DNA of 64,000 nucleotides from Sphingobium sp. 15-1. Its GTDB lineage: Bacteria; Pseudomonadota; Alphaproteobacteria; Sphingomonadales; Sphingomonadaceae. The DNA lies in assembly GCF_013375535.1 (NCBI RefSeq), contig NZ_JABXJG010000001.1, forward strand, positions 2,294,001-2,358,000. Reading direction: 5' to 3'. The position numbers were made by a program, and so were the translations under genes. Of this stretch, positions 1 to 64,000 are shown in pieces (positions within the stretch are counted from its first letter, which is position 1; the number at the start of each line of letters is the position of its first letter). The notes under the pieces are model-generated. The model worked only from the letters and a program-made list of their open reading frames with translations. It searched no databases and was not told the DNA's origin.

Positions 1-396
1 CACGCCGCCCAAGCCCAGCGCGGCGCCAAAACGGACCAGCGCCAATTGCAATGGAGAGCTGGTAAAGCCGGCAAGGATCGTAAAAGCAGCAAAGCAGAAC
101 GCCGCGCAGATGATGATCCGCCGCCTTCCGAACCGATCGCCCGCCTCACCAAGAATGAGCGATCCGGCAAGCATCCCTAGCATGGCCGCAGCAATGACGA
201 AGCCCATCGTTATCGGAGCGATGCCCCATAGCTTCATGAGCGAAGGCGCGACATAAGCGAGTGCGCTGAGGTCATAGGCGTCACATGCCATCAACAAGCC
301 GCAAATGCCGATCAGCCGGAAAAGCGGTGCGCCGACGCGCTGTTCATCGACCAACGTCTCGACGGCGATAGCAGGCGAGCCAGCAAGCGCGTTCAT
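1..396 (-). CDS. MFS transporter, N-terminal part (cut by window edge)
   Basis: About 132 N-terminal residues are visible; the rest lies left of the window. After a soluble start come hydrophobic helices, a CDAYDL stretch in the first helix like the D-G-x-D motif of the aromatic acid:H+ symporter family, and the loop motif GEAGDRFGRRR that marks major facilitator proteins. It probably imports an organic acid across the inner membrane. Its ATG overlaps the stop of the upstream dehydratase gene as ATGA (393-396), so translation is probably coupled and the transporter belongs to the same catabolic operon. The substrate cannot be read from this fragment; the subfamily assignment is inference. Confidence 0.8.
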   Translation of the reverse strand, partial: MNALAGSPAIAVETLVDEQRVGAPLFRLIGICGLLMACDAYDLSALAYVAPSLMKLWGIAPITMGFVIAAAMLGMLAGSLILGEAGDRFGRRRIIICAAFCFAAFTILAGFTSSPLQLALVRFGAALGLGGV

Positions 397-1586
397 GGAT
401 ATTCCTTCCGGTATCGTGCGAGAGCGGCTTCGTTCACAGTCACGCCCCAACCCGGGCGGTCGGGAAGAACCAGTGCGCCATTTTCGACCACGACCTCCTC
501 GAGAAGAAGCTCGCTCTTCCAGGGAACATCGTCCTGCTCAAACTCCATGATCCGGAAATTGGGTACAGCCGCCGAAAAATGTGCACTGATCATGTTGCCG
601 AGCGGACCATAGAAATTATGCGGCGCGACATTCACCTGAAATGTTTCCGCCAGCGCGGCGATCCGCACAGCTTCGGCAATCCCGTTCCACAAAATGTCGA
701 TGATCGCGACATCGACCGAGAATCGCTCGAAGAAGGGGCGGAATTGCCGCTGGCTATAGACGGCTTCGAGCGAGGCCACCGGCGTTGCAATGCGCCGGCG
801 TGTCTCAGCCAGGACGTCAGGCTCATGCATGTCGATTTCGAGCCAGCCAAGCCGGCTCGCCTCGCACGCTTCGCTCAGGCGAACGATCGCTTCGGGCACC
901 ATGCCGAAGCTCAGGTCCAGCATGATCTCGCCGTCCGGTCCGATACCGGCACGAAGCGCTTCCATCTGCCGCGCGATCAGACCCACCGTCCTTTCGTCGC
1001 AATGACCGCCCCAGACCAGCGATTTGGCCGACAGGCCGGTGGACCACCAGCGGGGATCGCTGTCCCGATCGAACAGCAGCGCATTGGTTTTCAAGGCGCT
1101 CCATCCCGCGCCCGCCGCATCGGCAGCAAGCTGGCTCAGATCGTCAAGCGACTTCAGCGTGCGAGGATCGCCGAACTTTTCGAAATAACCAGGCGCTGCA
1201 ACCCGGACGGTCCCGAAATGCGACCAATAAAGCGGGATACGGTGGCGGAACGCACCACCCAAAAGCGCATAGACAGGAATGCCCAGCGATTTCGCGCAAA
1301 TGTCAATGCAGGCATTCTCGATCGCCCCCAGCGCCTGCTGCATCGTGCCGCCCGCGACCATGCGCGTGGTCGCCCAGAGCTTTGTGACCAAAACACGGTA
1401 GGATCGCGGATCGGCACCGAGGCATAGTTCGCCGACTTTACGGATCACCTCTGTCAGTCCGGGCGCCCAACCCATCTGGCTGAATTCCGACCATCCCTCA
1501 TATCCATCGTCGGTCGTGATCTTCAAAAAGCTGAACGTGCGCCAACCGCCGTCGACATGAAAATCTTCGACTCTTACGACACGCAT
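393..1586 (-). CDS. Mandelate racemase/muconate lactonizing enzyme family protein (probable acid-sugar dehydratase)
   Basis: This 397-residue protein has the enolase-superfamily layout: an N-terminal capping domain and a C-terminal barrel. Visible candidate active-site residues are Lys166, metal ligands Asp224, Glu250 and Glu274, and a His323-Asp297 pair (motifs DLSFG, LEID, SLEA, APHNFYG). A His-Asp dyad with a single barrel lysine is typical of the mandelate racemase and sugar-acid dehydratase branches, not of muconate cycloisomerases, which use two lysines. It likely removes a proton next to a carboxylate, dehydrating a sugar acid or related hydroxy acid. It starts 3 nt after the dehydrogenase stop and overlaps the MFS gene. 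The substrate is unknown. Confidence 0.8.
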   Translation of the reverse strand: MRVVRVEDFHVDGGWRTFSFLKITTDDGYEGWSEFSQMGWAPGLTEVIRKVGELCLGADPRSYRVLVTKLWATTRMVAGGTMQQALGAIENACIDICAKSLGIPVYALLGGAFRHRIPLYWSHFGTVRVAAPGYFEKFGDPRTLKSLDDLSQLAADAAGAGWSALKTNALLFDRDSDPRWWSTGLSAKSLVWGGHCDERTVGLIARQMEALRAGIGPDGEIMLDLSFGMVPEAIVRLSEACEASRLGWLEIDMHEPDVLAETRRRIATPVASLEAVYSQRQFRPFFERFSVDVAIIDILWNGIAEAVRIAALAETFQVNVAPHNFYGPLGNMISAHFSAAVPNFRIMEFEQDDVPWKSELLLEEVVVENGALVLPDRPGWGVTVNEAALARYRKEYP

Positions 1587-1589
1587 GGC

Positions 1590-2555
1590 TCAGCCTATCG
1601 CCTCGCGCTCGAGCAGCGCGTCCAGATTGCGCCGCGCCGCCTCCGCCAGGCGCCCCGCCCCGGCACGGCTTCCCGCCGCGGCAATGTGCGGGGTGAAGAT
1701 CAGATTTGGCGCCGTCCACAAGGAATGGCCTGCAGGAAAGGGCTCGGGCGACACGACGTCCAAGGCCGCGCCGGCTAGCCGGCCGGACCTTAGCAGCGCT
1801 TCCAGCGCACCCAGGTCAACAATTTCGCCCCGCGCCACGTTCACAAAATAGCTTCCGGGCTGGAGCGCAGCCAAGAGATCGGCGTCGAACAGCCCTGCCG
1901 TCTCCGGAGCCAGGGCGATGGTCAGGATGAGGACGTCGCATTGCGACACCGCCTCCTCGAGCGCCGAGAGCGGCTTCACCAGTACGTCCCCATCCGAACC
2001 GCCAGCCGGCGGCGTGCGGGTTACTGCCGTGACGGCAGCGCCAAACGCCTTAAACAGCCGGGTGACGGCCTGTCCGATCGCACCATAGCCGACTACCAGG
2101 ACCTTTCGATCCTCCAGCGAAGCTATATGGGGCACCATCTCATGCCGGCTCCACAGCTGACTTTCCGTCAGCTTGAGTGAGCGAGGCAGCGCGCGCAAGG
2201 AAGCGAGCGTCAAGGCCAGCGCATGTTCGGCGACGATCGTGGCGGTTGCCGCCCCCGGCCCCGTGACCTTGACGCGATCCGGCAGACCAGCAGCCTCGAA
2301 GCCGTCCCGGCCTGCGCTCACGAAATGGAGTATCTCGACACTATTGCCAGGAAGGTTGAGCTTCGCAACGACCTGGCGGGCGATCTCCTCTGGCTGATCA
2401 TAGAGGACCAGTCCCTTGGCCCCGTCCATTGCCCGCAGCACTTCCTCGAGGCTGGAGCATATCTCGAAGTCGATTTCGGGCCGTCTCGCGAAGGCGCCGA
2501 TAATCTGATCTTTGGCAAGCCCGTAGGCCGCCCAGTATACGATCTTGGTAGGCAT
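1590..2555 (-). CDS. D-isomer-specific 2-hydroxyacid dehydrogenase family protein
   Basis: This 321-residue NAD(P)-dependent oxidoreductase has the Rossmann motif GYGAIG (156-161) and the expected catalytic triad Arg242 (NVARGE), Glu271 (SPEPF) and His290 (TPHIA). The family reversibly reduces 2-oxo acids to D-2-hydroxy acids. The frame is open further upstream, but the ATG at 2555 was chosen because an AGGAG ribosome site precedes it and the longer version would run into the receptor gene. It lies between the receptor and dehydratase genes with very short gaps, so it probably acts on the same imported compound or its 2-keto product. The exact substrate is not recognisable. Confidence 0.85.
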   Translation of the reverse strand: MPTKIVYWAAYGLAKDQIIGAFARRPEIDFEICSSLEEVLRAMDGAKGLVLYDQPEEIARQVVAKLNLPGNSVEILHFVSAGRDGFEAAGLPDRVKVTGPGAATATIVAEHALALTLASLRALPRSLKLTESQLWSRHEMVPHIASLEDRKVLVVGYGAIGQAVTRLFKAFGAAVTAVTRTPPAGGSDGDVLVKPLSALEEAVSQCDVLILTIALAPETAGLFDADLLAALQPGSYFVNVARGEIVDLGALEALLRSGRLAGAALDVVSPEPFPAGHSLWTAPNLIFTPHIAAAGSRAGAGRLAEAARRNLDALLEREAIG

Positions 2556-2635
2556 CGGATCTCCTGCAATGGATCGCAGCCGTATGTCATCGCCTGGTGC
2601 GCGGCGCGCCGGTTGGGATGCGCCGCTCGCTGGCA

Positions 2636-4807
2636 TCACATCTTGTAGCCCAAAGTGACTCCATAAGTGCGCGGCGCACCCGGGACGATGGAGTCGCCCA
2701 ACGATTGGGACGTCCAAGACACATAATATTTAGTCTTCGTCAGATTCTTCCCCCAAAGACGCACCGACCATTTCTCGCCCGGTTCCGTATAGCTGATCTG
2801 GCCGGACAGGAGATCATAACCGCGCTGGACCGAATGGCCATCCGGATCGAAATTGAAGCGCGAGCTGTGAAAATATGTCGCACTGAGAGCAAATTCGCCG
2901 ATCTGCGAAGGGATTTTGTAGTCAGCCGTCACGTTCGCCGAAAATTTCGGTGATCGGATCGTATCGAAACCAGATGCATCACCTCGCGTGACGATCAAGC
3001 CGCCGGCCGGATTGGGCGTGTAGAAGGGGGCATTCTGGAAACTGGTATAATGGCCGTCGAGAAAGCTGCCGGCCGCCCTGAGCGTGAACCGGTTATTGAC
3101 GAAACGCGGAACCCAGGTCGACTCGAAATCCAGCCCCTTGATCTTGGCTCCCGCAGCATTGATGATGACCGGCGTACCCACCTGAACGATGATGAGTTGA
3201 ATATCCCGATAATTATAGTGGAATGCGGACACGTTGAGTTGAAGCTGCCGGTCGAACAGGCTGGATTTCACGCCGACCTCGAAAGCATCCATTTTCTCGG
3301 GACGCACGGGAGGCGCCGTGAAGCTTTGCGACGCATATTGGGCTGACTTATATCCGCGGCTGTAGCTGCCATAGACCATGATGCCCTCCGTCAGATCTTG
3401 ATCGAGGGCAAGCCTCCAGGTTGGGACTTTATAGGTGTCATCCTGAGTGGCGAAGCGGATGTTGGAGCCGGCAGGCACCGATGTGTTCCCGGCAGCCGCC
3501 ACGTCCCGTCCGGCGACCGAAATCTTGTCGATCGTATAGCGGGCGCCGACGGTCAGCCGCGTCGAAGGCGTGAGCTTGGCCGTTCCCTGAGCGAAGACCG
3601 CATAGGAGGAAAGCCCTTGGTTGACGAAGCGATCCAGCCGTTGCGCGCCCAGGGTGGCACTGCGGATTTGGATAGGAAGGCTCTTGGCCGCCGAGTTCAT
3701 ATAGAAGACGCCGGCGGTGTAATCGAGCCAGTCCGAATGCCCTCCAACGGTAATTTCCTGCTGAAACGTATCGGTGGCTTCTGCGAAAACCGCGTCGATG
3801 ACCGGCGCGGGCGTCACGTCCTGGTCGAAATTGGCGCGGCTCTTCACATAACGGAAGGCGCTGAGGCTGGTCAGGGTCAACGTCCCCAGATCCTGCTCGA
3901 TCTTCAGCCCTACACCCCATTGCGGGGCGCGGACTTTCGTGGGCAAATTGATCTGCGTATCGTAAATCGAGCCACGCTGCGGCACGCCGCCAATCGCCAG
4001 GGTGCCCGGCGCAATTGTCTTCACCTGCCCAGCGTCATTATGGTTGTTACTATAGTCGCCGGTCAGCGTCACCTTCGTATCGTCGCCCGGGCGCCACATG
4101 AGCTTGCTGCGCAAGGCGACTTCGCGGCGAAAATAGGCGTCGGCGCCGGTCACGAGATTAGTCCCGAAGCCATCACCCTGATGCGTGCCATACAGGCTGA
4201 AATCCAGCGCCAGATTGTCCGTGAGGCCGGTGGAAGCATAAGCCGAGCCGGTGAATGTCTTATAATTCCCATAGCCAATATTGGCTTCCATCGTTGGTGT
4301 GAACGAAGGATCGCGCGTGATGATGTGGATGAGGCCGCCCGTCGCATTCCGGCCGAACAATGTTCCCTGCGGCCCCTTGATGACTTCGATCCGCTCGACA
4401 TTGTTTAGAGCGAACAAGCCTGCGGCTGGCGCGGCATAGTTGACCCCATCGACATAGATGGCGACGGCGCCGGAGCCGCCGATGTCGCCGCTCTGGGTGC
4501 CGACCCCGCGCAGATAAGGCGTGACCGACGCACGTGACATGGTCATGATGAGCCCCGGCGCAACCGCAGGCAGTGATCCTACGTCCGCCACCCCGCTGCG
4601 CGCGAGGCTGGCCCCGCTTATTGCTGCAACGGCAATGGGCACCTTCTGAAGCGATTCGCCGCGACGCTGGGCCGTCACCACGATATCCTCTACACCCGCA
4701 GCCTGCTTCGCCGATGCGGCGCCGGATGGCGTCTGTGCGAGCGTATGGGCCGGCAACGCCGTCACAAGTGCAGTGGTGAAGACCAGCCGTTTCAGCATCA
4801 CGTTCAC
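2636..4807 (-). CDS. TonB-dependent outer-membrane receptor
   Basis: This 723-residue protein has a signal peptide (about residues 1-24, ending ALPAHTLAQ), a TonB-box-like stretch (EDIVVTAQRR, 40-49), a plug domain to about 165 and a beta barrel ending in a typical aromatic/Met C-terminus (GYKM). It should import a ligand across the outer membrane using TonB energy. The start is GTG at 4807: AAGGAGG at 4813-4819 is spaced 5 nt from it, whereas the ATG at 4798 is 14 nt away. It is the first gene of the leftward catabolic cluster, so its ligand is probably the substrate of the dehydrogenase and dehydratase. Sphingomonads often use such receptors for oligosaccharides or aromatics; which applies here is unknown. 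Confidence 0.9.
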   Translation of the reverse strand: MNVMLKRLVFTTALVTALPAHTLAQTPSGAASAKQAAGVEDIVVTAQRRGESLQKVPIAVAAISGASLARSGVADVGSLPAVAPGLIMTMSRASVTPYLRGVGTQSGDIGGSGAVAIYVDGVNYAAPAAGLFALNNVERIEVIKGPQGTLFGRNATGGLIHIITRDPSFTPTMEANIGYGNYKTFTGSAYASTGLTDNLALDFSLYGTHQGDGFGTNLVTGADAYFRREVALRSKLMWRPGDDTKVTLTGDYSNNHNDAGQVKTIAPGTLAIGGVPQRGSIYDTQINLPTKVRAPQWGVGLKIEQDLGTLTLTSLSAFRYVKSRANFDQDVTPAPVIDAVFAEATDTFQQEITVGGHSDWLDYTAGVFYMNSAAKSLPIQIRSATLGAQRLDRFVNQGLSSYAVFAQGTAKLTPSTRLTVGARYTIDKISVAGRDVAAAGNTSVPAGSNIRFATQDDTYKVPTWRLALDQDLTEGIMVYGSYSRGYKSAQYASQSFTAPPVRPEKMDAFEVGVKSSLFDRQLQLNVSAFHYNYRDIQLIIVQVGTPVIINAAGAKIKGLDFESTWVPRFVNNRFTLRAAGSFLDGHYTSFQNAPFYTPNPAGGLIVTRGDASGFDTIRSPKFSANVTADYKIPSQIGEFALSATYFHSSRFNFDPDGHSVQRGYDLLSGQISYTEPGEKWSVRLWGKNLTKTKYYVSWTSQSLGDSIVPGAPRTYGVTLGYKM

Positions 4808-4875
4808 ATTCCCCTCCTTCTGTCCTTATCCTTTTTTTATCCCAATGGACGGCGTTTGCAAGCTTCTTTTGTCCT

Positions 4876-4897
4876 ATTGGACAATATATTGTTCAAT
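4876..4897. promoter_or_regulatory. 22-bp near-perfect palindrome upstream of the receptor gene (candidate operator)
   Basis: The two 11-nt halves ATTGGACAATA and TATTGTTCAAT match except at one base pair. The site lies about 70 bp upstream of the receptor start in an AT-rich patch that contrasts with its surroundings, and a second CAATGGAC motif occurs near 4853. Dyads of this size are typical of GntR- or IclR-type repressors. No regulator gene is visible in the window, so this is inference from symmetry and position. Confidence 0.45.
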
Positions 4898-5495
4898 TGG
4901 CGGAAATGTGGGAATTGTGCATATGCATACGCTCGCTCCGCCTTCGCATATCGGCGCTTTTGGACAGTCAGCGCCGGAACGCTGCTGCTTAAAGAAGGTA
5001 AGGAAGGCGATCGTCGCCGGCATCTGGAGCCAACATGCTCCCGGACCGACCGACCGCTTGCTTAATAAATCAAGGGGTAGCCAGCCAAGGCCCGCAATTT
5101 CCGGCGGGTGCTACGGGAGCTGTTCGCCAGTCGCTGTTCATTAGAAGAAAACGAAGCCGAGCGGGCAATGTCGCGTCGCCCCCGGCGTCTCCCGGGGCTG
5201 GACGACCGGGCAGAGCGGCCACGACCGCTGGATCCGCTAAATGGGGCAATATCGGGCATATTTTCGCGAAACGATTGCGCTTAAGCAGCGCTGGGGGACC
5301 GGGAGGCGAAGAACGCCAGTTCCTTCCTGAAGCATCACCTGCTCCCGGAGGGGTACAGCGATCTTGCGGTATTGCTGATGACAGGTAGGCTTGCCTGAAA
5401 GAATGGCTCTCGGGGTGATGGAGATCCAATTTGTGCGGCCAAGAGGGCGCGAAGCTGCCGTTGAACTGAGACCTCTGCTTTCCGTGTATCCAGCC

Positions 5496-5540
5496 GTGTA
5501 CACACAGAGCGCATATCGTGATGAAACGCCCTGTGTACAC
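5496..5540. promoter_or_regulatory. Pair of GTGTACAC palindromes 37 bp apart
   Basis: The 8-bp palindrome GTGTACAC occurs at 5496-5503 and again at 5533-5540. It lies in the gene-poor strip about 100 bp left of the tRNA-Val fragment. Two identical symmetric sites about 3.5 helical turns apart could bind a dimeric regulator or an accessory recombination protein. No function can be assigned. Confidence 0.25.
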
Positions 5541-5635
5541 GTGAATAGTTCATTATCTCGCACACCGCAGCTAACCGCGATAGACCCTCTGCTCATGAAA
5601 TTTTATGATATGTTTTGATAATTATATTACGCCGA

Positions 5636-5680
5636 TTTACACCGAGAATGTCGGCGGTTCGAGCCCGTCATCGCCCACCA
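5636..5680 (+). other. 3' fragment of tRNA-Val(TAC), probable attachment site of an integrated element
   Basis: The sequence carries the end of the anticodon loop with TAC, the 3' anticodon stem, a variable loop, a complete T arm (GGCGG-TTCGAGC-CCGTC), a 3' acceptor strand ATCGCCC, the discriminator A and an encoded CCA. It resembles the 3' half of bacterial tRNA-Val(TAC). The DNA to its left is AT-rich and cannot form the D arm or 5' acceptor strand, so this is not a working tRNA. Tyrosine integrases commonly use such 3' halves, leaving one copy at the far end of the element. The tRNA reads rightward, so the intact gene should lie left of the window and the island between. Confidence 0.8.
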
Positions 5681-5771
5681 CGCCCCCTCCCCTTTGAGAA
5701 ATCTGTTCCCGCCAGGGTTGGAATGACGTAAGGTCCGGCGCAACGGAATGCTTTGGTGAGGCACTTGCATC

Positions 5772-5945
5772 ATGTCTCTCACGCTTCTCTTCACTGCTGC
5801 GATAGCGCCTTTGCTGCTGATCCTGTCGCCGGTTTCGCTGGCGACCGCCCGCGATTGCTTGGATTGGGACGCGCCGGCCAAGGCCGTGGACATTGCGGTG
5901 GAAAAGCCCTGCCCGAAAAAGAAGCCGCCGCTTCTGTTGATGTAA
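5772..5945 (+). CDS. Small secreted or membrane protein, 57 residues
   Basis: The frame encodes a hydrophobic N-terminus (residues 1-24, with SPVSLATA resembling a signal-peptidase site), then a short tail with two cysteines (RDCLDW, KPCPKKK). A GGTGAGG ribosome-like site lies 13 nt upstream. It sits directly after the tRNA fragment and before the zinc-finger gene. No family is recognised; it could be a small periplasmic or membrane-bound protein. Confidence 0.5.
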   Translation: MSLTLLFTAAIAPLLLILSPVSLATARDCLDWDAPAKAVDIAVEKPCPKKKPPLLLM

Positions 5946-6001
5946 GCGCCCTTCGCCACGGATATTGCGGCGCAACGCCAGCGCTGCTAATCGGTGGCGC
6001 C

Positions 6002-6229
6002 ATGATCCAGCCGCCTGAAATCATCCGAGTCACCAAGTCCCGCGTCTCCTGCGACGGTTCGGGCGACATTCCCGCCGCGCTTGGCCATCCGCGCGTCTTC
6101 CTTGAGATTGACGAGCATGGCTATGTCGACTGCGGCTATTGCGACCGCCGCTTCGTGCTGGCCGGCAGCGTGGCCGACACGCCGGAAATCGCCGGGCTGC
6201 CGGATATTTCCTCGGGCGCCAGTCTTTAA
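6002..6229 (+). CDS. CHCC-type zinc-finger domain protein (NDUFS6-like)
   Basis: This 75-residue protein has Cys17, His29, Cys44 and Cys47, the CHCC zinc-binding pattern of the zf-CHCC family (SCDG, GHPRVFLEI, YVDCGYCDRRF). In alphaproteobacteria this domain occurs alone and is related to the complex I accessory subunit NDUFS6. The length matches the family. Start ATG at 6002 gives the conserved N-terminus (PPEIIRVTK). A palindromic terminator-like repeat follows at 6251. Confidence 0.9.
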   Translation: MIQPPEIIRVTKSRVSCDGSGDIPAALGHPRVFLEIDEHGYVDCGYCDRRFVLAGSVADTPEIAGLPDISSGASL

Positions 6230-6250
6230 GCACGACAATCCCATTTAAAT

Positions 6251-6278
6251 CGTCATTCCCGCGAAGGCGGGCATGACG
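6251..6278. repeat. Short palindromic repeat, terminator-like
   Basis: Arms CGTCAT-TCCCGC and GCGGG-C-ATGACG fold around a GAAG loop, and CTTTTTT follows at about 6285. It lies between the zinc-finger gene and tldD and could terminate the former. Palindromes of this composition are widespread intergenic elements in alphaproteobacteria. Confidence 0.6.
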
Positions 6279-6328
6279 GAAATGCTTTTTTGATTGGGCT
6301 TAGTCTCTGCCGCTCCTATATCGGCGGC

Positions 6329-7771
6329 ATGACCGAAGCTGCTCCCCAGTTCACCGACGCCCGCGGCCTGCTTTACCGGCCCGGCCTGCTCGATCCCGAC
6401 GGCGCGCGCCGCCTGACCGCCGAGGCGCTGAAAAGCTGCGACGATGGCGAACTGTACCTGCAATATCGGGCGAGCGAGAGCTTCGGCTTCGATGACGGGC
6501 GGCTGAAGACTGCCGACTATTCGACCGATGCGGGCTTTGGCCTGCGCGGCGTGTCGGGCGAGATGACCGGTTTCGCCCATGCCAACGACATCAGCGAAGC
6601 CGCGATCCGCCGCGCCGCCGAGACGCTGACGCTGCTCGATCCGGCCAAAGGCCAGCCCGCGCCGCCGCCGCAGCACACCAACCGCCATCTCTATACCGAC
6701 GTCAATCCGCTGGAGATCGTGCCCTTTGCCGAGAAGGTGACGCTCTGCGCCGCCATCGACGCCGCTGCCCGCGCCCGCGATCCGCGCGTCGCGCAGGTGT
6801 CGGTAAGCCTGGCGGGTAGCTGGTCGGTGGTCGAGATCGTGCGAGCGGATGGCTTCACCGCGACCGACATTCGGCCGCTCGTGCGGCTCAACGTCTCCGT
6901 CATCCTGGAGGAGAATGGCCGCCGCGAGACAGGCGTGTTCGGCATTGGCGGGCGCTACCTCTATGACGAGGTGATGGACCCCGCCATCTGGAACCGCGCC
7001 ATTGACGAGGCGCTCGCGCAGGCGCGGGTCAATTTGCGCTCCGTGGCGGCGCCCGCCGGGGAGATGACCGTGCTGCTCGGACCGGGCTGGCCGGGCGTGC
7101 TGGTGCATGAAGCCATTGGGCACGGTCTGGAGGGCGACTTCAACCGCAAGGGCACCAGCGCCTTTTCCGGCCGCGTGGGCCAGCGGGTCGCGGCGCCCGG
7201 CGTCACCGTGGTCGACGACGGATCGATCATGAGCCGGCGCGGCTCCCTCTCCATCGATGACGAGGGCACGCCGACCCGCGAGAATGTGCTGATCGAGGAC
7301 GGCATCCTCAAGGGCTATATGCAGGACCGGCTGAACGCCCGGCTGATGGGCGTGGAGCCGACCGGCAACGGCCGCCGCGAAAGCTATGCCCATGCGCCGA
7401 TGCCGCGCATGACCAACACCTTCATCAAGGGCGGACAGGACGATCCGGAAGAACTGCTCAGCCGGATGAAGTCGGGCATTTTCGCGAAAAGCTTCGGCGG
7501 CGGGCAGGTCGACATCGTGTCGGGCAAGTTCGTCTTCTCCTGCACCGAGGCGTACAAGGTCGAGAATGGCAAGCTGGGCGAGCCGATCAAGGGCGCGACG
7601 CTGATCGGGGACGGGCCGACGGCGCTGACCAAGGTGATCGGCATCGGCAATGACTGGGCGCTGGACGAAGGCATCGGCATGTGCGGCAAGGCCGGGCAGA
7701 GCGTGCCTGCGGGCGTGGGCCAGCCGACGCTGCTGATGGAGGGCCTTACCGTCGGCGGCACGGCGACCTGA
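6329..7771 (+). CDS. tldD: Metalloprotease TldD
   Basis: This 480-residue protein has the characteristic zinc motif HEAIGH at residues 260-265 followed by GLEGDFNRKG. TldD works with TldE/PmbA as a peptidase that trims precursor peptides such as microcins and degrades the CcdA antitoxin; in most bacteria its main role is peptide turnover in the cytoplasm. The ATG at 6329 was preferred to an open extension starting at 6290 because the protein then begins with the normal family N-terminus. tldE is not in the window. Confidence 0.93.
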   Translation: MTEAAPQFTDARGLLYRPGLLDPDGARRLTAEALKSCDDGELYLQYRASESFGFDDGRLKTADYSTDAGFGLRGVSGEMTGFAHANDISEAAIRRAAETLTLLDPAKGQPAPPPQHTNRHLYTDVNPLEIVPFAEKVTLCAAIDAAARARDPRVAQVSVSLAGSWSVVEIVRADGFTATDIRPLVRLNVSVILEENGRRETGVFGIGGRYLYDEVMDPAIWNRAIDEALAQARVNLRSVAAPAGEMTVLLGPGWPGVLVHEAIGHGLEGDFNRKGTSAFSGRVGQRVAAPGVTVVDDGSIMSRRGSLSIDDEGTPTRENVLIEDGILKGYMQDRLNARLMGVEPTGNGRRESYAHAPMPRMTNTFIKGGQDDPEELLSRMKSGIFAKSFGGGQVDIVSGKFVFSCTEAYKVENGKLGEPIKGATLIGDGPTALTKVIGIGNDWALDEGIGMCGKAGQSVPAGVGQPTLLMEGLTVGGTAT

Positions 7772-7807
7772 GCCGATAGCGCCGCGGGCGGAGGAACCAG
7801 CGTCAAG

Positions 7808-8401
7808 GTGCGTCTTTATCCTCTCATGAACATGTTGACCGACAGCCATGATGCGGTGACCGCCGATTGGGCGGCCGCCCTGTTGGATTTCTGGTTCAAC
7901 CAGACCGGAGAGCGGGGCTGGTGGAGCCATGAACCCGCGTTCGACCGGACATGCCAGGCGCGGTTCCGCGATTTGTGGGAGGAGAAGCGCCAATTGCCCG
8001 CCGAGGAATTTCTGGAACGGGCCGACGACGCGCTGGCGGCGGTGCTGCTGTTCGACCAGTTGCCGCGCAACATGTTCCGCGGTTCGTGGGCCGCCTTTTC
8101 CACCGATCCCCTTGCGCGGGACGTGGCGCGCGGGGCCATCGCCCATGGGTACGACATCCAGATCGGCGGGGCCGGGCGGCTGTTCTTCTACATGCCGTTC
8201 CAGCATAGCGAAGCGCTGGAGGATCAGAAATTGTCGGTCAGCCTGTTCGAAGGAGCGGGCGACGAAAAATCGCTCCGGTTCGCGCGGGAGCATCTGGCCG
8301 TCATAGAGCGCTTCGGTCGCTTTCCCCATCGTAATGCGACGCTGGGTCGCGCGAACAGACCGGGCGAGGAAGAGGCGGCGAAGGAAGGTGGGGGTTGGTG
8401 A
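7808..8401 (+). CDS. DUF924 family protein
   Basis: The protein (197 residues from the GTG at 7808, or about 191 from the ATG at 7826) matches DUF924: a DFWF motif near the start, LLFDQLPRNMFRG in the middle and FYMPFQHSEALEDQ towards the end, followed by RFGRFPHRN. The fold is related to tetratricopeptide-like helical proteins and the biochemical role is unknown. A GGAGGA ribosome site at 7790 favours the GTG slightly. It follows tldD by 36 nt in the same direction and may be co-transcribed. Confidence 0.85.
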   Translation: MRLYPLMNMLTDSHDAVTADWAAALLDFWFNQTGERGWWSHEPAFDRTCQARFRDLWEEKRQLPAEEFLERADDALAAVLLFDQLPRNMFRGSWAAFSTDPLARDVARGAIAHGYDIQIGGAGRLFFYMPFQHSEALEDQKLSVSLFEGAGDEKSLRFAREHLAVIERFGRFPHRNATLGRANRPGEEEAAKEGGGW

Positions 8402-8431
8402 AGGCTTGGTAAGGCTTTACCCCACACCTCT

Positions 8432-8520
8432 GTCATGCTGAACTTGTTTCAGCATCCATTGCGCCCCATAAACCAAGGCTGAATCCGGAGAAATGGATGC
8501 TGAAACAAGTTCAGCATGAC
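8432..8520. repeat. Long inverted repeat, family A copy 1 (29-bp perfect arms)
   Basis: Arms at 8432-8460 and 8492-8520 are exact reverse complements and contain CTGAACTTGTTTCAGCATCC. The 31-nt spacer is not symmetric. It is placed after the DUF924 gene and before the nitrogen-control promoter. A diverged second copy is at 16709-16809. It may fold as a transcript hairpin but has no T-run. Confidence 0.85.
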
Positions 8521-8600
8521 GGCTGGGGGATGACTTCGTTACGACTGGCGGATGGCTTCATCCCAATTGAGGGAGGGCCTGATCATATAGGCAACGGCCG

Positions 8601-8617
8601 TGCCTAAATTTTAAGCA
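8601..8617. promoter_or_regulatory. Candidate NtrC-binding dyad
   Basis: TGC-N11-GCA (TGCCTAAATTTTAAGCA) has the length and symmetry of an NtrC enhancer site. It sits about 83 bp upstream of the sigma-54 promoter of glnK-amtB, a normal enhancer distance. Assignment rests on geometry; the inner bases differ from the enterobacterial consensus. Confidence 0.5.
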
Positions 8618-8699
8618 TCGCCCTGACGCTGCCCATTTTTTCAGCGCCCTATTTTGACGCACCGCATCAAAAGCCCGCATTAACGCGCCCTTTACGAAT

Positions 8700-8715
8700 T
8701 GGCACGCCTCTTGCT
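8700..8715 (+). promoter_or_regulatory. Sigma-54 (RpoN) promoter of glnK-amtB
   Basis: TGGCAC-GCCTC-TTGCT is an excellent -24/-12 element, with the conserved GG and GC at the right spacing. Transcription should start near 8727, leaving a short leader to the glnK ATG at 8751, which has a GGGGGCGAC ribosome site. This places the operon under nitrogen-limitation control. Confidence 0.85.
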
Positions 8716-8750
8716 GAGCATGTCCCCGCACACCAGTAACAGGGGGCGAC

Positions 8751-9089
8751 ATGAAACTTGTCATGGCTATCATCAAGCCGTTCAAGCTTGACGATGTCCG
8801 CGAGGCACTTTCCTCGCTTGGCATCGCCGGCATGACGGTGAGCGAAGTGAAGGGCTTCGGCCGCCAGAAGGGGCAGACCGAAATCTATCGCGGCGCCGAA
8901 TATTCGACCAACATGGTTCCGAAGATCAAGATCGAGGTGGTCTGCGACGACGACCTCGCGCCGCGCGTCGTGGAAGCCACGCAGGCGGCCGCCAATTCGG
9001 GCGCCATCGGTGATGGCAAGATCTTCGTCCTCGATGTCGAGCAGGCGGTGCGCATCCGTACCGGCGAGACCGGCGAAACCGCACTGTAA
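8751..9089 (+). CDS. glnK: Nitrogen regulatory protein P-II (GlnK)
   Basis: This 112-residue protein has the complete P-II signature, including the T-loop RGAEYST with the uridylylation target Tyr51, and the C-terminal signature KIFVLDVEQAVRIRTGE. P-II trimers sense 2-oxoglutarate and ATP/ADP and bind AmtB to block ammonium uptake. The adjacent amtB and the sigma-54 promoter support glnK over glnB. The gap to amtB is 13 nt, so the two form one operon. Confidence 0.95.
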   Translation: MKLVMAIIKPFKLDDVREALSSLGIAGMTVSEVKGFGRQKGQTEIYRGAEYSTNMVPKIKIEVVCDDDLAPRVVEATQAAANSGAIGDGKIFVLDVEQAVRIRTGETGETAL

Positions 9090-9102
9090 GAAGGGGGAAT
9101 TG

Positions 9103-10527
9103 ATGACCTTTTCCAAGAAGCTTTGCGGCGTGATGGGGGCGGTTGGCCTGTCCCTGCTCGCAGCCGCACCGGCGCTGGCCGCGCCGATCAAGGCGCCAGA
9201 CGCCGCCGCCATGGCCGCCATGGTCAACAAGGGCGACGTTGCCTGGATGCTCGTCTCGGCCGCTCTGGTCCTGATGATGTCGGTTCCCGGCCTCGCCCTG
9301 TTCTACGGCGGCCTGGTCCGCACCAAGAACATGCTGAGCATCCTGATGCAGGTGTTCATGATCGTCTCCGTCGCCGGCCTGGTCTGGTGCTGCTGGGGCT
9401 ATTCGATCGCCTTCACCTCGGGCGGCGACAACCACTTCTTCGGCGGGCTGTCCAAGGCGTTCCTGATGGGCGTCGACGGCACGACCTATGGCGCGACGTT
9501 CAGCAACAACGTCTACCTGCCCGAATTCGTGTTCGTGGTCTTCCAGATGACCTTCGCCATGATCACCCCGGCGCTGATCGTCGGCGCCTTTGCGGAGCGC
9601 GTGAAATTCTCGTCGCTGATCGTGTTCGTCGTGCTGTGGCTGACCTTCATCTACTTCCCGATGGCGCACATGGTCTGGTACTGGGCCGGTCCGGACTTCC
9701 TGGCTGATGCACCGACCGACTATGGCATGCTGTGGGGCTGGGGCGCGCTCGACTTTGCGGGCGGCACCGTGGTCCACATCAATGCGGGTATCGCTGGCCT
9801 CGTCGGCGCCCTGATGATCGGCAAGCGCGTCGGCTTCCCCAAGGAACCCATGCCGCCGCACTCGCTGACCATGACCATGATCGGCGCCAGTCTGCTGTGG
9901 GTCGGCTGGTTCGGCTTCAACGCCGGCTCCAACCTGGAAGCCAATGCCGTCACCGGCGTCGCCTTCATCAACACCATGGTCGCCACCTGCGCCGCGGCGG
10001 TGAGCTGGTCGCTGGTCGAACAGGTCCACCATGGCAAGGCTTCGCTGCTCGGCGCCGTCACGGGTGCTGTCGCCGGCCTCGTCGCCATCACCCCGGCGGC
10101 TGGCTTCGCGGCTCCGATGACCTCGATCGCGCTCGGCTTCATCGTCTCCCCGATCTGCTACATCTTCGTGGCGTTCGTGAAGGGCAAGGTCGGCTATGAC
10201 GACAGCCTGGACGTGTTCGGCGTGCACTGCATCGGCGGTATCGTCGGCGCCATCGGCACCGGCATCGTCGCGGCTCCCTCGCTGGGCGGTCAGGGCGTGT
10301 TCGACTACACCGTCTTCCCGGCGGCCTTCCATCCGGAAGCCTACAGCATCGCCGGTCAGGTCTGGATCCAGATCAAGGCGGTCGTGTTCACCCTGCTCTT
10401 CTCGGGCATCGGCAGCGCGATCCTCTACTTCATCATCGACAAGACGATGGGTCTGCGTCCGAACAAGGAAGCCGAAATGGAAGGTCTCGACCTCTCCAGC
10501 CACGGCGAGCGGGCCTACAACTACTGA
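9103..10527 (+). CDS. amtB: Ammonium transporter AmtB
   Basis: This 474-residue inner-membrane channel has an N-terminal signal peptide (cleavage near ALAAPIKA), then about eleven transmembrane helices. The conserved pore histidines are visible as His225 (VVHINAG) and a second in FGVHCIGG. The start ATG at 9103 follows an AAGGGGGA ribosome site; the upstream open frame overlapping glnK is spurious. It conducts ammonium into the cell and is gated by GlnK. A strong terminator follows at 10595-10627. Confidence 0.96.
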   Translation: MTFSKKLCGVMGAVGLSLLAAAPALAAPIKAPDAAAMAAMVNKGDVAWMLVSAALVLMMSVPGLALFYGGLVRTKNMLSILMQVFMIVSVAGLVWCCWGYSIAFTSGGDNHFFGGLSKAFLMGVDGTTYGATFSNNVYLPEFVFVVFQMTFAMITPALIVGAFAERVKFSSLIVFVVLWLTFIYFPMAHMVWYWAGPDFLADAPTDYGMLWGWGALDFAGGTVVHINAGIAGLVGALMIGKRVGFPKEPMPPHSLTMTMIGASLLWVGWFGFNAGSNLEANAVTGVAFINTMVATCAAAVSWSLVEQVHHGKASLLGAVTGAVAGLVAITPAAGFAAPMTSIALGFIVSPICYIFVAFVKGKVGYDDSLDVFGVHCIGGIVGAIGTGIVAAPSLGGQGVFDYTVFPAAFHPEAYSIAGQVWIQIKAVVFTLLFSGIGSAILYFIIDKTMGLRPNKEAEMEGLDLSSHGERAYNY

Positions 10528-10535
10528 GATTGGCA

Positions 10536-10562
10536 GGGCGGGCCGGAAAGAACGGCCCGCCC
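10536..10562 (+). terminator. GC-rich hairpin downstream of amtB
   Basis: GGGCGGGCC and GGCCCGCCC form a perfect 9-bp stem around a GGAAAGAAC loop, 8 nt after the amtB stop. There is no strong T-run, so it may stabilise the 3' end ahead of the stronger terminator just downstream. Confidence 0.5.
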
Positions 10563-10594
10563 GCCTCACCTTGTTCCTCCTGCGAACATGCCTC

Positions 10595-10627
10595 GGGACC
10601 GGTACGCAAGTATCGGTCCCTTTTTTT
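10595..10627 (+). terminator. Rho-independent terminator of glnK-amtB
   Basis: GGGACCGG and a matching TCGGTCCC pair across a short loop and are followed at once by seven T residues (10621-10627). It separates rightward amtB from the leftward carotenoid operon that ends at 10630. Confidence 0.9.
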
Positions 10628-10629
10628 GG

Positions 10630-11589
10630 TCAGGTCCGGGGGCGGGTCCAGAGTGTGGCCGGGCGCGGCGCTCCGGCATGCCAGCGGCGGGCACGACCCG
10701 GAACTTGGAGACCCGCCCGCAACACCCAGCCCAGCTTGCCGCTCTTTGCGGTGGCGACGCGATGGTCCCAGGCATGTTCGCCCCGGCGGGCGACTTGGCG
10801 GGCGATGTCGCCATAGATGCCGGCGGCGGCCAGGACCGCCCAGGCGCAGCGTGGCGGCAGCGCACCGGTGCCGTGGCGGGCGCTTTCCTCATAGTCGGCG
10901 GCCATGTCGGCCAGGCGGCGGGCGAGGATGGCGAGGCGCGGGCGGACCCAGGGCTTCATATGCTCGCCGGGCGGGATGTCCATCTCGACCAGCCATTCTT
11001 CCGGCAGGTAGCAGCGGTCGGCGGCTTCATCCTCGCTAATGTCGCGGGCGATATTGGCGAGCTGAAAGGCTAGGCCCAGGTCGCAGGCGCGGTCGAGAGT
11101 CGCTTCGTCGCCGGGATCGACGCCCATCAGGATCGCCATCATGCAGCCGACCGTGCCTGCGACATGGTAGCAATAGCGCAGCATGTCCGCCTCGCTGCGG
11201 GGGCGCCATCCGCGGGCGTCGAGGGCGAAGCCTTCGATCAGGTCATGGGCATAGCGTTCGGGGATCGCGCATTCCCGCATGACGATGCCGAAGCCGTCGA
11301 AGGCCGGGTCGCCGGTGGGTTCGCCGCGAAGCGCGGCGCTGGTGAGGACACGGATGGTGGAGAGACGCGCCTGCCCGTCCGCAACGCCGCGCATCGTGCC
11401 GCCATGGTCCTGGCCGTCCGCCATGTCATCGCATTTGCGGCACCAGGCGTAGAGCAGCCAGGCGCGCTCGCGGGTCGGGCGGTCGAAGAGTTTGGAGGCG
11501 AGCGCAAAGGATTTGGAGCCTCGGGCGATGCTGTCGCGGGCCTGGGCGATGAGCATGGGGCGGTCGGGAAAAGGAGAGGAAGAGGGCAC
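10630..11589 (-). CDS. crtB: Phytoene synthase CrtB
   Basis: This squalene/phytoene synthase family protein of about 319 residues joins two geranylgeranyl diphosphates head to head to make phytoene. Both Asp-rich metal motifs are present (CDDMADGQD near 53 and ARDISED near 180), as are GSKSFALAS and the QLANIARD signature. The reading starts at GTG 11589; an ATG at 11556 is an alternative and neither has a strong ribosome site. It is the last gene of a leftward run with crtY, crtI and a LOG-family gene, separated from LOG by 55 nt holding a GC-rich hairpin. Confidence 0.93.
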   Translation of the reverse strand: MPSSSPFPDRPMLIAQARDSIARGSKSFALASKLFDRPTRERAWLLYAWCRKCDDMADGQDHGGTMRGVADGQARLSTIRVLTSAALRGEPTGDPAFDGFGIVMRECAIPERYAHDLIEGFALDARGWRPRSEADMLRYCYHVAGTVGCMMAILMGVDPGDEATLDRACDLGLAFQLANIARDISEDEAADRCYLPEEWLVEMDIPPGEHMKPWVRPRLAILARRLADMAADYEESARHGTGALPPRCAWAVLAAAGIYGDIARQVARRGEHAWDHRVATAKSGKLGWVLRAGLQVPGRARRWHAGAPRPATLWTRPRT

Positions 11590-11612
11590 ATTCCTGACAT
11601 GCCCTCCCCCGA

Positions 11613-11634
11613 CCCCTCCCGCAAGCGGGAGGGG
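11613..11634. repeat. Family E hairpin, copy 1
   Basis: A perfect 10-bp stem CCCCTCCCGC / GCGGGAGGGG with an AA loop lies in the gap between the LOG gene and crtB. The same 22 bases occur at 41882-41903 and 45711-45732, each preceded by a C-rich run. Within an operon it could attenuate crtB expression or protect the upstream mRNA. Confidence 0.75.
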
Positions 11635-11644
11635 AGCGAAAAAG

Positions 11645-12226
11645 TCAGAGGCGATCCGCCTTCATCGCGAAGATGGTTTCATGGGGTTGATAGGCCGCCA
11701 TCCTGTCGAGCAATGCCTCGATGGCGTTGGCATGGATCAGGATATTGGCGTGCTGGGCGCGGATAAAGCCAGCTTCGACCATATGCTGATTGAAGGCGAT
11801 GAGCTGGTTGTAGAAGCCCGCGACGTTCAGCAACCCCACCGGCTTATGGTGATAGCCGAGTTGCGCCCAACTGATCGCTTCCCACAATTCGTCCATCGTG
11901 CCGACGCCGCCCGGCAGGGTGACGAAGCCGTCGGACAGGTCGGTGAACAGTTGCTTGCGCTGGTGCATGGTCTGGACGACGCGCAGTTCGGTGCAGCCGC
12001 GATGGGCGACTTCGGCGCCGACCAGCGCTTCGGGGATGACGCCGATCACCTCGCCGCCCGCTTCCAGCGCCGCGTCCGCGACCGCGCCCATCAGGCCAAG
12101 GCGCCCGCCGCCATAGACGACGCCGATGCCGCGCTCAGCCAGCACGCGCCCGACATGGCGGGCGGCCTCGACATAGGCGGGGTCGGCCGGGGTGGCCGAG
12201 CCGCAATAGACTGCCAGCCTCTTCAT
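11645..12226 (-). CDS. LOG family protein (TIGR00730), cytokinin-riboside monophosphate phosphoribohydrolase-like
   Basis: This 193-residue protein has the diagnostic motif PGGVGTMDE and an N-terminal YCGSATP nucleotide-binding loop. LOG enzymes cleave the glycosidic bond of nucleoside 5'-monophosphates, releasing free base (cytokinins in plants and some bacteria). It starts 6 nt after the crtI stop and precedes crtB, so it lies inside the carotenoid operon. Whether it acts on an isopentenylated adenine nucleotide or another nucleotide cannot be told from sequence. A second, longer LOG protein is at 39143. Confidence 0.9.
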   Translation of the reverse strand: MKRLAVYCGSATPADPAYVEAARHVGRVLAERGIGVVYGGGRLGLMGAVADAALEAGGEVIGVIPEALVGAEVAHRGCTELRVVQTMHQRKQLFTDLSDGFVTLPGGVGTMDELWEAISWAQLGYHHKPVGLLNVAGFYNQLIAFNQHMVEAGFIRAQHANILIHANAIEALLDRMAAYQPHETIFAMKADRL

Positions 12227-12232
12227 CTTTCC

Positions 12233-13714
12233 CTACACCAAATCTTCCAGCATCAGCGCGGCGGTCGCCTTGGCGCTGCCGACCACGCCGGGGATGCCCG
12301 CGCCGGGATGGGTGCCCGCCCCTACCAGATAGAGGTTGGGGATGACATCGTCGCGATTATGGGCGCGGAACCAGGCACTCTGGGTGAGCAGGGGTTCCAG
12401 GCTGAAAGCGCTGCCCAGATGCGCCGACAGGTCGTGGCGGAAATCGGGCGGCGCATAATGGAATTGCGTGACGATGCGCGAGCGTATGTCGGGGATCAGC
12501 CGATGCTGGATCTCGTCGAGGATGCGCTTGGCATAGACGGGCGCGAACTGCTCCCAGTCTATCGGCAGCTTGCCCAGATGCGGCACCGGGGCGAGCGCGT
12601 AGAAGGTCGAATGGCCGTCCGGCGCCATCGACGGATCGGTGACGGTCGGATGGTGCAGATAGAGCGAGAAATCCTGCGGCAGCACGCCATAGTCGTAAAT
12701 GTCGGTCAGCAGCCCTTCATAACGCGGGCCGAACAGGATCATATGGTGCGGAATGCCCGGCCAGCTTCCCTTGATGCCGAAATGCAGCAGGAACAGGCTG
12801 GGCGACCAGCGTTTGCGGGCGAGCTTCTCCGCCTGTTTCTCGCCCCTGGGATGATGGCCGATCAGGTCGCGATAGCTGTGCATCAGGTCGGCGTTGGAGG
12901 CGACGGCGTCCGCCTCCCCCCGCCAGCCCGAGGCGGTGCGCACGGCGACGGCGCGGTCGCCATAGGTTTCGATCTGCACCACCGGATCGGCCAGCCGCAG
13001 CGTGCCGCCCAACCGCTCGAAATGGGTCGCCATCGCCTGGACGAGACGGTTGGTGCCGCCCTTCGCGAACCAGACGCCGCCATCCTTTTCCAGCTTGTGG
13101 ATCAGGGCGTAGATGGCGCTGGTCTGCATCGGATTGCCGCCGACCAGCAGCGTGTGGAAGGAGAGCGCCTGGCGCAGCTTCTCATTCTTCACATGGGAGG
13201 AGACGACCGAATAGACCGAACGCCAGGCCTGATGCTTCATCAGCGCGGGGGCGGCGCGCACCATGGAGGCGAAGTCGAGGAAGGCGACCGAGCCGAGCTT
13301 GCGATACCCCTCCTGATAAACGCCGTCGGCATAGTCGAGGAAGCTTTCATAGCCCGCGACATCCTCCGGATTGAGCTTGGCGATCTGGGCGCGAAGGGCG
13401 GTTTCGTCGTTGGAATAGTCGAAATTGGTGCCGTCGCGCCAGTTGAGGCGGTAGAAGGGGGTGACGGGGATCAGGCTGACATCCTCCGCCATGTCATGGC
13501 CGGAGAGGCGCCACAGCTCGCCCAGGCAATCGGGGTCGGTGATGACGGTCGGCCCGGCGTCGAAGACGAAGCCGTCCTTCTCCCACATATAGGCGCGCCC
13601 GCCCGGCCGGTCCCGCGCCTCCACCAGCGTGGTTTCGATTCCGGCGGATTGCAGGCGGATGGCAAGCGCAAGGCCGCCAAAGCCCGCACCGATGACGATC
13701 GCTTTCCGGTTCAT
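12233..13714 (-). CDS. crtI: Phytoene desaturase CrtI
   Basis: This 493-residue FAD-dependent enzyme introduces double bonds into phytoene to give lycopene. The N-terminal dinucleotide motif is VIGAGFGGLALA, and the C-terminus carries the family signature NLYLVGAGTHPGAGIPGV. Length and ends fit bacterial CrtI. It begins 13 nt after crtY ends and runs into the LOG gene with a 6-nt gap, indicating one transcript. Confidence 0.96.
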   Translation of the reverse strand: MNRKAIVIGAGFGGLALAIRLQSAGIETTLVEARDRPGGRAYMWEKDGFVFDAGPTVITDPDCLGELWRLSGHDMAEDVSLIPVTPFYRLNWRDGTNFDYSNDETALRAQIAKLNPEDVAGYESFLDYADGVYQEGYRKLGSVAFLDFASMVRAAPALMKHQAWRSVYSVVSSHVKNEKLRQALSFHTLLVGGNPMQTSAIYALIHKLEKDGGVWFAKGGTNRLVQAMATHFERLGGTLRLADPVVQIETYGDRAVAVRTASGWRGEADAVASNADLMHSYRDLIGHHPRGEKQAEKLARKRWSPSLFLLHFGIKGSWPGIPHHMILFGPRYEGLLTDIYDYGVLPQDFSLYLHHPTVTDPSMAPDGHSTFYALAPVPHLGKLPIDWEQFAPVYAKRILDEIQHRLIPDIRSRIVTQFHYAPPDFRHDLSAHLGSAFSLEPLLTQSAWFRAHNRDDVIPNLYLVGAGTHPGAGIPGVVGSAKATAALMLEDLV

Positions 13715-13727
13715 CGGGGTCGCTTCA

Positions 13728-14888
13728 TCAGGCGGGAGGGCTCATCAATGCGCGCATGGCGTCCCTTATGGGCACCGGGGGCCGCCCGCACAAGATGCGG
13801 ATGCGATCCCGCAGCGTCGAGCGGCCCGCATAGAAGCGGCCGATCAGGGCGGGGCTAAGACGATAGAAACGTTCAAAGATGCGCCAGCGCTGTTCGGGCC
13901 GGGCCGCGCCGAACAGCATGCGGCCCAGCAGCCGGTAATAGCGCCCTTGCCGCCAATGGACGGCGGCCCATTCGCGCGTCACATGCGCCAACAGATGCCC
14001 CTCCAGCGGCCAGTCATCTGTCAGGCAATGCGCGAAACGCACCGCATCGGGCAGGGAATAGCCGGTCATCGGCTGGAACAGGGCCGCCCCTGCCCCCAGC
14101 CGGGCGACCAGATCGTCCTGCGGCCAGAAGCGATCGAAATCGCCGCCATGGACGACTGGCAGGACGCCGCTCTCGCTATGGACGACCGCCTCGACCTGCC
14201 AGCCCTGCGCCTGTACATAGGCGGCGATCCTGGCGTTGAGCGTGGGCGCGTCCAGGTCCGGCGTGTCGCTGTAATAAGTATCCTCGACGAAGACGGTCCG
14301 CTCGTCCCAGGGCAGCAGATAGACGAAGCGATAGCCGTCCATCTGCTCGACGGTGGCGTCCATGATGACCGGGCGGGAAAGGCCGTGCGGGACATGCAGG
14401 CGCAGGGTCTGGCCGACGAATTTCTGCCAGCCGCAGCGCAGGGCGGAAAGATCGCCGCCCCCTCGGGCGTCGAGCACGGCCTTGGCGCGGATGACGCGGC
14501 CGTCGGACAGGGTGACGCTGGTGGGCGTCAGCCCGGTGGCCTGCGCGCCGGTCAGCACGGCATCGCCAAGCCGCTCCCGGACATGGGCGTCGAGCCGTTC
14601 CGAGGTGATGCTGTTATAAGGCACGGCAAGTTGGCGGCGGTGGCCGGGGAAGCGGACCTCATAACCCTCCGGCCAGCGATGGGCGATCAGCGGTTCGACC
14701 AGCCAGCGATCCCCGGCATCCACGTCGCTATCGAAAAAGGACCAGATATGATTGCCGCCCAGCCTGTCGCCGCTTTCCAGCAGGCACAGGGACACATCCG
14801 GACGGCGCGCCGCGAAGGCGAGCGCGGTCAGGCTGCCGGCAAGGCCGCCGCCCACTATCGCCAGGTCGCAATCGGTCATGGTCGCCAT
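13728..14888 (-). CDS. crtY: Lycopene beta-cyclase CrtY
   Basis: The protein (about 386 residues) has the FAD-binding N-terminus LAIVGGGLAGSLTAL, a FFDSDVD acidic stretch near 50 and the C-terminal motif MTGYSLPDAVRFA, all typical of CrtY. It converts lycopene to beta-carotene at the membrane. Two ATGs are possible (14888 and 14879) behind one AAGGGG site; the first is used here. It is the first gene of the leftward crt operon and shares a 75-bp divergent region with dmeR. Confidence 0.94.
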   Translation of the reverse strand: MATMTDCDLAIVGGGLAGSLTALAFAARRPDVSLCLLESGDRLGGNHIWSFFDSDVDAGDRWLVEPLIAHRWPEGYEVRFPGHRRQLAVPYNSITSERLDAHVRERLGDAVLTGAQATGLTPTSVTLSDGRVIRAKAVLDARGGGDLSALRCGWQKFVGQTLRLHVPHGLSRPVIMDATVEQMDGYRFVYLLPWDERTVFVEDTYYSDTPDLDAPTLNARIAAYVQAQGWQVEAVVHSESGVLPVVHGGDFDRFWPQDDLVARLGAGAALFQPMTGYSLPDAVRFAHCLTDDWPLEGHLLAHVTREWAAVHWRQGRYYRLLGRMLFGAARPEQRWRIFERFYRLSPALIGRFYAGRSTLRDRIRILCGRPPVPIRDAMRALMSPPA

Positions 14889-14948
14889 CGTCCCCTTGTT
14901 AGGCGGTGCGCGGGGAAATGCACGGATTGATTTCCGGTCGCCTATAGT

Positions 14949-14965
14949 ATAGGGGGGTACCCTAT
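14949..14965. promoter_or_regulatory. G-tract inverted repeat at the dmeR start: probable metal-regulator operator and ribosome site
   Basis: ATAGGG and CCCTAT flank a central GGGTA, giving a six-G tract (14952-14957) inside an AT-rich dyad, the general form of RcnR/DmeR-type operators. The same AGGGGGG lies 6 nt before the dmeR ATG at 14964 and can serve as its Shine-Dalgarno. The right half overlaps the start codon. A poor TTGATT/TATAGG promoter pair may lie at 14927-14953. Confidence 0.6.
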
Positions 14966-15236
14966 GCATATCGTGGCGGATCGGGACAAGCTGTTGGCGC
15001 GGGTGCGGCGGATCGCCGGGCAGATCGGCGCCGTCGAGCGGCAATTGTCAGGCGATGCGGGCTGTTCGGAGACGCTGCAACTCGTCGCCTCCGTCCGGGG
15101 GGCGGTGGGCAGCCTGATGGAAGAATTGATCGAGCAGCATATGCGCGAACATGTCGCCCGGCCGGGCATCAGCGACGCAGCGCGACAGGCTGCGGCGGAG
15201 GAAATGCTGGCGCTGATCCGGCGCTACGGGAAATGA
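14964..15236 (+). CDS. dmeR: Metal-sensing repressor of the CsoR/RcnR family (DmeR-like)
   Basis: This 90-residue four-helix DNA-binding protein has His2, Cys34, His59 and His63, matching the H-C-H-H nickel/cobalt set of RcnR and DmeR; copper-sensing CsoR has Cys-His-Cys. The N-terminal RVRRIAGQIGAVERQL stretch is the family core. It is divergent from crtY and overlaps dmeF by ATGA, so it most likely represses its own operon and releases it when nickel or cobalt rises. The formaldehyde-sensing FrmR branch is an alternative, but the partner gene argues against it. Confidence 0.88.
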   Translation: MHIVADRDKLLARVRRIAGQIGAVERQLSGDAGCSETLQLVASVRGAVGSLMEELIEQHMREHVARPGISDAARQAAAEEMLALIRRYGK

Positions 15237-16222
15237 GCATGCACGACGATCACCACCATGGCGGCCACCACCATCCTGAGGGCCATGATCATGTGCATGG
15301 CATTCCGGTGGCCAATGCGGATGACGGCGAGGAAAGCCATTATTTCGACCATATCTACCTGACCCATGGGCATGACGAAAATGCCCGCAAGACGATCTGG
15401 GTGGTGTGGCTGACGGCGGCGACCATGGTGGTCGAGATCGTCTTCGGCTGGCTGACCGGATCGATGGCGCTGCTGGCCGACGGCTTTCACATGGCGACCC
15501 ATGCGGGCGCGCTGGCGGTGGCGGCAGCGGCCTATGGCTATGCCCGGCGGCATGCGCGCAACCCGCGCTATACGTTCGGGACCGGCAAGGTGGGCGATCT
15601 GTCCGGCTTCGCCTCCGCGTTGATCCTGGCCTTCACCGCCCTGTTCATCGCCGTCGAGTCCGTGATGCGCTTATTCGAACCGGTGAAGGTGGCCTTTGGC
15701 GAGGCGACGCTGGTGGCGGTGATCGGCCTGGTCATCAACCTGATCAGCGCCCTGCTGCTGGGGCATGACCATAGCCATGATCACGGCCATAGCCACGATC
15801 ATGACCACAAGCATGGCCATGCCGACAATAATCTGCGCGCCGCCTATGTGCATGTGCTGACTGACGCGCTGACGTCGGTGTTGGCGATCGTGGCGTTGTT
15901 GGCGGGGCGCTATATGGGCTGGTGGTGGCTGGACCCCGCCGTCGGCCTGCTGGGCGCGGTGGTGATCGCCCGCTGGGCCTGGGGGCTGATGAAGGATACC
16001 GCCGCGATCCTGCTCGACACCGCCGAACCGGCGCTGATGGCGCGGATCAAGGGACTGGCCGAGGCGGAAGGGGCGACCATCCGCGACCTGCATGTCTGGC
16101 GCATCGGGCCGCATGCCCATGCCGCGATCGTCAGCCTGGCCCCCGGCGCCGACGTCGCCGCCGTGCGCCGCCAGGTCCGCGCCCTGCCGCGCATGGAGCA
16201 TGTGACGGTGGAGTGCGGATAG
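15233..16222 (+). CDS. dmeF: Cation diffusion facilitator, DmeF-type metal exporter
   Basis: This 329-residue inner-membrane antiporter has a His-rich N-terminus (HDDHHHGGHHH), six predicted helices, a second His-rich loop (about residues 179-200, HDHSHDHGHSHDHDH) and the metal-site motifs ADGFHMATHAG and HVLTDALTSV. The DmeF subgroup exports cobalt and nickel. The first ATG at 15233 overlaps the dmeR stop (ATGA); ATG 15239 is possible. Confidence 0.92.
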   Translation: MSMHDDHHHGGHHHPEGHDHVHGIPVANADDGEESHYFDHIYLTHGHDENARKTIWVVWLTAATMVVEIVFGWLTGSMALLADGFHMATHAGALAVAAAAYGYARRHARNPRYTFGTGKVGDLSGFASALILAFTALFIAVESVMRLFEPVKVAFGEATLVAVIGLVINLISALLLGHDHSHDHGHSHDHDHKHGHADNNLRAAYVHVLTDALTSVLAIVALLAGRYMGWWWLDPAVGLLGAVVIARWAWGLMKDTAAILLDTAEPALMARIKGLAEAEGATIRDLHVWRIGPHAHAAIVSLAPGADVAAVRRQVRALPRMEHVTVECG

Positions 16223-16395
16223 CCTGTCGCAGCCCGCTCTACCGAAGAGGTAATCCTTAAGAGTTAGAGCAGCGAAACCGCCGGGTTAAGGCGGAAATTT
16301 ACCACGATAGCTGATCTGGATTACTTGACTCGACTCGGGCAACCATCCACTTTCCCTTACGGAAATCTATAAAATACCGTCGGAGAGGAGGCCTT

Positions 16396-16650
16396 ATGCC
16401 TATTGCAAAGCCCTTTGCGGGAAGGATTTTTCACGCCCTCTTGATGGAATGCTTCGCTGAACAGCGAAGGCCCACCGACGATGAGGTGGACTCGGTCGCC
16501 TCCAAGATCTGGCAGGACAGCCATGGATCGATGACCGGGCAGGACTGGCGGGATGTCGCCAAGGGAAGCGACGCCCACCGGCAGATGATCAACGCGGCAC
16601 TGATGGCGTTCGGGTCGGCTCCGGCGGAAATGCATATGGAGGTGTCCTGA
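16396..16650 (+). CDS. Conserved-looking hypothetical protein, 84 residues
   Basis: The protein is soluble, with MPIAKPFAGRIFHALLMECF at the start and a DWRDVAKG stretch in the middle, ending MEVS. A strong GGAGAGGAGG ribosome site precedes the ATG, which supports translation. No known domain is recognised. It stands alone between dmeF and a block of repeats. Confidence 0.65.
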   Translation: MPIAKPFAGRIFHALLMECFAEQRRPTDDEVDSVASKIWQDSHGSMTGQDWRDVAKGSDAHRQMINAALMAFGSAPAEMHMEVS

Positions 16651-16708
16651 GGCTCTGTCGATATTTCAGGCCGGCGCGGGGATGACTGGCGCTGGCTCCA
16701 TCCTCATG

Positions 16709-16809
16709 CGTCATGCTGAACTTGTTTCAGCATCCATTTATCCCCGCGCGCCATAGTCTGCGGAGGCGCAATGGATGCTGAGCCAGAGTTAAACAAGTTC
16801 AGCATGACG
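16709..16809. repeat. Long inverted repeat, family A copy 2
   Basis: The left arm (16709-16738) repeats the family A arm at 8432. The right arm (16770-16809) matches it except for a 10-nt insertion (about 16782-16791) after GGATGCTGA. The shared arm in two unrelated gaps shows a dispersed element; the insertion marks this copy as diverged. Confidence 0.8.
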
Positions 16810-16950
16810 GGGTTTGACGTGAACCGTGCGGCCTAAGCGGCGAGGCATGTTCGAGAAAATTCTCCGTAGCATCTTGAAACTGAAATAGACCTTCCTATTT
16901 CCCTCTTGTCCCGGCTTCCTCCCCCCTCCCGCCCGGACATCCCTCTTTGT

Positions 16951-16985
16951 AGCCCCGGCGTTCCCTTGCGCCGGGGCTGCTTTTT
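16951..16985 (+). terminator. Strong hairpin with T-run
   Basis: AGCCCCGGCG and CGCCGGGGCT form a perfect 10-bp stem with an 8-nt loop, followed by GC and TTTTT. It reads rightward and lies about 300 nt after the 84-residue gene, so it could end that transcript or a small RNA from 16660-16950. Confidence 0.75.
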
Positions 16986-16987
16986 AA

Positions 16988-17089
16988 GAGCATCGTGCGC
17001 AAAAGTGGGAACCGGTTTTGCGCTTAAACGATGCGACAACAAAAGCTTAGAGCGCGCGGCCTGCGTCTGATTTAACGCAGCGCGCTCTA
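16988..17089. repeat. Composite palindromic intergenic element (family F)
   Basis: A first palindrome (CATCGTGCGCAAAA ... TTTTGCGC..AACGATG) is followed by a second hairpin (AGAGCGCGC..CTGCGT / ACGCAG-GCGCTCT, 17050-17089). This two-hairpin layout resembles interspersed elements found between alphaproteobacterial genes. It lies between the terminator and the end of the leftward flavoprotein gene. Confidence 0.55.
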
Positions 17090-18271
17090 GAGATATTGGG
17101 CCGCCACCCAGCCGCTCGCCCAAGCCCATTGGAAATTATAGCCGCCCAGCCAACCGGTGACGTCGACCGCTTCGCCTATGGCGTAGAGGCCAGGGAGGTG
17201 GCGCGCCTCCATCGTCTGCGAGGAGAGTCCGGCGGTCGAGATGCCGCCGATCGCGACCTCCGCCTTGGCGAAGCCTTCGGTGCCGTTGGGGGTGAAGGAC
17301 CAGGCCGAAAGGCGGCGTTCGGCGTCCTGCAGCTTGCGGTCCGGAATATTGCCGAGATCACCGGGCAAAGCGAGCCGCTCCGCCAGGGCATCGGCCAGAC
17401 GGTCGGGCAGTTGGCCGCGCAGACATTGCGTCAGCGTGGCGCGGGGCTTGGCGCGCTTCGCCTCCGTCAGCCAGCCTTGCGGCTGGTCGGGCAGGAAGTC
17501 GAGGGTGATGGCATCGCCATGCCGCCAATAGGAGGAAATCTGGAGGATCGCCGGGCCGGACAGGCCCCGATGGGTGAGCAGCGCGGCTTCGCGGAAGGTC
17601 GTCTTGCCGTGGCGGGCGATGACCTCGGTCGAGACGCCGGAGAGCGAGCGGAAGAGCAGGTCTTCGCCGCCGAGGGTCAGGGGCACCAGCGCCGGGCGGG
17701 GCTCGACCACCTTCAGCCCGAACTGGCGGGCAAGGTCGTAGGCGATGCCGGTCGCGCCGATCTTCGGGATGGAGGGGCCGCCGGTGGCGATAACCAGCGC
17801 GGAGGCGGAGGCGGTCCTGTCGCCATGGGTGACGCTGTACCGGCCATCGGCATGGGTGACGGCGGTGATGGCGTGGTCGAGCCGGATCGCGACGCCGCCC
17901 GCCTCGCACTCGGCCAGCAGCATGGCCACGATCTGGCGGGCGCTCTGATCGCAGAAGAGCTGGCCCAGCGTCTTTTCGTGCCAGGCGATGCCGTGGCGTT
18001 GGACAAGCGCGAGGAAATCCTGCGCCGTGTAGCGGCCCAGCGCGGATTTGGCGAAATGGGGGTTGGCCGACAGATAACGATCGGGCGCAGTGTGGATATT
18101 GGTGAAATTGCAGCGGCCGCCGCCGGAGATCAGGATTTTCTTCCCCGGCTGGTCGGCATGGTCGATGACGAGGACGCGCCTGCCCCGCTGGCCCGCCATG
18201 GCTGCGCACATGAGCCCGGCGCCGCCAGCGCCCAGGACGATGGCGTCATAGGTTTCCGGTGTTGCGGGCAT
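17087..18271 (-). CDS. HI0933/BaiN-type FAD-dependent oxidoreductase
   Basis: This 394-residue flavoprotein of TIGR00275 has FAD motifs VLGAGGAGLMCA at the N-terminus, KKILISGGGRCNFTN near 45 and the C-terminal GEAVDVTGWLGGYNFQWA. Substrates of the family are poorly known. The ATG at 18271 is used because it overlaps the stop of the upstream gene as TGATG, implying termination-reinitiation coupling; a TTG one codon earlier is less likely. Confidence 0.9.
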   Translation of the reverse strand: MPATPETYDAIVLGAGGAGLMCAAMAGQRGRRVLVIDHADQPGKKILISGGGRCNFTNIHTAPDRYLSANPHFAKSALGRYTAQDFLALVQRHGIAWHEKTLGQLFCDQSARQIVAMLLAECEAGGVAIRLDHAITAVTHADGRYSVTHGDRTASASALVIATGGPSIPKIGATGIAYDLARQFGLKVVEPRPALVPLTLGGEDLLFRSLSGVSTEVIARHGKTTFREAALLTHRGLSGPAILQISSYWRHGDAITLDFLPDQPQGWLTEAKRAKPRATLTQCLRGQLPDRLADALAERLALPGDLGNIPDRKLQDAERRLSAWSFTPNGTEGFAKAEVAIGGISTAGLSSQTMEARHLPGLYAIGEAVDVTGWLGGYNFQWAWASGWVAAQYL

Positions 18272-18699
18272 CAACCGGCGGCGAGCGCGTCCATGATCTG
18301 GCGGACGGGCGTGACGTCATAGCCGGCGGAAGCAGCCTGCTCGGTCAGTGCCGCCGGGTGGTCGCCCGCGCGGGCGCGGGTCAGCGCCCAGAGCAATGTG
18401 CTGCGCGTGCCGGAGCGGCAATAGGCGAGAATCTTGCCCTCGCCCGCCTGCTCCAGCGCAGCGGCCATGCCGTCGAGCTGCCAGGGCGCGAAGCCGCCAT
18501 GGGCGACCGGGACGGCGGCATAGGCGATGCCGGCGACCTTGGCGGCGGCCTCGATCTCCGCGCCGTTGGTCTGGCCCGGTTCCTCGTCGTCGGGGCGGTT
18601 ATTGATGATGACGGTGACGCCCAGCGCCTTGGCTTCCGCTACCTGATCAACGCTGATCTGCGGAGAGACGTAGAGGCTTTTGGTGAGCTGGCGGAACAT
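18271..18699 (-). CDS. DUF442/TIGR01244 family protein (beta-lactamase-hydrolase-like phosphatase/sulfurtransferase)
   Basis: This 142-residue protein has a cysteine-phosphatase-like loop (AYCRSGTRS, C-x5-R) and the family start FRQLTKSLYVSPQIS. Members resemble dual-specificity phosphatases; in some bacteria this domain is fused to a sulfide-oxidising lactamase-like enzyme. An AAGGAG ribosome site precedes ATG 18699. It is coupled to the downstream flavoprotein by a TGATG overlap. Confidence 0.85.
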   Translation of the reverse strand: MFRQLTKSLYVSPQISVDQVAEAKALGVTVIINNRPDDEEPGQTNGAEIEAAAKVAGIAYAAVPVAHGGFAPWQLDGMAAALEQAGEGKILAYCRSGTRSTLLWALTRARAGDHPAALTEQAASAGYDVTPVRQIMDALAAG

Positions 18700-18771
18700 G
18701 GGCGGAGACTCCTTTGCGGGTCTCCTTGCGCTTGTGGGACGTGGGATTCAAGAGGGCGACGGCAAATCCAC

Positions 18772-18839
18772 CGTGCTCCTGCGAAGGCAGGAGCCCAGTC
18801 CTGCCGTCTGAACTGGGCTCCTGCCTTCGCAGGAGCACG
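18772..18839. repeat. Family B inverted repeat, copy 1 (28-bp perfect arms)
   Basis: Arms 18772-18799 and 18812-18839 are exact reverse complements, with CTCCTGCGAAGGCAGGAGCC nested inside each. The 12-nt loop ends CCGTCTGA, also found before the right arm in copies at 43.9, 53.9 and 58.9 kb. It lies between the DUF442 and recQ genes. Confidence 0.9.
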
Positions 18840-18863
18840 TCAACGCTGATCTCTATTTTTCTG

Positions 18864-20636
18864 TCAAAGATAAGGCCGGATCGCCGCCAGAAACGCATCA
18901 CCATAAGCGTCGAGCTTACGCTGGCCCACCCCACTGATATGGCCGAGTTCGGCAAGGCTCGTCGGGCGCTGCTCCGCCATTTCGCGCAGGGTCGAATCGT
19001 GGAAGATGACATAGGGCGGCACGCCCGCTTCCTGCGCCAGTTCGCGGCGGCAGGCGCGCAGCGCGTCGAACAGCGGATCGCCCACGGGATTTTCGGCGCT
19101 GCCGTTGCGGGCGCTCTTGCGGCGGCGTTCCTTGCGGGGCGGGAGGACCAGGCTGACCTCCTCCTCCCCGCGCAGGATCGGGCGGGCATTGGGGCCGAAT
19201 TCCAGGCCGCCATGCTCGTTGGTCTGGAGCGCGTCGCGCACCAGCAAGGCGCGGGAAACGGGGCGCAGCAGCGCCGTCTCCTCGCCGTCGACAATGCCGT
19301 AGACCGAAATCTTGTCATGGCCGCGCTCACGGATCTTGTCGCTGACGGCGCCGGTCAGCACCTGCTCGATATGGCCGACGCCGAAGCTCTGGCCGGTGCG
19401 ATAGACGGCGGACAGGAATTTGCGGGCGGTCTGGGTCGCGTCGATGCTGGGCGGGGGATTGAGGCAATTGTCGCAATTGCCGCAGCCCGGCGGGGGATTT
19501 TCCCCGAAATGGCGGAGCAATATGGCGCGGCGGCAGGTGCCGGTTTCGACCAGCCCACCCAGCGCCGTGATGCGGGCGCGCTCGCCCTGCTGGCGGAGGG
19601 GGTCGAGTTCCCCGATGCGTTGGCGCGCCCGGGCGAAATCGTCGGCGCCCCAGAAGAGATGCGCCTGCGCCGGTTCGCCGTCGCGGCCTGCGCGGCCGGA
19701 TTCCTGATAATAGCCCTCGATCGACTTGGGCAGCGCCGCATGGGCGACGAAACGGACGTCGGGCTTGTCGATGCCCATCCCGAAGGCGATGGTGGCGACC
19801 ATCACCATATCCTCACTGGCGATGAAGGCGGCCTGGTTGGCGGCGCGGAGCTGGGGCTCCAGCCCGGCATGATAGGCGCGGGTCGGGCGGCCGGTCTTGG
19901 CGAGGGTTTCGGCCAGTTTCTCGGTCGCGGCGCGGGTCGGGGCATAGACGATGCCGGGGCCGGTCTGGCTGGCGATCAGGTCGGAAAGCTGTCGCGGCAG
20001 GCCATCGCGAGGATGGACCACGTAGCGGATGTTCGGACGGTCGAATCCCGCGATGATCAAGCCGTCCCGCGGGATGCCGAGCTGGACGAGGATGTCGTCG
20101 CGGGTGTGATGATCGGCGGTGGCGGTCAGCGCAAGGCGCGGGACATCCGGAAATTCATCCAGCAGCGGCCGCAGCAGGCGATAGTCCGGGCGGAAATCAT
20201 GTCCCCATTCGGAGACGCAATGGGCCTCGTCTATCGCGAAGAGGGCGATTTTCGTGGCGCGCAGGAGGTTGCGGAACCCCTCCCCGCTGGCGCGCTCGGG
20301 CGCGACATAGAGCAGATCGAGATCGCCATTGCGCAGCCGGTCCTGCGTCTCGCGCCAGTCGGCGTCGACGCTGGTGAGGCTGGCGGCGCGGATGCCGACC
20401 GCCTGCGCGGCGCGAAGCTGGTCATGCATCAGCGCGATCAAGGGGGAGACGACGACGCAGCAGCCGTCGAGCGCGACGGCGGGAAGCTGGTAGCAGAGCG
20501 ACTTGCCCGCGCCGGTCGGCATGATCGCCAGCGTCGGCTGGCCCGCCATGATGCGGCTGACCACATGCTCCTGCACGCCCCTGAAGCCGGGAAAACCGAA
20601 AATATCGTGGAGGAGGGTCGGGATGTCGGGACGCAT
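18864..20636 (-). CDS. recQ: ATP-dependent DNA helicase RecQ
   Basis: This 590-residue superfamily 2 helicase has Walker A PTGAGKS, the DEAHCVSEWGHDFR box, motif VI ESGRAGRDG, a four-cysteine zinc site (C-RRAILLRHFGE..CGNCDNC) and an RQC and HRDC-like C-terminus. It unwinds DNA 3' to 5' in recombination and stalled-fork repair. It appears to be a single-gene unit flanked by repeats. Confidence 0.95.
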   Translation of the reverse strand: MRPDIPTLLHDIFGFPGFRGVQEHVVSRIMAGQPTLAIMPTGAGKSLCYQLPAVALDGCCVVVSPLIALMHDQLRAAQAVGIRAASLTSVDADWRETQDRLRNGDLDLLYVAPERASGEGFRNLLRATKIALFAIDEAHCVSEWGHDFRPDYRLLRPLLDEFPDVPRLALTATADHHTRDDILVQLGIPRDGLIIAGFDRPNIRYVVHPRDGLPRQLSDLIASQTGPGIVYAPTRAATEKLAETLAKTGRPTRAYHAGLEPQLRAANQAAFIASEDMVMVATIAFGMGIDKPDVRFVAHAALPKSIEGYYQESGRAGRDGEPAQAHLFWGADDFARARQRIGELDPLRQQGERARITALGGLVETGTCRRAILLRHFGENPPPGCGNCDNCLNPPPSIDATQTARKFLSAVYRTGQSFGVGHIEQVLTGAVSDKIRERGHDKISVYGIVDGEETALLRPVSRALLVRDALQTNEHGGLEFGPNARPILRGEEEVSLVLPPRKERRRKSARNGSAENPVGDPLFDALRACRRELAQEAGVPPYVIFHDSTLREMAEQRPTSLAELGHISGVGQRKLDAYGDAFLAAIRPYL

Positions 20637-20744
20637 GCGGGATGGCTCTAGCGGCTCAATCGGCGGAGGACCAGCCTAAGGGTCGGAGCCTAGTCACCTG
20701 AATCCGAAGTTCGCCACATTGATTTTGTAACCCCGGGGGATTTC

Positions 20745-20829
20745 GTCACCCCGGGCTTGACCCGGGGTCCCGCCTCCTCTCGCGTATCGACGGAAGAAAA
20801 GCGAAATCCCGGGTCAAGCCCGGGATGAC
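20745..20829. repeat. Family C inverted repeat, copy 1
   Basis: The left arm (GTCACCCCGGGCTTGACCC ..., 20745-20773) pairs imperfectly with the right arm (20801-20829). Copy 2 is at 36984-37069 beside serA. The arms contain the core GGGCTTGACCCGGG. It fills much of the 223-bp gap between recQ and the small Cys-rich gene. Confidence 0.8.
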
Positions 20830-20859
20830 AGCAATGAAACGAACTTCGATTCCGCCATA

Positions 20860-21174
20860 TTAGGGTTCCAGCAAACAACCCCAGCCCTTGCGATAGCGCG
20901 CCGTGCGCGAAGCAAGCAACGGAACCGCTGCGTTGACCGATTGCGATTCGGGCATGTCCTTCAGCGACACCGCCCACATGCCGGGCTCCTTGTCGCCCTT
21001 GCAGCTTGCCATCGAGCGGCCCTCGACATAGCGGCAGGAGCAGGTGACGCGCGCGCCGAAGCCCGCGCCGACCTGGGCATGGGCGCGCAGCGCGCTCCAG
21101 TTCCACGCCAGCAGCGCCAGCGGCAGCAGGGCCACCGCCAAAACCCCATAAATCCATTTCCGGCGACCGGACAT
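20860..21174 (-). CDS. Small membrane-anchored Cys-rich hypothetical protein, 104 residues
   Basis: An N-terminal signal or anchor (residues 8-26) precedes a small domain with CSCRYVEGRS, SCKGD and a final GCLLEP, so at least four cysteines that could form disulfides in the periplasm. No family is recognised. It starts 38 bp from the divergent serine hydrolase gene and may share its control region. Confidence 0.6.
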   Translation of the reverse strand: MSGRRKWIYGVLAVALLPLALLAWNWSALRAHAQVGAGFGARVTCSCRYVEGRSMASCKGDKEPGMWAVSLKDMPESQSVNAAVPLLASRTARYRKGWGCLLEP

Positions 21175-21212
21175 GCTCCCCTTTCCCGCGCTCCATGCTA
21201 AGGCCGCGGCTT

Positions 21213-22334
21213 ATGAGGCTTGAGCGGAACAGCGTAAAGCGCCTTGGCGCGATCGGCGGGATTTTGGCGATCCTGGCGGTGGCCGGCCTGTGGACCGTGC
21301 GCGCCGCCGGGCCGGAGCCGGTCGTCCACATCGCCGGCGATTCGGATGTGGATGCGGCGGCGCTGAGCGCGGCGATCGATCCACTGTTCGACGACGAGGC
21401 GGGCGAGACGCGGGCGCTGGTCGTCATGCATGACGGGAAGGTCGTGGCGGAGCGCTATGCGCCGGGCTATGGGCCGCAGACCCGGCTACCCTCCTGGTCC
21501 ACCGCCAAGAGCGTGACGGCGGTGCTGATCGGGCTGATGGTGTCCGACGGGCGGCTGGCGCTCGGTTCGCCGGTGCCGGTGGCGGCCTGGGGCCAGCCGG
21601 GCGATCCAAGGGGACGGATCACCCTGCGGCAGTTGCTGGCCATGACCTCCGGCCTTGATCATGTCGAGGATGCGGAGCCGCTGGCCGAAGCCGACACGGT
21701 GCGCATGCTGTTCACCGACGGGGCGCAGGATATGGGCGCCTTTGCGGAGGCCAAGCCGCTCGCCCATGCGCCGGGGTCGGTCTTTTCCTATTCGACCGGC
21801 AGCACGATCATCCTCACCGACCTGATGGCGCGGATGCTGACCAACAGCGCCGACCCCGATGTTCGGCGGCGGGCGATGCAGATGTTCATCGACGGGCGGC
21901 TGAAGATTCCGGCGCGGCTCGACAGCCTGACCGTGGAATATGATGCGGCGGGCACGATGATCGGGGGCAGCTTCATGCATATGACGGCGCGGGATTATGC
22001 GCGCTTCGGGGAACTGCTGCGCAATCAGGGGCGCGGCGTGGTGGGGCACCAGATCGTGCCGGAAAAGTGGATCGACTATATGCGCGCGCCTTCGCCGCGC
22101 AATGCGGCCTATGGCGCGCATCTGTGGCTCAACCGGGACAGCGAGGAAAGCGCGCTGATGCCGGGGCGGGCGCCGCGGAGCCTGTTCGGCTGCGTCGGGC
22201 ATGATGGGCAATATATATTGGTGTCGCCCTCGCAGCGGCTGACCGTGGTGCGGCTCGGCATGTCGCCGGACAAGGCGCAGCGCGAGGTCGTGAAGGAAGG
22301 ACTGGCGAAGCTGGTGGGGCTTTATGCGCGTTGA
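21213..22334 (+). CDS. Serine hydrolase, class C beta-lactamase/esterase family
   Basis: This 373-residue protein has an N-terminal membrane or signal segment (about 10-30) and the SxxK catalytic motif in SWSTAKS, with SYSTGS as a candidate second motif and a late VGHDGQY. Relatives include 6-aminohexanoate-dimer hydrolases, D-alanyl carboxypeptidases and esterases. ATG 21213 has AAGG 9 nt upstream; ATG 21195 in the same frame is an alternative. It should act in the periplasm or at the membrane; the substrate is unknown. Confidence 0.85.
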   Translation: MRLERNSVKRLGAIGGILAILAVAGLWTVRAAGPEPVVHIAGDSDVDAAALSAAIDPLFDDEAGETRALVVMHDGKVVAERYAPGYGPQTRLPSWSTAKSVTAVLIGLMVSDGRLALGSPVPVAAWGQPGDPRGRITLRQLLAMTSGLDHVEDAEPLAEADTVRMLFTDGAQDMGAFAEAKPLAHAPGSVFSYSTGSTIILTDLMARMLTNSADPDVRRRAMQMFIDGRLKIPARLDSLTVEYDAAGTMIGGSFMHMTARDYARFGELLRNQGRGVVGHQIVPEKWIDYMRAPSPRNAAYGAHLWLNRDSEESALMPGRAPRSLFGCVGHDGQYILVSPSQRLTVVRLGMSPDKAQREVVKEGLAKLVGLYAR

Positions 22335-22382
22335 GGGTGGTTGGCGGACGTTCTGCTTCGCGCTTCTTTCCTTGAAGCGTAC

Positions 22383-22495
22383 CGTGCTCCTGCGCAGGCA
22401 GGAGCCCAGTTCGGACGGTCCGATAGCCCACAGAGGACAGGACTGGGTTCCTGCCTTCGCAGGAACACGGGGCGCTTAAGGGCGGGAACTGGCCA
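22383..22495. repeat. Family B repeat, copy 2, with conserved right flank
   Basis: Arms at 22383-22410 and 22442-22469 pair with a few mismatches. The right flank carries GCGCTTAA (22472) and TGGCCA (22490), 18 nt apart as in three other copies. The left side carries CTTTCCTTGAAG before the arm. It is placed between the serine hydrolase and PhzF genes, near both 3' ends. Confidence 0.85.
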
Positions 22496-22508
22496 GAAGC
22501 AGTCCCGT

Positions 22509-23297
22509 CTAAAGCAGGAAATTACCCTCGATCACCGTCCGGCAAGCACCCGTCAGGATCACCCGGTTACCGGACAGGCGGCACAATAAGCGTCCTCCTC
22601 GCGAGGACGCCTGATAGGCTGTCAGCTTGGTCTTATCGAGCCGCTTGGCCCAATAGGGGGTGAGCAGGCAGTGCGCCGATCCGGTGACGGGGTCTTCGTC
22701 TATGCCCGCGCCGGGCACGAAGACGCGGCTGATCATGTCGCTGTCTTCGCCGGGCGCGGTCGCCATGAGGAGGATGCTTCCGGCCTTTTTGAGCGTCGCA
22801 AAATCGGGTTGCAGCGCACGGATTGCCGCAGCGTCGCGATAGACGAAGATCGCATAGCCGCCCTCCCGCCAATGGGTTTCGAGGACGTCGCCGCCCATGG
22901 CGGCGGCCAGATCGGGCAATGGCCGGGGCTCGGTCGTCCAGGCGGGGAGCGAGAGCGCATAGCCGTCCCGATCGCGCGAGACGGTGAGCACGCCCGCATG
23001 CGTCGTGCGGAAACGGACGGCGGTGCGACCGCCCATCAGCACATGACCGCTCGCCAGCGTGGCGTGGCCGCACAGCTTGACCTCCACGGCGGGGGTGAAC
23101 CAGCGCAGCGCATAGTCCGCATCGGGATCGTCGGGCGTGGGCACGGTGAAGGCGGTTTCGGAGAGGTTGTTTTCCGCCGCGATCGCCTGAAGCGTGGCAT
23201 CGTCCAGCCATTGGCCAAGCGGCATGACCGCGGCCGGATTGCCGGTGAAGGGGGCGTCAGCGAAAGCGTCGACCTGGATGAAGGGCAGGCTGGTCAC
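22509..23297 (-). CDS. PhzF family isomerase/epimerase
   Basis: This 262-residue protein has the start TSLPFIQVDAFADAPFTGNPAAV, catalytic Glu47 in NNLSETAF and the C-terminal EDPVTGSAHC motif, all diagnostic of PhzF (diaminopimelate epimerase fold). Outside phenazine clusters the substrate is generally unknown. GTG at 23297 is chosen because AAAGGA lies 7 nt upstream; the in-frame ATG at 23324 has no ribosome site. Confidence 0.9.
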   Translation of the reverse strand: MTSLPFIQVDAFADAPFTGNPAAVMPLGQWLDDATLQAIAAENNLSETAFTVPTPDDPDADYALRWFTPAVEVKLCGHATLASGHVLMGGRTAVRFRTTHAGVLTVSRDRDGYALSLPAWTTEPRPLPDLAAAMGGDVLETHWREGGYAIFVYRDAAAIRALQPDFATLKKAGSILLMATAPGEDSDMISRVFVPGAGIDEDPVTGSAHCLLTPYWAKRLDKTKLTAYQASSRGGRLLCRLSGNRVILTGACRTVIEGNFLL

Positions 23298-23409
23298 GGG
23301 CGATCCTTTGGCATTTCCCGTCATGATGACGCGGCGACCGGCATCGGAACAGGGCCGCTCGGGCGGAATTGGTCATGGCGGGGAATCCCCGGCGGAGGGG
23401 AAACGAAAT

Positions 23410-23437
23410 GGGCCAGCCATGATGACATGGCTGGCCC
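23410..23437. terminator. Perfect 12-bp hairpin upstream of the PhzF gene
   Basis: GGGCCAGCCATG and CATGGCTGGCCC pair around a 4-nt loop. On the minus strand ATTTCGTTT follows, so it may terminate readthrough from aroC before the PhzF promoter. Confidence 0.5.
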
Positions 23438-23650
23438 GTGTTCGCGGCTGAAGGGGACGCTTTGACCGTCAATCCATGGAGACCATGGTGACGCTCCCCA
23501 GGCTTACGCACTGCCGCTCGCCCTCCCGCGGGCGATCCGTGACGGCGATGTTACCGCAGATTGGCTGAGTCGTCTCGCGGGAATCATGTCTTTGCCGAAA
23601 TTATGGCTCGATTCGACGCGTTGTGTTGCGGTGGTGGGCGCGATTCTCTT

Positions 23651-23759
23651 CCGTGCTCCTGCGACCCGAAGGGCGGCGAAGCTAACGCAGGAGCACGGTC
23701 CCGTACTTAGTGGATCATCGCACCGCCCGATCTGGGCTCCTGCCTTCGCAGGAGCACGG
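23651..23759. repeat. Family B repeat, copy 3 (rearranged)
   Basis: CCGTGCTCCTGCG at 23651 pairs with both CGCAGGAGCACGG ending at 23698 and the standard right arm (23732-23759). The segment between the first two has an extra insert. The TGGATCATCGCACCG internal sequence is shared with copies 5 and 8. It lies next to the aroC 3' end. Confidence 0.75.
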
Positions 23760-23775
23760 AGCGCCAAGGATTAAG

Positions 23776-24846
23776 TCACCCGCACTGGGCGCGGTGAAGC
23801 AGTTTCTGATCCGCCAGCACCAGCGCCATCATCGCTTCGACCACCGGCACGCCGCGAATGCCGACGCAGGGGTCATGGCGGCCCTTGGTGATGATGTCCG
23901 ACGCCTCGCCTTCGCGGGTGACGGTTTCGACCGGGATCAGGATCGAGCTGGTCGGCTTGAAGGCGATGCGCACCTTGACCGGCTGCCCGGTCGAGATGCC
24001 GCCCGCGATCCCGCCTGCATGATTGGCGAGGAAAACGGGGTTGCCGTCATTGCCGGGCCGCATCGGATCGGCATTCTGCTCGCCGCGCAGGCGGGCGGCG
24101 GCGAAGCCGTCACCGATCTCCACGCCCTTGACCGCATTGATGCTCATCATCGCGGCGGCCAGTTCGCTGTCGAGCTTGGCATAGAGCGGCGCGCCCCAGC
24201 CTGCGGGCACGCCCGACGCCACGCATTCGACCACCGCGCCGAGCGACGAGCCATCCTTGCGGGCGTCATCGACCAGTTTCTCCCAGCGCTTGGCCGCTTC
24301 CGGATCGGGGCAGAAAAAGGGGTTGTTGTCGATCTCGCCCGCGTCGAAGCGGGCAAGGTCTATCGCGTCGCCGCCGATTTCGCTGACATAGGCGAAGATG
24401 TCGACATCGGGGATGACGAGCCGGGCGACCGCGCCCGCCGCCACGCGGCTGGCGGTTTCGCGCGCCGAGGAACGCCCGCCGCCGCGATAGTCGCGAAAGC
24501 CATATTTGGCGTCATAGGCATAGTCGGCATGGCCGGGGCGATAGGCCTTGGCGACTTCGCTATAATCCTTGGAGCGCTGGTCGGTATTTTCGATCATCAG
24601 GCTGATTGGGGTGCCGGTGGTCCGCCCCTCGAACACGCCGGAGAGGATGCGGACCTCATCCGGTTCGCGGCGCTGGGTGGTGAATTTCGACGTGCCGGGC
24701 TTGCGCTTGTCGAGGAAGGGCTGGATGTCGGCTTCGGACAGAGGCAAGCCCGGAGGGCAGCCGTCGACCACCGCGCCGATGGCGGGACCGTGGGACTCGC
24801 CCCAGGTCGAGAAGCGGAAGACGCGGCCGAAGGTGTTGAAGCTCAT
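23776..24846 (-). CDS. aroC: Chorismate synthase AroC
   Basis: This 356-residue protein makes chorismate from 5-enolpyruvylshikimate 3-phosphate, the last common step to aromatic amino acids. It has the N-terminal signature [18 protein letters not shown], the [14 protein letters not shown] block and the [18 protein letters not shown] motif. The ATG at 24846 gives the family start MSFNTFG; the upstream frame is spurious. It follows fabI after about 90 nt containing GC-rich hairpins. Confidence 0.96.
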
Positions 24847-24935
24847 ATCTGCCTTTCGTGGGGAGAGGTGGTTCCCCCTCTCCCTCCCACCGCTTTGCGG
24901 CGGGCCCCTCCCTCTCCCCGAAGGGAGAGGGGTTC

Positions 24936-25742
24936 TTACTTGTCGAGCGCGATGTCCGGCGCATCTTCGGCCTTCATGCCGATGACATTGTAGCCCGCAT
25001 CGACATGGTGGACTTCGCCGGTCACGCCCGATGCCAGATCGGACAACAAATAGAGGCCAGCGCCGCCCACATCCTCGATCGTCACGTTGCGGCGGAGCGG
25101 GCTGTTCAGCTCGTTCCACTTCATGATGTAGCGGAAATCGCCAATGCCGCTCGCCGCCAGCGTCTTGATCGGACCGGCGGAAATGGCGTTGACGCGGATA
25201 TTTTCCGGACCCAGGTCCATCGCCAGATATTTGACGCTGGTTTCCAGCGCCGCCTTGGCCACGCCCATGACGTTGTAATGCGGGATGACCTTTTCCGCAC
25301 CATAATAGCTGAGCGTCAGCAGGCTGCCGCCCTCCGCCATCAGCGCCCGCGCCCGCTTGGCGACGGCGACGAAGCTGTAGGCGGAGATGTTCATCGTCAG
25401 CAGGAAATTTTCCAGGCTGGTGTCGACATATTTGCCGCGCAGCTCATTCTTGTCGGAAAAGCCGATGGCGTGAACCACGAAGTCGAGCTTGCCCCACTTC
25501 GCCTTGATCTCGTCAAAGGCGGCGTCGAGCTTTTCCATGTCCGACACGTCGCAATCGATCAGGAAATCGGAGCCGAGTTCCTCCGCCAGCGGCCTCACCC
25601 GCTTGGCCAGCGCCTCGCCCTGATAGGAGAAAGCCAGTTCCGCGCCCTGCGCGTGCAGCGCCTTCGATATGCCCCAGGCCAGCGACTTGTCGTTCGCCAA
25701 CCCCATGATCAGACCGCGTTTTCCCGCCATCAAGCCTGTCAT
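24936..25742 (-). CDS. fabI: Enoyl-[acyl-carrier-protein] reductase FabI
   Basis: This 268-residue NADH-dependent reductase carries out the last step of each fatty-acid elongation cycle. Tyr146, Tyr156 and Lys163 fall at the classical FabI catalytic positions ([16 protein letters not shown]). The ATG overlaps the stop of the YihY gene (ATGA, 25739-25742), so the two are probably translationally coupled. FabI is the target of triclosan-type inhibitors. Confidence 0.96.
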
Positions 25743-26710
25743 TTCGTCGTCCCATTCCCTTTGTCGACCTGCGCGGCAGCCGCGGCTTCCTCTTCCGGGA
25801 ACTCCGCCAGCGCCGCATTCAATTCCGCGCCAATTACCACGCCAAGCCCGACAAGGAAGAAGAAAATGAGGGTGATCATCACGCCGGCCAGGCTACCATA
25901 GGTCATGTCATAGCCGCCCAGCAGCGAAAGCGTGGCCGGCAGCAGCAGGGTGACGCCATACCACCACAGCGCCGTGGCGAGGGCGCCGGGCCATTTGGGA
26001 AAGCGCGGGTCCTTGTAGAGACTGGGGGTCAGCGAGACGTAGAGATAATAGAGGGCGACGCACAATATCGCCATCGGCACCAGCTTGGTCAGGGCGACGA
26101 TCTGGATCGCCTGGTCGGCAAAGGGCAATATCTGGTGCAGGAACTGGTCGATGCCGGTGATGATCACCTGCATCGAAAAGGCGAACATCACCGCGAAGAC
26201 GCTAATCAGGGTGATGCCGATGGCGGTGAGCCGATAATGCCAGAAGGGGCGCGTGCTTTTTGTGCCATAGGCGCGGCGGAGGATGTCGCGGATCGTCTCG
26301 ATCAGGCTGCCGACGGTCCACAGGCCGACCAGCCCGCCCAACCAGAGCAGCGGCCCGGTGCGGGCGTTCAGCACGTCGATGATCGGCTGGCGCACCACAT
26401 CGGCCACCCCGGGCGGCACGGTTCCCAGAAAGGCGCCGACCGCCGCCAGCCCGTCCTGCGAATGGCCGAAGATGCTCGCCACCGCCGCCGCCACGATGAA
26501 GAAGGGAAACAGCGTCATCAGCGACAGATAGGCCAGGTTCCCGGCATGGATGAAACCGTCGCTATAGGTGCCGACGGCCACGCGCTTGGCGATTTCAAAG
26601 GCGTGGCTGCCCGGCCGTACCCGGTCGATATGGCGGTTGATACGGGCGCGGGCCTCTTCCGCGATATGTGCGCGCCGGGATTCGGGAGACAGGGGAGACG
26701 GTTGCGGCAT
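25739..26710 (-). CDS. YihY/BrkB family inner-membrane protein
   Basis: This 323-residue membrane protein has about six hydrophobic helices and the family features GNLAYLSLMTLFPFF near 80 and GGYDMTYGSLAGVM near 270. The family was once annotated as RNase BN, wrongly; its function is unresolved. The C-terminal tail is acidic and Ala-rich. It sits in a leftward run between a J-protein and fabI. Confidence 0.9.
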   Translation of the reverse strand: MPQPSPLSPESRRAHIAEEARARINRHIDRVRPGSHAFEIAKRVAVGTYSDGFIHAGNLAYLSLMTLFPFFIVAAAVASIFGHSQDGLAAVGAFLGTVPPGVADVVRQPIIDVLNARTGPLLWLGGLVGLWTVGSLIETIRDILRRAYGTKSTRPFWHYRLTAIGITLISVFAVMFAFSMQVIITGIDQFLHQILPFADQAIQIVALTKLVPMAILCVALYYLYVSLTPSLYKDPRFPKWPGALATALWWYGVTLLLPATLSLLGGYDMTYGSLAGVMITLIFFFLVGLGVVIGAELNAALAEFPEEEAAAAAQVDKGNGTTK

Positions 26711-26737
26711 GAAAGCTCCTTGGCCCCCCTTAACCCC

Positions 26738-27667
26738 CTAAACGCCCAGATGGGTCCGCACGGCGCGGCTGTCCTGCCAGCTTTCGACCAGCGCCTGGAT
26801 CGCCGGATCGTCGGCGGGAACGTCGATCTGCAGGGTGACGAGCTGGTCCCCGCGCTGGCCGGTCTTGCCGGTGAAGCCCTTGCCGCGCAGGCGCAACGTC
26901 TTGCCGGAGGATGCGCCCGCGGGCACGCCCAGCATGACCGGACCGTCGACCGTGGGAACCTTGACCTTCGCGCCCTTCACCGCCTCGTCGAGCGTGATCG
27001 GCAGGTCCAGCAGCACATTGTCGCCGTCGCGGGTGAAGAAGGCGTGCGGCTTGACCTCGATCGTGACGATGGCGTCGCCCGCGCCGCCGGGGCCTTGCTG
27101 ACCCTTGCCGGAAAGCCGCATCTGCGTGCCCGTCTCGACCCCGGCGGGCAGTTTCAGGTCGATGGTCTTGCCGTCCTGCAGCGTGATCCGCTGCGGGCTG
27201 AGCGTCGCGGCGTCGACGAACTGGACGGCCAGGCGATAGGTGACGTTCGCGCCCTTTTGCGGCGGCGCGCCCCGGCCGAAGCCGCCAAAGCCCCCGCCCC
27301 CTCCCGGCCGGCGACCCGCGCCGCCGCCGAACAGGCCTTCGAAAATATCCCCGAAATCCTGCCCGCCGCTATTGGATTCGAAGCCGCCCGGATGGCCGCG
27401 AAAACCGCCGCCTCCTCCACCAAAGCCGAAGGGAGAGGTCGGATTCCCCTCCCCGTCAATCTCTCCCCGGTCGAAGCGGGCGCGCTTGTCCTTGTCGGAC
27501 AGCAGGTCATAGGCGCCGGTGATGGCGGAAAATTTCTCCGCCGCCTTCGGATTGTCCTTGTTCCGGTCGGGATGCAGTTCCTTGGCGAGCTTCCGATAGG
27601 CGGACTTGACCTCTGCCTCGCTCGCGCCGCGCGCGACGCCCAAAATAGAGTAGGGATCAGCAGCCAT
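26738..27667 (-). CDS. DnaJ C-terminal domain J-protein (CbpA-like)
   Basis: This 309-residue type B co-chaperone has a J-domain with HPD at residues 32-34, a long Gly/Phe-rich linker (about 80-135) and two C-terminal substrate-binding beta domains, and no cysteine-repeat zinc domain. It would deliver unfolded clients to DnaK and stimulate its ATPase. It is first of the leftward yihY-fabI-aroC run and divergent from pdxH. Confidence 0.9.
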   Translation of the reverse strand: MAADPYSILGVARGASEAEVKSAYRKLAKELHPDRNKDNPKAAEKFSAITGAYDLLSDKDKRARFDRGEIDGEGNPTSPFGFGGGGGGFRGHPGGFESNSGGQDFGDIFEGLFGGGAGRRPGGGGGFGGFGRGAPPQKGANVTYRLAVQFVDAATLSPQRITLQDGKTIDLKLPAGVETGTQMRLSGKGQQGPGGAGDAIVTIEVKPHAFFTRDGDNVLLDLPITLDEAVKGAKVKVPTVDGPVMLGVPAGASSGKTLRLRGKGFTGKTGQRGDQLVTLQIDVPADDPAIQALVESWQDSRAVRTHLGV

Positions 27668-27792
27668 CGCCGTTCATGCATCCTTGTTCGAAGAAAAACC
27701 CGTTCGCATTCTATGTGGCGAAAGGCGCGGGATCGTTCAAGCGTGCTAAAGCCTTATCGACACGGCTTTATGAGGGGGGTACATCACCGCGC

Positions 27793-28368
27793 ATGACCGA
27801 TCCCTTCGACCTGTTCGATGCCTGGTATGTCGAGGCGCGCGAAACCGAGATCAACGACAGCAACGCCATGGCGCTCGCCACCGCCGACGCGCGCGGGCGG
27901 CCCTCGCTGCGGATGGTGCTGCTGAAGGGGCATGGACCCGACGGCTTCATCTTCTACACCAATTTCGAGGGGCGCAAGGCGGAGGAGCTGCACGCCAATC
28001 CCCATGCCGCGCTGCTGTTCCACTGGAAGTCGCTGCGGCGGCAGGTCCGTATCGAGGGACCGGTGGGCCCGGTGGACGACGCCACCGCCGACGCCTATTT
28101 CGCCACGCGCAGCCGCGACAGCCAATTGGGCGCCTGGGCGTCCGACCAGTCGCGCCCGCTGGAATCGCGCGATGTGTTCATGGCGCGGTATGAGGAAGTC
28201 AGCCTGCGGTTCGAAGGCGGGCCGGTGCCGCGTCCGCCGCATTGGTCGGGCTTCCGCGTTGCCCCTGAACGCATCGAATTCTGGCAGGATCGCGAACATC
28301 GCCTGCATGAGCGCCGCCTGTTCGAGCGGACCGCCGACGGGTGGTGCGAAGGGCTGCTCTACCCCTGA
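27793..28368 (+). CDS. pdxH: Pyridoxamine 5'-phosphate oxidase
   Basis: This 191-residue FMN enzyme oxidises pyridoxamine or pyridoxine 5'-phosphate to the cofactor pyridoxal phosphate. Family blocks seen are PSLRMVLLKGHGPDGFIFYTN, the SRDSQLGAWASDQS segment and the C-terminal WRDREHRLHERRLF-like end. ATG 27793 gives the normal MTDPFDLFDAW start. It is divergent from the J-protein gene across 125 bp. Confidence 0.94.
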   Translation: MTDPFDLFDAWYVEARETEINDSNAMALATADARGRPSLRMVLLKGHGPDGFIFYTNFEGRKAEELHANPHAALLFHWKSLRRQVRIEGPVGPVDDATADAYFATRSRDSQLGAWASDQSRPLESRDVFMARYEEVSLRFEGGPVPRPPHWSGFRVAPERIEFWQDREHRLHERRLFERTADGWCEGLLYP

Positions 28369-28539
28369 AGCCATGCGTTTCGGCGCAGGATGGGCGCGGA
28401 ATATGATCCTTCATTCGTTTAATGCGATGACGGCTTGGGGCGCCTCCGATTGCGGGCGCTGCGGGCGCCTGTTAGGTGTGGCCGCCTTGCAGGGCAGACC
28501 ATGAATGCGGCGCGCCCACGCGCCGGTTAAAGGAACGAG

Positions 28540-29871
28540 ATGCGAAATCGACTGACGGCGTTCATCCTGACGGGTATGGTTCTGGGGGTGATCGTGGGCT
28601 TCGCCACCAATATCTGGGCGGGCGGCGACAAAAGCTTGGCCAAGGATGTGGCGGGCTATTATCATCTGCTGGCCGACATCTTCCTGCACCTCATCAAGAT
28701 GATCATCGCGCCGCTGGTCTTTTCCACGCTGGTCGCGGGCATCGCCCATATGGGCGACAGCGCGGCGCTGGGCCGGATCGGTGGACGCGCCCTCGCCTGG
28801 TTCATCATCGCCAGCCTGATCTCGTTGACGCTGGGCCTTATCTTCGTCAATTTCTTCGCGCCGGGCGAAGGGCTGAACCTCGTCCGGTCGGGCGCGGAAT
28901 CAGGCGTGAATACCGAAGCGCTCAACTTCCGCGATTTCATCCTGCATGTGTTCCCCACGTCCATGGTCGGGGCGATGGCGGAAAATTCGATCCTGCAGAT
29001 CGTCGTCTTCTCCCTGTTCGTGGGCGTCGCGCTGACCGCCATCGGGGAAAAGGGCAAGCCGATCGTCACCGTGATCGAGGCGATGGTCGAGCTGATGCTG
29101 CAAGTGACCGGCTATGTCATGCGCGTCGCCCCCTTCGCCGTGTTCGGAGCGCTGGCGTCGGTGGTGACGACCGAGGGGCTGGGCGTGCTGAAGACCTTTG
29201 GCGAGCTGGTGGGTGAATTCTACCTGTCGCTGATCGCACTCTGGCTGCTGCTGTTCGCGGCGGGATCGATCTTCCTCGGCAAGCGGATGGTGAAGCTGAT
29301 CCGCTATGTCCGCGAACCGATATTGATCGCCTTCTCAACCGCTTCGTCGGAGGCGGCTTATCCCAAGATGCTGGAGCAGCTCGACCGCTTTGGGGTGCCG
29401 CGCCGCATCTACAGCTTCGTGCTGCCATTGGGCTACAGCTTCAATCTGGACGGGTCGATGATGTATTCGACCTTCGCGACCATCTTCATCGCGCAGGCCT
29501 ATGGCATCGACCTGCCGATCGCGACGCAGATCACGATCCTGCTGGTGCTGATGGTCACCAGCAAGGGCATCGCCGCCGTGCCCCGCGCTTCGCTGGTGGT
29601 GGTGGCGGCGACGCTGGGGCAGTTCGACCTGCCGGTAGAGGGCGTCGCCTTCATCCTGGCCGTCGATCATTTCATGGACATGGGCCGCACCGCGACCAAC
29701 GTGCTGGGCAATGCCATCGCCACCTCCGTCATCACCAAATGGGAAGGCATGCTGGAGGTCGAGGAGCCCGAATATGTGCCCCATCCCAAGGCCCCGGCGC
29801 ACACGCCTGCGCATGGCCGCGCCGGGCTGGAGCTCGCGTCCGACATGGTGGAGGAAGAAAGGCGGAGCTAA
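28540..29871 (+). CDS. Dicarboxylate/amino acid:cation symporter (DAACS family)
   Basis: This 443-residue membrane protein has the GltP/DctA architecture of eight helices and two hairpin loops: HLIKMIIAPLVFSTL, the serine-rich AFSTASSEAAYP loop, GYSFNLDGSMMY and DHFMDMGRTATNVLGN. It imports glutamate, aspartate or C4-dicarboxylates with Na+ or H+. An AAAGGAACGAG ribosome site precedes the ATG. A related, interrupted copy follows at 30005. Confidence 0.93.
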   Translation: MRNRLTAFILTGMVLGVIVGFATNIWAGGDKSLAKDVAGYYHLLADIFLHLIKMIIAPLVFSTLVAGIAHMGDSAALGRIGGRALAWFIIASLISLTLGLIFVNFFAPGEGLNLVRSGAESGVNTEALNFRDFILHVFPTSMVGAMAENSILQIVVFSLFVGVALTAIGEKGKPIVTVIEAMVELMLQVTGYVMRVAPFAVFGALASVVTTEGLGVLKTFGELVGEFYLSLIALWLLLFAAGSIFLGKRMVKLIRYVREPILIAFSTASSEAAYPKMLEQLDRFGVPRRIYSFVLPLGYSFNLDGSMMYSTFATIFIAQAYGIDLPIATQITILLVLMVTSKGIAAVPRASLVVVAATLGQFDLPVEGVAFILAVDHFMDMGRTATNVLGNAIATSVITKWEGMLEVEEPEYVPHPKAPAHTPAHGRAGLELASDMVEEERRS

Positions 29872-30004
29872 GCGCGCGCGCCAGCTCTGCTCGGGATTGC
29901 CCTGTCCCGCCGCCATTTGCGTCGGATAGATTGCATCGCGAGGGAAACTTTCCGAAACTCCCGGCAGTTGGCCCCAGGGGCAAGCAGGAAGCGGGAGCAG
30001 GGCG

Positions 30005-31306
30005 ATGACCAGCGACGCGAAAAAGAGGGCCGGCAATCCGCTGTCCCTGCAATGGCGGATGCTGCTGGGTTTCGTCCTGGGGCTGCTGTCCGGGCTGGCC
30101 GTCTATGTCGCCGCGCCGGACGCGGGCTGGGTGGACATGCTGACCGCCTATGTGACCGGGCCGATCGGGCAGATTTTTCTGCGGCTGCTGTTCATGCTGG
30201 TCATCCCGCTGCTGGTTTCGGCGCTGATCGTCGGCATTGCCGAGATGGGCGAGATGCGGTCGCTGCGGCGCGTGGGCGCAAAGACCCTGGGCTATACGCT
30301 GATCGTGTCGGGCATCGCGGTCGTGATCAGCCTGGCGGCGGTCAATCTGTTGCGGCCCGGCGCCGGGGTCGATCCTGCGCAGGCGCGGGCAATGCTGGAC
30401 AATGCGGGACAAGGCGCACAGGCGATATTGGCGCGCGGCGGCGAAGCGCCCAAGGGACTGGACGCGCTGATCGCCATCGTGCCCGACAATATCGTCCGCG
30501 CCATGGCCCAAAACGACATATTGGCCGTGATGGTCTTCGCCCTGTTCTTCGGCATCGGGCTGGTGCTGGTGCGGACCGAACAGACGAAATTGCTGCTCTC
30601 CGCCATGGAGGGGCTGTTCGAGGTGACGATGCGGCTGATGGGCCTGGTCATTCGCCTGGCCCCCATTGCGATCGCCTGTTTCATGTTCAATCTGGCGGCG
30701 CAGTTCGGCTAGGAATTGCTGGTGCGGCTGTCCGCCTATGTCGGCGTCGTGCTGCTGACGCTGTGCCTGCAGATGTTCGGCGTCTATTCGCTGCTGATCG
30801 CCCTGGTGGCGCGGCGATCGCCCTGGCGCTTCTTCCATGCCGTGCAGGAGGCCGCGCTGATGGCCTTCGCCACCGCCTCGTCCAATGCGACGCTGCCCAC
30901 CGCGATCCGGGTCGCGGAGGAAAAATTGCGCCTTCCCCGGCGGATCGCCCGCTTCGTGCTGACCATCGGCGCGACCGCCAACCAGAACGGCACCGCCATG
31001 TTCGAGGGGATCACCGTCATCTTCCTCGCGCAATTTTTCGGGATCGAACTGGGGTGGACGCAGCAGGTCATGGTCATGCTGGTGTGTATATTGGGCGGCG
31101 TGGGCACGGCGGGGGTGCCCGCCGGGTCGCTGCCGGTGGTGGCGATGATATTGGGCATGGTGGGCGTGCCGCCGGACGGGATCGGGCTGGTGCTGGGGGT
31201 CGACCGCTTCCTCGACATGTGCCGCACGACGCTGAACGTGACCGGCGATCTGGTGGCGGCGACGGTCATCTCCGCCGGCGAGACGGACGAACGGCAGACA
31301 GCCTGA
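30005..31306 (+). pseudogene. Second DAACS symporter, interrupted by one in-frame TAG
   Basis: The frame encodes 235 residues up to AAQFG, hits TAG at 30710-30712 and then continues unbroken (ELLVRLSAYVGV...) for a further 198 residues to 31306. Both halves match one symporter: the N-terminal part has LRLLFMLVIPLLVSAL, the C-terminal part has AFATASSNATLP, GATANQNGTAMFEG and DRFLDMCRTTLNVTGD. Related proteins have Trp here (FGWELL-like), so a TGG-to-TAG change explains the break. There is no ribosome site to restart the second half. It could be a true pseudogene, an assembly error or a readthrough site. Confidence 0.85.
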
Positions 31307-31335
31307 CAGCAGGATGGGGCGGATAGACTCTGGCG

Positions 31336-31902
31336 CTACGGCTTCTTCACCGCTTCGCCCCAATAGGCCAGGCTCCGCGCAAAGCTGGCGAAGCCGCGTT
31401 CCAGCGCCGCGCCGCTTTCGCCGTGGGGGCGGGCTTCGGCGTCCAGCGTGTCCCCGATCTGGCCGACGCTGAGGCGCTCGGGGATCACCGTCATGCCCAT
31501 GGCGTTCAGCGTCACCGTCCAGGCGGCATGGCTGTTGACCCCGGCAAAGCGGCCCATGGAATAGCTGGCGATGCCGGCCGGGCGACGGTCGAATTCCTTG
31601 AGGAAATGATCGGTCAGGTTCTTGAGGCCCGGCTGGACGCCGCGATTATATTCGCCCGCGACGAAGACGAAGGCGTCGGCCGCGGAAAGGCGTTCGGACA
31701 GGGCCGCCATGGCAGCAGGCGCCTCGCCGGGGGCATAGTCGCTGTAGCGCAGGTCCAGCATGGGAAGACCGACAGCCTTGGCGTCGATCAATTCCGCCGT
31801 GTGGCCAAGGGTGTGGAAACCCTGGATCAGATAATCGGCCAGACGGATGCCGAGACGGCCCCGGCGGTAGGAACCATAAAGAACGAGGATGTCGAGCGCC
31901 AT
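31336..31902 (-). CDS. NADPH-dependent FMN reductase family protein
   Basis: This 188-residue flavodoxin-like protein begins DILVLYGSYRRGRLGIRLADY (phosphate-binding GSxRxxR) and has a central FVAGEYNRGVQPGLKNLTDH flavin-site motif. Such enzymes reduce flavins, quinones or azo dyes with NAD(P)H. ATG 31902 is preferred over the upstream extension because GGGAG lies before it. Confidence 0.88.
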   Translation of the reverse strand: MALDILVLYGSYRRGRLGIRLADYLIQGFHTLGHTAELIDAKAVGLPMLDLRYSDYAPGEAPAAMAALSERLSAADAFVFVAGEYNRGVQPGLKNLTDHFLKEFDRRPAGIASYSMGRFAGVNSHAAWTVTLNAMGMTVIPERLSVGQIGDTLDAEARPHGESGAALERGFASFARSLAYWGEAVKKP

Positions 31903-31974
31903 GGGAGACTCCCTTGATGGGTTGCGGGAGTGTCGCACTGGCGGGGCAAGCCGTCCAGTGCCTCAAGCTACTCC

Positions 31975-32059
31975 GTGCTCCTGCGCAGGCAGGAACCCAG
32001 CTCCCCCGATCCCATGATTCACTGACATTGGAGCTGGGCTCCTGCCTGCGCAGGAGCAC
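31975..32059. repeat. Family B inverted repeat, copy 4
   Basis: 29-bp arms at 31975-32003 and 32031-32059 with one mismatch (AACCC against GGGCT). It is placed between the FMN reductase start and the 60-residue gene end. The flanking boxes found in copies 2, 5, 6 and 8 are not evident here. Confidence 0.85.
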
Positions 32060-32079
32060 ATTGGTTTATAGGGCTGAAG

Positions 32080-32262
32080 TCAGCGCAGCTTCGCGATGTT
32101 CAGCCCGTCCTGCTTGGCGCGGGCTTTCACTGATTCCTCGCTGCGGGTCAGGGCCTTGGCGATCGCTTTCAGCGCCATGCCCTTCTTCGCCAGCGTGTGG
32201 AGCTTTTGCAGCTCGTCCGCCGTCCAGGGTTGTTTGTGACGCTCGAAGCGGTCGCCGGCCAT
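32080..32262 (-). CDS. Small SANT/Myb-like helical protein, 60 residues
   Basis: MAGDRFERHKQPWTADELQK begins a compact, Lys-rich helical domain: WTADELQKLHTLAKKGMALK resembles a SANT/Myb repeat, followed by ALTRSEESVKARA as a putative recognition helix. AGAAGGAAA precedes the ATG. It may bind DNA. A competing longer frame on the same strand (32066-32311) lacks any family match and was not chosen. Confidence 0.75.
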   Translation of the reverse strand: MAGDRFERHKQPWTADELQKLHTLAKKGMALKAIAKALTRSEESVKARAKQDGLNIAKLR

Positions 32263-32283
32263 CGGGTTTCCTTCTAGGTGACC

Positions 32284-32359
32284 GCTCCGGCCCGCTCCCC
32301 CACCCGGCCACCCATATGATACTGCCGTTGGGTGGCCGGGTGAGGGAGCGGGCCGGAGC
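32284..32359. repeat. 30-bp-arm inverted repeat upstream of the SANT-like gene
   Basis: The arms (32284-32313 and 32330-32359) contain GCTCCGGCCCGCTCCC and its complement with one mismatch, around a 16-nt AT-richer loop. No second copy was seen in the window. It lies between the 60-residue gene and the purA terminator. Confidence 0.75.
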
Positions 32360-32363
32360 CGAA

Positions 32364-32386
32364 CGGTTTCAGCCTCGCTGAAACCG
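32364..32386 (-). terminator. Hairpin after purA
   Basis: CGGTTTCAGC and GCTGAAACCG form a perfect 10-bp stem with a 3-nt loop, 9 nt beyond the purA stop on the minus strand. There is no clear T-run, so termination is inferred from position. Confidence 0.5.
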
Positions 32387-32395
32387 CAAAGGACG

Positions 32396-33685
32396 TCAAT
32401 CCGCGAAAGGATCGCGCACGAGGATGGTGTCCTCGCGCTCGGGGCTGGTGGAGACGAGCGTGACCGGACAGCCGATCAGTTCCTCGATCCGGCGGATATA
32501 TTTGATCGCCTGCGCGGGCAGTTCGGCCCAGCTCCGGGCGCCTGCCGTCGTGTCCTGCCAGCCTTCGATGGTCTCACAGACCGGCTCCGCCTTGGCCTGG
32601 TCCTGCGCGTGGGCGGGGAGATAGTCGAAGCTCTGCTCCCCGATCTTGTAGCCGACGCAGATTTTCAGTTCCTCGAAACCGTCCAGCACGTCGAGCTTGG
32701 TGAGCGCGATGCCGGTGACGCCCGACACGGCAACTGACTGGCGTACCAGCACGGCGTCGAACCAGCCGCAGCGGCGCTTGCGGCCCGTGACGGTGCCGAA
32801 TTCATGCCCACGTTCGCCCAGCCGCTGGCCGACGTCATTCTCCTGCTCGGTCGGGAAGGGACCGGAGCCGACGCGCGTGGTGTAGGCCTTGACGATGCCC
32901 AGCACGAAACCCGCGCCCGAGGGGCCAAGGCCGGTGCCGCTCGCCGCCGTGCCCGCGACCGTGTTGGACGAGGTGACAAAAGGATAGGTGCCGTGGTCGA
33001 TGTCGAGCAGAGTCCCCTGCGCGCCTTCGAACAGGATGCGCTTGCCTTCCGCCTTCGCCTTGTTGAGCGTCAGCCAGACGGGCTTGACGAAGGGCAGGAT
33101 GAAGCTGGCAATGTCGCGCAGTTCCGCCATCAGCGCATCGCGGTCGATCGGCGCTTCGTTGAACCCGGCGCGCAGCGCGTCATGGTGCGCGGTCAGGCGG
33201 TCAAGCTGCGGGCCGAGGTCGTCCAGATGGGCGAGATCGCAGACGCGGATGGCGCGGCGGCCGACCTTGTCCTCATAGGCCGGGCCGATGCCGCGGCGGG
33301 TGGTGCCAATCTTGCCCGCGCCCGAAGCGTCCTCGCGCAAGCCGTCAAGGTCGCGGTGGAAAGGCAGAATCAGCGGGCAGGTTTCCGCGATCTGGAGGTT
33401 TTCGGGGGTGATGGCGACGCCTTGCCCTTTGAGCTTGGCGACCTCATCGCGGAAGTGCCAGGGGTCCAGCACCACGCCATTGCCGATCACCGACAGCGTG
33501 CCGCGCACGATGCCCGACGGGAGCAGCGAGAGCTTGTAGACATTCTCGCCCACCACCAGCGTGTGGCCGGCATTGTGGCCGCCCTGGAAACGGGCGACGA
33601 CGTCGGCGCGCTCCGACAGCCAGTCGACGATCTTGCCCTTGCCTTCGTCGCCCCATTGGGCGCCGATCACCGTAACATTTGCCAT
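32396..33685 (-). CDS. purA: Adenylosuccinate synthetase PurA
   Basis: This 429-residue enzyme joins IMP and aspartate using GTP in the first committed step to AMP. The N-terminal [15 protein letters not shown] loop, the GHNAGHT block and the [15 protein letters not shown] region are typical. ATG 33685 gives the family N-terminus MANVTVIG; the upstream in-frame ATG is spurious. Confidence 0.97.
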
Positions 33686-33815
33686 GGATACAGTCCTCCG
33701 CCCGCCGCGCGGACCGGCCATGCCCTTCGACGGGACTCGGCATGCCGGTGGGATCAAATGGGCATGTCGCCCTGTTGCGGGGGCGCGTTAGCGGCGCTGC
33801 CCCCTCTTCGTCAAG

Positions 33816-34943
33816 TCAGTAGGCGCGCGGCTCGTCGCCATCGAGCCAATGGGTGCAACGCAGCGTCTCGCCATTTTCCTGCCCCGTCAGCGCGGCAATG
33901 GTCTGCCAGCCTTCCGCCCGCAGCTCAGCCGCACGCGCTGCGTCATGGTGCAGCGGCAGGAACAGGCGCTTGGGGGATTCGCCGCCAAAGCCCGCGTCGA
34001 TCAGCGGATCGGGATATAGCGAGAAGCCCATGGCGGGTTCTTCCGAGCCATCGGCGCGGATGATAGCATAGCTGCCGCCCCGGCCGATCTCGCCGGTAAA
34101 GCCCTCGGCAAAAATCGAGAAGCCGAACCAGTTCTGATATTCGAAGCCATGGCGTTCGGTCGGGTCGAGCGTCAGCGTGATGTCCCAGCCGATGGGCTTG
34201 GCGATGGCGCGCAGGCCCGCGATGCGGCTGTCGATGGCGCCACCGAGGTCGGCATTGAGCGCTTCCAGACGTTCCATCGCCGCATGAAAGGGGCCCGTGC
34301 CCTCGATCAGCGGCAGATAGGCGGCGGCGGCCGGGCTGATCGCCGCGAGCGCGCCCGCATCCTTGGCGTCGAGTTCGATGCGGACGGCTTCGATCTCCTC
34401 CAGTGCCAGCGGCAACGGACCGGCGGCGAGCGTATCGATCAGGTCCGGCAGGGTGAAGTCGATGGTGATGCCGGTGACTCCAGCGGCCTGCAGCGCTTCG
34501 ATGGCGACGTTCACGATCTCCACCGCGGCGGCGACGCTGTCGCTGCCAATGAGTTCGGCGCCGACCTGGAAGCGCTCCCGCTCCGGGCGAAGCTGATTGG
34601 CGCGCAGGCGGATGACGGGGCCGGCATAGGACAGGCGCAGCGGGCGCGGTGCGGAGGCCAGGCGGGTGGCGGCGATGCGGCCGACCTGCGCGGTCATGTC
34701 GGGGCGCAGGGCCAGGCTGCGCTGGGAAACCGGGTCGATGGCGCGGACGAGGTCCTGCGCTTTCATCGATTTCAGGCGGCCGACCAGCGTGTCCTCAAAC
34801 TCCGCGATGGGCGGCATGACGCGCTCATAGCCATGGGCAGCGACGGTATCGAGCACGCGGCGCGCAAGGCGCGCGGACGCCTCTGCCTGCGGCGGCAGGC
34901 GGTCGGAAAGTCCTTCGGGAAGGAGGCCGGGCGGGATGCTCAT
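33816..34943 (-). CDS. hisZ: ATP phosphoribosyltransferase regulatory subunit HisZ
   Basis: This 375-residue class II synthetase-like protein begins PPGLLPEGLSDRLPPQA and contains RSLALRPDMTAQVGRIAATR and QVGAELIGSD, as in HisZ. HisZ lacks tRNA-ligase activity and regulates short-form HisG in histidine synthesis. hisG is not in the window. Its ATG overlaps the stop of the frameshifted DUF559 gene (ATGA at 34940-34943). Confidence 0.92.
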   Translation of the reverse strand: MSIPPGLLPEGLSDRLPPQAEASARLARRVLDTVAAHGYERVMPPIAEFEDTLVGRLKSMKAQDLVRAIDPVSQRSLALRPDMTAQVGRIAATRLASAPRPLRLSYAGPVIRLRANQLRPERERFQVGAELIGSDSVAAAVEIVNVAIEALQAAGVTGITIDFTLPDLIDTLAAGPLPLALEEIEAVRIELDAKDAGALAAISPAAAAYLPLIEGTGPFHAAMERLEALNADLGGAIDSRIAGLRAIAKPIGWDITLTLDPTERHGFEYQNWFGFSIFAEGFTGEIGRGGSYAIIRADGSEEPAMGFSLYPDPLIDAGFGGESPKRLFLPLHHDAARAAELRAEGWQTIAALTGQENGETLRCTHWLDGDEPRAY

Positions 34944-35325
34944 TGCTCCCTCCCCCCTGGGGGGGAGAGTTGGGGAGACGGGGAATGGCGCAACGCCTGC
35001 GCAATCACGCTCAATACGCCCTCAATATTCCCCACCACATCCGGGTTGCCAAAACGGATCACACGATACCCCAGCGATTCCAGAAACTCTGTCCGTCGCG
35101 CGTCATAGCGATCTTTGGCGGAATGTGTATCCCCATCGATCTCGATGATCAGTTTGGCCGCCTTGGAGGCGAAGTCGACGATATAGGGCGCGATGATCGT
35201 CTGACGGGTGAATTGTTGGTTTTCGAAGCGGTTGGCTCTTAGGCGAGCCAGAGCTTTTGTTCGGCCGGAGTGGGGTTCGCACGCATTGATCTGGCGCGTT
35301 CCTTTAAGGTTGCGTCCACACGCAA
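34940..35325 (-). pseudogene. DUF559 (Vsr-like endonuclease fold) gene with a one-base frameshift
   Basis: The C-terminal part reads in one frame: LRANRFENQQFTRQTI, then APYIVDFASKAAKLIIEIDG and DTHSAKDRYDARR, the DUF559 core with its acidic IEIDGDTH site. The expected N-terminal helix (ERARSMRANPTPAEQKLW) is present in a different frame, starting at TTG 35325 or GTG 35319, and stops near 35240-35248. Adding one base at about 35243 (GCCTAAGA read as GCC-CTA-AGA) would join them. An intact frame from further upstream also exists but gives an N-terminus unlike the family. This may be a real mutation or a sequencing error. Confidence 0.75.
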
Positions 35326-35381
35326 GGTCGCTTCCCCCCTCTCCCAACCCTCCCCCCGAGGGGGGAGGGCTTTTTTAGGGC

Positions 35382-36962
35382 TTATGCGAAGCGGAGGAGC
35401 TTCACCGTCTTGACGCCTGCCAGCTTGGTGATGTCGGCCAGTACGGTTTCGGTCACCGCGCCGTCGAGCGACAGCAGCAGCACGGCTTCGCCACCCTGAT
35501 TGCGGCGGCCGAGATGGAAGGTGCCGATGTTGACATTCGCCTCGCCCAGCGTCGAACCCAGGCGGCCGATGAAGCCCGGCGCGTCCTGATTGACGATGTA
35601 GAGCATGTCCCCTTCAAGGTCGGCTTCGACCTTGATGCCGAACAGTTCGACCAGACGCGGCTGCGAATGACCGAACAGCGTGCCCGCGACCGACTTGTCG
35701 CCATTTTCGGTCTTCACCGTGACGCGAACAAGGGTCTGGTAATCGCCTTCGCGGTCATGACGGACCTCGCGGACATCCAGGCCGCGTTCCTTCGCGAGGA
35801 AGGGCGCGTTGACCATGTTCACCGTGTCCGAATAGACGCGCATCAGACCAGCCAGCACAGCCGCGGTGATCGGCTTCTGGTTGAGTTCGGCGGCGTGGCC
35901 CTCGACCTCGACCGAGACGCTCTGGATGCGGTCGCCTTCGAGCTGGCCGACGAGGCTGCCCAATTCTTCCGCCAGCGCCATATAGGGCTTGAGCTTCGGG
36001 GCTTCCTCAGCCGACAGCGACGGCACGTTCAGCGCATTGGTGATACCGCCGTCGAGCAGATAGTCGGAAAGCTGTTCCGCAACCTGAAGCGCGACATTGA
36101 CCTGCGCTTCGTCGGTCGATGCGCCGAGGTGCGGGGTGCAGATGAAGTTGGGCGTGCCGAACAGCGGCGATTCCTTCGCCGGTTCCTGCACGAACACGTC
36201 AAGCGCGGCGCCAGCGACATGGCCCGCATCCATCGCTTCCTTGAGCGCGGCTTCGTCGATCAGACCGCCACGGGCGCAGTTGATGATGCGCACGCCCTTC
36301 TTGGTCTTGGCGAGATTTTCCTTGCTCAGAATGTTGCGGGTCTGGTCGGTCAGCGGCGTGTGCAGCGTGATGAAGTCCGCCTTCGCCAGCAGCGTGTCGA
36401 GATCGGCCTTTTCCACGCCCATTTCCACGGCGCGTTCCGGGGTCAGGAAGGGGTCGAAGGCGACGACCTTCATCTTCAGACCCAGCGCGCGGCTGGCGAC
36501 GATGGAACCGATATTGCCCGCGCCGATCAAGCCCAGCGTCTTGCCGGTGACTTCCACGCCCATGAAGCCGTTCTTCGGCCACAGGCCCTGCTGCGTCTGG
36601 GCATTGGCTTCGGGCAACTGGCGGGCCAGCGCGAACATCAACGCGATGGCGTGCTCGGCGGTGGTGATCGAGTTGCCGAACGGGGTGTTCATCACGATCA
36701 CGCCCTTGGACGAGGCGGCTGGGATGTCGACATTGTCGACGCCGATGCCGGCGCGGCCGATGACCTTCAGGTTGGTGGCATGGTCGAGAATATCCTTCGT
36801 GACCTTGGTCGAGCTGCGGATGGCGAGGCCGTCATAGTCGCCAATGATCGCCTTCAGCTCGTCCGGGGTCTTGCCGGTGATTTCGTCGACTTCGACGCCC
36901 CGCTCACGGAAGATCGCGGCGGCGCGGGGGTCCATTTTGTCGGAAATAAGGACTTTGGGCAT
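35382..36962 (-). CDS. serA: D-3-phosphoglycerate dehydrogenase SerA
   Basis: This 526-residue long-form enzyme begins MPKVLISDKMD, with NAD motif GLIGAGNIGSIVA near 145, catalytic NCARGGLIDE and the TPHLGAST histidine, and ends with an allosteric substrate-binding domain and an ACT domain (about 455-526). It catalyses the first step of serine synthesis. ATG 36962 matches the family start; the nine upstream residues are excluded. serC lies upstream in the same direction, separated by a family C repeat. Confidence 0.96.
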   Translation of the reverse strand: MPKVLISDKMDPRAAAIFRERGVEVDEITGKTPDELKAIIGDYDGLAIRSSTKVTKDILDHATNLKVIGRAGIGVDNVDIPAASSKGVIVMNTPFGNSITTAEHAIALMFALARQLPEANAQTQQGLWPKNGFMGVEVTGKTLGLIGAGNIGSIVASRALGLKMKVVAFDPFLTPERAVEMGVEKADLDTLLAKADFITLHTPLTDQTRNILSKENLAKTKKGVRIINCARGGLIDEAALKEAMDAGHVAGAALDVFVQEPAKESPLFGTPNFICTPHLGASTDEAQVNVALQVAEQLSDYLLDGGITNALNVPSLSAEEAPKLKPYMALAEELGSLVGQLEGDRIQSVSVEVEGHAAELNQKPITAAVLAGLMRVYSDTVNMVNAPFLAKERGLDVREVRHDREGDYQTLVRVTVKTENGDKSVAGTLFGHSQPRLVELFGIKVEADLEGDMLYIVNQDAPGFIGRLGSTLGEANVNIGTFHLGRRNQGGEAVLLLSLDGAVTETVLADITKLAGVKTVKLLRFA

Positions 36963-36983
36963 ATTTCGATTCCTAAGTTTCAC

Positions 36984-37069
36984 CGTCACCCCGGACTTGA
37001 TCCGGGGTCCCGCTTTTACGCGGGCGGACGGAGGAAGAAGCGGGACCCCGGGTCAAGCCCGGGGTGACG
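36984..37069. repeat. Family C inverted repeat, copy 2, between serC and serA
   Basis: 32-nt arms (36984-37015 and 37038-37069) pair with few mismatches, with CACCCCGG..TTGA..CCGGGG cores like copy 1 at 20.8 kb. It sits 14 nt after the serC stop and 22 nt before the serA start, so it could affect serA expression from a shared transcript. Confidence 0.85.
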
Positions 37070-37083
37070 TAATGGAGAAGAAG

Positions 37084-38244
37084 TCAGGCAGCCTTGACGG
37101 TGGCGTAGGCCCAGTCGAGCCACGGACCCAGCGCTTCGATGTCGGCGGTCTCGACCGTAGCGCCGCACCAGATGCGCAGGCCCGCCGGGGCGTCGCGATA
37201 GCCCGCGACGTCATAGGCGGCGCCTTCCTTCTCCAACAGAGCCGCGAAGCTCTTGATGAAGGCTTCGTCCGCGCCCTCGACGGTCAGGCAGACGCTGGTG
37301 GTCGAGCGCGACGCTTCGTCGGCGGCGAGATGACCGAGCCAATCGCGTTCCGCGACGATCTTGCCGAGCGCCGCCGCATTGGCGTTGCTGCGCGCGATCA
37401 GGCCTGCGGAACCGCCGATCGACTTGCCCCATTCCAGCGCGAAGATCGCGTCCTCGACCGCCAGCATGGAAGGGGTGTTGATCGTCTCGCCCTTGAACAC
37501 GCCCTCGGCCAGCTTGCCCTTCGAGACAAGGCGGAAGACCTTGGGCAGCGGCCAGGCGGGGGTGTAGGTTTCGAGGCGCTCGACCGCGCGAGGGCCGAGG
37601 ATCAGCACGCCATGGCCGCCCTCGCCGCCCAGCACCTTCTGCCAGGAGAAGGTGGCGACGTCGATCTTGGTCCAGTCGATGTCATAGGCGAAAACCGCGC
37701 TGGTGGCGTCAGCGAAGGTCAGCCCCTCGCGGTCGGCCGGAATCCAGTCGGCGTTCGGCACGCGCACGCCGGAGGTGGTGCCGTTCCAGGTGAACAGCAC
37801 GTCATGGGCGAAGTTCACACCGTTCAAGTCGGGCAATTGACCATAATCGGCGCGGATGATCGTCGGATCGAGCTTGAGCTGCTTGGCGGCGTCCGTCACC
37901 CAGCCCTCACCGAAGCTTTCCCAGGCCAGCGTCGTTACCGGGCGGGCGCCCAGCATGGTCCACATCGCCATTTCGAAGGCGCCGGTATCGGAGCCCGGCA
38001 CGATGCCGATGCGGTGGGTTTCGGGCAGGTTGAGCAGCTCGCGCATCAGGTCGATGCAATAAGCGAGGCGGGTCTTGCCGATCTTGGCGCGGTGCGAGCG
38101 GCCCAGCGATTCGGCGCTCAGCTTGTCGGCGCTCCAACCCGGAGGCTTGGCGCAGGGACCGGAAGAGAAATAGGGGCGGGCCGGACGGTTGGCGGGCTTT
38201 TCAGCAGGCGCAAGGGTGGCGTCAACGGCAGTCAGATCAGTCAT
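37084..38244 (-). CDS. serC: Phosphoserine aminotransferase SerC
   Basis: This 386-residue class V PLP aminotransferase carries out the second step of serine synthesis and is also used in pyridoxal phosphate synthesis. SWQKVLGGEGGHG contains the PLP lysine, and NGTTSGVRVP and KGETINTPS are conserved. It belongs to the long alphaproteobacterial form with an N-terminal RPYFSSGPCAKPPGW. AAGGAG at 38254-38259 lies 9 nt before ATG 38244. A candidate RNA motif precedes it. Confidence 0.95.
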   Translation of the reverse strand: MTDLTAVDATLAPAEKPANRPARPYFSSGPCAKPPGWSADKLSAESLGRSHRAKIGKTRLAYCIDLMRELLNLPETHRIGIVPGSDTGAFEMAMWTMLGARPVTTLAWESFGEGWVTDAAKQLKLDPTIIRADYGQLPDLNGVNFAHDVLFTWNGTTSGVRVPNADWIPADREGLTFADATSAVFAYDIDWTKIDVATFSWQKVLGGEGGHGVLILGPRAVERLETYTPAWPLPKVFRLVSKGKLAEGVFKGETINTPSMLAVEDAIFALEWGKSIGGSAGLIARSNANAAALGKIVAERDWLGHLAADEASRSTTSVCLTVEGADEAFIKSFAALLEKEGAAYDVAGYRDAPAGLRIWCGATVETADIEALGPWLDWAYATVKAA

Positions 38245-38249
38245 GTAAT

Positions 38250-38325
38250 GCTTCTCCTTACAGAGAGCACGCGCGGCGTTGGGACCGCGTGGCCCGCTGG
38301 CCGCCCTAAAGATTCAGGAAGAAGA
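38250..38325 (-). ncRNA. Candidate serC leader RNA motif
   Basis: The serC leader contains adjacent GC-rich hairpins on the minus strand, including GCGG/CCGC around TCCCAACG, close to the ribosome site. A serC RNA motif upstream of serC has been described in alphaproteobacteria, and position and composition fit. The consensus could not be compared directly. Confidence 0.3.
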
Positions 38326-38405
38326 GTCAAGCTGAATGTCTGGATGCGATGAACCGAGTCGGCCGTTAACCCTTGAGCCAGCCGGACGTGGTAAATGACG
38401 ACGTC

Positions 38406-39101
38406 ATGATCGAGCGGGTTAGGGGGAAAGCAGTCCTTCGCGGCATGGGTCTTGCGGCCGTGGCGACGGCTGTGCTGACGCTGGCGGGCTGCGGCGGCGA
38501 CCTGGTGCCTCGCGGGCGCGTGGAACGACCTTCGAAGCCGGTGAAGACCGCCCGCCCTGCCGCGCCGCCGCCGATGGAGCTGCGCCAGTGCATGGCGAAG
38601 CTGAGTTCCCAGTCGGTCCTCTTCACCCCCGTGCCCGACCAGAATTTCGGCGGCGGATGCAGCGCGACGGGCAGCGTCAAGCTGATCGACATCGGCGTGC
38701 CCGCGACCAATCTGGGCGCGATGACCTGCGGCCTTGCCGCCAATTTCGCGGCCTGGGCACGCTATGGCGTGCAGCCCGCCGCGCGGTTGATCCTGGGGGC
38801 GGAGATCGAGCGGATCGAGACGTTCGGCACCTATAATTGCCGGCCGATCGCGGGCAGCGGCAAGCTGTCCGAACATGCGCACAGCAATGCGGTCGACGTG
38901 TCCGCCTTCGTCCTGAGCGACGGGCGGCGCATTTCGATCGAAAAGGACTGGAACGGCGACAAGCGGACGCGCCAGTTTCTGGAGATCGTCCATGCCAGCG
39001 CCTGCAAGCGCTTCCGCACCGTGCTCAGCCCCGACTATAACGCCGCGCATCACGACCATTTTCATTTCGACATGGGTGGAAAAGGCGGGTTTTGCCGATA
39101 A
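38406..39101 (+). CDS. Extensin-like C-terminal domain lipoprotein
   Basis: This 231-residue protein has a lipobox LAGC (Cys29) after a hydrophobic stretch, a Pro-rich linker (about 38-60) and a C-terminal extensin-like domain with conserved cysteines and the HAHSNAVDVSAF and HHDHFHFD metal-site-like histidines. The fold resembles D,D-carboxypeptidases of the LAS group. It should sit in the cell envelope. ATG 38406 gives the lipoprotein signal; earlier TTG 38373 does not. Confidence 0.85.
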   Translation: MIERVRGKAVLRGMGLAAVATAVLTLAGCGGDLVPRGRVERPSKPVKTARPAAPPPMELRQCMAKLSSQSVLFTPVPDQNFGGGCSATGSVKLIDIGVPATNLGAMTCGLAANFAAWARYGVQPAARLILGAEIERIETFGTYNCRPIAGSGKLSEHAHSNAVDVSAFVLSDGRRISIEKDWNGDKRTRQFLEIVHASACKRFRTVLSPDYNAAHHDHFHFDMGGKGGFCR

Positions 39102-39142
39102 GCGGCTTGGCTTTGCCGCCGCGGCATCTTACCTTTCCGGCA

Positions 39143-40021
39143 ATGACCAGAAAAGAAATCGAAGAACGCAAATTCCGCCCCGCCCGACAGGAAGCAGCCG
39201 ACGCCCGGCTGAGGACGGAAACCCCGCAGACCAACAGCACCGCCTATCGCCTGGCCTTTCAGGACACCGAATTCCTGTTGCGGGAGGATTTGCGGCCGGT
39301 ACGGTTCCAGTTGGAACTGCTGAAACCCCAATTGCTGATGGACGAGGCGAAGATCGAATCGACCTTCGTCTTCTACGGATCGGCCCGCATTCCCGAGCCG
39401 GAACAGGCGCAGGCGCGGATCGACGCCGCGACGACGCCGGAGCAGCGGCGGATCGCGGAAAATCTGGGCAAGAAGGCGCGCTATTATGACGAGGCGCGCA
39501 AGCTGGCGCGGATCGCGGCGCAATATCCGGTGAATGCCGCCGGATGCCGCCATTTCGTCGTCTGTTCGGGCGGCGGCCCCGCGATCATGGAGGCGGCTAA
39601 TCGCGGCGCGGCGGATGTCGGCCAGACCACCATCGGCATGAACATCGTCCTGCCGCACGAACAATCGCCCAACCGCTTCGTCACGCCGGAGCTGAGCTTC
39701 CAGTTCCACTATTTCGCGCTGCGCAAGATGCACTTCCTTCTGCGGGCGCGGGCGCTGGCGGTGTTTCCGGGCGGCTTCGGCACGTTCGACGAGATGTTCG
39801 AGCTGCTTACGCTGATCCAGACCGGCAAGATGAAGCCGATCCCCGTACTGCTGTTCGGGCGAGAGTTCTGGACGCGGGTGGTGGATTTCGAGGCGCTGGC
39901 CGACGAAGGGGTGATCTCGCCGTCGGACCTCAACCTGCTGACCTGGGTGGAGACGGCGGAAGAGGCGTGGGAAGCGGTGCAGACCTTTTATGAGGATTCG
40001 GAAACGCCGGACTGCGGTTGA
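39143..40021 (+). CDS. LOG family protein, long form
   Basis: This 292-residue protein has the LOG motif PGGFGTFDE and the nucleotide loop FYGSARIPEP, with an extra N-terminal helical region of about 80 residues not present in the short LOG protein at 11645. It probably hydrolyses nucleoside monophosphates. ATG 39143 was chosen; an extension from 39092 lacks support. Neighbours give no pathway hint. Confidence 0.88.
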   Translation: MTRKEIEERKFRPARQEAADARLRTETPQTNSTAYRLAFQDTEFLLREDLRPVRFQLELLKPQLLMDEAKIESTFVFYGSARIPEPEQAQARIDAATTPEQRRIAENLGKKARYYDEARKLARIAAQYPVNAAGCRHFVVCSGGGPAIMEAANRGAADVGQTTIGMNIVLPHEQSPNRFVTPELSFQFHYFALRKMHFLLRARALAVFPGGFGTFDEMFELLTLIQTGKMKPIPVLLFGREFWTRVVDFEALADEGVISPSDLNLLTWVETAEEAWEAVQTFYEDSETPDCG

Positions 40022-40230
40022 TCTATGCTCGCCCCATCGGGGAGAGGATGCGGAGACTTGGCAGCTTGCTGCCTAGTCGGAGCTGGAGAGGGGGGCGAGG
40101 GTCGCGCCAAGCCCCTCCCCCTCTTCCAACTCCGCCTAGGCCCTTGCGGGCCAAGGCTGCGTATCCTTCTCCCTCAGGGGAGAAGGCTTAGTAGCTTGCC
40201 CTTGGGGGCGCACGGGACTAGGGCCCGGCC

Positions 40231-40902
40231 ATGCGCGCCGATCTCGCCCATGTCGACACCTGGATCTTTGATCTGGACAACACGCTCTACCCGGCGAAGG
40301 CGGACCTGTTTGCCCTGATCGACGTGAAGATGGGCGAGTTCATCCAGGGTCTGCTCGGCTGCGATCCGGTCGTCGCCAGGGAAACGCAGAAGCGCTATTT
40401 CCTGGAGCATGGCACCACCCTCTCCGGCCTGATGCACCATCATGGGATCGAGCCGCAGGCTTTCCTCGACTATGTTCACGACATTTCGATGGATCGGCTG
40501 GAGGTGGATGAGGCGCTCAACGCGCATATCGCCGCGCTGCCGGGGCGGCGGCTGATCTTCACCAATGGCGACGGGGCCTATGCGACGCGGGTGCTCGACA
40601 AGCTGGGCCTGACCGGCGCGTTCGAGCTGATCCACGACATCCACGCCTGCCAATATGTGCCCAAGCCCGATCCGTCCGGCTATGCGGAACTGTGCCGCGT
40701 CCACCATGTCGATGCCAGCCGCGCCGCCTTTTTCGAGGATATGGCGCGCAACCTGCGCCCCGCCAAGGCGATCGGCATGACCACCATCTGGGTCAATAAC
40801 GGGTCCGAGGCGGGCAATCACGAGCATCATCCCGATTTCATCGACTTCGAAACCGACCATCTGACGCCGTTTCTGGCGGATATTTTTGGGGAACAGCCAT
40901 GA
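40231..40902 (+). CDS. HAD-superfamily pyrimidine 5'-nucleotidase
   Basis: This 223-residue hydrolase has the catalytic [10 protein letters not shown] motif, a FTNGDGAY motif II and a late FFEDMARNL with paired acidic residues. It resembles the SDT1-like pyrimidine 5'-nucleotidase group. Its TGA overlaps the dapD ATG (ATGA, 40899-40902), so the two are coupled. Confidence 0.88.
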
Positions 40903-41750
40903 GCAACGAACTGATCGCGACCATCGACGCCGCCTGGGAGGACCGGGCCAATGTGAACCTGTCGACGCAGGGGCCGGTGCGCCAAGCGGTCGACAAGGCG
41001 CTGTCGATGCTGGACAGCGGCGAATTGCGCGTGGCCGAACCGACCGGCGCCGAGGGTTCGGGGGGCTGGCAGGTCAATCAATGGGCGAAGAAGGCGGTGC
41101 TGCTGTCCTTCCGCCTCAACGACAATGCGATGATCGACAATGGTCCGGGCGCGGGCCACTGGTGGGACAAGGTGCCGAGCAAGTTCGCGGGTTGGGATGA
41201 AGCCGCCTTCCGCGCCGCCGGTTTCCGCGCGGTGCCGGGGTCGTTCGCTCGCGCAGGTTCGCATATCGCCAAGAATGTGATCCTGATGCCGAGCTTCGTG
41301 AACATCGGCGCCTTCGTCGATGAGGGCACGATGGTCGATACCTGGGTGACGGTGGGAAGCTGCGCGCAGATCGGCAAGAATGTCCATCTGTCGGGCGGCG
41401 TCGGCATTGGCGGCGTGCTGGAACCGCTCCAGGCCGATCCGGTGATCATCGAGGATGACTGCTTCATCGGCGCGCGGTCGGAAGTCGTGGAGGGCGTGCG
41501 CATCGGCAAGGGATCGGTGCTGTCGATGGGCGTGTTCATCGGCATGTCGACCAAGATCGTCGATCGCACCACCGGTGAAGTGTTCATCGGTGAAGTGCCG
41601 CCTTATTCGGTGGTGGTGCCCGGCAACCTGCCCGGCAAGCCGCTGCCCGACGGCACGCCGGGGCCGAGCCTCTATTGCGCGGTGATCGTGAAGCGCGTCG
41701 ACGCGCAGACGCGGTCGAAGACCGGGATCAACGAGCTGCTGCGGGATTAA
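40899..41750 (+). CDS. dapD: Tetrahydrodipicolinate N-succinyltransferase DapD
   Basis: This 283-residue left-handed beta-helix enzyme succinylates tetrahydrodipicolinate in the lysine/diaminopimelate pathway. The hexapeptide region spans about 115-235 ([20 protein letters not shown]), with family signatures [15 protein letters not shown] and [20 protein letters not shown]. It overlaps the upstream HAD gene. Confidence 0.96.
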
Positions 41751-41881
41751 CTCGCTCCCAAATCACTCCCCTCGCTCCAGGGAGTGTTGGCCAGAGTCAC
41801 GCGCCTCTGGCCAAGTGGAGGGGCGAGCATAGCGAGCGCTGTGCAGCCCGAGAGGTTGAACGCGGCCGCCCCCTCCCCTTC

Positions 41882-41903
41882 CCCCTCCCGCAAGCGGGAG
41901 GGG
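41882..41903. repeat. Family E hairpin, copy 2
   Basis: The same CCCCTCCCGC-AA-GCGGGAGGGG palindrome as at 11613, in the gap between dapD and the ABC exporter gene. CTTATTG follows. Confidence 0.75.
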
Positions 41904-41942
41904 CTTATTGTGAGGCGAGGGCTTCCCCACTACATAGCTCCC

Positions 41943-43814
41943 ATGCCGCCATCCACGCCCGACAATAGCCCGCTTCCGCCCATCTGGGCGACGATGCGGC
42001 GTTTCTTTCCCTATCTCTGGCCCGCCGACGCCCCGGCGCTGCGGCGGCGCGTCGCCATCGCCATGGCTCTTGTGCTGGTGGCGAAGGTCGTCAGCCTCGC
42101 CATGCCCTTCGCCTATAAGGGCGCCATTGACCGCATGGCGCCGGGCATGGAAACCGGCGCGGGCCTCGCCATCGCTTTGGTCGTCGCCTATGCGGGCGCG
42201 CGCTTCGGCAGCGTGCTGTTCGACAATCTGCGCAACGCCATTTTCGAACGCGTCGGCCAGGAAGCCGGGCGGCGGCTGGCCGACGATGTGTTCGTGCACC
42301 TGCACCGGCTGTCGCTGCGCTTCCATCTCGACCGGCGCACCGGCGCCGTCACCAAGATCGTGGAGCGCGGCACCAAGAGCATCGATACGATGCTCTACTT
42401 CCTGCTGTTCAACATCGCGCCGACGGTGCTGGAACTGGCGGCGGTCTGCGTCATTTTCTTCGTGAAGTTCGGCGCTGGTCTGGTCGCGGCGACGCTGGCG
42501 ATGGTGGCGCTCTATATCTGGTTCACCCGGACCATCACCGAATGGCGCAACCAGCTCCGCCGCGACATGGTGGACATGGACACCAATGCGGTCGCCCATG
42601 CCGTTGACAGCCTGCTCAATTTCGAGACGGTCAAATATTTCGGCGCCGAGCAACGCGAAGCCAATCGCTATGGCAAGGCGATGCGACGCTATGCCGATGC
42701 GGCGGTGAAGTCGGAAAATTCGCTGGCCTGGCTCAATATCGGCCAGTCGCTGATCACCAATCTGATGATGGCGGGGGCGATGGGCTATACCGTCTGGGGG
42801 TGGAGCCACGGGCAATTCTCGACCGGCGACGTGGTGCTGGTGAACACGCTGCTGAGCCAGCTTTTCCGGCCGCTCGACCTGCTGGGCATGGTGTATCGCA
42901 CCATCCGGCAGGGGCTGATCGACATGGAGGCGATGTACAAGCTGATCGACACGCAGGCGGAGATCAGCGACGCGCCCGGCGCGCCGATGCTGCATGTCGA
43001 GGCGGGCGAAGTGCGCTTCGACCATGTGCATTTCGGCTATGATCCGGAGCGGGAGATATTGCATGGCGTCAGCTTCACGGTTCCGGCGGGCAGGACGCTG
43101 GCGATCGTGGGGCCTTCGGGCGCGGGCAAGTCGACCATCGCGCGGCTGCTGTTCCGCTTTTACGACATTCAGGGCGGGCGGATCAGCATCGACGGGCAGG
43201 ATATTGCCGGGGTGACGCAGCAATCCCTGCGCGCCGCCATCGGCATCGTGCCGCAGGACATGGTGCTGTTCAACGATACGGTCGGCTATAATATCGGCTA
43301 TGGCCGCGAGGGCGCGACCCAGGACGAGATCGAGGCGGCGGCCAGGGCGGCGTCGATCCATGATTTCATCATGGGGCTGCCGCAAGGCTACAGCACGCGG
43401 GTCGGGGAGCGGGGATTGAAGCTCTCCGGCGGCGAGAAGCAGCGGGTGGCGATTGCGCGGACGTTGCTGAAAGACCCGCCGGTGCTGGTGCTGGACGAGG
43501 CGACCAGCGCGCTCGACAGCCGGACCGAGACGGAAATCCAGGACGTGCTGCGCAGCATCGCGCGCAAGCGGACGACGCTGATCGTCGCGCATCGGCTGTC
43601 CACCGTGGTCGATGCCGATGAGATCATCGTCATGGAGAACGGCCGCGTGGTCGAGCGCGGGCGGCATGGCGATCTGGTGCGGGCGGACGGGCTTTATGCG
43701 GCGATGTGGGCGCGGCAGGCGACCGAGCGGGACGATATGCCGGGCGAATCGGGGATCGAGCCGAAGATCGAGGATGTGTTCGAGGTGGTGGAAGCGCCCC
43801 GGGGAAGAGCGTGA
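41943..43814 (+). CDS. ABC transporter of mitochondria/heavy-metal family (Atm1/HMT1-type)
   Basis: This 623-residue half-transporter has six helices (about 35-310) and a nucleotide-binding domain with Walker A GPSGAGKST, LSGGEKQR and VLDEATSALDS. It resembles Atm1/NaAtm1, which exports glutathione-linked metal or persulfide species. It functions as a homodimer. ATG 41943 gives the family start; the upstream frame runs through the repeat. Confidence 0.9.
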   Translation: MPPSTPDNSPLPPIWATMRRFFPYLWPADAPALRRRVAIAMALVLVAKVVSLAMPFAYKGAIDRMAPGMETGAGLAIALVVAYAGARFGSVLFDNLRNAIFERVGQEAGRRLADDVFVHLHRLSLRFHLDRRTGAVTKIVERGTKSIDTMLYFLLFNIAPTVLELAAVCVIFFVKFGAGLVAATLAMVALYIWFTRTITEWRNQLRRDMVDMDTNAVAHAVDSLLNFETVKYFGAEQREANRYGKAMRRYADAAVKSENSLAWLNIGQSLITNLMMAGAMGYTVWGWSHGQFSTGDVVLVNTLLSQLFRPLDLLGMVYRTIRQGLIDMEAMYKLIDTQAEISDAPGAPMLHVEAGEVRFDHVHFGYDPEREILHGVSFTVPAGRTLAIVGPSGAGKSTIARLLFRFYDIQGGRISIDGQDIAGVTQQSLRAAIGIVPQDMVLFNDTVGYNIGYGREGATQDEIEAAARAASIHDFIMGLPQGYSTRVGERGLKLSGGEKQRVAIARTLLKDPPVLVLDEATSALDSRTETEIQDVLRSIARKRTTLIVAHRLSTVVDADEIIVMENGRVVERGRHGDLVRADGLYAAMWARQATERDDMPGESGIEPKIEDVFEVVEAPRGRA

Positions 43815-43877
43815 CGGCTGAGTTGGGTGGATGGCGGACAGTCCGCTTTCCTTGAAGTACACCGTCCTTGAGCGCGC

Positions 43878-43990
43878 CGTGCTCCTGCGAAGGCAGGAGC
43901 CCAGTCCTGCCCTTATTGGATCATCGCACCGTCTGAACTGGGTTCCTGCCTTCGCAGGAACACGATGCGCTTAACGTCCGCTATTGGCCA
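43878..43990. repeat. Family B repeat, copy 5 (most complete copy)
   Basis: Arms 43878-43905 and 43937-43964 enclose TTGGATCATCGCACCGTCTG. GCGCTTAA (43967) and TGGCCA (43985) lie to the right. On the left, GGCGGACAGTCCGC and CTTTCCTTGAAGTAC extend similarity to about 43837. The right end read in reverse gives TAGCGGACGTT, similar to TGGCGGACGTT at the left end of copy 2, suggesting short terminal inverted repeats. Confidence 0.85.
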
Positions 43991-44100
43991 AAACCCGCCG
44001 GAACACCCCAGCCCGGTTGATTTTTGCCGCCTCATCCCCTATCCTCCCCCTCGCGGACCGGGCCCCTCTGGCGCGCTTTTCCCAGCGCGTGATGTCGGAC

Positions 44101-44121
44101 CGCATCGGATCATCCGATGCG
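44101..44121 (+). promoter_or_regulatory. Perfect 8-bp hairpin in the TerC leader
   Basis: CGCATCGG and CCGATGCG pair around ATCAT, about 85 nt before the TerC ATG. Some TerC/Alx genes carry a manganese-responsive leader, but its conserved sequence was not found. The hairpin may be a leader structure or the end of an upstream element. Confidence 0.35.
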
Positions 44122-44206
44122 ACTGACGGCTTGGCTCATACCCTCCCCATCCATCGCAGCGGATTCTCCGATCGACCTTTGTCGTTGAACGAGAGGAGCA
44201 TATCCC

Positions 44207-45190
44207 ATGGAATTTCTCGTCACGGACTGGCTGGGGACGCCCGCCTGGTTCTGGCTCGCCTTTTTCGCCATCGTCGTCGCGCTGACCGCCTTCGACCTCG
44301 GTTTCCTGCACAAAGAGAATAAGGAAATCGGCATCAGGGAAAGCCTGAAGCTTTCCGTCTTCTACATCAGCATCGCCTGCGCTTTCGGCGGCTGGGTCTG
44401 GTTCGTGCGCGGGCCGGAGCCGGGGATGCAATATTTCACCGGCTTCTTCATCGAGAAGGCGCTGTCGATCGACAACGTCTTCGTCATCAGCCTGATCTTC
44501 TCCTATTTCGCGATTCCGGCGAAATATCAGTATCGCGCGCTGCTCTGGGGCATCATCGGTGTGATCGTGCTGCGCGGGCTGATGATCGCGGGCGGGGCGA
44601 TGCTGCTGCATCAGGCCTATTGGGTGTTGTACCTGTTTGCCGCCTTCCTGATCTTCACCGGCATCAGGATGATGTTCGCGGGCGACGAGCCGATGGACGT
44701 GGGCAGGAATCCGCTGATCCGCTTCATTTCGAAGCATATGCGCGTGACGCCGGAACTGCATAGCGAGCATTTCCTGGCGCGCATGGCCGATCCGAAGACG
44801 GGCAAGGTCGTCGTCGCCGCGACGCCGCTGCTGCTGGCGCTGGTGGTGATCAACTTTGCCGACCTGATATTCGCGGTGGACAGCGTGCCCGCGATCTTCG
44901 CGATCACGACGGACACATTCATCGTCTACACGTCGAACGTGATGGCGATATTGGGCCTGCGGGCGCTCTATTTCGCGCTGGCGGCGATGGTGCATCGCTT
45001 CCACTATCTGAAATATGCGCTGGCCGCGATCCTGGTGTTCATCGGGGCAAAGATCTTCGTGGCGGACTTCCTGCTGGATGAAGGGAAGTTCCCTCCGGCG
45101 CTGAGCCTGGGCGTGACCTTTGCGCTGATCGGCGCGGGGGTGGGCTGGTCGCTGTGGAAGACGCGGGCGGAGGAAAAGCGGATGGCCTAA
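44207..45190 (+). CDS. TerC/Alx family membrane protein
   Basis: This 327-residue integral membrane protein has about eight helices and the conserved acidic intramembrane motifs FIEKALSIDNVFVI and NFADLIFAVDSVPAI. Relatives include Alx, involved in manganese homeostasis, and TerC of tellurite resistance. No other ter genes are near, so an Alx-like metal role is more likely. GAGAGGAG precedes the ATG. Confidence 0.92.
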   Translation: MEFLVTDWLGTPAWFWLAFFAIVVALTAFDLGFLHKENKEIGIRESLKLSVFYISIACAFGGWVWFVRGPEPGMQYFTGFFIEKALSIDNVFVISLIFSYFAIPAKYQYRALLWGIIGVIVLRGLMIAGGAMLLHQAYWVLYLFAAFLIFTGIRMMFAGDEPMDVGRNPLIRFISKHMRVTPELHSEHFLARMADPKTGKVVVAATPLLLALVVINFADLIFAVDSVPAIFAITTDTFIVYTSNVMAILGLRALYFALAAMVHRFHYLKYALAAILVFIGAKIFVADFLLDEGKFPPALSLGVTFALIGAGVGWSLWKTRAEEKRMA

Positions 45191-45235
45191 GCGACATCTC
45201 GGCCTTGCGTCCGGACCTTATGCCGGGAGATGGAT

Positions 45236-45251
45236 CCCCGCCTGCGCGGGG
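45236..45251. terminator. Hairpin between convergent TerC and thioesterase genes
   Basis: CCCCGC and GCGGGG with a short loop lie midway between the two stops. It may act in both directions. It lacks a T-run. Confidence 0.4.
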
Positions 45252-45275
45252 ATAACGGACATGGGTTGGGGGCGG

Positions 45276-45674
45276 TCAGGAGGTTAGGAAACGGGCCGCG
45301 ACTTCGGAGGGAACCCGGAGGATGCGGCCCGTTTCCTTGTCGATGATCGCCCAGGTGGACTTGGCCGCGACCTTCACCTTGCCGTCCGGGCCGGTGAATT
45401 CCATGTGCCGGTCGAAACGGGCGCCGCGCGGGCCTTCGGGAATCCAGGTGCGGGCGGTGACGGTTTCGCCTTCCCGGACATTGCCGCGATAGTCGATCTC
45501 ATGCCGGGTCACGACCCAGACATAGGCGTCGAGATGCTCCGGCGCGGCGTCGCGGGTCCAATGTTCGGTGGCGACCTGCTCCATCCACTGGACCCAGATG
45601 GCGTTGTTCACATGGCCGAGTATGTCGATATGCTCGGGACCGGCGGTGAATTGGGTGGTGTAGGTGGAGGGCAT
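45276..45674 (-). CDS. Acyl-CoA thioesterase, hotdog fold
   Basis: This 132-residue protein has the 4HBT-type pattern with HIDILGHVNNAIWVQWMEQ near residue 14, in which the Asp and helix residues form the active site, and RHEIDYRGNV. It may hydrolyse short acyl-CoAs. ATG 45674 matches the family start. It ends near a hairpin (45236-45251) shared with the TerC 3' side. Confidence 0.87.
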   Translation of the reverse strand: MPSTYTTQFTAGPEHIDILGHVNNAIWVQWMEQVATEHWTRDAAPEHLDAYVWVVTRHEIDYRGNVREGETVTARTWIPEGPRGARFDRHMEFTGPDGKVKVAAKSTWAIIDKETGRILRVPSEVAARFLTS

Positions 45675-45710
45675 TGTTGTTGGCTTCCTTTTCGCTCGCC
45701 CCTCCCCCGC

Positions 45711-45732
45711 CCCCTCCCGCAAGCGGGAGGGG
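45711..45732. repeat. Family E hairpin, copy 3
   Basis: CCCCTCCCGC-AA-GCGGGAGGGG again, 8 nt beyond the oligopeptidase B stop. AGCTATTTTATTG follows on the plus strand. Confidence 0.75.
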
Positions 45733-45739
45733 AGCTATT

Positions 45740-47812
45740 TTATTGAGCGATGTTTAGCTGCCAGAGGATGAAGGCGAATTCCTCCGTCGTTTCATGGAGG
45801 CTCTCGAAGCGGCCGGATTTGCCGCCATGACCCGCGCCCATATTGGTCTTGAGCAGCAGGATATTGCCGTCCGTCTTAGTGGCGCGCAGTTTCGCCACCC
45901 ATTTGGCGGGTTCCCAATAGGTCACGCGGGGGTCGTTGAGGCCCGCCGTCACCATCAGCGGCGGATAGGCCTGGGCGCTGACATTGCTGTAGGGGTCGTA
46001 GGATCGGATCGTTTCGAACGCCGTCTTGTCCTCGATCGGATTGCCCCATTCGGGCCATTCGCCCGGCGTCAGCGGCAGCGTCTCATCCAGCATGGTGTTG
46101 AGCACGTCCACGAAGGGCACATGCGCGACCACCGCGCCCCAAAGATCGGGGTCGCTGTTGATGACCGCGCCCATCAGCTCACCGCCCGCCGATCCGCCGG
46201 AGATGCTGATCCTGCCCTTTGACGTGTAACCGCGCTCGATCAGCCCCTTCGCCACGTCCACAAAGTCGGTGAACGTATTGGTGCGCTTGTCGAGCTTGCC
46301 GTCGAGATACCATTGCTGGCCCAGATCGTCGCCGCCGCGAATATGGGCGAGGGCGAAGGCGAAACCGCGATCCAGCAGCGATAAGCGGCTGGTGGAGAAA
46401 CCCGGCTCCATCGCAATGCCATAAGCGCCATAGCCGTAAAGATGCAGCGGCGCGCTGCCGTCGCGGGGAAAGTCCTTGGGATAGACGATCGAGACCGGAA
46501 TCGGCGTACCGTCGCGGGCCGGGATCATCAGCCGCTCGGTGGCATAGCGGGTCGCGTCATAGCCGGACGGGATTTCCTGCACCTTCAGCACTTCCAGCTC
46601 GCCCGTGGCGAGATGATAATCGTAGATGGTGTCGGGCGTGACCATCGATTCATAGCCGATGCGCAGCTTCGTCACGTCATATTCGGGATTGTCGTCGAGC
46701 GACGCCGAATAGCTGGCTTCCGGGAAGGGGATATGTTTGGGGCTGTGGGTGGCGTAGTCGCGCAGCGCAATCTGGTCGAGGCCGTCCAGCCGCCCTTCGG
46801 TGACGTAGAAGGTCTTGAACAGCGTGAAATCGGTCAGGTAGAAATGCGGGTCTGAGGCGATCACCTCTTCCCACTGGTCCGGCGTTTCCAGCGATGCCTT
46901 CACCAGCCGGAAATTGGGGTGGGTATCGTTGGTGCGGATGTAGAGCGTGCCCTCATGCTCATCCACCTCATATTCGCGGCCGGGCTGGCGCGGGGCGACA
47001 AGCAGCGGCGGTGCGGCGGGATTGTCGGCGGGAAGCAGCCAGACCTCGCTGGTCACATGGTCGCCGGTCGCGATCACGATCCACTTTTCCGAGGAGGTGA
47101 GGCCGACCGAGACGCGGAAGCCCTCATCATCCTCATGGAACAGTTCGGTGTCGCTTTCCACAGGCTGGCCTAGCCAGTGGAGGCGGGCATTGTCGGTGCG
47201 CCATTGCTCATTGGCGATGCCGTAGAGCAGCCCCTTGCTGTCGCTCGTCCACACCAGCGAGGACAGGGTGTCGGGGATCACTTCCGGCAGGATTTCGCCG
47301 GTGAACAAGTCCTTGATCCGCGCCTCGAACCGTTCGGAGCCATCATTGTCGATGGCATAAGCGAGATAGCGGCCGTCCGGGCTAACCGACAGGGCGCCCA
47401 GGCGGAAATAATCATGCCCCTCCGCCAGCGCGGGTTCGTCCAGGATCAACTGGTCCTCGCCGCCGTCGTCTTTGGCCGCGACGGGCTTGCGATACCATTT
47501 GCGATATTGGGCGCCGATCTCGAACGCGCGCCAGTAGATATAGTCGCCGTCCTTCTGCGGGACCGAGCTGTCATCTTCCTTGATGCGGCCCTTCATCTCC
47601 TCGAACAGCCGGTCGGTCAGCGCCTTGTGCGGCTGCATCGCGGCTTCGAAGAAGGCGTTCTCCTCCTCCAGATAGGACAGCACGTCCTTGTCCTTCACCT
47701 CCGGATAGCCGGGGTCGCGCAGCCAGGCATAGGGATCCTCCACCGTGATGCCGTGACGGGTGAAGCTGTGCGGGCGGCGGTCGGCTGTGGGGACTTGGGA
47801 GGAAGCGGTCAT
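45740..47812 (-). CDS. Oligopeptidase B-type S9 serine peptidase
   Basis: This 690-residue protein has an N-terminal beta-propeller and a C-terminal alpha/beta-hydrolase domain with the nucleophile in ISGGSAGGELMG, a late VTAGLNDPRV aspartate and the MGAGHGGKSGR histidine. The sequence ITVEDPYAWLRD near 20 is typical of oligopeptidase B, which cleaves after basic residues in short peptides. No signal peptide is seen, so it is probably cytoplasmic or periplasmic by another route. It is divergent from the aminopeptidase gene. Confidence 0.92.
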   Translation of the reverse strand: MTASSQVPTADRRPHSFTRHGITVEDPYAWLRDPGYPEVKDKDVLSYLEEENAFFEAAMQPHKALTDRLFEEMKGRIKEDDSSVPQKDGDYIYWRAFEIGAQYRKWYRKPVAAKDDGGEDQLILDEPALAEGHDYFRLGALSVSPDGRYLAYAIDNDGSERFEARIKDLFTGEILPEVIPDTLSSLVWTSDSKGLLYGIANEQWRTDNARLHWLGQPVESDTELFHEDDEGFRVSVGLTSSEKWIVIATGDHVTSEVWLLPADNPAAPPLLVAPRQPGREYEVDEHEGTLYIRTNDTHPNFRLVKASLETPDQWEEVIASDPHFYLTDFTLFKTFYVTEGRLDGLDQIALRDYATHSPKHIPFPEASYSASLDDNPEYDVTKLRIGYESMVTPDTIYDYHLATGELEVLKVQEIPSGYDATRYATERLMIPARDGTPIPVSIVYPKDFPRDGSAPLHLYGYGAYGIAMEPGFSTSRLSLLDRGFAFALAHIRGGDDLGQQWYLDGKLDKRTNTFTDFVDVAKGLIERGYTSKGRISISGGSAGGELMGAVINSDPDLWGAVVAHVPFVDVLNTMLDETLPLTPGEWPEWGNPIEDKTAFETIRSYDPYSNVSAQAYPPLMVTAGLNDPRVTYWEPAKWVAKLRATKTDGNILLLKTNMGAGHGGKSGRFESLHETTEEFAFILWQLNIAQ

Positions 47813-47905
47813 TCAATGTCCTGATCTGGCGAAACGGTGCTGGTCTGCTTATGTTGGCGGCCATAGGCCCTGCGCAAGAGGGGCGACAAGTCCAAGGGAA
47901 ATTTG

Positions 47906-49687
47906 ATGTCTACGCATGAAGATCGCCTCAAGGCCCTCCGCGCCCAACTGGTGCGCTTGCATCTGGATGGCTTTGTCGTGCCGCTGACCGATGAGCATAT
48001 GAGCGAATATGTCGGCGCCTATGCGCAACGGCTGGCCTGGCTGACGGGATTTCAGGGCTCGGCGGGCAGCGCGGCGGTGCTGCCGGAGGAAGCGGCGATC
48101 TTCGTCGATGGCCGCTATACGCTCCAAGTGCGCGAGCAGGTGGACGGGGCGCACTGGCAATATGAGAGCGTGCCGCAGACGTCCGTCGCGGCGTGGCTGG
48201 GCGAGCATGCGCCGGCTGGCGGGCGGATCGGTTACGATCCCTGGCTGCATACCCGTGCCTGGGTGAAGGCGGCGAGCGAGGCGCTGGCCGAGCGCGGCGC
48301 GGAGCTGGTGGCGGTCGACATCAATCCCGTCGACGCCGTGTGGCCGGACCGCCCTGCCCCCAGCGACGCCAAGCTGGTGGTGCATGAGGAGCGCTATGCC
48401 GGTCAGTCGGCGGCGGAAAAGCGGGCGGCGATGGCGGACTGGCTGGTATCGAAACATGCCGATGCGGTGGTGCTGTCGGCGCTCGATTCGCTGGCCTGGA
48501 CCTTCAACATCCGGGGCAAGGATGTGGAGCGGACGCCGGTCGCGCTCGCCTATGCCATCGTCCATGCCGATGCGACGGCCGACCTGTACGTCGCGCCGGA
48601 GAAGATCGACGAGGCGGTGGTGAAGCATCTGGGCAATGCGGTGCGGGTGCATGATCGCAGCCAGTTCGCCCATGCGCTGACGGAATTGGCGGGCAAGACC
48701 GTGGCGGCCGATCCTGAACGGGCGGTGGCGGCGATCTTCGAGGCGCTGGAGGCGGGCGGCGCGACCGTGCTGCCGCTGCGCGATCCGGCGGTGCTGCCCA
48801 AGGCGGTGAAGAACCCGGTCGAGATCGCCGGGCACAAGGCGGCGCAGGCGCGCGACGGCGCGGCTCTGTCGAAGTTCCTGCACTGGATCGCGACCGAGGC
48901 GCCCAAGGGTGGCGTCGACGAACTGGGCGCGGCGGCGAAGCTGGAGGCTTTCCGCAAGGAGACCGGGTTGCTGGAGGATCTGTCCTTCGACACCATCTCC
49001 GGCGCTGGGCCGAACGGCGCGGTGGTGCATTACCGGGTCGAGGAAAAGACGAACCGGCCGATCGAGACGGGCAGCCTCTATCTGGTCGATTCCGGCGGCC
49101 AATATCGCGACGGCACCACCGACGTGACCCGCACCATCGCCATCGGCACGCCGACCGAAGAAATGAAGCGCCGCTTTACCCTGGTGCTGAAGGGCCATAT
49201 CGCGCTCGGCCGGGCACAGTTCCCGAAGGGCACGCGGGGCGGGCAGCTCGACGTGCTGGCGCGACAGTTCCTCTGGGCCGAAGGGCTGGATTATGCCCAT
49301 GGCACCGGCCATGGCGTCGGCAGCTTCCTGTCGGTGCATGAGGGGCCTCAGCGGATCGCGACCTTCGGCGGCGGCGACGAGGCGCTTCAGGCGGGGATGA
49401 TCCTTTCCAACGAGCCGGGTTATTACAAGACCGGCGAATATGGCATCCGCATCGAGAATCTGGTCCTGGTCGAACGCCGCGACGTGCCGGGCGCCGAGCG
49501 GGAGATGCTGGGGTTCGAGACGCTGACCTTCGCGCCGATCGACCGCCATGCGATTGCGGCGGACTTGCTGACCGGCGAGGAACGGGCGTGGCTGAACGCC
49601 TATCACGCCAAGGTGGTGGAGATTGTCGGGCCGCAACTGGAGGGCGATGCGCTCGATTGGCTGAAGACGGCCTGCGCACCCTTGTAA
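47906..49687 (+). CDS. Aminopeptidase P family protein (M24B)
   Basis: This 593-residue, three-domain form (two creatinase-like domains plus a metallopeptidase domain) has the metal ligands in VDSGGQYRDGTTDVTR, GTGHGVGSFLSVHEGP, SNEPGYY and GIRIENL. It removes N-terminal residues preceding proline using two manganese ions. ATG 47906 is used; AAGGGAAA lies just upstream. Confidence 0.94.
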   Translation: MSTHEDRLKALRAQLVRLHLDGFVVPLTDEHMSEYVGAYAQRLAWLTGFQGSAGSAAVLPEEAAIFVDGRYTLQVREQVDGAHWQYESVPQTSVAAWLGEHAPAGGRIGYDPWLHTRAWVKAASEALAERGAELVAVDINPVDAVWPDRPAPSDAKLVVHEERYAGQSAAEKRAAMADWLVSKHADAVVLSALDSLAWTFNIRGKDVERTPVALAYAIVHADATADLYVAPEKIDEAVVKHLGNAVRVHDRSQFAHALTELAGKTVAADPERAVAAIFEALEAGGATVLPLRDPAVLPKAVKNPVEIAGHKAAQARDGAALSKFLHWIATEAPKGGVDELGAAAKLEAFRKETGLLEDLSFDTISGAGPNGAVVHYRVEEKTNRPIETGSLYLVDSGGQYRDGTTDVTRTIAIGTPTEEMKRRFTLVLKGHIALGRAQFPKGTRGGQLDVLARQFLWAEGLDYAHGTGHGVGSFLSVHEGPQRIATFGGGDEALQAGMILSNEPGYYKTGEYGIRIENLVLVERRDVPGAEREMLGFETLTFAPIDRHAIAADLLTGEERAWLNAYHAKVVEIVGPQLEGDALDWLKTACAPL

Positions 49688-49745
49688 GCGGTTCGGCTTG
49701 TCACGCTCCCGCCCTGGCGGGAGGGAGCGCGGCGACCTGAGGCGG

Positions 49746-49880
49746 CTATTCCTTGACGTCTCCGGCGTTTCGGGGGCTGTCCCCATCGCGCGATTCCCGC
49801 GATTGCGCCTTGCGGCGACGCAGATTGTCCCGCAACGCCTGCGCCAAGCGCTCTTTTCGTTCGTCCTGACCGTTTGCCAT
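49746..49880 (-). CDS. Small basic protein, 44 residues
   Basis: The frame reads MANGQDERKERLAQALRDNL followed by RRRKAQSRESRDGD and a short tail. It has a charged helical character, with AAGGGCAGG upstream of ATG 49880. Similar short proteins with an ERLAQALRDNLRRRKAQ core occur in sphingomonads by recollection, which could not be checked here. It lies between the aminopeptidase and tRNA-Thr genes. Confidence 0.65.
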   Translation of the reverse strand: MANGQDERKERLAQALRDNLRRRKAQSRESRDGDSPRNAGDVKE

Positions 49881-49922
49881 GGCCTGCCCTTAATCAAATT
49901 GCATCTTCTGCCGCAAGCCGCC

Positions 49923-49951
49923 TTGACATGGACCGATGAGGCGGCCATAGG
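49923..49951 (+). promoter_or_regulatory. Promoter of tRNA-Thr
   Basis: TTGACA (49923-49928) and CATAGG (49946-49951) are separated by 17 nt. Transcription would begin near 49958, 37 nt before the tRNA. Confidence 0.7.
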
Positions 49952-49994
49952 CCCGGCTCCGCTGGCGCGACACGCCGGATGGACCGAAAATAGT

Positions 49995-50069
<75 letters not shown>

Positions 50070-50278
50070 TTTTTCTTCCGCCGCGATTGGTGACTTGGCT
50101 TTCGACATGCCGCCACTCTCCTTCCGCGCTCTATCGACTACATACCGGGACGAGAGACGGCGAAATCGCTTGTTCGCGTTTTTCGTTGGAAATCTTGGCT
50201 TTTCGATCAAGCCCCGACAGTGCAGGGGCAGAAGACCGTGTTTGCGACGGTTTTCAATGCTTCCAGGATTCTAGAAAA

Positions 50279-50354
50279 TGGTGCCCGGGGACGGAGTCGA
50301 ACCGCCGACACTGCGATTTTCAGTCGCATGCTCTACCAACTGAGCTACCCGGGC
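50279..50354 (-). tRNA. tRNA-Phe (GAA)
   Basis: On the minus strand the acceptor GCCCGGG pairs with CCCGGGC, with anticodon loop CTGAAAA (anticodon GAA), a normal T arm and an encoded CCA; 76 nt. It lies downstream of yacG in the same direction and faces tRNA-Thr. Confidence 0.96.
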
Positions 50355-50395
50355 ACGGGCGACGGTGAGGACCACCTGTCGTTTGGTGAGGCGTG

Positions 50396-50425
50396 CCTAT
50401 AGGCATCAGTCCGGGGTGCTGTCTA
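50396..50425 (-). promoter_or_regulatory. Candidate promoter of tRNA-Phe
   Basis: On the minus strand TAGACA (50420-50425) and TATAGG (50396-50401) are 18 nt apart. The -35 box lies in the end of yacG. Transcription from yacG could also supply the tRNA. Confidence 0.5.
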
Positions 50426-50600
50426 CCCCATCATCGTCACTTTTTTTCATCTCGTCCGAAGCGGGTGTTCCGGGGACGCGATAGCCCTCGCCCAGCCATT
50501 GCAACAGGTCGCGGTCGCGGCAGGCCTTTCCGCAGAAAGGGCGGGTTTCGGGATGCGCGGGCTGGCCGCAGACCGGGCAGGAGGAAGCTTTAGGCGACAT
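50406..50600 (-). CDS. yacG: DNA gyrase inhibitor YacG
   Basis: This 64-residue zinc protein has CPVCG and FCGKACRDRDLLQWLGEGYRVPG, the four-Cys site and signature of YacG, which binds GyrB. ATG 50600 was chosen inside a slightly longer frame. It overlaps the end of the RNase gene by 11 nt, so expression is linked to that gene. Confidence 0.93.
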   Translation of the reverse strand: MSPKASSCPVCGQPAHPETRPFCGKACRDRDLLQWLGEGYRVPGTPASDEMKKSDDDGVDSTPD

Positions 50601-51579
50601 GGCCCGCCGATATGGCAAGGGTCGCGTCCGCCTTCAAGCCGATCGCGCCGCCGCGGCGTTTGGCGAGTTGTTCGATCCAATCATGCGCTTTGTGCAAGCG
50701 GTCGATGATCGCGGGGGCTGCCGTGATTGTCGCCGGGCCGCCATTGCCGTGGCGTTCGGCGCGGCGCAGCAGCGCCAGGGCCGCCGTCTCGACCGGGTCG
50801 GCGCGGAGCAGTTCCATGAGGTTCATGCGCTCGCGGCGGCGGATGATCTGGACGAAACCGAAGCCGTTGACCGCCGTGCGCTCGAAGGGGAGCGGCAGAT
50901 ATTTGTCGATCTGGGCCGACGCGACGGCGCGTTCGTCCTTGTTGTTCATCGTCGGCAGGTCGATGCCGATCGAGCCGGTGAGGCCCATGCGGCGGATCGC
51001 CTGCGCCGCCAGTTTCGCGCCCTTGGGGCCGAGCTTGGCGGGCGGGAGCGAGCCGTCGACGTCGATCAGAATCATCGCCGGGGTGGGGAAAATGCGCAGC
51101 GCCGCTTCCTCCGTGCCGATGTCGCCTGAGGTCGCCTCTTCCATCAATTCGCTCCAGCCATGGGCTTCGAAGCGGTCCTCTTCATGCGCGGGGCAGGGGA
51201 CGATGGGCAGGCCGGTGGCGCGCAGGCGCTGGAGCAGGCTGGGGGCGGGATGCGCCTTGGAACCGGGCTGGGCGATGCGGGCCTTGGCGAGCTTGGCGCG
51301 GCCTTCCTCCGGGATGGCTTCGCGCAGGATTTCGAGGAGGACGGTGGCGCCCTCCGCGATCTTCGGCGGGATGGGTTCGACCAGCACTTCCTCGCCGGAG
51401 ATGAGGCGGGCGATGCCGCGCTTCTTCGGGATGACGGTGCGGACGAGCTTGCCTTGCATCACCGATCCGGCGCGGGCGGCTTCGCCTTCCCGCTCGATCT
51501 GCGCTTCGACCAGGCGGCCCTTTTCGATCAGCGCGGCGCGGGCTTCGCCAATGCCTTCTTCATAGAGCCATTCGGCCAT
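50590..51579 (-). CDS. Ribonuclease E/G family protein (short form)
   Basis: This 329-residue protein resembles the catalytic half of RNase E/G, with the DxD-type metal site ILIDVDGSLP and GSIGIDLPTMNN. It lacks an evident S1 domain and zinc link, as in the shorter alphaproteobacterial paralogue that follows maf. It probably processes RNA; whether it is catalytically active is not certain. It is in a leftward infA-maf-RNase-yacG block. Confidence 0.85.
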   Translation of the reverse strand: MAEWLYEEGIGEARAALIEKGRLVEAQIEREGEAARAGSVMQGKLVRTVIPKKRGIARLISGEEVLVEPIPPKIAEGATVLLEILREAIPEEGRAKLAKARIAQPGSKAHPAPSLLQRLRATGLPIVPCPAHEEDRFEAHGWSELMEEATSGDIGTEEAALRIFPTPAMILIDVDGSLPPAKLGPKGAKLAAQAIRRMGLTGSIGIDLPTMNNKDERAVASAQIDKYLPLPFERTAVNGFGFVQIIRRRERMNLMELLRADPVETAALALLRRAERHGNGGPATITAAPAIIDRLHKAHDWIEQLAKRRGGAIGLKADATLAISAGHVA

Positions 51580-51643
51580 GGAATATTCCTGTTGGTCGTG
51601 ATTGCCGAGCCGGGAAATGTACCATTTCCCTCGAAATCACTCG

Positions 51644-52216
51644 TCAGTCCAGTGGATAGCCCGCTGCCTTCAGCAGCGCGCGGGTTTCGTAGAGGGGCAG
51701 GCCCATGATCGCGCTGTGGCTGCCCTGGATGGCGCGGATGAGGCCGGCGGCGCGGCCCTGTATCGCGTAGCCGCCTGCCTTGCCGTGCCATTCCTCCGAC
51801 GCGAGATAGGCGTCGATTTCGCCGCGGTCGAGCCGTTTGAAGATCACGATATTGGTCGAGAGGCGGTGGCGCGCCCTACCCTCCCCGTCGATCAGGGTGA
51901 TTGCGCTCAGGACGCGGTGGCGGCGGCCGGAGAGGAGCTTAAGGCACTCGCGCGCTTCGGCTTCCGTTTCCGTCTTGGGCAGGATGCGGCGGCCTGCGGC
52001 GACCACCGTATCGCCGGAGAGGACCAGCGCGCCGGGATGGCGCTGCGCCACCAGCGCCCCCTTTTCGGCGGCGACGCGGGCGGCGTAGGCGGCGGGGAGT
52101 TCGCCCTTCCGGGGCGTTTCGTCGAGGTCAGCCGGGTCCACCGCGTCCGGAGACGCGCCGATCTGACCCAGAAGTTCACACCGTCTAGGGGAAGCAGAAG
52201 CGAGGATGAGCCGCAT
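51644..52216 (-). CDS. maf: Maf family nucleoside-triphosphate pyrophosphatase
   Basis: This 190-residue protein begins LILASASPRRCELLGQIG and has VLSGDTVVAAGRRILPK with the catalytic aspartate. Maf proteins hydrolyse dTTP, UTP or modified nucleotides to monophosphates, limiting misincorporation. It starts 12 nt after infA ends. Confidence 0.93.
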   Translation of the reverse strand: MRLILASASPRRCELLGQIGASPDAVDPADLDETPRKGELPAAYAARVAAEKGALVAQRHPGALVLSGDTVVAAGRRILPKTETEAEARECLKLLSGRRHRVLSAITLIDGEGRARHRLSTNIVIFKRLDRGEIDAYLASEEWHGKAGGYAIQGRAAGLIRAIQGSHSAIMGLPLYETRALLKAAGYPLD

Positions 52217-52228
52217 GCGTGAGGCGGC

Positions 52229-52447
52229 TTATTTGAAGCGGTAGGTGATCCGACCCTTGGTAAGGTCGTAAGGGGTGAGTTCGACCAGCACTTCGTCGCC
52301 CACCAGCACGCGGATGCGGTTCTTGCGCATCTTGCCGGCAGTGTGGCCGAGGATCTCGTGATCATTTTCAAGCCGCACGCGGAACATGGCGTTGGGGAGA
52401 AGCTCCACAACCTGTCCGCGCATTTCAAGCAGTTCTTCTTTTGCCAT
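52229..52447 (-). CDS. infA: Translation initiation factor IF-1
   Basis: This 72-residue S1-fold protein has [19 protein letters not shown], the [14 protein letters not shown] loop and ends GRITYRFK. It binds the ribosomal A site during initiation. ATG 52447 gives the standard length. It heads the maf-RNase-yacG-tRNA-Phe block. Confidence 0.97.
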
Positions 52448-52506
52448 AATATCCTGGGAAACCGAAAAATCGCGCCGCCATAGCGCCAAAATGCTGAAAA
52501 AGAAAG

Positions 52507-53796
52507 TCAGGCTGAAACGCCGAATGCATCACCGGCTTTTTGGAGCACCGCGAAGACGTGATCGAGCTGATCTGCATCAAGGCAATAAGGCGGCATCAGA
52601 TAGATGGTGTTGCCGAGCGGCCGCAGCAAGAGGCCCTTTTCCTGGGCAAAGGCGCGCAAGCGCGGGGCGAGGTCGGAAAGATAGCCGGCATCGGGCGTGA
52701 TCAGGTCTATCGCCGCTATCACGCCCAACTGGCGCGGGTTGGCGAAGGCGGGATGCTGGGCGAGCTTTGCGAGTCGCTGCGCCATGCCGTCGCTGAGAGC
52801 GGCGATGCGGCCCAGCACATCCTCCTCGCGCCAGATGGCGAGATTGGCGGCGGCGGCAGCGCAGGCGATGGCGTTCGCGGTGTAGCTGCTCGAATGGTAG
52901 AAGAGGCGGGCGCGATCGGTGGATTTATGCGCCTCGAAGATGCGCTGCGTCGCGAGGGTCGCGGCGAGCGGGATCGCGCCGCCGGTGATGCCCTTCGCCA
53001 CGGCCATGATGTCCGGCACCACGCCCGCCTGTTCGCAGGCGAAAAGCGTGCCGGTGCGGCCCCAGCCGGTCATCACCTCGTCCGCGATAAATAGGACGTC
53101 GTGGCGGGCGCAGATCGCCGCCATCTCGCGCAGGACGGAAGCGGGGTAGATCAGCATCCCCCCTGCCCCCAGGATCAGCGGCTCGACGATGAAGGCGGCG
53201 GGCTTTTGCGCGCAGGCCGCCTCCAGCGCGTCGAGCGTGGCCTGTTCCTGGCCCGCATGCGGGAAGGGAATCGTGTCCACGTCGAACAGCAAGGGCGACC
53301 AGGCGGCGTTGTAGACGCCGCGCTCGCCCACCGACATGGTGCCGATGGTGTCGCCATGATAGCTGTGCTGGAGGACGAGGATGCGATGGCGTGGTTCGGA
53401 GAGGCCGTCGAGCGCCAGATTATGCCAATAGCCGAGCGCCATTTTGAGCGCCACCTCGACCGCCGTGGAGCCGCTGTCGGAGAAGAAGACATGGGCGAGC
53501 GGGTCGCGATCCGCCGCGCGGGGGGCAAGGTCGACCAACCCTTGCGCCACCTCTTCCGCCGGGCCGTGGGTGTAGCCGGCGAAGATGAGCTGATCGAGCT
53601 TGCTTGCCTGTGCGGCGATAGCGGCAGCGATCCGGGGGTGGCAATGACCGTGGGTCGTGACCCACCAACTGGCGATGCAGTCTATGAGCGTGCCGCCATC
53701 GGCCAGATGCAGCAAAGCCCCCTCCGCCCGCTCGACGTGGGGAATCGGCTCGTTCAGGCCGTGCTGGAAAAAAGGGTGCCAGACAGGGGAGGTCAT
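52507..53796 (-). CDS. bioA: Adenosylmethionine-8-amino-7-oxononanoate aminotransferase BioA
   Basis: This 429-residue PLP enzyme turns 7-keto-8-aminopelargonate into diaminopelargonate using S-adenosylmethionine as amino donor. It begins [27 protein letters not shown] and [16 protein letters not shown] (PLP lysine) are conserved. bioF and bioD lie about 3 kb away in the same direction with two unrelated genes between. Confidence 0.95.
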
Positions 53797-53930
53797 GGCC
53801 GCTGCCTAGAGCGATTTCCCGTCAGATGGAATATTGGCGACCTGGAAATCGCGGAAACCGGTCGGGACGTGGGTTTTGGCTTGGGGATGCAAATTGGATG
53901 AAGGTGGACATGCTGAGCCGAAACATACTC

Positions 53931-54024
53931 CGTGCTCCTGCGCAGGCAGGAGCCCAGATCCACCGTCTGAACTGGGCTCCTGCCTGCGCAGGAGCACGGA
54001 GCGCTTAATGGCTAGGAATGGCCA
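53931..54024. repeat. Family B repeat, copy 6
   Basis: 27-bp perfect arms at 53931-53957 and 53972-53998, with GCGCTTAA (54001) and TGGCCA (54019) 18 nt apart on the right. It lies between bioA and the DUF4168 gene. Confidence 0.9.
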
Positions 54025-54077
54025 TATTCAGCCATCCCCAAGCGCACTAGCCCGATGACCTCTCTACAATGCCGCCC

Positions 54078-54509
54078 TTATTGCGCGGGCGGGGTCGCCG
54101 GAGCGGCAGGCGCAGCGCCCGCGTCGGGAGCCGCGGGGGCTGCCGAAGAGGTCGGAGCGGCAGCCTGGATCTTCTGCTGGAGCGCCGGATCAGCGGCGGC
54201 GGCCTGACCGATCTGGTTGAACTTTTCCGGCGGAATGCCCGACGCCTGGAGCGCCGCCAGCATCTTGGGCTGCTTGTCGGCGGCGGCGATCGAGCTGTCC
54301 TGCTGAATCTTCGTCACCTCGACGGCGGCGGCGGCGAACTGCTTGATGTCAGCATCCGAGAAATTGCTGGCGCCAGCAGCCGGAGCGGCAGGCGCAGCCT
54401 GGGCCGGCGCGGCGGGGGCGGCAGCGCCCTGGGCCAGTGCCGGAGCGGCGGCGGCCAGCGCGATGGATGCGATACCGGCCTTCAGAAAGATGGTGTTCAG
54501 ACCCGACAA
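54078..54509 (-). CDS. DUF4168 domain secreted protein
   Basis: The 143-residue protein has a signal peptide (SGLNTIFLKAGIASIALA, with cleavage near PALAQ), an Ala/Pro-rich spacer, a DUF4168 helical domain (SDADIKQFAAAAVEV) and an Ala/Pro-rich tail. TTG at 54509 is the best start: GAGGAG lies 7 nt upstream, while earlier in-frame ATGs would spoil the signal peptide. The role of the domain is unknown; it should be periplasmic. Confidence 0.8.
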   Translation of the reverse strand: MSGLNTIFLKAGIASIALAAAAPALAQGAAAPAAPAQAAPAAPAAGASNFSDADIKQFAAAAVEVTKIQQDSSIAAADKQPKMLAALQASGIPPEKFNQIGQAAAADPALQQKIQAAAPTSSAAPAAPDAGAAPAAPATPPAQ

Positions 54510-54690
54510 ATTGCTTCTCCTCAACTTTACGCGTGGTTTGAACGCCAAGCTGTGGAAGAGGTTGTCCGGTTGAAAGAGCGATCCGACAAAATGTTGCATT
54601 TAAGAGACGGTCAACCAAGAAAATGCAGTTGATCCCATGACTCAAACGGTTCGCCGTTGCGGAAACTCATTGCCTTTTCGAAATGAAGAA

Positions 54691-54718
54691 GGGGCCGGAT
54701 TCGCATCGATCCGGCCCC
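54691..54718 (-). terminator. Terminator after the M13 peptidase gene
   Basis: GGGGCCGGAT and ATCCGGCCCC form a perfect 10-bp stem 10 nt beyond the M13 stop. On the minus strand TTCTTCATTT follows. It could also work in the other direction, where CTTTCG follows. Confidence 0.75.
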
Positions 54719-54727
54719 TTTCGATTC

Positions 54728-56788
54728 TTACCAGATCTTGACCCGATCCTGCGGCGGGAGCGCGATCTTGCCGCCGGCCTCGGGCTTGAAGGCCGCATAC
54801 CATTGATCGAAATTGCGCACCGTGTCGGTGCGATATTGCGACGGCGAATGCGGATCGGTGACGAGCCGCTGGCGCAGATTGGGTTCGCGATAATTGCGCC
54901 GCCATACCTGCGCCCAGCCCAGGAAAAAGCGCTGGTCGCCGGTCGTGCCGTCGATCACCGGCGCGGGCTTGCCGCCTAGGGATGCGTGATAGGCGTCCAG
55001 CGCCACCGCGACTCCGGCCAGATCCCCGATATTCTCGCCCAGGGTGAAGGCGCCCTTCACATGCGCGCCGGGGAAGGGTTCATAGGCGTCATATTGCTTG
55101 ACCAGCTTGTCGGTCAGCGCCTTGAAATTGGCGACGTCCTGATCGCTCCACCATTGGTTGAGCTTGCCGGTCTCGTCATATTTCGCGCCCTGATCGTCGA
55201 AATGATGGCTGAGTTCATGCCCGATCACCGCGCCGATGCCGCCATAATTGACCGCCGGATCGGCATGGGGATCGAAGAAGGGCGGTTGCAGGATCGCGGC
55301 GGGGAAGACGATCTCTACCATGCCGAAATTGGCGTAGGCGTTGATCTCCATCGGGGTCATGCCCCATTCCCAGCGATAAATGGGCTTGCCGAGCTTGCCC
55401 ATCTGATAGTCGAACTCATACTGGTTCGACCGCAGCGCATTGCCGAACAGGTCGGCGCGCTGCATCGTCAGGCCGCTATAGTCGCGCCATTTGTCGGGAT
55501 AGCCGATCTTGGGCGTGAAGGCGGCCAGCTTCTTGTGGGCGCGGGCCTTGGCGGCGTCGCTCATCCAGGTGAGGCCGTCGATGCGGCGGCCCATGGCGGC
55601 GATCACATTCTTGACGAGCTGGTCCATCGCCGCCTTGGTTTCGGGCGGGAAATATTGGGCGACATAGGCTTTGCCCACTTCCTCGCCCATGGAGGATTTG
55701 AGGAAGTCCACGGCGCGTTTCCAGCGGGCCTCGCGCTCCGGCGTGCCGGACAGGGTGGTGCCGTAGAAGGCGAAATTCTCATTGGCGATGCTGTCGGGCA
55801 GGTCGTCGGCAAAGCCATGCAGCGTGCGCAGCAACAGCGCGTCCTTGAGGACGCCGACCGGGGCCTTGGCGATCAGCGCGGCTTCTCCGGCGACGGCGCT
55901 GGGCTGCGACACCAGCAGGTCCTTGGGGCTGAGCTTGTTGGCGGCGAAATAGGATGCGAAGTCGAAGCCCGGCGCGGCCTTCTGCAATTCCGCCAGGGTC
56001 ATCTTGTTATAGGCCTTGTCGGCGTCGCGGCTGTCGACCTGGGTCCAGTGGACCTTGGCGACTTCCGTCTCGAAGGCCATGAGCGCGGCGGCGCGGGCCT
56101 TGGCGTCGGCTTCACCGGCCAGCGTCAGCATCTTTTCCAGATGCGCGACATAGGCGGTGCGGATCGCCGTCATCTTGGCATCGGGTTCCAGGTAGAAATC
56201 GCGGTCGGGCAGGCCGAGGCCCGACTGGTGCAGGACGAGGATGTAGGTTTCCGGGTCTTTGTCGTCCTGATTGACGTAGAAGCCGAAGGGGCCGTCGATG
56301 CCGGCGCGGGCGGCTTCGGCGGTGAGCTTGGCGTAGGATGCCTTGTCCTTCACCGCCTTGATCTTCGCGAGCCAGGGTTTGGCGGGGGCGAGGCCCTTTT
56401 TCTCCACCGTGGCGGCGTCGAGATAGCTGGCATAGGCATTGCCGATCTTGCTGTTCGGGTCGACCTGCGCGGCGTCGAGAATGGCCTTGGTCCGCTCCCG
56501 CGACAGGTCGTCCAGCGTGTTGAAGGCGCCATAATTGGACTTGTCGGCGGGGATCGGCGTGTTCTTCGCCCATGTGCCATTGGCGTAATCGTAGAAATCG
56601 TCGCCGGGTTTGACCGACTTGTCCATGCCGGCGCTGTCGAAGCCGTAGCTGCCGTAGGTGGGTTTCGCCGCCGGATCGGACTTTGCCGGATCGGCCGGTG
56701 TCTGATCAGTCTGTGCCTGATCTGCTTGGGCGACGGACGCGCCGGCAGCCAGCGCAACTGCCGCCGCGCCGAGGAGGAGATATTTCAT
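54728..56788 (-). CDS. M13 family zinc endopeptidase (PepO/neprilysin-like)
   Basis: This 686-residue protein has a signal peptide (KYLLLGAAAVALAAGASVAQA) and a mature neprilysin-type fold with the zinc motif IGHELSHHFDDQG and a later ENIGDLAG glutamate. It would degrade peptides in the periplasm. ATG 56788 gives the signal peptide. It lies between DUF4168 and the bioFD pair. Confidence 0.94.
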   Translation of the reverse strand: MKYLLLGAAAVALAAGASVAQADQAQTDQTPADPAKSDPAAKPTYGSYGFDSAGMDKSVKPGDDFYDYANGTWAKNTPIPADKSNYGAFNTLDDLSRERTKAILDAAQVDPNSKIGNAYASYLDAATVEKKGLAPAKPWLAKIKAVKDKASYAKLTAEAARAGIDGPFGFYVNQDDKDPETYILVLHQSGLGLPDRDFYLEPDAKMTAIRTAYVAHLEKMLTLAGEADAKARAAALMAFETEVAKVHWTQVDSRDADKAYNKMTLAELQKAAPGFDFASYFAANKLSPKDLLVSQPSAVAGEAALIAKAPVGVLKDALLLRTLHGFADDLPDSIANENFAFYGTTLSGTPEREARWKRAVDFLKSSMGEEVGKAYVAQYFPPETKAAMDQLVKNVIAAMGRRIDGLTWMSDAAKARAHKKLAAFTPKIGYPDKWRDYSGLTMQRADLFGNALRSNQYEFDYQMGKLGKPIYRWEWGMTPMEINAYANFGMVEIVFPAAILQPPFFDPHADPAVNYGGIGAVIGHELSHHFDDQGAKYDETGKLNQWWSDQDVANFKALTDKLVKQYDAYEPFPGAHVKGAFTLGENIGDLAGVAVALDAYHASLGGKPAPVIDGTTGDQRFFLGWAQVWRRNYREPNLRQRLVTDPHSPSQYRTDTVRNFDQWYAAFKPEAGGKIALPPQDRVKIW

Positions 56789-56925
56789 CGAAGCATTTCC
56801 CTTGCTTTCTGGTCAGGGCGCTGGGGACGCCCATGATGGCCGGGAGTTGAGCGTCCGGAGAGCGGGATGTCCATGTCGTTTGTCGAAAAATGTGGGATGC
56901 TTGCGGCTTTGGTCTGGGGCACAAT

Positions 56926-57017
56926 GTACTCCTGCGAAGGCAGGAGCCCAGTTCAGGCGGCAGGGCTGGGCTGAACGCGAGCCGCTTGTCTCGCTTCAGT
57001 GCCTTCGCAGGAGCACG
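56926..57017. repeat. Family B repeat, copy 7 (degenerate)
   Basis: TACTCCTGCGAAGGCAGGAG starts a left arm and GCCTTCGCAGGAGCACG ends the right arm, but the middle is expanded and poorly paired. A GCGGTTTA variant of the flank box follows. It is next to the bioD 3' end. Confidence 0.65.
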
Positions 57018-57024
57018 ATGCGGT

Positions 57025-57639
57025 TTAGGGCAGGCGAATCGATGCCTTGAAAGCGGCCTTCAGCGCTCCCGCATCCAACGGATCGAGAAACGGCAACCGC
57101 CCCAGGCTCCGCACTTTCCCCATCAGCGGAATGATCCGCTCATTCTCCGCATGCGGCTCACCGATGAAGGCGATCCCTGCGATTTCGATCCCCCGCGCCC
57201 GCAGCGCCTCTATGCTGAGCAGGCTGTGGTTGATCGTGCCCAGCCCCGTCCGCGCGCAGAGGATGACCGGCGCGCGCCAATGCGCGAACAGGTCGATCAT
57301 CAGCAGCCTCTCGCTGACCGGCACCATCAGCCCGCCCGCGCCCTCGACCACCAGCGGGCCGTCGACCTTCGGCAAGGCGAGCCGGTCGAGCCCGATCTCC
57401 ACCCCGTCGATCCGCGCCGCCAGATGGGGCGAGGCGGGCGTGGTCAGGCGATAGGCTTCGGGCAGGATATGCGACGCGGGAAGGCCCGAGAGCGTGGCCA
57501 CCCGCTCCTTGTCGCCTTCGGGGTCGATGCCCGCCTGGACCGGCTTCCAATAATATGCCCCCAGCGCCCCGGCCAGGCCCGCCGCGAACACGGTCTTGCC
57601 GATGTCGGTGTCCGTGCCGGTGACGACGAAGACGCTCAT
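57025..57639 (-). CDS. bioD: Dethiobiotin synthetase BioD
   Basis: This 204-residue ATP-dependent carboxylase has the loop [11 protein letters not shown] at the start and [11 protein letters not shown] in the middle. It closes the ureido ring of dethiobiotin. Its ATG overlaps the bioF stop (ATGA, 57636-57639). Confidence 0.94.
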
Positions 57640-58760
57640 GCCACCACCCGGCGCAATGCTTCGCCCAGCGCGGCGATGTCGGCCCGGCCGACATTCAGGG
57701 TCAGCGAGATGCGCAGGCGGCTGGTGCCCGGCGGCACGGTCGGCGGGCGGATGCCGCGCACGTCGAACCCCGCCTCCTGCAAGGCGGCGGCGGCGGCCAT
57801 GGCGCGGCGGTCCTCGCCCAGGATCACGGGGATGATCTGGCTGCGCGGCGCGGGCAGGCCGAGCGGGGCGCAGATCGCTTCGGCGGCATCGACCTGCAGG
57901 GTCTTCAAGCGGGCGCGCAGGTCACTGGCCTGCTCGATCCGGTCGAGCGCGGCGGATGCCGCGACCGCCATCAACGGCGAGGGCGCGGTGGAGAAGATGA
58001 AGGCCCTTGCCCGGTTGACGAGATAGTCGATCAGCAGGCGCGGCCCGCAGATCAGCGCGCCTTCCACCCCCATCGCCTTGCCGCAGGTGTGCAGCGTCAC
58101 GACATTGTGCAGCCCGTCGAGACCCGCCGACAGGCCGCGCCCGGACGGTCCGAAAACGCCCGTGCCATGCGCTTCGTCCAGGATCAGCATCGCTTCGTGC
58201 CGCGCCGCCAATGTCGCAAGCTCGCTGAGCGGCGCCATGTCGCCGTCCATCGAATAGAGCGTCTCGACGGCGATCCACACTCGCCCTTTGCCGCCCTCCT
58301 GCCGCCAGGCGGCGATCAGGTCGGCAAAGCTTTGCACATCATTGTGGCGGGCGAAGACGGCCGCCGCCTTCGACATGCGGATGCCGTCATGGACGCTGGC
58401 GTGGATCAGCTCGTCCGCGACGATCAGATCGCCCCGTTGCGGCAAGGTGGAAAACAGCGCGAGATTGGCGGCGAAGCCGTTCGCCAGGAACAGCGCGCCT
58501 TGCGTCTTGAAGAAATCGGCGGCCTTGACCTCCAGCCCCTCATGTTCGGGCGCATTGCCGCGCAGCAGCCGCGATCCGCCCGATCCGACCGGCACGCCCC
58601 GCGCCACTGCGTCGGCCACCGCCTGCGCGATGATCGGGTCGGAGGCGAGGCCGAGATAGTCGTTGGAAGCGAAGTCCCGTCCAGCCCGCGGGATCAGGTA
58701 ACGCAGGCGGCCGCGCTTCTCAAGCGCCGCCAGTTGCGAGCGGAAGGGTTCGCTGGTCAT
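57636..58760 (-). CDS. bioF: 8-amino-7-oxononanoate synthase BioF
   Basis: This 374-residue PLP enzyme condenses pimeloyl-ACP or -CoA with alanine. [13 protein letters not shown] is the family N-terminal motif, [10 protein letters not shown] the central one, and [10 protein letters not shown] contains the PLP lysine. ATG 58760 is chosen over an upstream frame that runs through low-complexity sequence. It leads a two-gene unit with bioD. Confidence 0.94.
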
Positions 58761-58885
58761 GGCGCGGCCTATAGGCCCGCTGGGGCGGCGCGGGCAAGCC
58801 CGACCGCTGGGGCGGCGTCCGGATCGGGTTCGGGCGGAGGGGGTGGGAAAGGGGTTGGCTGCCCCCCCGCTTTCCCCGGAGTACA

Positions 58886-58999
58886 CCGTGCTCCTGCGCA
58901 GGCAGGAGCCCAGTCCCGCCCTTAGTGGATCACCGCACCGTCTGAACTGGGCTCCTGCCTGCGCAGGAGCACGGTGCGCTTAACGGCAGCAACTGGCCA
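58886..58999. repeat. Family B repeat, copy 8 (29-bp perfect arms)
   Basis: Arms 58886-58914 and 58946-58974 match exactly, with the internal GGATCACCGCACCGTCTGA shared with other copies. GCGCTTAA (58976) and TGGCCA (58994) lie to the right and GCTTTCCCCGGAGTAC to the left. It is between bioF and the DUF2490 gene. Confidence 0.9.
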
Positions 59000-59016
59000 C
59001 ATCCCGATGCGGCCGG

Positions 59017-59697
59017 TCAGAAGGAAAAGCTCAGCGAGAAGGAAGCGACATTGTCGTTGGGATCATCGGCATGCGGACGGAAGCCGTGCTGGTGGAGATA
59101 GCCGATCTCCGCGTTCACATTCTTCGCGATCGGGGTGGTGATGGCGATCAGGTTGCGCATCCGCTCCTCGCCCTCGACCCGCTGGAAATTGGTGGTGTTG
59201 AGATCGATGAAGCTCTCATGGCTCAGCAGCAGCGCGGTCTTGCCGCCTTCCCGGAACGGCAGCACATATTTGACATAGGGACGCAGCCGCCAGGCGGTGC
59301 CGTCCACGCCCTCGCGCCAGCGTTCCTCCAGCCGCAGGCGGGCGCTGAGCTGGCCGGGGCCGATCTTGACGATATTGTCGAACGTCACCTGCTGGCGGCC
59401 GCGATGCTCCATCACCGCGAAGTCGCCGCCATTATAATTGGGGTCATGGGTGTAGCCGGCCCAGACCGTGACCTTCTTGCTGACCTTGTAGCCGATCAGC
59501 GAATTCATCTCGACCTCGTACAGCCCGTCGCGATCGTCGCTGAACCGGGCGACGACCTCTTGCGAAAAGCGCCAATGATCGCTCAGCTTCACCGTCGCGC
59601 TGGCGGTGGTCCAGAGCTGTTCGTCCTCGCTGGCATGCGCCACGGCCGGAGCGGCCAGCAGGGCGAGCGCGGGCAGCAGCTTGCAGGTCAGTCGCAT
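59017..59697 (-). CDS. DUF2490 outer-membrane protein
   Basis: This 226-residue protein has a signal peptide (RLTCKLLPALALLAAPAVAHA) and alternating beta strands ending SFSLSFSF, as expected of a small outer-membrane barrel. The pattern ELQLWTT-type start and WAGYTH fit DUF2490. ATG 59697 has GGGGAG upstream. Its role is unknown. Confidence 0.88.
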   Translation of the reverse strand: MRLTCKLLPALALLAAPAVAHASEDEQLWTTASATVKLSDHWRFSQEVVARFSDDRDGLYEVEMNSLIGYKVSKKVTVWAGYTHDPNYNGGDFAVMEHRGRQQVTFDNIVKIGPGQLSARLRLEERWREGVDGTAWRLRPYVKYVLPFREGGKTALLLSHESFIDLNTTNFQRVEGEERMRNLIAITTPIAKNVNAEIGYLHQHGFRPHADDPNDNVASFSLSFSF

Positions 59698-59820
59698 GAT
59701 CAATTCTCCCCTCCGCCGTAGTGGCGAACGGGGGGCCATTATGACCGTTACGTTACAATCTTGTGACTGGATCATTTCTAATTTGTGACATTGATGACCC
59801 ATGCGGAACCGCCTGCCCGG

Positions 59821-61782
59821 TCAGGCCGGATTATGCTCCTTCAGAAAAGCGTCCATGCGCTGGAGAAAATCCAGCCGGTCCGCCTGGCGGGAAAAGAAAT
59901 GATCGGCCAGCGGCTGTTCGACATAGATATAGTCGCGCCCGGCGACCTTGCCCGCGGCCTTCAGCTTTTCCGCCATCTCGCGCGACTGGTTCACCTGCAC
60001 ACGCCGGTCCTTCCGGCCGTGCATCAGCAGAATGGGCGTGGAAAATTGCGCGGCGAAGTTGACGGGAGAGACGGAGGCGAAATCTGGCGCCTGCTCCTTC
60101 ATCCAGTCCTTGCGCGTGCCGTGATTCAGGAAGCGGCTGTCGTAGCGCATCATGGCCGAAAGGTCCGACACCCCGGCATAGGAGATGGCGCAGCGATAAC
60201 GGCCGCCGTCGCGCTGGGCGCCGCGCATCGCCGCATAGCCGCCATAGGAAGCGCCGACGATGCAGACCCGCTTCGCATCGGCCATCCCCTCCTTCACCGC
60301 CCAGTCGACCGCGTCGTTGAGGTCATCCTGCATCGCAAGGCCCCATTGCCCCTCGCCCTTCGCCGCAAAGGCGATACCATAGCCGGAGGAACCGCGATAA
60401 TTGGGTTGCAGCACTGCATAGCCGCGATAGGCCAGGAACTGCACCCACCAGTCCCATTCCTCGCTGTCGCGGGCGAAGGGGCCGCCATGCGGCATCAGGA
60501 TCAGCGGCAGATTCTTCGGCTCCCTGTCCGCGGGCAGGGTCAGCACGGCGGCGATCTCCAGCCCGTCGCGCGCCTTGTAGCGGATCGTCCTGACCGGCGA
60601 GAGATGGACGCCGGGGCCGAAATTCTGGCTGATCTTCGACAGGATGCTCATCGCGCCGGCCGACGTGTCGTAATAATAATAGGTGCCCGGCTGGTCGGCG
60701 CTGCCGACATGCACGATCATGCGCTGATGATCGCGGCTGGTGGACACGATCCGGGCGCGGCGGTGCGCGCCCACCGCCTTGTCGATGTCAGCCTGGATCT
60801 TCGCCAGCCCCTCGTCGAACCAGTGCACCCCCGGCCCGTCGGCGGTAAAGCGCACGCCAGCCAGACCGGTGCCGGCGGTATCGCGCTCAATCCCGTCGAT
60901 GTCGAAGCCGGGCGCGGCGAAGACCTTCTTGCCCAGTTCCAGCCGGGTCAGGTCATATTCGTACAGGGCGTCGGTGCCCTCATGATCGTCGCTGGCGATC
61001 GCCCTGCCCGGATCGGCGGTGAACAGCATCGGCACGACCATGGATTCGTCGCGGCGGCGATTGGCCCGGTCGATCGTGCGGAAGCTGGACCGGCCGTCGG
61101 CGCGGTAGAGCAGCTTCGACGTGCGCGTCGAGTCGTCATAGCCCACGCCCATGCGCACCGCCCCGGTCGCATCGGCATACCAGGACATGACATTCTGGTG
61201 CGAGGTCACGACCGGGCGCATCTTGCCGGTGGCGACGTCCACCTCGTCCACCTGCGGCCAGAAGCCAAGCTCATTGCCATAGATGGACGACTGATAGGCA
61301 AGCAGGATGCGCGGCGTGCCGTCGCGGGCGACCCAGATGACGTCGTCGCCATTCTGCGCCGCCACATTCCTGGCCAGCAGGTTGATCTTCGTCCCGTCGC
61401 GCTTGATGCTGGCGACGCGGCTGATCGACCAGGGCATGCCCTGGACGTTGGTTTCACTGCCTATGCCCGCGATCAGCCAGTCGTCATTGACCCAGCGCCA
61501 CCAGTTGAGGTCGTTTTCCCCCAGTTGCAGGGTGCGGATGCGGTTGGGCTCATCGGCAATGGCGGCGATCATCAGCAGCAGCTCGCCATTGCGCGACACC
61601 CTGGCGGCCAGGCGCATGCCGTCCGGGGAAAGCTCCGGCCGCTCCATCATCGGCAGTTCGGCAAAGGCCTCGATCGGCCATTGCTTGCGCGGCGCGGGCG
61701 CGGTCTCGGCGCTGGCGGACACGCAAAGCTGCGCGAGCAGCATGCCCGCGACGACAGAAAACCCCCTCAATCTTTCCCCCAT
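59821..61782 (-). CDS. S9 family peptidase (prolyl oligopeptidase/acylaminoacyl-peptidase type)
   Basis: This 653-residue protein has a signal peptide (about residues 1-25), a beta-propeller and a hydrolase domain with GASYGGYAAMRGAQ (nucleophile Ser), LLMHGRKDRRV (Asp) and QPLADHFFS (His). It probably cleaves peptides in the periplasm. It follows hppA on the same strand but a terminator lies between. Confidence 0.9.
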   Translation of the reverse strand: MGERLRGFSVVAGMLLAQLCVSASAETAPAPRKQWPIEAFAELPMMERPELSPDGMRLAARVSRNGELLLMIAAIADEPNRIRTLQLGENDLNWWRWVNDDWLIAGIGSETNVQGMPWSISRVASIKRDGTKINLLARNVAAQNGDDVIWVARDGTPRILLAYQSSIYGNELGFWPQVDEVDVATGKMRPVVTSHQNVMSWYADATGAVRMGVGYDDSTRTSKLLYRADGRSSFRTIDRANRRRDESMVVPMLFTADPGRAIASDDHEGTDALYEYDLTRLELGKKVFAAPGFDIDGIERDTAGTGLAGVRFTADGPGVHWFDEGLAKIQADIDKAVGAHRRARIVSTSRDHQRMIVHVGSADQPGTYYYYDTSAGAMSILSKISQNFGPGVHLSPVRTIRYKARDGLEIAAVLTLPADREPKNLPLILMPHGGPFARDSEEWDWWVQFLAYRGYAVLQPNYRGSSGYGIAFAAKGEGQWGLAMQDDLNDAVDWAVKEGMADAKRVCIVGASYGGYAAMRGAQRDGGRYRCAISYAGVSDLSAMMRYDSRFLNHGTRKDWMKEQAPDFASVSPVNFAAQFSTPILLMHGRKDRRVQVNQSREMAEKLKAAGKVAGRDYIYVEQPLADHFFSRQADRLDFLQRMDAFLKEHNPA

Positions 61783-61792
61783 AACATAATGG

Positions 61793-61819
61793 CCCCGCCT
61801 CTTTATAAGGCGGGGCCAT
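61793..61819. terminator. Strong hairpin between hppA and the S9 peptidase gene
   Basis: GGCCCCGCCT and AGGCGGGGCC form a perfect 10-bp stem around a 7-nt AT-rich loop, extended by two A-T pairs. It is 31 nt beyond the hppA stop on the minus strand. ATTATG follows on that strand, ATTTTCC on the other. Confidence 0.7.
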
Positions 61820-61849
61820 TTTCCTGTCTTTCCCTTTTTTAACGGGGCG

Positions 61850-63973
61850 TTACGCGCCGTGCGCCAAGGCGGCCAGCAGCAGCAGGGCGACGATGTTGGT
61901 GATCTTGATCATCGGATTGACCGCAGGGCCAGCCGTGTCCTTATAGGGATCGCCCACCGTGTCGCCCGTCACTGCGGCCTTATGGGCTTCGCTGCCCTTG
62001 CCGCCATGATTGCCGTCCTCGATATATTTTTTGGCATTGTCCCAGGCGCCGCCGCCCGAGGTCATGGAGAGCGCCACGAACAGGCCGGAGACGATCACGC
62101 CCAGCAGCAACGCGCCCAAAGCCGCAAAGCCGTTGGGCGTCCCCGCCACCGCCGAAATCGCGAAATAGACGAAGATCGGGGCCAGCACCGGCAGCAGGCT
62201 GGGGATGATCATCTCCTTGATCGCGGCGCGGGTGACGAGGTCCACCGTGCGGGCATAGTCGGGCCGCGACGTGCCCTCCATAATGCCCTTGTTGGTGGCG
62301 AACTGGTCGCGCACGTCCTTCACCACGTCACCGGCTGCTCGACCCACGGCGGTCATGCCCATCGCGCCGAACAGATAGGGCAGCAGCGCGCCCAGCAGCA
62401 GGCCGACGATGACATAGGGGTTGGAGAGGCTGAAATCGACCGGCTCGGTCAGGCCGAGAGCCGAATTGTAGAATTTCAGATCCTCCGTATAGGCGCCGAA
62501 CAGCACCAGCGCGGCCAGGCCCGCCGATCCGATGGCATAGCCCTTGGTCACGGCCTTGGTGGTGTTGCCCACGGCGTCGAGCGCGTCGGTCTTCACCCGA
62601 ACGCTGTCATCCATGTGCGACATTTCCGCGATGCCGCCCGCATTGTCGGTGACGGGACCATAGGCGTCCAGCGCCACCACCATGCCCGCCAGCGCCAGCA
62701 TGGCGGTCGCGGCGAAGGCGATGCCGATCAGGCCCGCCAGTTGATAGGCGACGATGATGCCGACCACGATCACCAGCGTCGGCAGTGCGGTCGCTTCCAG
62801 GCTGACGGCCAGCCCCTGGATGACGTTGGTGCCATGGCCGGTCTCCGAAGCGCGGGCGATGCTGCGCACCGGGCGATAGTTGGTGCCGGTATAATATTCG
62901 GTGATCCAGACGATCAGGCCCGTGACTGCGAGACCGACCATCATCGACCAGAACAGCGCCATGCCGGTATAGCCGCCCGACCCGTCCAGATCGGTGCCGA
63001 AGCGGGCATTGAGATCGCCCAGCGTATATTGGGTGACTGCGTAGAGCGCCGGGATTGACAGGATCGCCGTCGTCCAGAAACCCTTGTAGAGCGCGCCCAT
63101 GATCGACTGGCTCGCGCCCAGCCGCACCATATAGGTGCCGATGATCGAGGTGATGATGCACACGCCGCCGACGATCAGCGGCAGCGACATGAGCTGCATC
63201 AGGAAAGCGTTGTCGACGCCCTTCACCAGCAATGCCGTCAGCACCATGGTCGCGCCGACCGTCACCACATAGGTTTCGAACAGGTCGGCGGCCATGCCCG
63301 CGCAGTCACCGACATTGTCGCCCACATTGTCCGCGATCACGGCGGGGTTGCGTGGATCGTCCTCCGGGATGCCCGCCTCGACCTTGCCGACCAGGTCCGC
63401 GCCGACGTCCGCCGCCTTGGTGAAGATGCCGCCGCCCAGACGCGCGAAGATGGAGATGAGGCTGGCGCCGAAGGCCAGCGCGACGAGGGAGTCGATCACC
63501 AGCCGGTCATCGGGCGCATGGCCTGCGGGGCCGGTCAGATACCAGAAGAAGACGGAAATCGCGAGCAGGGCCAGCCCCGCCACCAGCATGCCGGTGATGG
63601 CGCCCGCACGGAAAGCGACCGTCAGGCCGCTTTGCAGCGTGTCGCGAGCGGCTTCGGCGGTGCGGACATTGGCGCGCACCGAGATGTTCATGCCGATGAA
63701 GCCCGCCGCGCCCGACAGGATCGCGCCGATCAAAAATCCTATCGCGGACGTCCCGCCAAGGAAGAAGAAGACCAGCGCCGCGACGACGACGCCGACCATG
63801 CCGATCGTCATATATTGACGGCTGAGATAGGCCTTCGCGCCTTCCTGAATGGCGCCCGCAATCTGTTGCATGGTTTCATTGCCGGCGGAGGCCGCCAGCA
63901 CCTGTCGACTGGTGAACAGGCCGTAGAGCACGGCCAGCAGGCCGCACCCTATGGCAATCGAGACAATCTGCAT
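61850..63973 (-). CDS. hppA: Membrane-bound proton-pumping pyrophosphatase, K+-independent type
   Basis: This 707-residue protein has about sixteen helices and pyrophosphate-binding loops ([21 protein letters not shown] and [20 protein letters not shown]). The determinant [17 protein letters not shown] has Lys where K+-dependent pumps have Ala, so this is the K+-independent H+-pump type. It couples pyrophosphate hydrolysis to proton export. GAGGAACATTC precedes the ATG at 63973; its promoter lies outside the window. Confidence 0.96.
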
Positions 63974-64000
63974 GAATGTTCCTCTCCCCCTGTTATGCCT

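Follow-up and report, generated by a model that had tools for sequence, protein, structure and literature searches.

Base-exact ends of a 24.1-kb catabolic island at tRNA-Val(TAC) in Sphingobium sp. 15-1, in which no integrase gene was found

The window (the whole 64,000-nt stretch of the Sphingobium sp. 15-1 genome, designated G000, that was analysed) contained the following features in its left part:

1..450, minus strand: MFS transporter, 5′ part, continuing left of the window (Pfam MFS_1)
393..1586, minus strand: enolase-superfamily, sugar-acid dehydratase-like protein (Pfam MR_MLE_C and MR_MLE_N)
1590..2717, minus strand: D-2-hydroxyacid dehydrogenase-like protein (Pfam 2-Hacid_dh_C)
2636..4807, minus strand: TonB-dependent receptor (Pfam TonB_dep_Rec_b-barrel and Plug)
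5484..5503, plus strand: tandem repeat GTGTATCC-AGCC-GTGTACAC, located 132 bp ahead of the attR core and read as putative arm-type integrase sites
5636..5680, plus strand: attR core, the displaced 3′ half of tRNA-Val(TAC) (tRNA positions 32-76), identical over 45 bp to the last part of the intact gene
6002..6229, plus strand: zf-CHCC protein, outside the island (Pfam PF10276), adjoining the intact tRNA in relatives
6290..7771, plus strand: tldD, right flank, outside the island (Pfam PmbA_TldD domains)

The enolase-superfamily protein scored below the NCBIfam cut-offs, with gluconate/galactonate dehydratase as its nearest family, and Pfam gave no convincing match for the ORFs of the island right end. 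The zf-CHCC gene was the nearest Pfam-recognised gene right of the junction, and glnK (P-II), located farther right, was confirmed by Pfam.

The segment 5636-5680 was an exact 45-bp copy of the tRNA-Val(TAC) 3′ half of the same genome; neither ARAGORN nor Rfam (gathering threshold) called a tRNA there, and it was thus a fragment devoid of the 5′ half, as the first-pass annotation had read it. This 45-mer was found exactly twice in the genome (search with up to 3 mismatches), both copies being exact and on the plus strand, and its reversed control had 0 matches. The second copy, 24,177 bp left of the fragment, formed the 3′-terminal part of an intact tRNA-Val(TAC) (G000:C1:2275428-2275503), the complete gene that had been expected leftward. 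Identity between the two copies covered exactly 45 bp with no extension on either side, and the start of the repeat, as read from the aligned sequence, coincided with the start of the anticodon loop. The displaced fragment and the intact gene were on the same strand, and the fragment corresponded to the 3′ end of the gene, which is the arrangement of a tRNA-integrated island. The right island end stood at 5680 as annotated, and the left one was placed ~18.5 kb before window base 1; the receptor/dehydrogenase/dehydratase/MFS cluster, which had been assigned to the element, was located between the two tRNA copies.

The sequence comparison was also applied to 24 same-genus relatives, in 17 of which an intact tRNA-Val(TAC) was present directly upstream (within ~0.4 kb) of zf-CHCC/tldD; in the three that were aligned (G008, G012, and G024), left flank, tRNA, and right flank matched base by base with nothing between. 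Together with the two 45-bp copies, these empty sites upheld the earlier proposal that the left 5.7 kb was the end of an island at tRNA-Val(TAC), and the order found in relatives, with zf-CHCC and tldD following the intact tRNA, agreed with the placing of tldD right of the junction. The simple empty-site layout was missing in seven of the 24: (i) the tRNA-Val(TAC) site was occupied in G001 and G009 and (ii) tRNA and tldD were apart in G004, G006, G007, G017, and G021. Two copies of the tRNA half were carried by two of 94 genus genomes (G000 and G001), and a single copy was found in G525, G565, and G568. The occupant of G001 was a P22-like prophage remnant (L057) with its integrase gene (PF00589 under the cut-off; PHROG integrase, E 2e-24) ending 18 bp from the tRNA, and the tRNA-Val(TAC) site is thus in use. 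The remnant and the island shared the tRNA-Val(TAC) gene, the 45-bp repeat (a 49-bp match in the remnant), and tldD on the right, but the remnant was 9.3 kb in length, harbored phage head genes and an integrase beside the tRNA, and, unlike the island, had no GTGTAYMC motif.

The island carried a 21.3-kb cargo. Its first block was composed of genes for a CoA ligase, RraA-type aldolases, a LigY/LigJ-like hydrolase, a LigB-type dioxygenase, and TetR, and would, by its gene content, be an aromatic meta-cleavage-like module; this block was followed by dehydrogenases, a thiolase, MFS, sugar-acid-type enzymes, and the TonB receptor. Composition appeared foreign, with tetranucleotide distances to core DNA of 0.18-0.23 for the cargo (four 5-kb windows) versus 0.12-0.16 for core segments (11 windows), and distribution was patchy in a search with the first 5.7 kb of the 21.3 kb (three candidates scored per genome), in which the longest match elsewhere was at most 965 bases among the matches listed for 94 genus genomes. 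A syntenic module was present in Niveispirillum MAGs and Novosphingobium sp. Leaf2, and pieces of the cargo were found at 65-68% identity in a few genus genomes, G012 (C20) among them, so that the genus does contain distant versions of the module.

An IS21 element, with boundaries fixed by alignment to plasmid copies, was located 253 bp from the intact tRNA-Val and abutted the cargo. It was not flanked by a target duplication and cut off an open frame after ~20 codons (L003:7699-7758), and an IS-linked rearrangement is therefore the likely reason why the expected integrase is missing. IS21 copies of 91% identity were carried by sphingomonad plasmids. The 20-codon frame had no match by tblastn against plasmids, by pattern scan of viral contigs, or by Pfam, and tblastn against 196 genomes of the order returned its own match only; a resemblance of this frame to the N-terminal end of a phospholipase D-like helicase gained no support from these searches and is not claimed. 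Nucleotide searches of 397 family genomes with the island termini (two candidates scored per genome) returned only the source genome for the left 253 bp; for the right 806 bp they returned the source genome and four further hits, all short and weak (E 1.5e-4 to 6.9e-4).

The first-pass annotation had also expected a tyrosine integrase beside the tRNA, and this expectation failed: none was found there or elsewhere in the element, with the IS21 element present instead. PF00589 had 21 matches in the genome but none within the island (2275504-2299635), and tblastn of the island with 67 frames from both strands of integrase loci (the two longest per locus, some of which may not be integrases) gave a best E of 0.046. 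The locus is thus recognised as an island by its scars and not as an autonomous active one. Related ends were present in G009, G525, G565, and G568, and no integrase was linked to them: in G565 and G568, phmmer with integrase-locus frames chosen in the same way (E up to 1e-3) found none over ~34.7 kb counted inward from the tRNA, nor did Pfam detect one among four and five, respectively, of their ORFs.

The tandem motif marked both island ends. In the 5.8-Mb genome, the pair pattern had two matches only, one per end. The left pair started exactly 67 bp downstream of the tRNA-Val CCA in G000, G525, G565, and G568, and the same distance from the tRNA-Val(TAC) CCA was found in viral contig L241; the right pair lay 132 bp (G000) or 131 bp (G009) before the displaced core. 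A relaxed pattern gave six matches in 94 genus genomes, all at tRNA-Val(TAC), but the reversed control pattern was commoner than the motif, both there (12 matches in 10 genomes) and in the family set (nine matches in seven of 397 genomes versus three for the motif), so that placement alone is the non-random feature of the real matches. Pattern scans of viral contigs yielded one match at tRNA-Val(TAC), again L241, and no match with the right-end form; a further match (L232), inside a coding frame at a locus without tRNA, was set aside. Position and spacing would perhaps make the tandem motif a set of arm-type integrase sites. Genes behind similar ends in other genomes were quite different (HNH endonuclease; HerA-like ATPase with proteases), and the island appears to be one of a family of elements that have their ends, but not their contents, in common. 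Since no integrase was found behind the searched left ends, a family of fixed geometry (67 bp at the left and 131-132 bp at the right) and varied genes might even rely for its movement on an integrase acting in trans from another locus, although we regard this as doubtful.

Taken together, site-specific recombination very probably (roughly 0.95) placed a 24.1-kb island within the anticodon loop of the tRNA-Val(TAC) gene, which is single-copy, and the island later decayed. The duplicated tRNA half, where it lies, and the empty sites are direct observations. The incoming island would have carried a 3′ half of its own (positions 32-76); this would have made the gene whole again on the left, and the resident half would have been displaced to 5636-5680. 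No integrase was found in the island, and we therefore infer the agent of insertion, a tyrosine integrase, because of the end repeats at fixed core distances and because this is, in the Islander account, the only recombinase family known for tRNA genes (PMC4383910). As for the decay, the IS21 element cuts a frame, lacks a target duplication, and lies directly against the cargo; this suggests IS21-linked recombination by which either the former left part was deleted, perhaps including the integrase, or the cargo was acquired. The own integrase seems to have been lost, and the element probably cannot move unaided.

A two-step origin, differing from this account solely in the order of events, has a little under even odds: an older tRNA-Val island with arms at both ends and the broken first frame would have received the catabolic block later, with or through IS21. 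Such an order would agree with the position of IS21 where the old left end meets the cargo, with its missing target duplication, with its close copies on sphingomonad plasmids, and with the divergent genes behind ends of the same kind, but a single cargo-bearing island from which IS21 merely removed a part fits the same facts, and the intermediate genome was not found. A cis-mobilisable element (CIME) is flanked by att sites, lacks its own recombination genes, and is mobilised by a related autonomous element. The present island was likewise att-flanked with no recombination gene of its own found, and a related integrase acting in trans might still move it; core plus putative arm sites at both ends and the PF00589 matches elsewhere in the genome speak for this, but no link to this att type was found for any of these 21, and the pair motif was absent from ~1.5 kb on each side of the integrase matches of G000, G009, and relatives of the G001-type integrase, making continued mobility unlikely. 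Ordinary local duplication or gene conversion of the tRNA half, with no mobile element, has nothing in its favor beyond the repeat itself, and it is contradicted by the aligned empty sites, the atypical cargo, the end-specific motifs, and the second occupied relative with an integrase; its probability is close to negligible.

With these results, the ends of a catabolic island in this genome are known to the exact base, and the tRNA-Val(TAC) beside tldD is seen to have been used for insertion more than once in the genus. The island is a clear case of those that integrase-based finders would reject, and the conserved distances at which the end motif lies offer a handle for finding related elements and, eventually, their integrase. 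Literature searches on sphingomonad tRNA-Val islands, anticodon-loop integration, arm-type sites, and integrase-less islands returned none naming this island or motif, and a search with the motif letters returned no naming of the motif in the best eight of 13 results.

The basic nature of the island is of a well known kind. Islander islands, as described in PMC4383910, similarly have an intact tRNA at one end and a same-orientation 3′ fragment at the other, a length of 2-200 kb, and, for type A (2083 of 3919 candidates), an anticodon-centred site, but candidates without an integrase gene are rejected there, whereas none was found in the present island. Among three plasmid matches of the 45-mer inspected, L242 and L244 were rejected as attachment-site fragments, both being intact tRNA-Val genes. 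The circular plasmid MesoLjLa5 of Mesorhizobium sp. L-2-11 carried an attP (L243) with the 45-bp tRNA-Val(TAC) 3′ half (43/45 identical) and no 5′ half, but it differed in its adjoining site-specific integrase gene and in having no GTGTAYMC-type half-motif within 500 bp. The integrative mobilisable element pPDL2 of Sphingobium fuliginis, shown to recombine with a cloned attB from a tRNA gene 3′ end (PMC3516476), resembled the island as a sphingomonad element with catabolic cargo, but it was a plasmid, used tRNA-Ser, and possessed an integrase.

The displaced 3' half of tRNA-Val(TAC) was confirmed at window 5636-5680, as the first-pass annotation had claimed, and neither ARAGORN nor Rfam called a tRNA gene there. 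This 45-mer occurred only twice in the own genome (5.8 Mb, three contigs; up to three mismatches allowed), both copies being exact and on the same strand, and the second was found to the left, where an intact gene had been predicted. The two copies enclosed a 24-kb island, and the receptor/dehydrogenase/dehydratase/MFS cluster proposed to belong to the element lay between them (seven-digit coordinates refer to contig C1 of the own genome, where the window spans 2294001-2358000):

2275428-2275503: intact tRNA-Val(TAC), its final 45 bp being the second copy, 24,177 bp left of the half
next 253 bp: leftmost stretch of the island
2275757-2278319: IS21 (istB, istA)
next after IS21: acyl-CoA ligase
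then: RraA-type aldolase, amidohydrolase, LigB-type dioxygenase, two further RraA-type proteins
then: TetR, NAD-dependent epimerase, thiolase, short-chain dehydrogenase
then: zinc alcohol dehydrogenase, aldehyde dehydrogenase, FAD oxidoreductase, MFS
rightmost cargo genes, in order: enolase-superfamily protein, D-2-hydroxyacid dehydrogenase, TonB receptor
window 5636-5680: displaced tRNA-Val(TAC) 3' half, 45 bp, 5' half absent

Open frames on the minus strand at window 5627-5975, with C-terminal residues (GSNRRHSRCKSA and GLEPPTFSV) encoded by the antisense of the tRNA half, are presumably not genes. Sequence comparison limited the identity between the two tRNA-Val copies to exactly 45 bp; as read from the alignment, the repeat and the anticodon loop start at the same base, tRNA position 32, and thus the site was anticodon-centred (Islander type A), a class comprising 2083 of 3919 candidates by the counts quoted from PMC4383910.

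Right-flank loci were collected by DNA search with window 5636-7000 as the query in 40 relatives (24 from the same genus), and the predicted empty site joining tRNA-Val to the right-flank genes was present in 17 of these 24: each had an intact tRNA-Val(TAC) (ARAGORN) that preceded the zf-CHCC/tldD match by at most ~0.4 kb, 15 were also homologous to the own sequence left of the tRNA, and three (G008, G012, and G024), aligned base by base against the joined own flanks, were continuous through left flank, tRNA, and right flank. Two of the remaining seven loci, those of G001 and G009, had a truncated tRNA half adjoining tldD, and their sites were therefore occupied; tRNA and tldD were separated in G004, G006, G007, G017, and G021. 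Across 94 genus genomes, the half was present in two copies in two genomes (the own genome and G001), in one copy in 90, and in none in two; the single copy of G009 was the truncated one, and no intact tRNA-Val(TAC) was found in its draft of about 90 contigs. The window additionally contained a palindromic repeat of GTCATTCCCGCGAAGGCGGGCATGAC type at 6239-6284, with many matches in the own genome and relatives, and a match to the cis-regulatory RNA family terC at 44050-44107 (61.4 bits; gathering score 39.9).

We infer a role in aromatic meta-cleavage for the cargo. The solved structures closest by sequence to the amidohydrolase were 2,2',3-trihydroxy-3'-methoxy-5,5'-dicarboxybiphenyl meta-cleavage compound hydrolase and 4-oxalomesaconate hydratase, enzymes known as LigY and LigJ; the first RraA protein was closest to 4-carboxy-4-hydroxy-2-oxoadipate aldolase, below the NCBIfam cut-off, and no solved structure was related by sequence to the LigB-type dioxygenase at E 0.001. 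Relatives of this dioxygenase were found at 76 loci; among these, the module recurred in conserved gene order, with identities of 56-89%, in two Niveispirillum MAGs (L074, and L073, where the contig ends before TetR) and in Novosphingobium sp. Leaf2 (L075), the latter without the ligase. The cargo measured 21.3 kb; when its first 5.7 kb were searched in the 94 genus genomes with three candidates scored per genome, none of the matches listed, own copy excluded, was longer than 965 bases, and identities ranged from 65 to 87%.

The first-pass interpretation was right where tested, with the exception of the tyrosine integrase expected beside the tRNA: the own genome had 21 PF00589 matches and the island (2275504-2299635) none, and the best E value was 0.046 when 67 frames taken from integrase loci were compared with the island by tblastn. 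Transposases of IS21 elements are not known to act as integrases that target tRNA genes. The IS21 ends were set by aligning the element with 91%-identical copies on plasmids of Sphingomonas sp. MM-1 and Sphingobium sp. TKS; the bases flanking the two ends differed by eye, and thus there was no target duplication. An open frame left of IS21, preceded by a plausible ribosome-binding site, was cut off by the element after ~20 codons, and the CoA ligase stop codon lay 1 bp right of IS21; a deletion or cargo entry linked to IS21 would be the simplest account of this layout. Judging by the plasmid and genome records in which relatives of the IS21 and of the cargo occur, the host is a sphingomonad-like alphaproteobacterium.

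Both island ends harbored a tandem GTGTAYMC pair with a 3-4-bp spacer. The strict pattern matched the own genome only at these two ends and, among the 396 other genomes of the family, matched once, in G130, where it lies 69 bp past a tRNA-Pro(TGG), with nine matches for the reversed control in 7 of 397 genomes; the relaxed pattern gave six matches in five of the 94 genus genomes (two in the own genome, and G525, G565, G568, and G009), all at tRNA-Val(TAC), with 12 for the reversed control in 10 of 94. The motif was not frequent, and since the reversed control was commoner, it is placement rather than frequency that carries the signal. The left pair started exactly 67 bp past CCA in the own genome, G525, G565, and G568, and likewise in IMG/VR viral contig L241, where the gene upstream differed; the sequence between CCA and the pair was diverged by eye, a hairpin-like stretch excepted. 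The right pair ended 132 bp (own genome) or 131 bp (G009) before the 45-bp core. Because spacing is constant while sequence varies, this is the pattern that putative arm-type integrase sites would show. Near the known ends, the DNA next to these shared ends differed among genomes, the G568 element beginning with an HNH endonuclease and the G565 element carrying a DDE transposase and catalase. The common end geometry and the question of its integrase are the parts worth retaining.

The island belongs to an already known kind of element, and other elements occupied the same site. The tRNA-Val/tldD site of G009 was taken up by an element (L058 1154-19399) that may be a defence island and encodes a HerA-like ATPase, a subtilase, and a trypsin-like protein. 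G001 carried a 9.3-kb prophage remnant (L057 1276-10552) with P22-like coat and stabilisation genes in the same tRNA-Val(TAC) as the island, but without the GTGTAYMC arms; its divergent 404-aa integrase, whose gene ended 18 bp from the tRNA, gave a clear match in PHROGs (E 2e-24) and a weak one in Pfam, where it stayed below the PF00589 cut-off, and 17 of the 20 genus loci retrieved with this integrase or its relatives contained a tRNA-Val, -Gly, or -Pro gene. The circular 57-kb Mesorhizobium plasmid MesoLjLa5 harbored, at L243 4001-5206, a tRNA-Val(TAC) half identical to that of the island at 43 of 45 positions, and since the 5' half was absent and a site-specific integrase gene adjoined it, this half was recognized as an attP.
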